Below, one piece after another: positions 1-24,768 of a stretch of DNA of 24,768 nt. The notes beneath the pieces were generated by a model, which was not told the origin of the DNA, did no database searches, and was given only the letters and a program-made list of their open reading frames with translations. Positions within the stretch are counted from its first letter, which is position 1. Each line of letters starts with the position of its first letter. The DNA is from Polyangiaceae bacterium (GTDB lineage Bacteria > Myxococcota > Polyangia > Polyangiales > Polyangiaceae). The stretch is taken from contig JAICTU010000070.1 of assembly GCA_025936205.1 (NCBI GenBank), forward strand, positions 1 to 24,768, read 5' to 3'. Both the position numbers and the translations under genes were made by a program.

Positions 1-115
1 CGCCCGACCCACACCCGAGCACGCCGGAAGGCGACGTACCTGCGGCGCGAGAGGCGGAAGCACACGACGGCTAGCGCGGGCCCGGCTATGCTGAGCGGGG
101 GAGCGAGGTGGGAGC
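1..115. other. leader of the receptor kinase gene; possible tail of an upstream gene
   Basis: This short stretch precedes the kinase start. On the + strand one frame is open from the window edge to a TAG at 72-74 and would encode about 23 residues rich in Pro, Glu and Ala. It could be the last codons of a gene cut by the window edge, but another + frame is also open here, so the sequence does not settle it. A GAGG at 105-108 lies 7 nt before the ATG at 116 and serves as a plausible Shine-Dalgarno site. I see no clear promoter. Confidence 0.25.
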
Positions 116-2218
<2,103 letters not shown>

Positions 2219-2224
2219 TCTGCT

Positions 2225-2243
2225 CGAGGTGCTAGTTACCTCG
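2225..2243. terminator. small hairpin after the kinase gene
   Basis: CGAGGT at 2225-2230 pairs with ACCTCG at 2238-2243 around a 7-nt loop, 6 nt after the receptor kinase stop. There is no T-tract directly behind it, although a T-rich stretch follows at about 2252-2268. It is a candidate 3'-end structure for the + strand gene. Confidence 0.35.
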
Positions 2244-2268
2244 TGCACTCGGTACTTCTTCTTCATTT

Positions 2269-2299
2269 GTAGAAACCCCGCGCGGACTTCGGGTTCTAC
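2269..2299. terminator. convergent-gene hairpin, possibly bidirectional
   Basis: GTAGAAACCC at 2269-2278 pairs with GGGTTCTAC at 2291-2299, with one bulged A and a 12-nt loop. It lies between two convergent genes, 17 nt past the histidine kinase stop on the - strand, and is preceded on the + strand by a T-rich stretch. It could end transcription from either side, but neither side has a classical U-tract. Confidence 0.4.
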
Positions 2300-2315
2300 T
2301 GCCAGCGCCCCTGCA

Positions 2316-3578
2316 CTAATGCCGGTGCAGAGAGCCGTTCGCGCGCTGCAGTGCCAGCCGGAACGTGCTGCCCTCGCCGGGCGAGCTCGCGACGTCGATC
2401 GAGCCTCCGGCGCGCGTGATCAGGCCATAAACGGTGGCGAGACCCAGGCCGTGGCCCTGGCTCTTGGTGGTGAAATAGGGCTCGAACAGGTGCATGCGCG
2501 TGCGCGAGTCCATCCCGCAGCCACTGTCCACCACCTCCAGGACCACGAAATCCGGCGGCACCTCGTCCTCCGGCTCGGCCCGGCGCACCACGATCTCCAC
2601 GTCGCCCCCCTCGCCCACCGCATCCCGCGCGTTCGCGACCAGATTGAACAGGATGCGCTCCAGGGCCCCCTCGCCGATCTGCGCCTGCGCATCCGGATCG
2701 CGCACGTCGATGCGCAGCTTCACACGCGGCGTGGCCAGGGCTCGCAACGAGCTCGCCAGCTGCTGGACCAGCTTGCCCACGTCCGTGGTGCCGGGCTGCT
2801 TCACGCTGCGGGCGCCGAGATCCGAGAGCTGGTTGGACAGGTGGCGGCCCGCGTCGACCGCCGCCGACATGGACTGCGCCACCTCGGTCAAGCCCTTTTC
2901 TTCCACCTCGCCGGCTGCCACCAGCAGCACGGAGAGCACGTTGTTCAAGTCGTGCGCGACGGAGCGCGCGAGCAGCGCCAGCGCATCGAGCTTCTGCCGT
3001 TCCAGGCGCTGCTCGGCCTGGATCTTGAGCGCGGCTTCCAGCTCCACGCGCTCCCCTTGCTCCAGCAGCAAGGCGACCAGGTCGCCGACGGAACCGGCAA
3101 AGTCGACCTCGCGCTCGCTCCAGGGGCGGGGCGTATCTTCCCGCTCGTGGCACACCACGCCGATCACGCGACCCTGGCGGATGATGGGCGCGTCCAGCAG
3201 GGACGCGATCTGGTTCGGACCCAGGTAGGCCTCCCCCAGCTCGCTGGTGATGGGATGGCGCAGGGCATCGTCCGCGACGATCGCGCGCCGCTCGCGCAAC
3301 GCCCGCATGTACTGGGGAAAGTCGCGTGAGCGCAGCACCGTGCCCGAGATGTGGCGCCGCCCGGAGCGAATGAATTGCTCGCGGCAGACCAGCGTGCGGT
3401 CCTGATCCTCCAGAAACCAAACCCCGACACGATCGACGTCCATCGCGTCCGCGACCGTCTGTGTCAGCAGCGCGAGCCCGCTGCCCACTGCCTGACCGCT
3501 CTCCAGCCGCACGCGCGCGAGCTTGAGCCGCGCCGTCTCGAATGCCGCGCGCCGGATGCCGCCCCTCTCCTCTGCCAT
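2316..3578 (-). CDS. GAF-domain sensor histidine kinase, soluble
   Basis: A 420-residue kinase with no signal peptide or membrane helix, so it should be cytoplasmic. Residues about 25-175 look like a GAF sensor domain. A short coiled linker (about 175-200) leads to the phospho-acceptor helix SVAHDLNNVL, with His209. The ATP-binding domain has an N-box NLVANARDAV (312-321), a G1 box DSGCGM (351-356), an F box FEPYFTTK (365-372) and a G2 box GHGLGLATVYG (375-385). The H-box type resembles NtrB-like and two-component hybrid kinases, but no receiver domain is attached and no response regulator gene is nearby, so it is an orphan. I chose ATG 3578: GAGGT lies 11 nt upstream. An in-frame GTG at 3587 is possible but sits only 2 nt after that GAGGT. 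Confidence 0.9.
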   Translation of the reverse strand: MAEERGGIRRAAFETARLKLARVRLESGQAVGSGLALLTQTVADAMDVDRVGVWFLEDQDRTLVCREQFIRSGRRHISGTVLRSRDFPQYMRALRERRAIVADDALRHPITSELGEAYLGPNQIASLLDAPIIRQGRVIGVVCHEREDTPRPWSEREVDFAGSVGDLVALLLEQGERVELEAALKIQAEQRLERQKLDALALLARSVAHDLNNVLSVLLVAAGEVEEKGLTEVAQSMSAAVDAGRHLSNQLSDLGARSVKQPGTTDVGKLVQQLASSLRALATPRVKLRIDVRDPDAQAQIGEGALERILFNLVANARDAVGEGGDVEIVVRRAEPEDEVPPDFVVLEVVDSGCGMDSRTRMHLFEPYFTTKSQGHGLGLATVYGLITRAGGSIDVASSPGEGSTFRLALQRANGSLHRH

Positions 3579-3656
3579 CGACCCCACCGACCTCGAGGCC
3601 CCTTGTCTCTCAGCTGCCCGCCGGAGGCAACCCCAGAGATGGGGGATGCGGCTGGC

Positions 3657-4025
3657 TCAACGCGGCCCGGAGCGCGGGAACTCCAGAAAGACCTCGTGGA
3701 CCTCCAGCGATTCCGCGGCCATGAATGTTTCACGAAGCACACGCTGGGCGCTGCCCGCGCGGGCCGACCCCTCCAGATTTTGCCCCCAGTCCTCGAAGTC
3801 CTGCAGGTTGCGCCACCAGGTCTTGACCTCGTATTGCAGCGTGCGCCGGGCAGCGGGCAGGAACTGGCCCTGCCGCGGGTCGAAGCTCAGCGCGCAGGGC
3901 CGCAGCACCTCGTTGCGAATCAGCCCGGGCGGGCGCTCCAGGCCCTGCACTCCCGTGCGCAGCAGCTGCTCAAAGTCGCTCTCTCGACCCTCTGCTACGG
4001 CGAAGCGAGTCGTCACCACAATCAC
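3657..4025 (-). CDS. Small protein resembling ABM-type (dimeric alpha/beta barrel) monooxygenases
   Basis: A 122-residue protein starting with GTG at 4025, supported by an excellent GGAGGT 8 nt upstream. The N-terminus IVVTTRFAVAEGRESDFEQLL has the beta-strand then helix pattern of antibiotic-biosynthesis-monooxygenase (ABM) domains. Central segments (LQYEVKTWWRNLQDFEDW) also fit, with Trp/Phe residues typical of the fold. Such proteins act as small oxygenases, haem-degrading enzymes or ligand-binding dimers. No catalytic residue is diagnostic here, so the enzymatic role is unproven. It lies 78 bp before the histidine kinase start and 84 bp after the hydrolase stop on the same strand, and may be co-transcribed with either. 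Confidence 0.72.
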   Translation of the reverse strand: MIVVTTRFAVAEGRESDFEQLLRTGVQGLERPPGLIRNEVLRPCALSFDPRQGQFLPAARRTLQYEVKTWWRNLQDFEDWGQNLEGSARAGSAQRVLRETFMAAESLEVHEVFLEFPRSGPR

Positions 4026-4102
4026 GCTGCAACACCTCCAGGCGGAAGCCCATCCACGGCAGCCGTCATAGGAAGAACCTGCCTCACGAGCAAGTCTTCG
4101 CT

Positions 4103-4117
4103 GCCGCTGCTAGCGGC
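4103..4117. terminator. short hairpin over the hydrolase stop codon
   Basis: GCCGCT at 4103-4108 pairs with AGCGGC at 4112-4117 around a 3-nt loop. The hairpin overlaps the hydrolase stop codon at 4110-4112. There is no U-tract. It may be only a chance GC-rich repeat. Confidence 0.2.
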
Positions 4118-5084
4118 TCGCGCGCGACTTCGCCCTCGGCACCGCCGCCGTCATGAGCAGCCGTGCGCGCAAGAATTGATCGATTCGCTCCAGGTGCGCC
4201 GCGTCGCTGAAGACCGCGCCGCCGTGGCCTGCGCCCGGCACGACCTCCAGCTGCACGGGTAAGCCCGCGTTCTGGTACGCCACCTCCAGCTCGCGCGACT
4301 GCTGGATCGGCATCTGGTCGTCCCGATCACCGTGAAACATCAGGAGCGGCGGATCGCTCGCATCCACGTGAAACACTGGGCTCGCCAGCTTCGCCAGCGC
4401 GGGCTGCGCGTCTGGCTGCGCGCCGAGCAGCAGATCGAGCGCCGGCACGCGCACGCTCAGGCCGTGCGGGCTCGACTGGCCGAGGATGCTGGTCAGATTA
4501 CTCGCCCCGTACAGGCTCACGATGGCTTGCACGTCGGAGGACGCCTTCAACTCACTCCCGACGCTACCCTCCAGCGCAGCCTCGCCATTGCTCACGCCCA
4601 CCAGCGCCGCCAGGTGCGCGCCCGCTGAAGAGCCGGCGATCACAAACGGCACGCCGGCGACGCCGTATTCCGAGGCGTGCGCGCGCAGATGGCGCAGCGC
4701 GGCCTTGATGTCGAAGACCTGCGCAGGGAAACGAGCCACCGTCGACAGTCGGTAGTCGACGCTGGCCAGCGCCCAGCCTCGCGAGGTCAAACCCAGCAGA
4801 TCCGGCGACGCGCGCGACCCTGCGCGCCACGCCCCACCGTGCACCCAGACGATCAAACCGAGCGGCTTCGCTCCGTTCTCGACCGGATACACATCGAGCA
4901 GCAACGGCGTGCCATCCACGCTGGCAAACTGCACGGAGCGCGCGGCCTTCTCTGCGGCGCTGGCTTGCCCCGCGCACCCCAGACCCAGCAGCGCGCTGAT
5001 CAGCGCCGAGACGAGCCAACGTGCCGGATCCAGTCCGCTCCGGCGGCGAGATCCGTCCGGACACCTGCGAGCTTTCGAGAGCAT
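4110..5084 (-). CDS. Secreted alpha/beta-hydrolase (esterase/carboxylesterase type)
   Basis: A 324-residue hydrolase with a basic N-region, a hydrophobic segment LVSALISALLGLGC (24-37) and a possible signal peptidase site near ASAAE, so it is probably exported. A less typical lipobox at Cys37 is possible. Catalytic features are clear: oxyanion motif HGGAW (82-86), nucleophile elbow GSSAG with Ser153, acid region HGDRDDQ (251-257) and His287 in GAGHGG. This matches the BD-FAE/esterase-lipase branch; the substrate cannot be read from sequence. The reading frame stays open to 5177, but upstream of 5084 it runs through a remnant of rarA, so the longer N-termini (5108, 5177) would translate non-homologous DNA. 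I prefer ATG 5084, although it has no good Shine-Dalgarno site. Confidence 0.85.
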   Translation of the reverse strand: MLSKARRCPDGSRRRSGLDPARWLVSALISALLGLGCAGQASAAEKAARSVQFASVDGTPLLLDVYPVENGAKPLGLIVWVHGGAWRAGSRASPDLLGLTSRGWALASVDYRLSTVARFPAQVFDIKAALRHLRAHASEYGVAGVPFVIAGSSAGAHLAALVGVSNGEAALEGSVGSELKASSDVQAIVSLYGASNLTSILGQSSPHGLSVRVPALDLLLGAQPDAQPALAKLASPVFHVDASDPPLLMFHGDRDDQMPIQQSRELEVAYQNAGLPVQLEVVPGAGHGGAVFSDAAHLERIDQFLRARLLMTAAVPRAKSRASR

Positions 5085-5165
5085 GAAGGCATGGATACCG
5101 GTCTCCATACCCTGTCGTCTCGCATCAGTTTGGTGACGGCGTTGCGCAGCTTGAACGAACCGGCG
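5069..5165 (-). pseudogene. Frameshifted fragment of rarA
   Basis: This stretch matches the 3' part of the intact rarA gene in this window (10467-10563). A 34-nt core at 5122-5155 is identical to 10519-10552 except for one silent change. On the - strand it encodes FKLRNAVTKLM-DD, the same conserved peptide as in RarA. Alignment outside the core needs single-base indels on both sides: one base is missing before TTCAAG and one is added after the GACGAC codons. The adjoining 44 nt (RarA GYGQGYQYPHELEG region) is still about 28/44 identical. It lacks the ATPase domain and any gene-like ends, so it is a decayed relic, not a gene. It overlaps the region just upstream of the hydrolase start. Confidence 0.75.
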
Positions 5166-5188
5166 GCTCTCCGGCAAGTGCCAGGGGC

Positions 5189-5217
5189 GGCGACTCCGCG
5201 CGGCTCGCGGAGTCGCC
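5189..5217 (-). terminator. 12-bp perfect hairpin after the Cys-rich lipoprotein gene
   Basis: GGCGACTCCGCG at 5189-5200 and CGCGGAGTCGCC at 5206-5217 form a perfect 12-bp stem around a 5-nt loop. It begins 13 nt past the stop codon of the upstream - strand lipoprotein gene and precedes the hydrolase. It is the strongest simple hairpin seen in the window. No U-tract follows on the - strand, as is often the case in high-GC genomes, so it could be a non-canonical terminator or an mRNA 3'-end stabiliser. Confidence 0.6.
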
Positions 5218-5230
5218 GTTCCATACCGTC

Positions 5231-6670
5231 TCAGCCTCCGGCGCCTGCGTCTGCGGCCGCCGCGGGTGGCGGTGGAACTCTACAAGTGAGCGTCGTGGCG
5301 CCTGCGTTTGGCCCGACGTTGCAGGTCGCGCCGGGAACTGCCGTCAGGACGGATGCGCAGTCAGCGTCTGTCGCGCAGACCAGGCGCGAATTGTTGGCGT
5401 TGCTGCCCGGACACGCCGCCACTGCGCCAGCAGCTGGCGCAGCGGGGGTCACACAGGCGGGGAGTGCGCCGCCACCTTGACCCACGCAGCACAGGTCCCC
5501 CGCAGCACAGCTGCCCGGTGTGCACACCGGCGGCCGACAGGAGAGCTGGCCACCGTTGCCGCCTGCCAGACAGACCGTGCCGGGGACGGCAGTGCAGTCG
5601 GCGTCCACCGCGCAAAATTGCCGCGCGTTGTTGGGGCAGGTCGCGTTGGTCGCAGGTGCCACGGGCGCGACCGATGCCTGGCAAGTGGGATTGCCGCCAC
5701 CACCGCCCACGCAGCAGAGCTGACCGGCGCCGGTGCAGCTCCCGGGCGTGCAAGGAGGAGCGGTGCAGACCAGCACCCCACCCCCTCCGCCACCTCCGGG
5801 TGCAACACAAGTGTCTCCGCTGCCCGCCGGGCAGTCTGCAGCCGTGGCGCAAACTTGCTGACGCCCGTTCGGGCACAAACCGCCGACAGGGGCGACACAG
5901 GCGGGGGCACCGCCTCCGCCTCCGCCGTTACCACGGCAGCAGATCTCACCTGCCGCGCAGCTGGTCGCCGTGCACGGTGCGGGGCCACAGGTGCCGGTGC
6001 CGTTGTTACCCATGTTGCAGATGTTGCCGGTGCCACATTCCGCGTCGCCCAGACACAGCTGCGTCGCGCCCATGGCACAGGCCGCCGCGCAGGCCGCGGT
6101 GGTTCCGTTGTTGCCTCCGCCCATGGCACCGGCGGGCGGCGGGTTCGGAGTGCGACAGCAGACTTCGCCGCTCCCGCAACTTGCCGAGCTCGAACATGTC
6201 GCCGTCGTCACCGTGCCCGCAGGGCAGCTCGCCGCGTCCACCGCACAGCTGAACGTGTTGGCCCCTGCGCCCATGCCCATGCCCCCGCCGGCGGCGCGCA
6301 CCGTGCAGCACGTGGGACTCGGTTGCTGACAGAACGTCCCCGCGGCGCCGCAAGGCACGCTGCCACCCGTCACCGGATTCACGGGCGCGCTGGTGCCCGC
6401 GGACATGTTGTTGCCGGTTCCCATCGCGCCGGCGAGAGGGACGTTGCCAGCGCCCGTCTCGCCATTCCCACCGTTGACGCCGGTCGCCGCACCCGCGCCG
6501 CTCGTCCCCGCGGAGCCCGTCCCGCTCCCGGCAGGTGTATTCGGGTTGGTGCTGGTATCGGGAGCAGCTGTTGCTCCGTTGTCGCTAGCACTCGACCCGC
6601 AAGCTGTCGCCAACAGGGCGCCGGCCAGCACAGATATCCCAACCTCAAACCTGAAACGCATAGGGTTCAT
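5231..6670 (-). CDS. Cys- and Gly-rich repeat lipoprotein, function unknown
   Basis: A 479-residue protein with a lipoprotein-like signal: basic start, hydrophobic GISVLAGALLATAC and Cys24 followed by GSS. A Gly/Ala/Thr/Asn linker (about 25-105) leads to a Cys-rich region in which a unit of about 60-65 residues repeats roughly four times. Each unit has CTPGSC, LCCVG plus a Gly run, then CP..R.xCA..ADC and a final Cys pair. Paired cysteines suggest disulfide-bonded modules on the outer surface. It matches no enzyme family I know; similar Cys-rich lipoproteins are frequent in myxobacteria. ATG 6670 is chosen because GAGAAG lies 4 nt upstream and the signal peptide begins at once. Upstream in-frame starts (to 6721) would add an unlikely N-region. 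Confidence 0.8.
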   Translation of the reverse strand: MNPMRFRFEVGISVLAGALLATACGSSASDNGATAAPDTSTNPNTPAGSGTGSAGTSGAGAATGVNGGNGETGAGNVPLAGAMGTGNNMSAGTSAPVNPVTGGSVPCGAAGTFCQQPSPTCCTVRAAGGGMGMGAGANTFSCAVDAASCPAGTVTTATCSSSASCGSGEVCCRTPNPPPAGAMGGGNNGTTAACAAACAMGATQLCLGDAECGTGNICNMGNNGTGTCGPAPCTATSCAAGEICCRGNGGGGGGAPACVAPVGGLCPNGRQQVCATAADCPAGSGDTCVAPGGGGGGGVLVCTAPPCTPGSCTGAGQLCCVGGGGGNPTCQASVAPVAPATNATCPNNARQFCAVDADCTAVPGTVCLAGGNGGQLSCRPPVCTPGSCAAGDLCCVGQGGGALPACVTPAAPAAGAVAACPGSNANNSRLVCATDADCASVLTAVPGATCNVGPNAGATTLTCRVPPPPAAAADAGAGG

Positions 6671-7354
6671 TTTACTTCTCACCATTGTGTGCAGGCTGCG
6701 TTCACAGCCGCAGATCATCACGGAGGGCTCGCTGGCACTCCGTGGCTCTGGCGCTCAGATGCGCCTGTTTCTCGCTGAGCGTCAAGAGACAGCGCCCTGC
6801 ATGCACGAGCCGCTACTGCAGAAGATTTTGCTCTTCACGATTGACCCGTTTGTGCTGCTCGCGCACCCGCACCGCTCGCTGCTCGAAGAAGAAGCGGCAA
6901 CGCGGAGCCTTTTTCTCAGCAAGCCCGAGTGCTTGGCGCTCCGCGCGCAAAGCGACGCCCGGCAAGCAAAAATCATCAGCGCGCGAGTGATCGATCGACC
7001 GCCGCCGCGTCATCAGAAGAACCGGACGGATGCGGCAAGGAACGCCTGCTACGCCATAGCGCCATGCATGGGGCGGAGCGCCACAGCGCGAAGGCGGAGG
7101 CACCCCACAGTAGTTGCTCTGAAGCAACACATGGCGCGGAAGGGCTCGCCAGCGCGCGCATCGAGCGACGCTAGAATGTGCCCTCCTGCCGAGATCTCGC
7201 GGCAGGCCAGCGCGACTCGAAGCCCGGCACGCGTGCCCGGCAGGCACTCCTGGAGTCGTGGGGATGCGCCGGTACCGAGCCCTACAAAAACATCGCGCTG
7301 CGTGGAAGTTTGCTGCGCGAAGAGCGCTGGCAGCACCGCCTGCTCAGCGACGTT
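6671..7354. other. long gap without a convincing gene
   Basis: About 680 bp between the lipoprotein start and the end of the three-gene envelope operon. Both strands have open frames, but their translations are rich in Arg, Ser and Cys with no recognisable domain, and third positions do not show the strong G/C bias of neighbouring genes. The stretch is less GC-rich than its surroundings and includes A/T runs around 6905-6915 and 6965-6975. It holds a 10-bp palindrome CCATGCATGG (7062-7071), a 12-bp palindrome GGCACGCGTGCC (7226-7237) and a 7-bp-stem hairpin (7185-7206). It may carry the lipoprotein promoter, a small RNA or decayed sequence; I cannot tell which. Confidence 0.5.
7185..7206. terminator. 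7-bp stem-loop downstream of the envelope operon
   Basis: CCTGCCG at 7185-7191 pairs with CGGCAGG at 7200-7206 around an 8-nt loop. It lies about 150 nt downstream of the last gene of the - strand operon ending at 7355. It could be its terminator, but distance and the lack of a U-tract make this weak. Confidence 0.25.
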
Positions 7355-7843
7355 TCAGCGCCGTAGCTCGCGTGTCCCACCGGCGCAGTGGACCAGCCAG
7401 CAGGGGATCGCCAGCGCCGGCAGCGTGAGCAGATCGCTCACGTCGGGTGTGATGCTGACCAAGACGAAGGCAGGAGCGCGACTGTCGCAGAGCCAGGCAA
7501 CCAGGGTGCCAGCGACGAAGCGAGCACCGCCCAGCGTGTGCTGATAGGCGAGCTGCACCGCTTTCGAGAGCTCGAGACCCACCACGAGCAGGCCGATGGC
7601 GGCGCAACTCGCGATCAGCAGCGTACGCCAGTGGCGCCGCACCAATTGCGGTGCGCACCACTCGACGATGCCGAGCAGCACCGTCGGGCACACCGCGAGG
7701 CCCGCGAGGTCGCTGAGCTTCCCAGTGAGCAGCGCCGGACCCCAGCCTTTGAGCAGGTGATCATTGATCGCCCACAGCGCCAGAGCCGTCAGCGTGACGG
7801 GGTGCAGCAGCGCCGCGCTGGAACGGGAGAGGCTGGTCTTCAC
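7355..7843 (-). CDS. Polytopic membrane protein of unknown function
   Basis: A 162-residue protein starting with GTG at 7843, inside a GTGA overlap with the stop of the preceding gene. The frame is open far upstream, but that part lies antiparallel in frame over the preceding gene and is not the real start. Several hydrophobic segments (around 14-27, 42-60, 75-97, 105-120, 130-152) make it an inner-membrane protein. Two motifs stand out: NDHLLKG followed by LTGKLSDLAGL near the N-terminus, and TPDVSDLLTLPAL near the C-terminus. They look like an internal echo, each with a Ser-Asp in or near a helix. I believe similar unnamed proteins occur in other myxobacteria, but I know no function. It is the third gene of a tightly coupled operon. 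Confidence 0.75.
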   Translation of the reverse strand: MKTSLSRSSAALLHPVTLTALALWAINDHLLKGWGPALLTGKLSDLAGLAVCPTVLLGIVEWCAPQLVRRHWRTLLIASCAAIGLLVVGLELSKAVQLAYQHTLGGARFVAGTLVAWLCDSRAPAFVLVSITPDVSDLLTLPALAIPCWLVHCAGGTRELRR

Positions 7844-8451
7844 GGGGCGCTCTCCACCAGAAACACCTGCAGCGTGCCGGGCGGGGTCTGTCCCGGGCCG
7901 TCGACTTCGACTGTCGCCGTCAAATCGACGGAGAGCGGCTGCTGCGACGAACGAGTCAGCGTGATCTCGAACTGCTCGACACAACTCTTCGGACGCCGTG
8001 CGGGCGGATCGTCCTGCGCACATTCGAGCGGAACAGAGAGCCACGCCATGGTCGGGCTGCTCAGATCCGGAGCGGCCAGCGCCCCGAGTAGCGACAGCGA
8101 TTGCTGTGCCTCCGCGTCGGGAGGCGCGTCCGTCGGATCCAGCACGGCCGTGTCGGACGGCAGGGGGCGTGCGGAGAGCACAAGGTCGCTCGCGTCGCGA
8201 TCCGAAGTCGTGACCAGCTCCACCGTCCCGCCCTGCGCAGCCGCGTACAGCTTGCCCGTGACCTCGATGCTCAGAATCGCCTTGCGCTCGTTCCGCTCGT
8301 CGAACACCAGGTGCAATTGCCCTTGCTCCAGTGCGAACCATTGAGGCGGCGCAGAGCTGGCCAGAGCCACGAGCGCGCTGATGCCAATGACCAGCTTCGC
8401 CAGTAGCGGGCGAGAGTTCTGCATCGAGGTAGCGCTCCGGCGAAGTTTCAT
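7840..8451 (-). CDS. Signal-anchored envelope protein, middle gene of a coupled trio
   Basis: A 203-residue protein with a basic N-region and one hydrophobic segment (about 17-34, LAKLVIGISALVALASS), either a cleaved signal peptide or an anchor. The rest is predicted to be mostly beta-strands and contains two cysteines near CAQDD and KSCVEQ. The start ATG 8451 overlaps the upstream stop as ATGA, and its own stop overlaps the next start as GTGA, so all three genes should be translated together. Its C-terminal third (CVEQFEITL, then QPLSVDLTATVEV) resembles the same part of the upstream lipoprotein, hinting that the two are diverged paralogues. No known family is recognised. Confidence 0.75.
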   Translation of the reverse strand: MKLRRSATSMQNSRPLLAKLVIGISALVALASSAPPQWFALEQGQLHLVFDERNERKAILSIEVTGKLYAAAQGGTVELVTTSDRDASDLVLSARPLPSDTAVLDPTDAPPDAEAQQSLSLLGALAAPDLSSPTMAWLSVPLECAQDDPPARRPKSCVEQFEITLTRSSQQPLSVDLTATVEVDGPGQTPPGTLQVFLVESAP

Positions 8452-9014
8452 GGTGCCTCCCCCAACGAGATCTCGAGAGCGTCGTCGAGCTCCTCCACCT
8501 CGGAGCGATATTGGCCCCTCACTTCCAGCCAGGCGCGCAGCTCGTATTGCAATGGCTCCGTGGATTGCTGCTCAAAGACGGGTGGGCTGTTCCACACCCC
8601 CGCCGGCGCGATCGCGAAGCTCACGACACAGGGCAGCTGAGTACAGGCATCAGCGACCAGATCCGCCGCCCAGATCGTGGAGAGATCATCTTGGAAGCGG
8701 CCCTGGATCGGCAGCCCACTGGACTCATCGCCCCAGGTTCCGTGAAACCCCTTGCCTGGCAAGGACCCGCCGCTGGACACGGTGACCCTCGCCTCCAGCG
8801 ACTCGAAGCGCTCGAAGGCGTACTCCGAAAGCTCGAAGTGCCCGTACACCGGGCGCGGCAGTCCACCGGGCTGTCGAGTGGTTTCGAGTTGCTGAACGGC
8901 CCCGATGCCCAGTGTGCCGGGCCGGGGCTCGAGCAACGCATACTGCGGGTCGTCAGCGCCGCCGAAGCACGCTGTTGAAGAAAGCAGCAGTGCCGTCCAG
9001 TGCAGGGTCCTCAT
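8448..9014 (-). CDS. Small lipoprotein, first gene of a coupled envelope trio
   Basis: A 188-residue protein with a short signal MRTLHWTALLLSSTAC; Cys16 fits a lipoprotein cleavage site and is followed by FGG. The mature part is predicted to be beta-rich, with a central section on GHFELSEYAFERFESLEARVTV and two close cysteines (CTQLPC). The last part, EPLQYELRAWLEVRG, resembles the end of the next gene's product. The stop overlaps the next start as ATGA. The ATG at 9014 has only a weak, very close purine run (GAAGG). It is probably an outer-membrane lipoprotein, but its role is unknown. Confidence 0.75.
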   Translation of the reverse strand: MRTLHWTALLLSSTACFGGADDPQYALLEPRPGTLGIGAVQQLETTRQPGGLPRPVYGHFELSEYAFERFESLEARVTVSSGGSLPGKGFHGTWGDESSGLPIQGRFQDDLSTIWAADLVADACTQLPCVVSFAIAPAGVWNSPPVFEQQSTEPLQYELRAWLEVRGQYRSEVEELDDALEISLGEAP

Positions 9015-9304
9015 GCCTTCAGCGTGACGAAAGCTGCCGCCCCGACCAGTGCAGAGCGTTACATTTCATCGCGCGGGCGAGGTCACCCATGTACGAATCC
9101 GCCAGAGTGCGCCGACAGGGACCTCGCACGACACCAGAAGTGCCCCCTGCGCCGAGCACCTTCCGAGACACGTTGGCGAGTGCAATCCGCCTCGTGCGAG
9201 GCAAAAGCGACGGTGTGCCCGTAGAGCGAACGGCTCCATGCCCGGATCACGCGCTGGGCGCACTTTGGCAGCTGCCTTGCATTGGGCCAGCGACGGAGCT
9301 CGAC
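9015..9304. promoter_or_regulatory. divergent intergenic region
   Basis: This 290-bp stretch separates two divergently oriented genes, so it should carry promoters for both. On the + strand the frame of the next gene is open through here, and an ATG at 9089 has a good GAGGT 5 nt upstream. However, third positions between 9089 and 9304 are only about 64% G/C, well below the neighbouring genes, so I treat it as non-coding. If 9089 were the true start, the intergenic region would shrink to 74 bp. Confidence 0.4.
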
Positions 9305-10180
9305 ATGACAGTCGCGAGTGAGACGGGCACGGGCGAACGGAAAAGCCAGCTGCAGCGGGTGAGCCCGCTGGAGGAGATGCTCGACGCCGCCGTCGAGAGC
9401 GAGCGGCCCCTGTCAGCGCTCGCCCGCCGAGCGCGAGAGCGCGCCGCCGAGCGGGCGCTCGAGGTGTCGCGGCTGAGGGAGGCCGCTCGGCCCGTGAAGG
9501 ACGGCTCGAACGCAGCGGTCGCTGTCCGCGCACGCCCGCCTGCTCGGGAAGGCGCACGGGCTGCGCCGGAGGCTCTCGGGCTGCGCGCGGCCCCGGAGGC
9601 GAGCGGATGGCTGCAGGGCGCGGCCGTCGCGCTGGGCGTGGTCGCGCTGCTGACGGCCTTCCTGGGGCCGGTCTCGCCGAGTTGGCGAGCCACCACGGAG
9701 GTCGTCATGCCGACGCTGCCTCCCCCCAGCGTCCCCGCCGAGCCGCCACACGAGCTCAGCACGCCCCGCGTCGAGGTCGCGAACAGCGCGCCCTCGCGGG
9801 TCGACGCTGAGCTGGAGTCCCGCGCAGCAATGCTGCAGCCCCCGGCGGCACCGGGCCGCGACGCGCCGCGAGCCGCGCTCGAGTCCGAAGCTCCGCAGTC
9901 CTCCGCTGTACCCACTCCCCCCGCTCGTTCCGGAACGGCGCATGCGATCTCGGCTCCCGCGGCGCCACGAGCGCAAGCCGGAGCGGGACGCGCCTCCGCG
10001 GAGAAGCGAGCTGACGTCTACACCGTGGACGATATGTTTGGCATCGGGGGTGACGAGCCGCTGCCGCCCGAGGCACTCGACGCACCCGCGTCCGCATCGC
10101 GGCCGCCGCCGCATCCCGCCAAGCGAACGCACAACGCCGCCGTGTCCTCCGCGCTCTTCTATCAAAAATTGCCGTTCTGA
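9305..10180 (+). CDS. Single-pass Pro/Ala-rich membrane protein, unknown function
   Basis: A 291-residue protein starting at ATG 9305 with GGAG 6 nt upstream. The N-terminal 60 residues form a charged, Arg/Glu-rich, probably helical domain (SPLEEMLDAAVESERPLSAL, then ARRARERAAERALEVSRL). A flexible Ala/Arg linker leads to one membrane helix at about 102-121 (WLQGAAVALGVVALLTAFLG). The remainder is a Pro/Ala/Ser-rich periplasmic stretch ending in a conserved-looking patch, VYTVDDMFGIGGDEPLPP, and a short tail SSALFYQKLPF. The layout resembles anti-sigma or periplasm-spanning anchor proteins, but there is no sigma gene next to it. A longer form from ATG 9089 (good ribosome site, poor codon bias) is the main alternative. 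Confidence 0.68.
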   Translation: MTVASETGTGERKSQLQRVSPLEEMLDAAVESERPLSALARRARERAAERALEVSRLREAARPVKDGSNAAVAVRARPPAREGARAAPEALGLRAAPEASGWLQGAAVALGVVALLTAFLGPVSPSWRATTEVVMPTLPPPSVPAEPPHELSTPRVEVANSAPSRVDAELESRAAMLQPPAAPGRDAPRAALESEAPQSSAVPTPPARSGTAHAISAPAAPRAQAGAGRASAEKRADVYTVDDMFGIGGDEPLPPEALDAPASASRPPPHPAKRTHNAAVSSALFYQKLPF

Positions 10181-10333
10181 AACGCTTCCGCACGCATGCG
10201 CCACGCTGCGCGTCCTGTAGCGAATTCTCACGCCCTGCGGACATTCATCGAGCAGGCAGCGCGCAGGAGCGGACGAGCATGGCTGGGATCGACGTAAGCG
10301 GTGGGGGTGGGCGGAGATCCGTGGATCATCAGA
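10181..10333. other. convergent intergenic region
   Basis: About 150 bp between two convergent genes. I see only weak inverted repeats (for example GATCC-GT-GGATC at about 10316-10327) and no clear terminator with a U-tract. No gene is supported here. Confidence 0.4.
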
Positions 10334-11731
10334 TTACGGCTTCTTGCTCTCCTCACGCAAGCGCGCGAGCCGTTCGCCGATGGACTTCTCCAGACCCTGC
10401 TCCGACGGCTCGTAGTAGTGGTCCCCGAGCAGCCGATCGGGCAGGTAGGTCTCGCCCGGCACGTATGAGCCCTCGAGCTCGTGAGGGTACTGGTAGCCCT
10501 GTCCGTAGCCGTCGTCTTGCATCAGCTTGGTGACGGCGTTGCGCAGCTTGAAAGGAACCGGCAGCGCGCCGTGCTCCGCGATCGCGGCGCGCGCCGCCTT
10601 GAAGGCGCGGCCCACCGAGTTCGACTTGGGGCAGCTCGCCAGGTACAGGCAGGCATGAGCCAGCGGGTACACGCCCTCGGGCATGCCCATGCGCCGGAAG
10701 GAGCGGTCCGCGTTCACCGCCACCTCCAGCGCGCGCGGGTCCGCATTGCCCACGTCCTCGCTGGCGAAGATCATCAGGCGCCGGGACACGAACAGCGGGT
10801 CGTCCCCCGCGTCCAGCATGCGCATCAGCCAGTAGATCGCGGCGTCCGGGTCGCTGCCGCGCATCGACTTGATCAGCGCGCTGACCACGTTGTAGTGCTC
10901 TTCCCCCGCCTTGTCGTAGAGCAGCGGCTGCTCGCTCCGGCAGCGCTCGAGCACGCGGAGGTCGATCACGCCGTCGCCCCGGCGCGCCAGCTCCACCGCG
11001 CTCTCCAGCAGGCCGAGCGCGCGCCGCGCGTCCCCGCGTGAAGACTGGGCCAGTTGCTCCAGCGCGTCCGGCTCGACGCGCACGGCGGCGTTGCCCAGCC
11101 CCTTCTCGCGATCCTCCAGCGCACGCGACAGGATCTCGACCAGCGCCGGCGTGTCCAGCGCCTCCAGCCGGAACACCTGGCAGCGCGAGAGCACGGCCGC
11201 GTTGACCGAGAAGGATGGATTTTCGGTGGTGGCGCCGATCAAGATCACGCGCCCGCTCTCCACGTGCGGCAGGAACGCATCCTGTTGCGCCTTGTTGAAG
11301 CGGTGGATCTCGTCCACGAACACGATCGTGCCCTGCCCGCGCTCGCGCCGCTCCGTCGCGCGCTGCACGATCAGGCGCAGATCTGCGACACCGCCCAGCA
11401 CGGCGTTCAGCTGCTCGAAGGCGTGCGCGGTGCGCGCCGCGATCACGTGCGCGAGCGTCGTCTTGCCGGAGCCGGGCGGCCCCCACAGGATCATCGACGG
11501 CAGCTGGTCGGCGGCGATCGCTCGCGTCAGCGGTCCATCGGGCCCGAGCAGGTGCGGTTGCCCGCGGACCTCCGCGATCTCGCGCGGGCGCAAGCGATCC
11601 GCGAGCGGCCGCGCCGGCTCAGGGCGGCGTTCGCTCGCGGTGTGAAAGCGGAACGACGGCTCCGACGGCCCCGGTGGAGCGCCGAGCAGCTCGCCCTGCT
11701 CCGGCGGGGTGCGGCCACGGCTGCGCGCCAC
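10334..11731 (-). CDS. rarA: Replication-associated recombination protein A (RarA/MgsA)
   Basis: A 465-residue clamp-loader-like AAA+ ATPase that acts at stalled replication forks and on single-stranded DNA gaps. Walker A GPPGSGKT is at 84-91, Walker B with its family extension VFVDEIHRFNK at 137-147 and sensor 1 ATTENPSF at about 167-174. The C-terminal tetramerisation region is typical: YWLMRMLDAGDDP, SEDVGNADPRAL, CLYLASCPKSN, then FKLRNAVTKLMQDDGYGQGY and a final GETYLP. The start is GTG 11731: GAGGG lies 5 nt upstream, the usual length is about 440-450, and the longer open frame would run over hisS. It lies 14 bp after hisS and ends the long - strand gene run. A degraded copy of its 3' region is found at 5069-5165. 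Confidence 0.96.
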   Translation of the reverse strand: MARSRGRTPPEQGELLGAPPGPSEPSFRFHTASERRPEPARPLADRLRPREIAEVRGQPHLLGPDGPLTRAIAADQLPSMILWGPPGSGKTTLAHVIAARTAHAFEQLNAVLGGVADLRLIVQRATERRERGQGTIVFVDEIHRFNKAQQDAFLPHVESGRVILIGATTENPSFSVNAAVLSRCQVFRLEALDTPALVEILSRALEDREKGLGNAAVRVEPDALEQLAQSSRGDARRALGLLESAVELARRGDGVIDLRVLERCRSEQPLLYDKAGEEHYNVVSALIKSMRGSDPDAAIYWLMRMLDAGDDPLFVSRRLMIFASEDVGNADPRALEVAVNADRSFRRMGMPEGVYPLAHACLYLASCPKSNSVGRAFKAARAAIAEHGALPVPFKLRNAVTKLMQDDGYGQGYQYPHELEGSYVPGETYLPDRLLGDHYYEPSEQGLEKSIGERLARLREESKKP

Positions 11732-11745
11732 GTCCGCCCTCGGCG

Positions 11746-13152
11746 CTAGCGCGCCGGCTCCCCCGTGAGAGAAGTTAGCCGCGCGACCAGCGCCGGGCGC
11801 TCCAGATCGCGCAGGGTGCTGTCGCCCTCGCGCGTCCACACGTGATACTTGCCGCCCTCGAGCCAAACGGCGTGGCTGGCGCGCTGGTCCTCGGCGCTCT
11901 TGCGCAACTTGCCCGGCTTCTCCGGTTTCGGCAGCAGCGACACCCGCAGCCCGAGCGCGCGCAACTCGCGCGCGGCCGCCAGCAGCTCCGGCGCGCCGTC
12001 TTCCGCTGGAGCGCCGAGCAGCACGTCCAGCCCCGCCAGATCCGTGGGGAACAGTCCGCCCTCCTCCATCAGCAGCAGGATGCGCTCGAAGCCGAGAGAG
12101 AAGCCGCATGCCGGCACGGCGCGGCCCAGGAACAGGCCGATCAAGCCGTCATAACGGCCTCCGCCGCCGAGCGATCCGCTGAACTTCGGGCTCGCCACCT
12201 CGAAGATGCAGCCGGTGTAGTAACCAAGGCCGCGCGCCAGCGCGAGATCGAAGCGCAGCAGGCCGGCAGCCGCCGTCTCCTGGCTCAGCTCGAGCACGCG
12301 CCGTAGCTCGCCGATCGCTTGCTCGCCAGCGGCGTGCCCCGAGAGAAACTGCGCCACGCGATCGAGGCTGGCTCCGCTCTCCAGCAGCGTGAGCAGCGCG
12401 CTGCGCGCACCCGGCTCCACGCCGCGCTCGCCCAGCTCGCGATCGACTCCGTCGCGGCCCACCTTGTCGAGCTTGTCGATGGCGGTGATCGCGTCCACCT
12501 CTTGCTTTGGATCGATGCCTGCGCGTTCCACCACCGCGCGCAACAGGCCCCGGTGATTCAGCCGCACGCCAAAGTCGCTGAAACCGAGCCGGCGCACGCA
12601 CTCGGCGACAGCGCCCGAGACCTCGGCCTCGACCAGCAGCGAGGTCGAGCCGACCGCGTCCACGTCGCACTGATAGAACTCGCGCAGCCGCCCCTTGCCC
12701 GGCGTATCGGCGCGCCAGACGGGCTGGATCTGATAGCGCTTGAACACCGGCGGCAGCTCCGCCTGATGCGCGGCGTAGGCGCGCGCCAGGGGCACGGTCA
12801 GATCGTAGCGCAGGCCCAGATCCGCGAGCAGCGGCGCCGCTCCCGGCGCCGTCTTGCCGCTGCGCCCTTCGATCACTGCGCCGGGCTGCGTGAGCAGCGC
12901 GGAGGCGCGCTCGATGCCCTCGACCAGCGGTTGCCCGCGCAGCAGGACCTTGAACATCAGCTGGTCCCCCTCTTCGCCGTACTTGCCGCTCAGCGCGTCC
13001 AGCCGCTCCACCGCCGGCGTCTCCAGCGGCTCGAAGCCGTAGCTCTCGTACACCTTGCGGATGACCGAGATGGCGTACTGACGCTGCCGGACATCGACGG
13101 GCAAAAAGTCGCGGGTACCCTTGGGGGGTTGTGCGTTCTGTTTGGGGGCCAT
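11746..13152 (-). CDS. hisS: Histidyl-tRNA synthetase
   Basis: A 468-residue class II aminoacyl-tRNA synthetase that charges tRNA-His. Class signatures are visible: the N-terminal PKGTRDFLP, LRYDLTVPLARAYA, the motif 2 region REFYQCDVDAVG, the histidine-specific loop ARGLGYYTG, GGGRYDGLIGLFLG and motif 3 ACGFSLGFERIL. The C-terminal anticodon-binding domain follows (VLLGAPAEDG, LRVSLLPK and so on). The start is ATG 13152 (MAPKQNAQPPKGTRDF). A longer frame is open upstream but overlaps the metalloprotease gene and is not needed. The Shine-Dalgarno site is weak. It sits 22 bp after the metalloprotease stop and 14 bp before rarA, probably in the same operon. Confidence 0.97.
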   Translation of the reverse strand: MAPKQNAQPPKGTRDFLPVDVRQRQYAISVIRKVYESYGFEPLETPAVERLDALSGKYGEEGDQLMFKVLLRGQPLVEGIERASALLTQPGAVIEGRSGKTAPGAAPLLADLGLRYDLTVPLARAYAAHQAELPPVFKRYQIQPVWRADTPGKGRLREFYQCDVDAVGSTSLLVEAEVSGAVAECVRRLGFSDFGVRLNHRGLLRAVVERAGIDPKQEVDAITAIDKLDKVGRDGVDRELGERGVEPGARSALLTLLESGASLDRVAQFLSGHAAGEQAIGELRRVLELSQETAAAGLLRFDLALARGLGYYTGCIFEVASPKFSGSLGGGGRYDGLIGLFLGRAVPACGFSLGFERILLLMEEGGLFPTDLAGLDVLLGAPAEDGAPELLAAARELRALGLRVSLLPKPEKPGKLRKSAEDQRASHAVWLEGGKYHVWTREGDSTLRDLERPALVARLTSLTGEPAR

Positions 13153-13174
13153 GGCTGGAAATTCTCTGGCGTGA

Positions 13175-14107
13175 TTAGCTGCTGCGGCGCCGCCGGCGCG
13201 TAGACCTGCCGCGCACAAAGAGCAAGAGCCCTGTGCCGATGGCGAGCCCGGTGCCCAGGGGCAGCTTCTCGGGCGGCGCGCCGGGCGCCGAGAGCGCGCA
13301 GCCGCCGTCATCGATGGACTGCACTTCGGCGGGACAGGTCGCGTCGATGCCGACACATTGTCCGCTGCTCGGCTCGACTGAACAGGCGGGGTCCGTGCCC
13401 GACTGCTTCAACGCCTGGCACATGCCGGCGATGTCGTCCGGGGCCGGAAAGCGGTCGAAGCCGTCGTAGGCCGCGCGCATCAGCGCGCCCTTCTGCTGCG
13501 TGTGCGAGAGGCCGAGGAAATGGCCGAGCTCGTGATTCAGCACCAGCCTCAGATCATGCGCGCGAGGCGTGGCGTCCGCGTCATCGAGGTAGAAATCGAA
13601 GTCTCGAGAGTTGATCTCGATGTCGACGTCGAGGATCTCGCCCGTGGCGGTGTTGGCGATGATCGTGGAGAGCGCAATGGTGGTCTCCGGCAGATCACTC
13701 GCCCCATCGCGGAACATCACGATGTTGTCGTTGTCTTCCTTCGCGCCGCAGTTGTACTCGACGCGGTCGCAGCGGGTCAGCCCGCGGTAGCTCGCCGTGA
13801 GCTCCGGGGTCAGGCCGGAGCCGCAGCTCACCTGCGACCAGACCTGAAAGCCGTCCTGGAGTACACCTGCTAGCTGGGCAGCGCTGACCTTCTCTTGCCG
13901 GGAGCCGTCGAGCTGCACGGCAAAGTCCATGCAGCCATTGCCCCAATGCGCGATGGCGCCCCCGGTCCAGCAACCAGCAGCGGCGTCCCAGGTGCACATC
14001 TGAGTGCCGGAAAACTCGCAGGTGTGCGTCTGGCAGAAAGCGGCGGCGGAACGGGGCAGCCCCAGCGCCACGCAGGCCAGCGCCAGCCCGAAGAAGAGTC
14101 GTTGCAT
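13175..14107 (-). CDS. Surface matrixin-like zinc metalloprotease (second of a tandem pair)
   Basis: A 310-residue exported metzincin-type peptidase. The signal peptide (MQRLFFGLALACVALGLPRSAAA) ends before FCQTHTCEF. The zinc site HELGHFLGLSH is at 192-202, with the Met-turn candidate GALM at 207-210. Before it lies the Asp/Glu-rich stretch ILDVDIEINSRDFDF (about 158-172), common to this family. The tail has DDGGC (Cys270), a hydrophobic helix (about 283-298) and a basic end GRSTRRRRRSS, as in MYXO-CTERM sorting tails but with one Cys. ATG 14107 is preferred over the in-frame TTG at 14131; neither has a good Shine-Dalgarno site. It is clearly a paralogue of the gene just upstream. Confidence 0.88.
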   Translation of the reverse strand: MQRLFFGLALACVALGLPRSAAAFCQTHTCEFSGTQMCTWDAAAGCWTGGAIAHWGNGCMDFAVQLDGSRQEKVSAAQLAGVLQDGFQVWSQVSCGSGLTPELTASYRGLTRCDRVEYNCGAKEDNDNIVMFRDGASDLPETTIALSTIIANTATGEILDVDIEINSRDFDFYLDDADATPRAHDLRLVLNHELGHFLGLSHTQQKGALMRAAYDGFDRFPAPDDIAGMCQALKQSGTDPACSVEPSSGQCVGIDATCPAEVQSIDDGGCALSAPGAPPEKLPLGTGLAIGTGLLLFVRGRSTRRRRRSS

Positions 14108-14131
14108 TGGGGAATGCGGGGGTTCCCCCAA
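14107..14131 (-). promoter_or_regulatory. leader stem-loop before the second metalloprotease
   Basis: TTGGGGAA (14107-14114) can pair with TTCCCC-C-AA (14123-14131) with one bulge, or the inner GGGGG/CCCCC tract (14118-14129) can pair instead. It falls exactly where a ribosome site would be, and no Shine-Dalgarno sequence is visible. It might dampen translation of the downstream gene, but it could be chance. Confidence 0.25.
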
Positions 14132-14164
14132 AAACGGAGGTGCGGGAAACGCCCGGGTTTTCGG

Positions 14165-15130
14165 CTATAGCACCGATTGGCGAGCCTGGCTCTTCCGCCG
14201 CAGGACCCACAGACCGAGCCCGAGGGCCCAGCCCCAGGCTACCGGCCCAATGGGCTGCGAGCGCGCCTCGCGACAGCTACAGCCGCCATCGGACTCGGTC
14301 GGGCTGTCCCCGCCGATGGTGCTGCAGTTCGAATCCGATCCGAGGCACTGCGCATCGGAGGCGAGCGGCTCTGCCGAGCACGCCGGATCGCTTCCGCCGC
14401 TCTCGAGCGCCTGGCAGATGCCCGCGCTGTCGTCGCTGGACGGCTCGGTGGTCCCCTCGTACAGCGAGCGCATCAACGCGCCGGTGACTTTGCTGTGCGA
14501 CAGCCCGAGCAGATGCCCCAGCTCGTGGTTGATCACGCCGCGCAGATTCCGGGAGTCCCCCACGACGGCGGGGGCGTCGATGTAGAAGTCCTCGTCCTGA
14601 GAATTGATCTCGATGTCGGCGTCGAAGATCTCGCCGTTCACCAGGTTGGCGGTGACGGTGGTGAGCGCGATCACCCCCGCCTGGAGCGCGGAGTCGCTGC
14701 CGATGCGATCGCGAAACATCACCAGGTTGCTATTCTGATCCCCCGCCATGCAGCTGAACTCGACCTGGTCGCAGGCGATCAGGCCTTGCCGGGCACTGGA
14801 CAGCTGGGGGGTCCCGCCCTGCGGGCAGCGGACGCCGCTCCAGACGCCAAAGCCCTCGTCCAGCAGGTCCGCCACCTGCTGCGCGCTGATCCGCTCCTTG
14901 CGCGAGCCGTCGCGCTGCACGGCGTACGAGATACAGCCCGACTTCCAGTACACGAACTCGCCCTCTTGCGAGCAGCCCGTGCGCGTATCGATCGGGCACT
15001 CGCTGGGCGAGCGGAACTCGCAGGTGCGCGTGCGACAATACGCGCCCGCCTCCCGCGCCGAGGCCAGGCTGAATGCGGCCGCCAACAGCCCAACTCCTAG
15101 CTGACCGCCGACACGCCTGCGCCCATTCAC
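14165..15130 (-). CDS. Surface matrixin-like zinc metalloprotease with MYXO-CTERM tail (first of a pair)
   Basis: A 321-residue exported metzincin-type peptidase. The signal peptide runs through about residue 30 (LGVGLLAAAFSLASAREAGA), followed by YCRTRTCEF. The zinc-binding motif HELGHLLGLSH is at 202-212 with GALM at 217-220. The C-terminus has GGCSCREA (282-289), a hydrophobic helix (about 294-310) and RRKSQAR, a good match to the MYXO-CTERM sorting signal that tethers proteins to the myxobacterial outer surface. Several conserved cysteine pairs flank the catalytic domain. The start is GTG 15130, with GGAGAA 5 nt upstream, and it overlaps the yggS stop by 4 bp (GTGA). The longer open frame would run over yggS. 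Substrate unknown. Confidence 0.9.
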   Translation of the reverse strand: MNGRRRVGGQLGVGLLAAAFSLASAREAGAYCRTRTCEFRSPSECPIDTRTGCSQEGEFVYWKSGCISYAVQRDGSRKERISAQQVADLLDEGFGVWSGVRCPQGGTPQLSSARQGLIACDQVEFSCMAGDQNSNLVMFRDRIGSDSALQAGVIALTTVTANLVNGEIFDADIEINSQDEDFYIDAPAVVGDSRNLRGVINHELGHLLGLSHSKVTGALMRSLYEGTTEPSSDDSAGICQALESGGSDPACSAEPLASDAQCLGSDSNCSTIGGDSPTESDGGCSCREARSQPIGPVAWGWALGLGLWVLRRKSQARQSVL

Positions 15131-15852
15131 GCCCGTTCTCCGAAGATGTCCGTACCGACGCGCACCCAGGTACTGCCACATGCTATCGCCACCTCCAGAT
15201 CGCGGCTCATGCCCAGGCTCAGCTCGGGCAGGCGCGCCACCCCGCCATGCTGCTCGCGCAGCTCCAACAGACGTTCGAATTGCGCCCGCGTGCTCGCAGC
15301 GTCGCCCGACCCCGCCGGAATCGCCATCAGCCCGCGCAAGCTCAAGCTCGGCTGGGCCAGCACCGCGTCGATCAGCCGGGCGAGCTCGGCCGGCTCGCAA
15401 CCGGCCTTTTGTTGCTCACCCAGATTCACCTCGAGGAACACGGCGAGCTCGCCGCCGGGCAGCAACGCGCGCTGCCCAGGCACGGGGCGAGCGCTCGCTC
15501 GCTTCCCGAGCTCCTCGATCAGCCGCACGGAGTCCACGCTGTGCACGGCCGAGATCACGCCGCACAGCCCTGCGACCTTGTTGCGCTGCAGGGCGCCGAT
15601 CATGTGAAAGCGCAAGCCGGGCAGATCAGCGAGCTCCGCTTGCTTCGCGAGCAGCTCCTGCGCATAGTTCTCGCCGAAGTCGCGCTGCCCGGCAGCGTAT
15701 GCCGCGCGGATCTTTTCCGCCGGCTGGCGCTTGGAGACCGCCACCAGCCGCACCTCGCCCGCTGCGCGCCCGCTCTGCTCGGCCGCGCGCCGGATGCGCT
15801 CGCGCACCCTGGCGAGCGCCGGAGCCACCAGCTCCACGCCGGCCGTCGTCAT
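15127..15852 (-). CDS. yggS: PLP homeostasis protein (YggS/PLPBP family)
   Basis: A 241-residue PLP-binding protein with the alanine-racemase-like fold but no known enzyme activity; the family balances vitamin B6 and amino-acid pools. The PLP lysine is Lys41 in LVAVSKRQP. Family signatures follow: FGENYAQELLAK, HMIGALQRNK, VHSVDS, EVNLGEQQKAG, LRGLMAIP, SLGMSRDLEVAIACGSTWVRVGTDIFG. The ATG at 15852 overlaps the stop of the SPOA gene as ATGA, and its stop overlaps the next GTG as GTGA, so it is coupled on both sides. In many bacteria yggS neighbours cell-division or proline genes; here it sits in an envelope/secretion-like run, which is unusual. Confidence 0.95.
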   Translation of the reverse strand: MTTAGVELVAPALARVRERIRRAAEQSGRAAGEVRLVAVSKRQPAEKIRAAYAAGQRDFGENYAQELLAKQAELADLPGLRFHMIGALQRNKVAGLCGVISAVHSVDSVRLIEELGKRASARPVPGQRALLPGGELAVFLEVNLGEQQKAGCEPAELARLIDAVLAQPSLSLRGLMAIPAGSGDAASTRAQFERLLELREQHGGVARLPELSLGMSRDLEVAIACGSTWVRVGTDIFGERA

Positions 15853-16949
15853 GGAGCGACCCGCGCGGCCCCCACCCGGGTGATGCGCACACCGATCTCG
15901 CCGTCGATCTCCACCAGCTCACCGCGTGCGATCTCACGCCCGCCCGTGCGCAAGCTGACCCCGTCCTCCACGCGGCAACCGCTGGCCAGCACATCGCCGG
16001 GGCGCAGCGCCGCCCATTCGGCAGCGCTCATCTCGATCGCTCCGAGCTCCAGCCGCACGACCACGGGCGTCTCGCCGACGACTTGCTCCAGCTCGGACTC
16101 CTGTTGGCTCATCGGAGCTCCCATCTCTTCCGGCAGTACATCCTCCGGCACCGCCACGATTTCGGCACCTAGCACGGTTCGGCCAGCCTGGGCACGAACC
16201 GGAATGCCCCGCCGCGAACGCGGCGGCACCAGCAGGCCCGCCGAGCGCGGTGTTTCCCCGGCTACCCACGCGTCCGCGCCCGGCAGCCACACGTCCCCCG
16301 GAGCGAGACACGACAGGGTGCTGAGCGGCGCGCTCGACAGCGCCGCGACCCAGGGCACACGCAAAGGCAGCGGCCCCAGCCGGCGCAGCTCGGTCGGCGC
16401 GCGCAGTCCCGGCGCCCCCGCCCGCTCCAGCGCGGCGCACGCCGCGACCCGGTAGGGCTTGCCGCCGAGCTGCAGGCTGACGCCCGCGTGCAACAACCAG
16501 CCCGGATCCGCCGGCTCTTCGCTGACCAGCTCCGGAGCCTCGGCGCGCGCCGCGCGCCGTGCCACCTCCAGCGCCAGAGCGGCCCCGGCTCCGCGCAGCG
16601 CGGCATCGATCGCCGTATCGGCCCAGCCGAGCTGGAACTCCTGATCGAGCAAGCGCGCCACGCACGAGCGCCACAGATCGCGCTCCGGTTCGAGCCACAG
16701 CCGCAGCCCATGCACCGGGAAGCGCAGCTCCAGGCATTGCTCGCCGGCGAACGGCACCCCCTCGCGCCGGCAGTCGGTCTGCACCGGGCCGAGCTGCACG
16801 TCGTCGCCCAGCAGCTCGCTCAGGGCGCGCCCGATGCCGCTCCAGTCGAGCGCCGCGTCCACGCGCTGCACGAGCTCCCGCCGCGCTCGCAACGCGGCAC
16901 GCGGCACACGCGGCACGCTGGCCCAGGGAAATGGGGCCAGCTGCGTCAC
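15849..16949 (-). CDS. SPOA-domain protein (SctQ / FliM-FliN-like C-ring component)
   Basis: A 366-residue cytoplasmic protein with two probable SPOA modules. The C-terminal one (about 294-358) is clear: VVVRLELGAIEMSAAEW, LRPGDVLASGC, GGREIARGELVEIDGEIGVRI. A more diverged one lies at about 195-262 (LRVPWVAALS, LAPGDVWLPG, PVRAQAG). In type III secretion and flagella such SctQ/FliN proteins build the cytoplasmic sorting platform or C-ring. The two-module layout and length match SctQ best. No other secretion gene is visible in the window, so this is an orphan here. GTG 16949 overlaps the preceding stop (GTGA) and its own stop overlaps yggS (ATGA). The N-terminal 190 residues match nothing I can name. 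Confidence 0.82.
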   Translation of the reverse strand: MTQLAPFPWASVPRVPRAALRARRELVQRVDAALDWSGIGRALSELLGDDVQLGPVQTDCRREGVPFAGEQCLELRFPVHGLRLWLEPERDLWRSCVARLLDQEFQLGWADTAIDAALRGAGAALALEVARRAARAEAPELVSEEPADPGWLLHAGVSLQLGGKPYRVAACAALERAGAPGLRAPTELRRLGPLPLRVPWVAALSSAPLSTLSCLAPGDVWLPGADAWVAGETPRSAGLLVPPRSRRGIPVRAQAGRTVLGAEIVAVPEDVLPEEMGAPMSQQESELEQVVGETPVVVRLELGAIEMSAAEWAALRPGDVLASGCRVEDGVSLRTGGREIARGELVEIDGEIGVRITRVGAARVAP

Positions 16950-19900
16950 GATCCTCCCCGTGCGGCGGGGGCGCCCGCGTCCCGGCGCAGCACGATGGGT
17001 TGAGAGAGGAGTTGCTCGGCATCGCGCGTGAACTTGGCGAAGCCAGGATAGTCCTCCGGGGCGACCCGTCCGGCGGCGATGGATACCTCGCGATCGAGGA
17101 TCAGCGTGTCACCCTCCACCTTGTCGCGGCTCACCACGCGGTGCTCGCCGTGCTCCAGCTTGCCCTCGCTGGTGCCCCAGACGTGGACGTTCTTCGGCAG
17201 CTGGAAGGTGAGGCGCGAGCTCTGGTGCATGGCCTCAGCGATCAGCAGCGGTGTCTGCCGCGCCGGCAAGGCCGAGAGGCGCGTCAAGCGCGGCATCAGC
17301 GGCGGCTCGATCACCAGGCCCTCCTCGCGCTGCTCGGCGAAGTGCCCGACCACGGCCTGCATCTGCAGCACCAGCGGCGCCTCCACGTCCTCCACGGCAT
17401 CGAACGAAAACTCGACCAGCTCCGCGCCGGGCAGCGCCTGCCCCAGCAAGCGCGACTCCACGACCTCGCGCAGCCGCCCTTCGGGCAGCTGCTTCAGCCC
17501 GGCGCGCAGTTGCATCGCGTACTTGCCGATGAAGCGCTGGCGCAGCGTGATGCGCGCCATCCCGCGCTCCCCGAGCTCGACCGTGCCCTCGTACTCCAGC
17601 CGATCTTGATCGCCTGCCGCGGGCAGGACCACCGGCTTCTGGCCTTCGACCGCGAGCTCGTGCCCGGGCATGCCGCGCGCTTCCACGGGAACGTAGCCAA
17701 AGGGCGCGTAACGCTCCTGCAGCGCGAGCCAGACCGCATCGCTCCCCACCCCCACATGCAGCAGCGGAACGTTGTACGCCTCCGCCTCCGACATCGGTCC
17801 CGGTGCGATGGGTGCCAGCCGATTCTTGACGACGGCGTAGTTGACCGGGATGTCCAGCGCGCGTAGCAGCATGCGCAGCGCCGACCAGCGATTGCCCTGC
17901 TCGCTGGTGAGCACCTTGGGCCCCTCCACCTCCGGCCCGTCCTTCACGTTGTCCTGCACCCAGCGATACGCCTTGCGCGCCTGCGCCAGCGGATCGCTCG
18001 CGGGCGTGTCGCCCACGATCTGTTGCGCCAGCTGGCGGATGCGCGGATCGACGGGCAGCGTGTCGGCGACCTGTTCCGAGAGCAGGCGCAGCCGGCGCTC
18101 GATTCCGTTGCCCCAGCCCACGCGCACGCTGGGCAAGAACTCCTGCACGGGCACGCTGAAGGGCTCGACGGGCGCGGCCGGGCTGCGATCGACGCGCCAG
18201 CGCCGCGTCACGAACAGGCCGTCTCGCTTCAGCTCCGGCTCCGGCACCTGCCCGGTGATCTCGATCTCGAGCGGCCGGTGCTGCGGGGCGATCAGCACGA
18301 ACTCGCTGCGCGCATAGGCCACGTCTTCCTCGCGGAAGAACCAGCGCATGCCGGTGTAGGTGCGCCCGCGTTCCTCGGCCGGCGCGCCCTGCACGTGCTC
18401 GGTCTCGATGTAGTCGCCCACTTCCAGGTGCGGGAAGGTCACCGTCGGCTTGCCGGCGACCTGCTCGGGCTCCAGCGTGCGCCCGTCGCGCTTGATCACG
18501 CGCATGTTCAGCACCAGCCCGCCCAGCGGACGCTGCTCGGCGAACTTGCTGATGGCCTCGTCGCTCTGGATGCGCACGATCTCGTGCTCCAGCATGCGGC
18601 TGGAGCCGTCGGAGTGGACCCACACGGCCGCGTAGTCGAGCACGCGCTCCGCGGTGCCCGACTGGTTGCGCCCGGCGCGCTCGTAGTCGCGGATCACCTG
18701 GCGCCCATCGAGCCGGAACGGCGCGAAGTCGCTGCGCGCCTCGACCGCGTCGATCGCGCGCTCCAGCGGCGCGGTGTCGCTGCCCGCCTGGATGGCGCGC
18801 GCCAGACCCTCGTGCAGCGCCGCGGGATTGCCGGCGCCGAGCCGGAAGTCGGCCAGCGCCAGCTGCGCCGCGCCGCTCTCCGGGTGCTCTTCCACCGAGC
18901 TCAGCAAGAGCGGCTCGCGCGCCGCGCGATCCCCCGAGGACAGCAACACCTCCTGCCGGCGCCGGCGCCACTCCGCGCGCCGGTGCGGCCGCACCTTCTC
19001 CAGGCGATCCAGCTCGGCCAGCGCGGCAGCGTAGTCCCGGTGGCGCAGCGCGCGCTCCAGCAAGGCTTCGCTGCCCGCGTCCAGCGCCGCGCTCTTCTGG
19101 ATCAGCGAGTTTGCGATCTCCGTCTCGCCGCGCTGCTCGTATACGGCCGCGGCGGCGGACAGCGCCGCCGGGTCGGCGAAGCGGCGCCCCATCTCCAGCG
19201 TGACGGCGTTCTGCTCCGGCTTCCAGCCGAGCCGCCCGAGCACCGCGCCCAGCGCGCTCCATACGCCGGGCACCTCTGGAAAGCGCTGCGAGAGCTGGCG
19301 CAGCGGCGCCACGGAATCGGCCATATTTCCGCCGTTGGCCTTGGCCAGCGCGAGCCCGAGCTGCGGCCGCCACAGCCCCGGGTCCTTCTTGGCTGCCGTG
19401 TCCTGCAGCAGACGTGCCCGATCGCTGGCCTCGGTACGGCCCAGGATCGGATCCCCTGCCGTCCATTCGGAGAGATTCATCAGGCTGGGCCCCGTCGCCC
19501 GCGCCTCGGGCTCGGTCAGCGGCGCGATCAGCACGCTGGCGACGTCGTCTTCGCCTTCCAGATGCATCAGCTCCGCCACCAGGAAGCGCGTGGCATCGTC
19601 CATCTCGGCGCGCGCCCCGTCGGGCCCGATGTACTGCATCAGATCATTGGGATCGGGCAGCAGCTGAGGCGCCCCGAGCGCGTAGGGAGCGCCGGCTTCG
19701 GTGCTGGCGCGCGCCACCAGCGGCGTACCGTCGGCGTGCATCGCGCGCAGCAGCGTGCGCGGCTCGCTGAGCCGCGCCAGCACACGATGGCGCCCCGGAG
19801 CGAGCCGCAGCTGAACACCGAAGCGTGCCCATACGCCCCACTCGCGCGGATCGCGGTCGAGCACCAGGCGATCGTCGACCCAGAGCGCGATCGCGCCCTG

Positions 19901-20725
19901 TGCGGCCAGGATCACGTCTTCGCTCTGGTTCAGGTCCAGGTAGGACTCGGCGTAGAACACGCCCGCGGGCTGCGCGTCCTCGGCCATCACCTCGCAGCCC
20001 TCGACGCTGGTCGCCAGCAGCTCCGGAGACGCCCCGCTGGCGGCGTCGATCGGCCAGCGCCGCGGCCATGGCCCCGGCTGCTCGGGCGCGAAGTGACGCT
20101 GCAAATGGACCGGCGCCGGCGAACCGAACGGCCCTGCGAGGCGCAGCGCCGTGATGCAGCCGAGCCGCCCGAGCGACTCGTCGATGCGCGTTTGCCCGCG
20201 CTCCGCCTGCTCGTCGAGCCACCACTGCACGAGCTGCGCGCGCGCGCGCCAACCGATGCCGCGCGGATGCTCAATCAATCTCTCGACGTCGGCGTGCGCC
20301 TGGTCCCAGAGCTCCGGAGCATGGTCCGAGAGGTTCGCGGCCTGGCTGGCGGCAAACCAGGCCAGCAGCCGCGCTTCCGGGCCATCTTCCTGGCTGGCCA
20401 GCTCGAGCGTGCGCACATAGTGCTGGGGCGCGCTCTTCAGCCGGCCGTGCCAGATGTCATCCAGGGCGAGCGCCAGCTCCGCCCAGGCGTGGTCGGGGCC
20501 GTGTTGCTCGAGCCGCTGGCGCGCTTGCTGCGCGCGCCGGGCATCGCCACCGGGAGACAACAGCTCACCCAGCAGCCAGCGCCCGAGCTCCGCATCATCC
20601 GAGCTGTGCTCGGCGTCGCGCCGCAGCTCCGCGATCGGCGTCGCGGGGACGGACCCGGCCCCGTGCGTGCAGCCCATCCCGGCCAGCACAGCAGCCCCCG
20701 CCCAGTACAACAGCCAGCTCTTCAT
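16946..20725 (-). CDS. DUF3857/transglutaminase-like lipoprotein lacking the catalytic triad
   Basis: A 1259-residue exported protein with a signal MKSWLLYWAGAAVLAGMGC (Cys19, an imperfect lipobox). It starts with helical TPR-like repeats, then a beta-rich section (about 180-330), more TPR-like repeats (about 400-690), a DUF3857-like domain (about 690-860), a transglutaminase-like core (about 905-1010) and a C-terminal beta region. Aligning the core with its neighbour encoded at 20722-24642 shows that all three triad residues are gone: the Cys of GDCKDKA is Arg946 in GNRWSAL, the His of FDHAIAYV is Val in YNVPLLHV and the Asp of LYLDGT is Ala in VWLALQ. It is therefore likely a pseudoenzyme with a binding or scaffold role. 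ATG 20725 overlaps the upstream stop (ATGA) and its stop overlaps the SPOA gene (GTGA). Confidence 0.88.
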   Translation of the reverse strand: MKSWLLYWAGAAVLAGMGCTHGAGSVPATPIAELRRDAEHSSDDAELGRWLLGELLSPGGDARRAQQARQRLEQHGPDHAWAELALALDDIWHGRLKSAPQHYVRTLELASQEDGPEARLLAWFAASQAANLSDHAPELWDQAHADVERLIEHPRGIGWRARAQLVQWWLDEQAERGQTRIDESLGRLGCITALRLAGPFGSPAPVHLQRHFAPEQPGPWPRRWPIDAASGASPELLATSVEGCEVMAEDAQPAGVFYAESYLDLNQSEDVILAAQGAIALWVDDRLVLDRDPREWGVWARFGVQLRLAPGRHRVLARLSEPRTLLRAMHADGTPLVARASTEAGAPYALGAPQLLPDPNDLMQYIGPDGARAEMDDATRFLVAELMHLEGEDDVASVLIAPLTEPEARATGPSLMNLSEWTAGDPILGRTEASDRARLLQDTAAKKDPGLWRPQLGLALAKANGGNMADSVAPLRQLSQRFPEVPGVWSALGAVLGRLGWKPEQNAVTLEMGRRFADPAALSAAAAVYEQRGETEIANSLIQKSAALDAGSEALLERALRHRDYAAALAELDRLEKVRPHRRAEWRRRRQEVLLSSGDRAAREPLLLSSVEEHPESGAAQLALADFRLGAGNPAALHEGLARAIQAGSDTAPLERAIDAVEARSDFAPFRLDGRQVIRDYERAGRNQSGTAERVLDYAAVWVHSDGSSRMLEHEIVRIQSDEAISKFAEQRPLGGLVLNMRVIKRDGRTLEPEQVAGKPTVTFPHLEVGDYIETEHVQGAPAEERGRTYTGMRWFFREEDVAYARSEFVLIAPQHRPLEIEITGQVPEPELKRDGLFVTRRWRVDRSPAAPVEPFSVPVQEFLPSVRVGWGNGIERRLRLLSEQVADTLPVDPRIRQLAQQIVGDTPASDPLAQARKAYRWVQDNVKDGPEVEGPKVLTSEQGNRWSALRMLLRALDIPVNYAVVKNRLAPIAPGPMSEAEAYNVPLLHVGVGSDAVWLALQERYAPFGYVPVEARGMPGHELAVEGQKPVVLPAAGDQDRLEYEGTVELGERGMARITLRQRFIGKYAMQLRAGLKQLPEGRLREVVESRLLGQALPGAELVEFSFDAVEDVEAPLVLQMQAVVGHFAEQREEGLVIEPPLMPRLTRLSALPARQTPLLIAEAMHQSSRLTFQLPKNVHVWGTSEGKLEHGEHRVVSRDKVEGDTLILDREVSIAAGRVAPEDYPGFAKFTRDAEQLLSQPIVLRRDAGAPAARGGS

Positions 20726-23700
20726 CGCGCGTGCGTTCCCAGCACCAGCCGCTGTTCGAAGGCTGCGTCGACCTGCTGGCAGAAGCGGCGAAAATCCGCA
20801 TAGCTCTTGGGGCTCACCCGCGACACCTTCAGCGCGAGCGTGCTGTGCACCCGGACCTCGGCGGAGTCGGCGCTCACCTCGACGCTGTAGCGACCGAACG
20901 GCGTGTCCAGCTGCTCCGGCTTCGGCAGGCCGAGCACGGTATGGCCGGCGCCCAGCTGGACCACGAAGGTCTCGTCGAGGCTGGGAAAGGAACCGATATC
21001 CACGTCCAGATCCCTGCGCGGCAGGCTGGCGTAGGTCTGCCCGAGCCGCTCGCCCGGCGTCACGACCAGGCTCCGCGTGCTGCCCTCTTCACGCAACAAG
21101 TGCGGCGAGCGCGCCCGCACCTGCACGCTCACCGGCTGCTCGAAGTTCGTCAGATCGCTCATCTGCACCGCCCCCGCGCCCTCGACCAGCTCGATCGCCG
21201 GCCACTCCCTCGCCAGGTCCTCCTGCACGCGCGCGCGGCGCGTCGCCTCCGCGGAGTAGCGGCGCCGCCAGGCGGGGGCGCTGGCGCCCTTGGTCTCGTA
21301 GCGCAGCTCGATCTCCGCGCCGCCGTTCGCGCCGAGCCGCAGCTCCACCTCGCGCTTCTTCACGTTCCGAGCGGGATCGTTGTCGGGCAACGTGACCAGC
21401 TTGGCGTCGCCCGCGTTGACGCGCAGCGCGAGCGCCCCTTGATCCATCGACGGCAGCTCCGTCGAACCGGTGAACTCCGCGGTACCGTCGAGATACAGAT
21501 CGAGCTCCGGCACGTAAGCGATGGCGTGATCGAACGGCGCCAGGCTGGCCACCTCCGAACGGAAGCGCCCGCGCAAGCCGGTGCGCACCAGCACCATGGT
21601 CGCGGGTACGCCCAGCTCCTGCAGCATGGCCACGATCACTGCCGCCTTGTCCTTGCAGTCGCCCCAGCCGCGCGACACGGTCTGCACGGCGCGGCGCGGC
21701 TTGAAGCCGTAAATGCCGAACTCCAGCGCCACGTAGCGCGTGTTCTTGACCACCCAGTTGTACACCGCCTCGACCTTGGCGCGCGGGGTCGTCGCGCCCT
21801 GCGCGATGCGATGCACCAGCTCGCGCGTCGCACCGTCCAGCTCCAGCTGATCGCGGCTCAGCCCCCAGTACCAGGAGCCCAGATCGCGATACGAAGGATA
21901 GGTCGATACGTGCACGAAGCCGAGCACCTCGGACCAGGGCGGCATGGCCGGCTCGGGCTCGATTCCCGGCACGCTATCCGCCTGGAAGCTGTAGACGCGC
22001 TCCGCCCCACGCTCCTCGACCTTCTGCTGCAGCTGGGGGACGCGCTGCGTGTCCACGTACAGCCGGCGCTCCTTGGGCACGATCACCACGTACTCGGCGT
22101 GACCGACCGGTGCTTCCGACTGGAGATACTCGAGCTCGCCGAAGTAACTCGCGAACTCGCCGCGCTCGCCGGTGTCGTCCACCCGGTATTGCAACTCGAC
22201 CACGTCGCCCGGTTCGAGCCGCGGAAACTGTACGTAGACGGTGCGAGCCGACGTGTACATCGACAGCTCGGGGTTGTCCGCCGGCCCTTCCCCGCTGTCG
22301 ACGGCCTCGTCGATGTTGCCTGCCGCGCGGTACACGCGCGCGCCGCGCAGCTGAGCGCGCTGGCGGTCCGCCTGGAACGTGAAGGCATACTGGCGCGCCA
22401 CCGCCGCCCCCGCGTCCGTCAGCGGCTGGAACACGATCTGCCGGAACTGCCCGGCCAGGCCGTTCTCATAGACGTGCGTGACCGTCAGATCGAGCAGCGT
22501 CCGCCGGTGCTGCCCGGGCGCCGCGTCGAACCGGTGCGCGAGAAAGCGCTCCGGCTTCCAGGCGTACGTCTCGTCGACCCGATCGACCGACGGCTCCAGC
22601 GCGGCCACGTACTGGCGCACCTCGTTGTCCTCCGGCGTCAGGCCGAGCACGCGCCGCAACAGGCCGATCTGCGCTTCCTTGTGACCGAGATCGCCCTGCA
22701 GGTCGCTCAGCTCGCGCAGCGCATCCACGTCATCGGGGGCGAGCGCGAGGCCGCGGTCGAAGCCGGCGAGGGCGCGCTCGCTGTCGCCCAGCTGACGCCA
22801 GGCGTGCGCGGCGATGCTGTTGGCCCAGGTGCTGTCGGGCGAGAGTTGCAGCAGGCGCCCAGCCCAGTGCTCCGCCGCCCGCCGGTCCCCCCCCTGCACC
22901 CCGAGCTGCAGCGAATCCACGAGCGGGCCGTGATCGTCGAAGCGCAGCGCCGAGTAGAGCGACTCCACGCTGCGCGCCCGCTCCGACTCGCCGAGCTCGG
23001 CCAGGCCCGAAGCCACCATGTTGAGCAGCGCGACGGCGTGCGGGCTGCGCTCCAGCGCGCGCTCGACCGAGGCGAGCGCGCTGTGCTTCAACCCGGCACC
23101 GTCGTAGATGCGCGCCCGGCCCGACAGCGCGCGAACGTCGTCCGGATCCAGCGCGAGCAGCTGCTCGTACACGGGTAGCGCCGCGCGCGGATTGACGCCC
23201 TGCTCCAGCTGGCGCGCCTCGGCGAGCAACAGCTCCTCCAGGTTTCGGCGCTGCTCGCGCGCCGGCGAGCGCGGCAGCTCGGCCCGGGCTCGCTCGAGCC
23301 AGCGCGCCTGATCGTTGCGGTCTTCCGCCAGCTCGGCGGCGAGCAGCAGGCGGCGTACGGTGGGCGCCGCCGCGGCCGCGGCATGGGCCAGGTTGCGCGC
23401 CTGGTGCGTGGTGGGATCGTCGCCGTCGCTGATCACCAGGTAGCGGGCGAAGGCTTCACGCTGCGCGGGGCTGGCGTTCGCGCCCTTGGTCTCGCGCTCG
23501 AACCAATCGAGCGGGCCGACGGCATTCGCCGGGGGCGGCGCGGACGAGCCCGCGGCGACCTTGCTCAGCGTGTTGCCGTCGGCATGCCAGCGCAGCTTGG
23601 GATCGGGCGCGCCACTCGGGTCCGCCAGCCGCAGCGAGAGCATCGGCGCCGAGTCATCACTGCAGATCTTGATCAGGAGTCGATTTTCACCCGGCTCGAG

Positions 23701-24642
23701 CCAGACCGGCGCCGACCGCCGATCAAAGTCGTGACCGCGGTAGGCGACGTCGTGCGCGCGCTCCTGGCCGTTCCAGAACAACCGATAGGCGCCGCGTGCA
23801 CCCACCCAGAGACTGATCGGGCGCCGCCGCTTCAGCTCCGGATCGCTGACGTAGGTAGCGAAGAAGGCGCACATCTGCTGACGAGGCCGAAGCAAGGCGC
23901 CTGCGTCCACCCATCCATACGGGAACGCAGGCGGCACCACGCGCCAGCGAACTTGCCGACCGTCCTTGCCCGGGTAGCCCCGGCCCCAGGCGATAGGTTC
24001 AGCCAGTTCAGGTTCCGGACCCTGCGGGACGTCGAAGCCCGACTTGCCGGTGTTGTCGAAGGGCCCGAGCACCAACCACTGATCGACGTAGCCCAGGGCT
24101 CGGATCTGGGTCTCGGCCGCTTTGTTGTCTCCCCGGCGGAGCCTTGCATAAGCGACGAGCAGCTCGGCGTAGGCGCGCAGAGGGGCCGGCGACCGGCGAT
24201 CGACGCTGGCTTCGTGCAACGCCTCCTCAACTTGAGCCGGTTCCGCCCGATCCCACGTCTGCCAGAGTTCGCGCAGGGCAGTGTATGCGGGGCCTCCGCT
24301 GGAGCGGGACCAATCCGCGAGGGCTCGCTCCAGATCCGGGTGGAAAAACGCACCACCCTGGTAGTCAATGGGTGGTTCCGGCAGGGGGTGCGAGGCGGCC
24401 CCCGAAGAATCTGTTACCGGCGCGGCTTCGGCGATAGGAGGGGCAGGAGGTGGCTCGGAAGATGAAGGTCGGAGTGAGAGGGATGAAGCGGGAGAAGTTG
24501 CGCCCGGAGCAGGCGGTCGGTGCGTGGGGCGTTCCGGCGGACTGGGCGGCGCTCCCCACGCGGTGCTTACGCACAGACCCAGCACGGCCGTCAATAGGGG
24601 AACCAGCCTCCGGCTGTTGCCACGCCTTGGAATCAGGCCCAC
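20722..24642 (-). CDS. Exported DUF3857/transglutaminase-like protein with intact catalytic triad
   Basis: A 1306-residue protein, first gene of the long operon. A signal peptide (LVPLLTAVLGLCVSTAWGA) is followed by a Pro/Ser-rich stretch, a lectin/PA14-like beta region (about 187-344, including YRLFWNGQERAHDV), TPR repeats (about 464-664), a DUF3857 domain (about 714-897), a transglutaminase core and a C-terminal beta region. The triad is complete: Cys996 in WGDCKDKA, His1039 in FDHAIAYV and Asp1052 in LYLDGTAEF. Such cores act as cysteine proteases, amidases or cross-linkers; the substrate is unknown. I prefer GTG 24642, with a purine-rich GAAGAG upstream and a clean signal peptide. The frame is open to GTG 24693 and ATG 24690, but those codons have poor G/C bias and no ribosome site. 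Confidence 0.88.
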   Translation of the reverse strand: MGLIPRRGNSRRLVPLLTAVLGLCVSTAWGAPPSPPERPTHRPPAPGATSPASSLSLRPSSSEPPPAPPIAEAAPVTDSSGAASHPLPEPPIDYQGGAFFHPDLERALADWSRSSGGPAYTALRELWQTWDRAEPAQVEEALHEASVDRRSPAPLRAYAELLVAYARLRRGDNKAAETQIRALGYVDQWLVLGPFDNTGKSGFDVPQGPEPELAEPIAWGRGYPGKDGRQVRWRVVPPAFPYGWVDAGALLRPRQQMCAFFATYVSDPELKRRRPISLWVGARGAYRLFWNGQERAHDVAYRGHDFDRRSAPVWLEPGENRLLIKICSDDSAPMLSLRLADPSGAPDPKLRWHADGNTLSKVAAGSSAPPPANAVGPLDWFERETKGANASPAQREAFARYLVISDGDDPTTHQARNLAHAAAAAAPTVRRLLLAAELAEDRNDQARWLERARAELPRSPAREQRRNLEELLLAEARQLEQGVNPRAALPVYEQLLALDPDDVRALSGRARIYDGAGLKHSALASVERALERSPHAVALLNMVASGLAELGESERARSVESLYSALRFDDHGPLVDSLQLGVQGGDRRAAEHWAGRLLQLSPDSTWANSIAAHAWRQLGDSERALAGFDRGLALAPDDVDALRELSDLQGDLGHKEAQIGLLRRVLGLTPEDNEVRQYVAALEPSVDRVDETYAWKPERFLAHRFDAAPGQHRRTLLDLTVTHVYENGLAGQFRQIVFQPLTDAGAAVARQYAFTFQADRQRAQLRGARVYRAAGNIDEAVDSGEGPADNPELSMYTSARTVYVQFPRLEPGDVVELQYRVDDTGERGEFASYFGELEYLQSEAPVGHAEYVVIVPKERRLYVDTQRVPQLQQKVEERGAERVYSFQADSVPGIEPEPAMPPWSEVLGFVHVSTYPSYRDLGSWYWGLSRDQLELDGATRELVHRIAQGATTPRAKVEAVYNWVVKNTRYVALEFGIYGFKPRRAVQTVSRGWGDCKDKAAVIVAMLQELGVPATMVLVRTGLRGRFRSEVASLAPFDHAIAYVPELDLYLDGTAEFTGSTELPSMDQGALALRVNAGDAKLVTLPDNDPARNVKKREVELRLGANGGAEIELRYETKGASAPAWRRRYSAEATRRARVQEDLAREWPAIELVEGAGAVQMSDLTNFEQPVSVQVRARSPHLLREEGSTRSLVVTPGERLGQTYASLPRRDLDVDIGSFPSLDETFVVQLGAGHTVLGLPKPEQLDTPFGRYSVEVSADSAEVRVHSTLALKVSRVSPKSYADFRRFCQQVDAAFEQRLVLGTHAR

Positions 24643-24720
24643 AGGTTCTCTTCTTGCGCGAACTCGAAGAAACGGGAAGCATGAAAACATCACGCGCGCG
24701 GAGCTTATGCATCCCGACCG

Positions 24721-24741
24721 AACGCGCTCGCCAGGCGCGTT
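24721..24741 (-). promoter_or_regulatory. inverted repeat upstream of the long operon
   Basis: AACGCGC (24721-24727) and GCGCGTT (24735-24741) are perfect 7-bp arms around a 7-bp spacer, about 80-100 bp upstream of the first gene of the - strand operon. Two copies of ATGCAT flank it (24707-24712 and 24747-24752) at roughly equal distance from the centre. This could be a regulator binding site. No convincing -35/-10 pair was seen. Confidence 0.35.
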
Positions 24742-24768
24742 TCACAATGCATGACCTTCATCAAACCG

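Follow-up and report, generated by a model that had tools for sequence, protein, structure and literature searches.

Gene run around an orphan SPOA gene

The window, a 24,768-nucleotide stretch of a Polyangiaceae bacterium contig analysed as a whole, carries a run of five genes on its minus strand, listed here with the features of the central one:

20722..24693, minus strand: TG1, a protein with TPR, DUF3857 and transglutaminase (Transglut_core) domains (Pfam) and a Cys-His-Asp triad (C1013, H1056, D1069)
16946..20725, minus strand: TG2, a DUF3857/transglutaminase/DUF3858 fold without the catalytic Cys; N-terminus lipoprotein-like when read by eye
15849..16949, minus strand: sctQ, an orphan SPOA protein of 366 aa with a CheC/FliM-middle-like domain, SPOA1 and SPOA2 (Pfam/NCBIfam, structure prediction)
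16425..16949, minus strand: SctQ residues 1-175, predicted FliM-middle/CheC-like domain, approximate bounds (AlphaFold model, Foldseek)
16164..16397, minus strand: SctQ residues 185-262, predicted SPOA1, approximate bounds (structure match to 4yxc/4yxb)
15870..16082, minus strand: SctQ residues 290-360, SPOA2 (FliMN_C; Pfam PF01052, 52.1 bits)
15849..16112, minus strand: predicted SctQ-C, 87 aa, with an internal ATG at 16112-16110 and GGGAG at 16122-16118
15127..15852, minus strand: yggS, PLP homeostasis family (TIGR00044 equivalog, 176 bits), overlapping sctQ
14165..15130, minus strand: an exported M10/matrixin-type metalloprotease (Pfam/NCBIfam matrixin; HExxHxxxxxH motif)

Four 4-bp stop/start overlaps (ATGA 20725-20722, GTGA 16949-16946, ATGA 15852-15849, GTGA 15130-15127) tie the five genes together. 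A preliminary description of this DNA had reported them, and we verified their positions and strand; the domains it named are real, and the overlaps and Pfam/NCBIfam matches agree with its operon-like run joining an SctQ-like protein to exported DUF3857 proteins. All four overlaps are present again in a Polyangiaceae metagenome-assembled genome (L001), whose five proteins are 60-76% identical to those of the window (best tblastn segments), and they therefore exceed chance. The metalloprotease was found next to SctQ in just 1 of 61 relatives' loci, namely that of L001; yggS falls within the fetched stretch in 22 of the 61. Among relatives, only the TG1-to-TG2 and SctQ-to-small-lipoprotein 4-bp overlaps are widespread; the SctQ-to-YggS overlap is confined to the window and L001 among the relatives compared. 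The linkage of SctQ to TG1/TG2 is old.

The small lipoprotein family (fam2) occurs in 41 of 60 SctQ loci, and the two of its members that were scanned matched nothing in Pfam; in the window and L001, no gene intervenes between sctQ and yggS. Treating fam2 and a PDZ-like lipoprotein family (fam20), likewise encoded next to sctQ, as one was rejected (hhalign probability 1.4). At several SctQ loci, a divergent gene upstream of TG1 encodes MglB (Pfam). A tie of MglA/MglB to SctQ was also rejected: since MglB is found at TG1 loci of genomes without a type III secretion system (T3SS) too, it goes with TG1 and not with SctQ.

Domains and possible internal start of the probable SctQ

The N-terminal domain of the predicted SctQ structure, its boundary read off the secondary structure of the model, matches FliM-middle/CheC-like structures in Foldseek (4gc8, 2hp7, 4fq0 and 4hyn; E 1.7e-5 to 4.7e-4). 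SPOA1 had no match of its own in the Pfam scan of the window protein, and in the predicted structure it resembles the FliM(SPOA)::FliN fusion 4yxc/4yxb (E 2.0e-8 and 2.4e-8). SPOA2, with a FliMN_C Pfam span of residues 291-359, matches YscQ-C and FliN in the PDB by sequence. The protein is accordingly modelled with two SPOA domains, the last of them FliN-like and the first taken from structure prediction.

The best NCBIfam model for the window protein is SctQ (TIGR02551), at 81.1 bits. The model's cut-off of 100.8 bits, a naming threshold and not a biological property, is missed by the window protein and by that of L053 (73.8), and is passed by the divergent orthologue L089 (114.1). Curated flagellar models score lower in all three: FliN 34.5 and FliM 27.5 for the window protein, 52.3 and 30.7 for L053, and 53.3 and 31.3 for L089.

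An internal start yielding a short SctQ-C is possible, judging from the sequence. Its candidate initiator M280 is almost invariant in 54 homologues (alignment A1), though the AlphaFold model has low confidence in the linker (residues 271-288); in a second, gappy alignment only 6 of 52 rows have M in that column. With the linkers anchored at the SPOA2 proline, an ATG with a Shine-Dalgarno-like motif was present in 32 of 52 SctQ linkers versus 112 of 2427 control windows, and none of 300 synonymous shuffles reached 32. Since the shuffle mean is already 24.2, much of this signal lies at the amino-acid level.

Scattered type III core genes in relatives

As the preliminary description stated, no type III part besides the SctQ-like protein was found in the window. 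We looked for seven core genes (sctQ, V, R, J, U, T and N) in 24 chosen genomes from the order of the window's nearest relative, co-presence being counted in relatives only. The complete non-flagellar set was found in 22 of the 24. Relatives encode the seven singly and far apart, with one non-flagellar-type gene for each of the six other than sctQ, so the parts missing from the window exist elsewhere in their genomes. No two of the seven genes lie closer than 24 kb (131 same-contig pairs, 24 genomes). Where a single chromosome-size contig carries the full set (five genomes), the closest pair is spaced no differently from what randomly placed points would give, and no SPOA gene occurs in any of the 20 fetched SctV neighbourhoods.

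Twelve proteins were compared against non-flagellar and flagellar models, and the non-flagellar ones gave the higher scores. SctV proteins score 591.7-681.5 with the SctV model versus 536.3-586.6 with FlhA, SctJ proteins 142-151 versus 37-47 with FliF, and SctN proteins 572-585 versus 553-560 with FliI, while SctU proteins are nearly as close to FlhB (190.5/253.6 versus 182.3/235.0). SctR is above the yscR model cut-off; the scanned SctV, SctJ, SctN and SctU, like the window SctQ, are under their NCBIfam cut-offs. SctU and SctT of one genome (G064) have flagellar-like scores. For FliQ, a single-sequence search of the fetched loci matched only a flagellar contig and L002. A FliO-like protein adjoins sctR in 8 of 10 loci, and all four of those scanned pass the Pfam FliO model.

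The orphan is the best, and mostly the sole, SctQ candidate in relatives with non-flagellar T3SS parts. As we read the matches, each of the 12 genomes whose only FHIPEP match is SctV-like encodes the SPOA protein (open frames of 386-697 aa). The orphan type is found in 2 of 18 genomes with a single FlhA-like match, both of which hold other non-flagellar sct genes, and four more of the 18 have only short or flagellum-linked FliN-like matches. Five genomes (G005, G014, G030, G105, G174) have SPOA without a FHIPEP match, and eight (G003, G015, G016, G049, G073, G074, G133, G157) have a second-type, partial or unclear FHIPEP match without SPOA; genome incompleteness is possible in both groups. Taken together, we consider the SPOA protein to be very probably (roughly 0.87) an SctQ that belongs to a non-flagellar type III secretion machine with core genes dispersed around the chromosome.

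Transglutaminase-like neighbours, competing readings and significance

The preliminary description counted two transglutaminase proteins. TG1 fits that name and is likely active, judging from its intact triad, which is conserved in 30 aligned rows (Cys in 28 with 2 gaps, His in 28 with 2 gaps, Asp in 29 with 1 gap); its DUF3858 match is under the Pfam cut-off. TG2 does not: the catalytic Cys is missing at the equivalent place in every one of the 30 rows shown out of 33 aligned (by eye), so we regard it as a dead homologue. Its DUF3857 match scores 23.2 bits against a Pfam cut-off of 24.6, and the predicted structure of residues 640-1259 matches the DUF3857/DUF3858 transglutaminase-like protein BDI_1141 (3kd4, E 1.7e-26), sharing the fold of the TG2 C-terminal half; TG2 differs in its missing catalytic Cys and long N-terminal part. 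A literature search for DUF3857 together with transglutaminase, covering little of the subscription literature, found nothing.

The same description proposed an unnamed envelope or secretion function shared by the SPOA and transglutaminase proteins. On this account a SctQ-like ring protein would work with TG1/TG2, and perhaps YggS and the metalloprotease, instead of with T3SS parts. Of 61 SctQ loci, 32 do have TG1 or TG2 within the stretch that was fetched, two groups distant from each other (window/L001 and L053/L059/L070) share the TG2-to-SctQ 4-bp overlap, and TG2 adjoins TG1 in 6 of 6 T3SS-positive genomes having sctQ elsewhere versus 2 of 24 genomes without a non-flagellar T3SS; one of the 24, G170, ends 0.5 kb past TG1. 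However, this apparent co-loss does not make TG2 a T3SS-specific partner, a candidate we rejected: the 16 T3SS-less, TG2-unlinked genomes in the TG1 tree form a single clade (quick method, SH-aLRT 99), G132 and G134, a separate pair that likewise shows no non-flagellar T3SS, retain TG1-TG2, and Polyangium spumosum, whose genome apparently has no T3SS match, encodes a TG2 homologue (P0208). G182 and G048 carry sctQ away from TG1/TG2. As 17 genomes without FHIPEP or SPOA matches keep a strong TG1, linkage to SctQ, common as it is, is not needed, and TG1/TG2 look like a separate conserved pair. With T3SS parts encoded elsewhere in relatives, a shared envelope function is an unlikely reading. What the description had itself set against its proposal, a type III system without an sctQ of its own, is in spirit seen in relatives.

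A flagellar C-ring protein of the FliM/FliN type would account for the FliN-like SPOA2, and 13 of the 24 chosen genomes, including G001, do have flagellar FliM+FliN-type matches besides the orphan. Yet the orphan is present in all 11 genomes without a flagellar FliP, FliF or FliM/FliN set, as the sole SPOA match in 10 of them (G147 carries one small extra), and the SctQ model outscores both flagellar models, making this assignment highly improbable. That the genes are decaying, functionless and dispersing remnants of a former T3SS, as scattering, the lack of a cluster, scores below cut-offs and the former labelling of Myxococcus loci as relics (PMC3459982) might suggest, is very hard to reconcile with the retention of all seven genes in 22 of 24 genomes, 52 sctQ genes called without interruption, a SctQ dN/dS against L001 of 0.40, near the 0.24-0.35 of neighbouring genes, and the possible internal start.

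In the favoured reading, that of a dispersed type III machine, full-length SctQ and the internally started 87-aa SctQ-C would form sorting-platform pods, which together with SctN would feed substrates to a SctRSTUV gate seated on the ring of SctJ, the way Spa33-FL/Spa33-C do in Shigella. The TG1-TG2-yggS operon would give sctQ its transcription, location alone not being evidence for a joint machine. The needle-less T3SS* of Myxococcus makes it plausible, by analogy, that the machine acts in contacts with prey or neighbours.

Known SctQ proteins (YscQ, Spa33, SpaO, HrcQ) share the modelled architecture of a FliM-middle-like and two SPOA domains in a single chain, and the window protein may also resemble them in an internal start that would give a C-terminal SPOA2 product. 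Spa33 has been described as equivalent to a fused FliM-FliN together with free FliN (PMC4832279). The window sctQ differs in lying outside a T3SS cluster, in an envelope/housekeeping operon, and in its score under the NCBIfam cut-off. The non-flagellar T3SS of Cystobacterineae and the T3SS* of Myxococcus xanthus (MXAN_2434-2464) belong to Myxococcota too and share the Q, V, R, J, U, T and N core (PMC10433427, PMC3459982), but their loci are clustered, whereas the seven genes of Polyangiales relatives are far apart. In Chlamydiales, too, the non-flagellar T3SS is split, over no fewer than four loci of which three contain core genes (PMC3459982); the scattering of the seven genes in the 24 chosen genomes is more extreme. 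We found no report of a scattered Polyangiales T3SS in the literature searched, mostly excluding subscription papers. Abby and Rocha based their account of the Myxo group on Cystobacterineae (PMC3459982); in a survey of 17 genomes, the T3SS of myxobacteria fell mostly within the order Myxococcales (PMC10196010). Surveys built on clusters or on the Myxococcus pattern can miss a scattered system.

According to a 2021 review, virulence T3SS had yielded no homologue of FliO (PMC7911332), and a FliO homologue adjoining a non-flagellar sctR bears on the origin of the injectisome from the flagellum. We suggest, at slightly less than even odds, that Polyangiales maintain a working, early-branching non-flagellar T3SS encoded at single-gene housekeeping loci, with FliO still assembling the SctR pore, as an operon-less living intermediate between flagellum and injectisome. 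A scattered machine would challenge the idea that clustered genes are required for assembly of a multi-protein export gate, and its existence predicts a protein-export machine in many flagellum-less myxobacteria.

The five-gene run and its neighbourhood

The five minus-strand genes and the four 4-bp overlaps joining them are present in the window as the preliminary description had them. Its domain names were upheld by Pfam and NCBIfam for W1, W3, W4 and W5, and W2 gave a weak DUF3857 match:

W1 (TG1), minus strand: TPR/DUF3857/transglutaminase protein
W2 (TG2), 16946-20725, minus strand: protein with the weak DUF3857 match
W3, minus strand: SPOA protein with a FliMN_C domain; best NCBIfam model, SctQ
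W4, minus strand: YggS
W5, minus strand: matrixin-type protease

Because 4-bp overlaps are frequent in bacterial operons, they show coupling rather than function. The nearest relative found, locus L001 of Polyangiaceae MAG TY_HY_2_bin.41 (genome G001), shares all five genes and all four overlaps. A search with W3 matched 126 of the 183 genomes of the order of G001, and 61 of these positive genomes were sampled at the locus (60 fetched loci plus L001). With stretches ending at a contig edge scored as misses, TG1 or TG2 lay within the fetched stretch at 32 of the 61 loci (both at 29), YggS at 22, and the metalloprotease at L001 only; outside the window, the proposed five-gene order is complete in L001. 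The overlaps that recur among relatives are TG1 to TG2 and SctQ to a small lipoprotein; TG2 overlaps SctQ in the window, L001, L053, L059 and L070, and SctQ overlaps YggS in the window and L001. At a second group of loci, sctQ lies with CtaA/CtaB-like, SCO-like and thymidylate-kinase-like genes (names read from sequence starts).

The small lipoprotein family (fam2) occurs at 41 of 60 SctQ loci (L037-L081) and, where called, adjoins sctQ, often with a 4-bp overlap; neither of the two members scanned has a Pfam match, and the family is absent from the sctQ-yggS junction in the window and L001. A small lipoprotein also lies near sctQ in most of L083, L086-L091 and L094, loci of the group without sctQ-TG1/TG2 linkage, and the one member scanned gave a weak PDZ match under the cut-off. 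The window further carries a tandem pair of metzincin-type proteases (13175-15130); the first has a Cys-rich, hydrophobic, basic C-terminal tail, which we take to resemble a MYXO-CTERM signal, and shows weak similarity to a myxosortase-dependent family (62.6 bits against a cut-off of 250).

The transglutaminase pair

It had been proposed that the SPOA and transglutaminase proteins serve together in an unnamed envelope or secretion system; an SctQ of a non-flagellar type III secretion system (T3SS) is the likelier identity, with TG1-TG2 standing apart from it. TG1 was matched in 164 of 183 genomes, scoring 677-818 bits in 17 genomes with neither an FHIPEP nor a SPOA match. TG2 lies beside TG1 in all six T3SS-positive genomes with sctQ elsewhere, as against 2 of 24 genomes without a non-flagellar T3SS (in one of the 24, G170, the sequence stops 0.5 kb past TG1). 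Loss of TG2 along with the T3SS was considered and rejected: the 16 T3SS-less genomes in the tree without TG2 beside TG1 form one clade among 45 rows, and P0208 of Polyangium spumosum, a true TG2 (1637 bits to the TG2 profile), is assigned, by inference, to contig C3 of the T3SS-less genome G154. TG1-TG2 is therefore a conserved module of its own.

TG1 keeps Cys, His and Asp wherever the alignment row has a residue there, and the catalytic Cys of TG2 is absent at the corresponding place in 30 of 30 rows printed (33 aligned). TG2 is thus a predicted catalytically dead, lipoprotein-like DUF3857/transglutaminase protein, which many of the order's genomes encode next to an active-type TG1. The model of its residues 640-1259 (pLDDT 90.7) matches 3kd4 (E 1.7e-26), presumably a DUF3857/DUF3858 structure. 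An MglB (Roadblock) gene, sometimes with an MglA GTPase gene, lies divergently upstream of TG1 with the T3SS present or absent (L001:203-670, L037-L041, L043, L049, L076; TG1 loci L164, L169, L173, L175, L176, L182).

The SPOA protein and the other secretion parts

The window SPOA protein most likely serves as SctQ in a non-flagellar T3SS whose genes are scattered. Its predicted structure (mean pLDDT 82.9, pTM 0.63) best matched a FliM(SPOA)::FliN fusion (E 2e-8), with FliM middle domains also matched, and the modelled fold has the architecture of SctQ, a protein that McDowell et al. (PMC4832279) describe as corresponding to a FliM-FliN fusion. NCBIfam gave 81.1 bits for SctQ, below the cut-off of 100.8, 34.5 for FliN and 27.5 for FliM; the divergent orthologue in L089 reached 114.1 bits with the SctQ model.

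FHIPEP proteins were found in 141 of the 183 genomes, and SPOA proteins in 121 of these and in 5 of the 42 FHIPEP-negative genomes. All 12 genomes with a single full-length FHIPEP match of 684-785 bits, SctV-like by bits, carry the SPOA protein, as against an orphan-type SPOA protein in 2 of 18 with a single match of at least 797 bits (FlhA by bits); these two, G081 and G135, both carry other non-flagellar sct genes, and G065, G066, G067 and G132 have just short or flagellum-linked FliN-like matches. Counter-cases are SPOA without FHIPEP (G005, G014, G030, G105, G174) and genomes with no SPOA match whose FHIPEP match is second-type, partial or unclear (G003, G015, G016, G049, G073, G074, G133, G157).

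G001 itself has FliM-type and FliN-type SPOA proteins on a flagellar contig (L006) besides the orphan, and FlhA (C82) distinct from an SctV-type gene (C422). In a non-random sample of 24 genomes picked with the SPOA protein present, 22 of them also having SctV, and with classes assigned by bit score and genomic place, non-flagellar-type genes were found for SctR, SctT and the orphan in 24 each, SctJ, SctN and SctU in 23 each, and SctV in those 22. All seven occur in 22 of 24; the exceptions are G081 (no SctV or SctU) and G135 (no SctV, SctJ or SctN). NCBIfam backs the class of the 12 proteins scanned (four SctV, two each of SctR, SctJ, SctU and SctN) and of flagellar FlhA; its support for SctU is narrow, and SctU and SctT of G064 score like flagellar ones.

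Eleven of the 24 lack the flagellar set (G147, G148, G146, G085, G094, G078, G119, G181, G182, G128, G077), each with a single FliP/SctR and a single YscJ/FliF match; the orphan is the sole SPOA match in all except G147. That genome has an extra 157-aa SPOA frame (C1:2033489), perhaps a free FliN-like partner. None of 20 fetched SctV loci contains a SPOA gene. Solitary sctV (L097-L107, L109, L112, L113, L116, L120) mostly adjoins protein-phosphatase-like and conserved permease-like genes, named from sequence starts only.

The window sctQ is also predicted to yield an 87-aa SctQ-C from an internal start at M280. The linker before the C-terminal SPOA2 domain is modelled with low confidence, yet M280 is near-invariant in 54 sequences; in a second, gappy alignment of 52 genes, its column holds M in 6 of 52 rows. 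Of these 52 genes, taken from the window and 51 other loci after setting aside one of at least 430 aa and nine that were uncalled or unclustered, 48 have some ATG in the 38-codon linker. In 32 of 52 the linker holds an in-frame ATG whose Shine-Dalgarno match is at least 4, against 112 of 2427 control windows; for a match of at least 5 the figures are 18 of 52 and 16 of 2427. The ATG of L001 is below threshold. Since 300 synonymous shuffles gave means of 24.2 and 11.8 (maxima 30 and 17), codon choice adds to this signal and does not create it. SctQ-C therefore stays a prediction.

Scattering, FliO and the proposed machine

Among 131 same-contig pairs in the 24 genomes, the closest were 24 kb (V-U in G064) and 26 kb (R-Q in G119) apart. 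Five genomes (G146, G147, G148, G181, G182) carry all seven genes on one chromosome-size contig, with closest pairs at 52-153 kb; this spacing is ordinary, 20-42% of random seven-point sets being equally close or closer.

The most surprising detail is a retained FliO. At 8 of 10 fetched sctR loci (L123-L126, L129-L132), all ten from genomes without the flagellar set, a 105-164 aa protein is encoded directly upstream of sctR, overlapping it by 4 bp in four; the two lacking it are G181 and G182. All four scanned by Pfam (G148, G085, G078, G128) pass PF04347 FliO (38.7-54.7 bits, cut-off 22), and one scored 54.8 bits in NCBIfam, just below its FliO cut-off of 55.25. According to a 2021 review, virulence T3SS had yielded no FliO homologue (PMC7911332). 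The sct genes as such are not unseen, since multiple sctV and sctR copies have been noted in Polyangia (PMC11509652). Our literature search found no report of the scattering, the sctQ location or the FliO-sctR pairing.

In injectisomes, SctQ forms the sorting-platform pods, SctQ-C is a free FliN counterpart, SctN the ATPase, SctRTUV the gate and SctJ the ring. By analogy, full-length SctQ would form the pods of the scattered machine and the predicted SctQ-C would be its free FliN counterpart, while SctN, SctRTUV and SctJ would provide ATPase, gate and ring. The T3SS* of Myxococcus, described as lacking secretin and needle and as required for prey lysis, has the same parts in one cluster (PMC10433427, PMC12075869), whereas those of the Polyangiales system are scattered. 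The latter is most likely a known machine type in an unusual genomic form.
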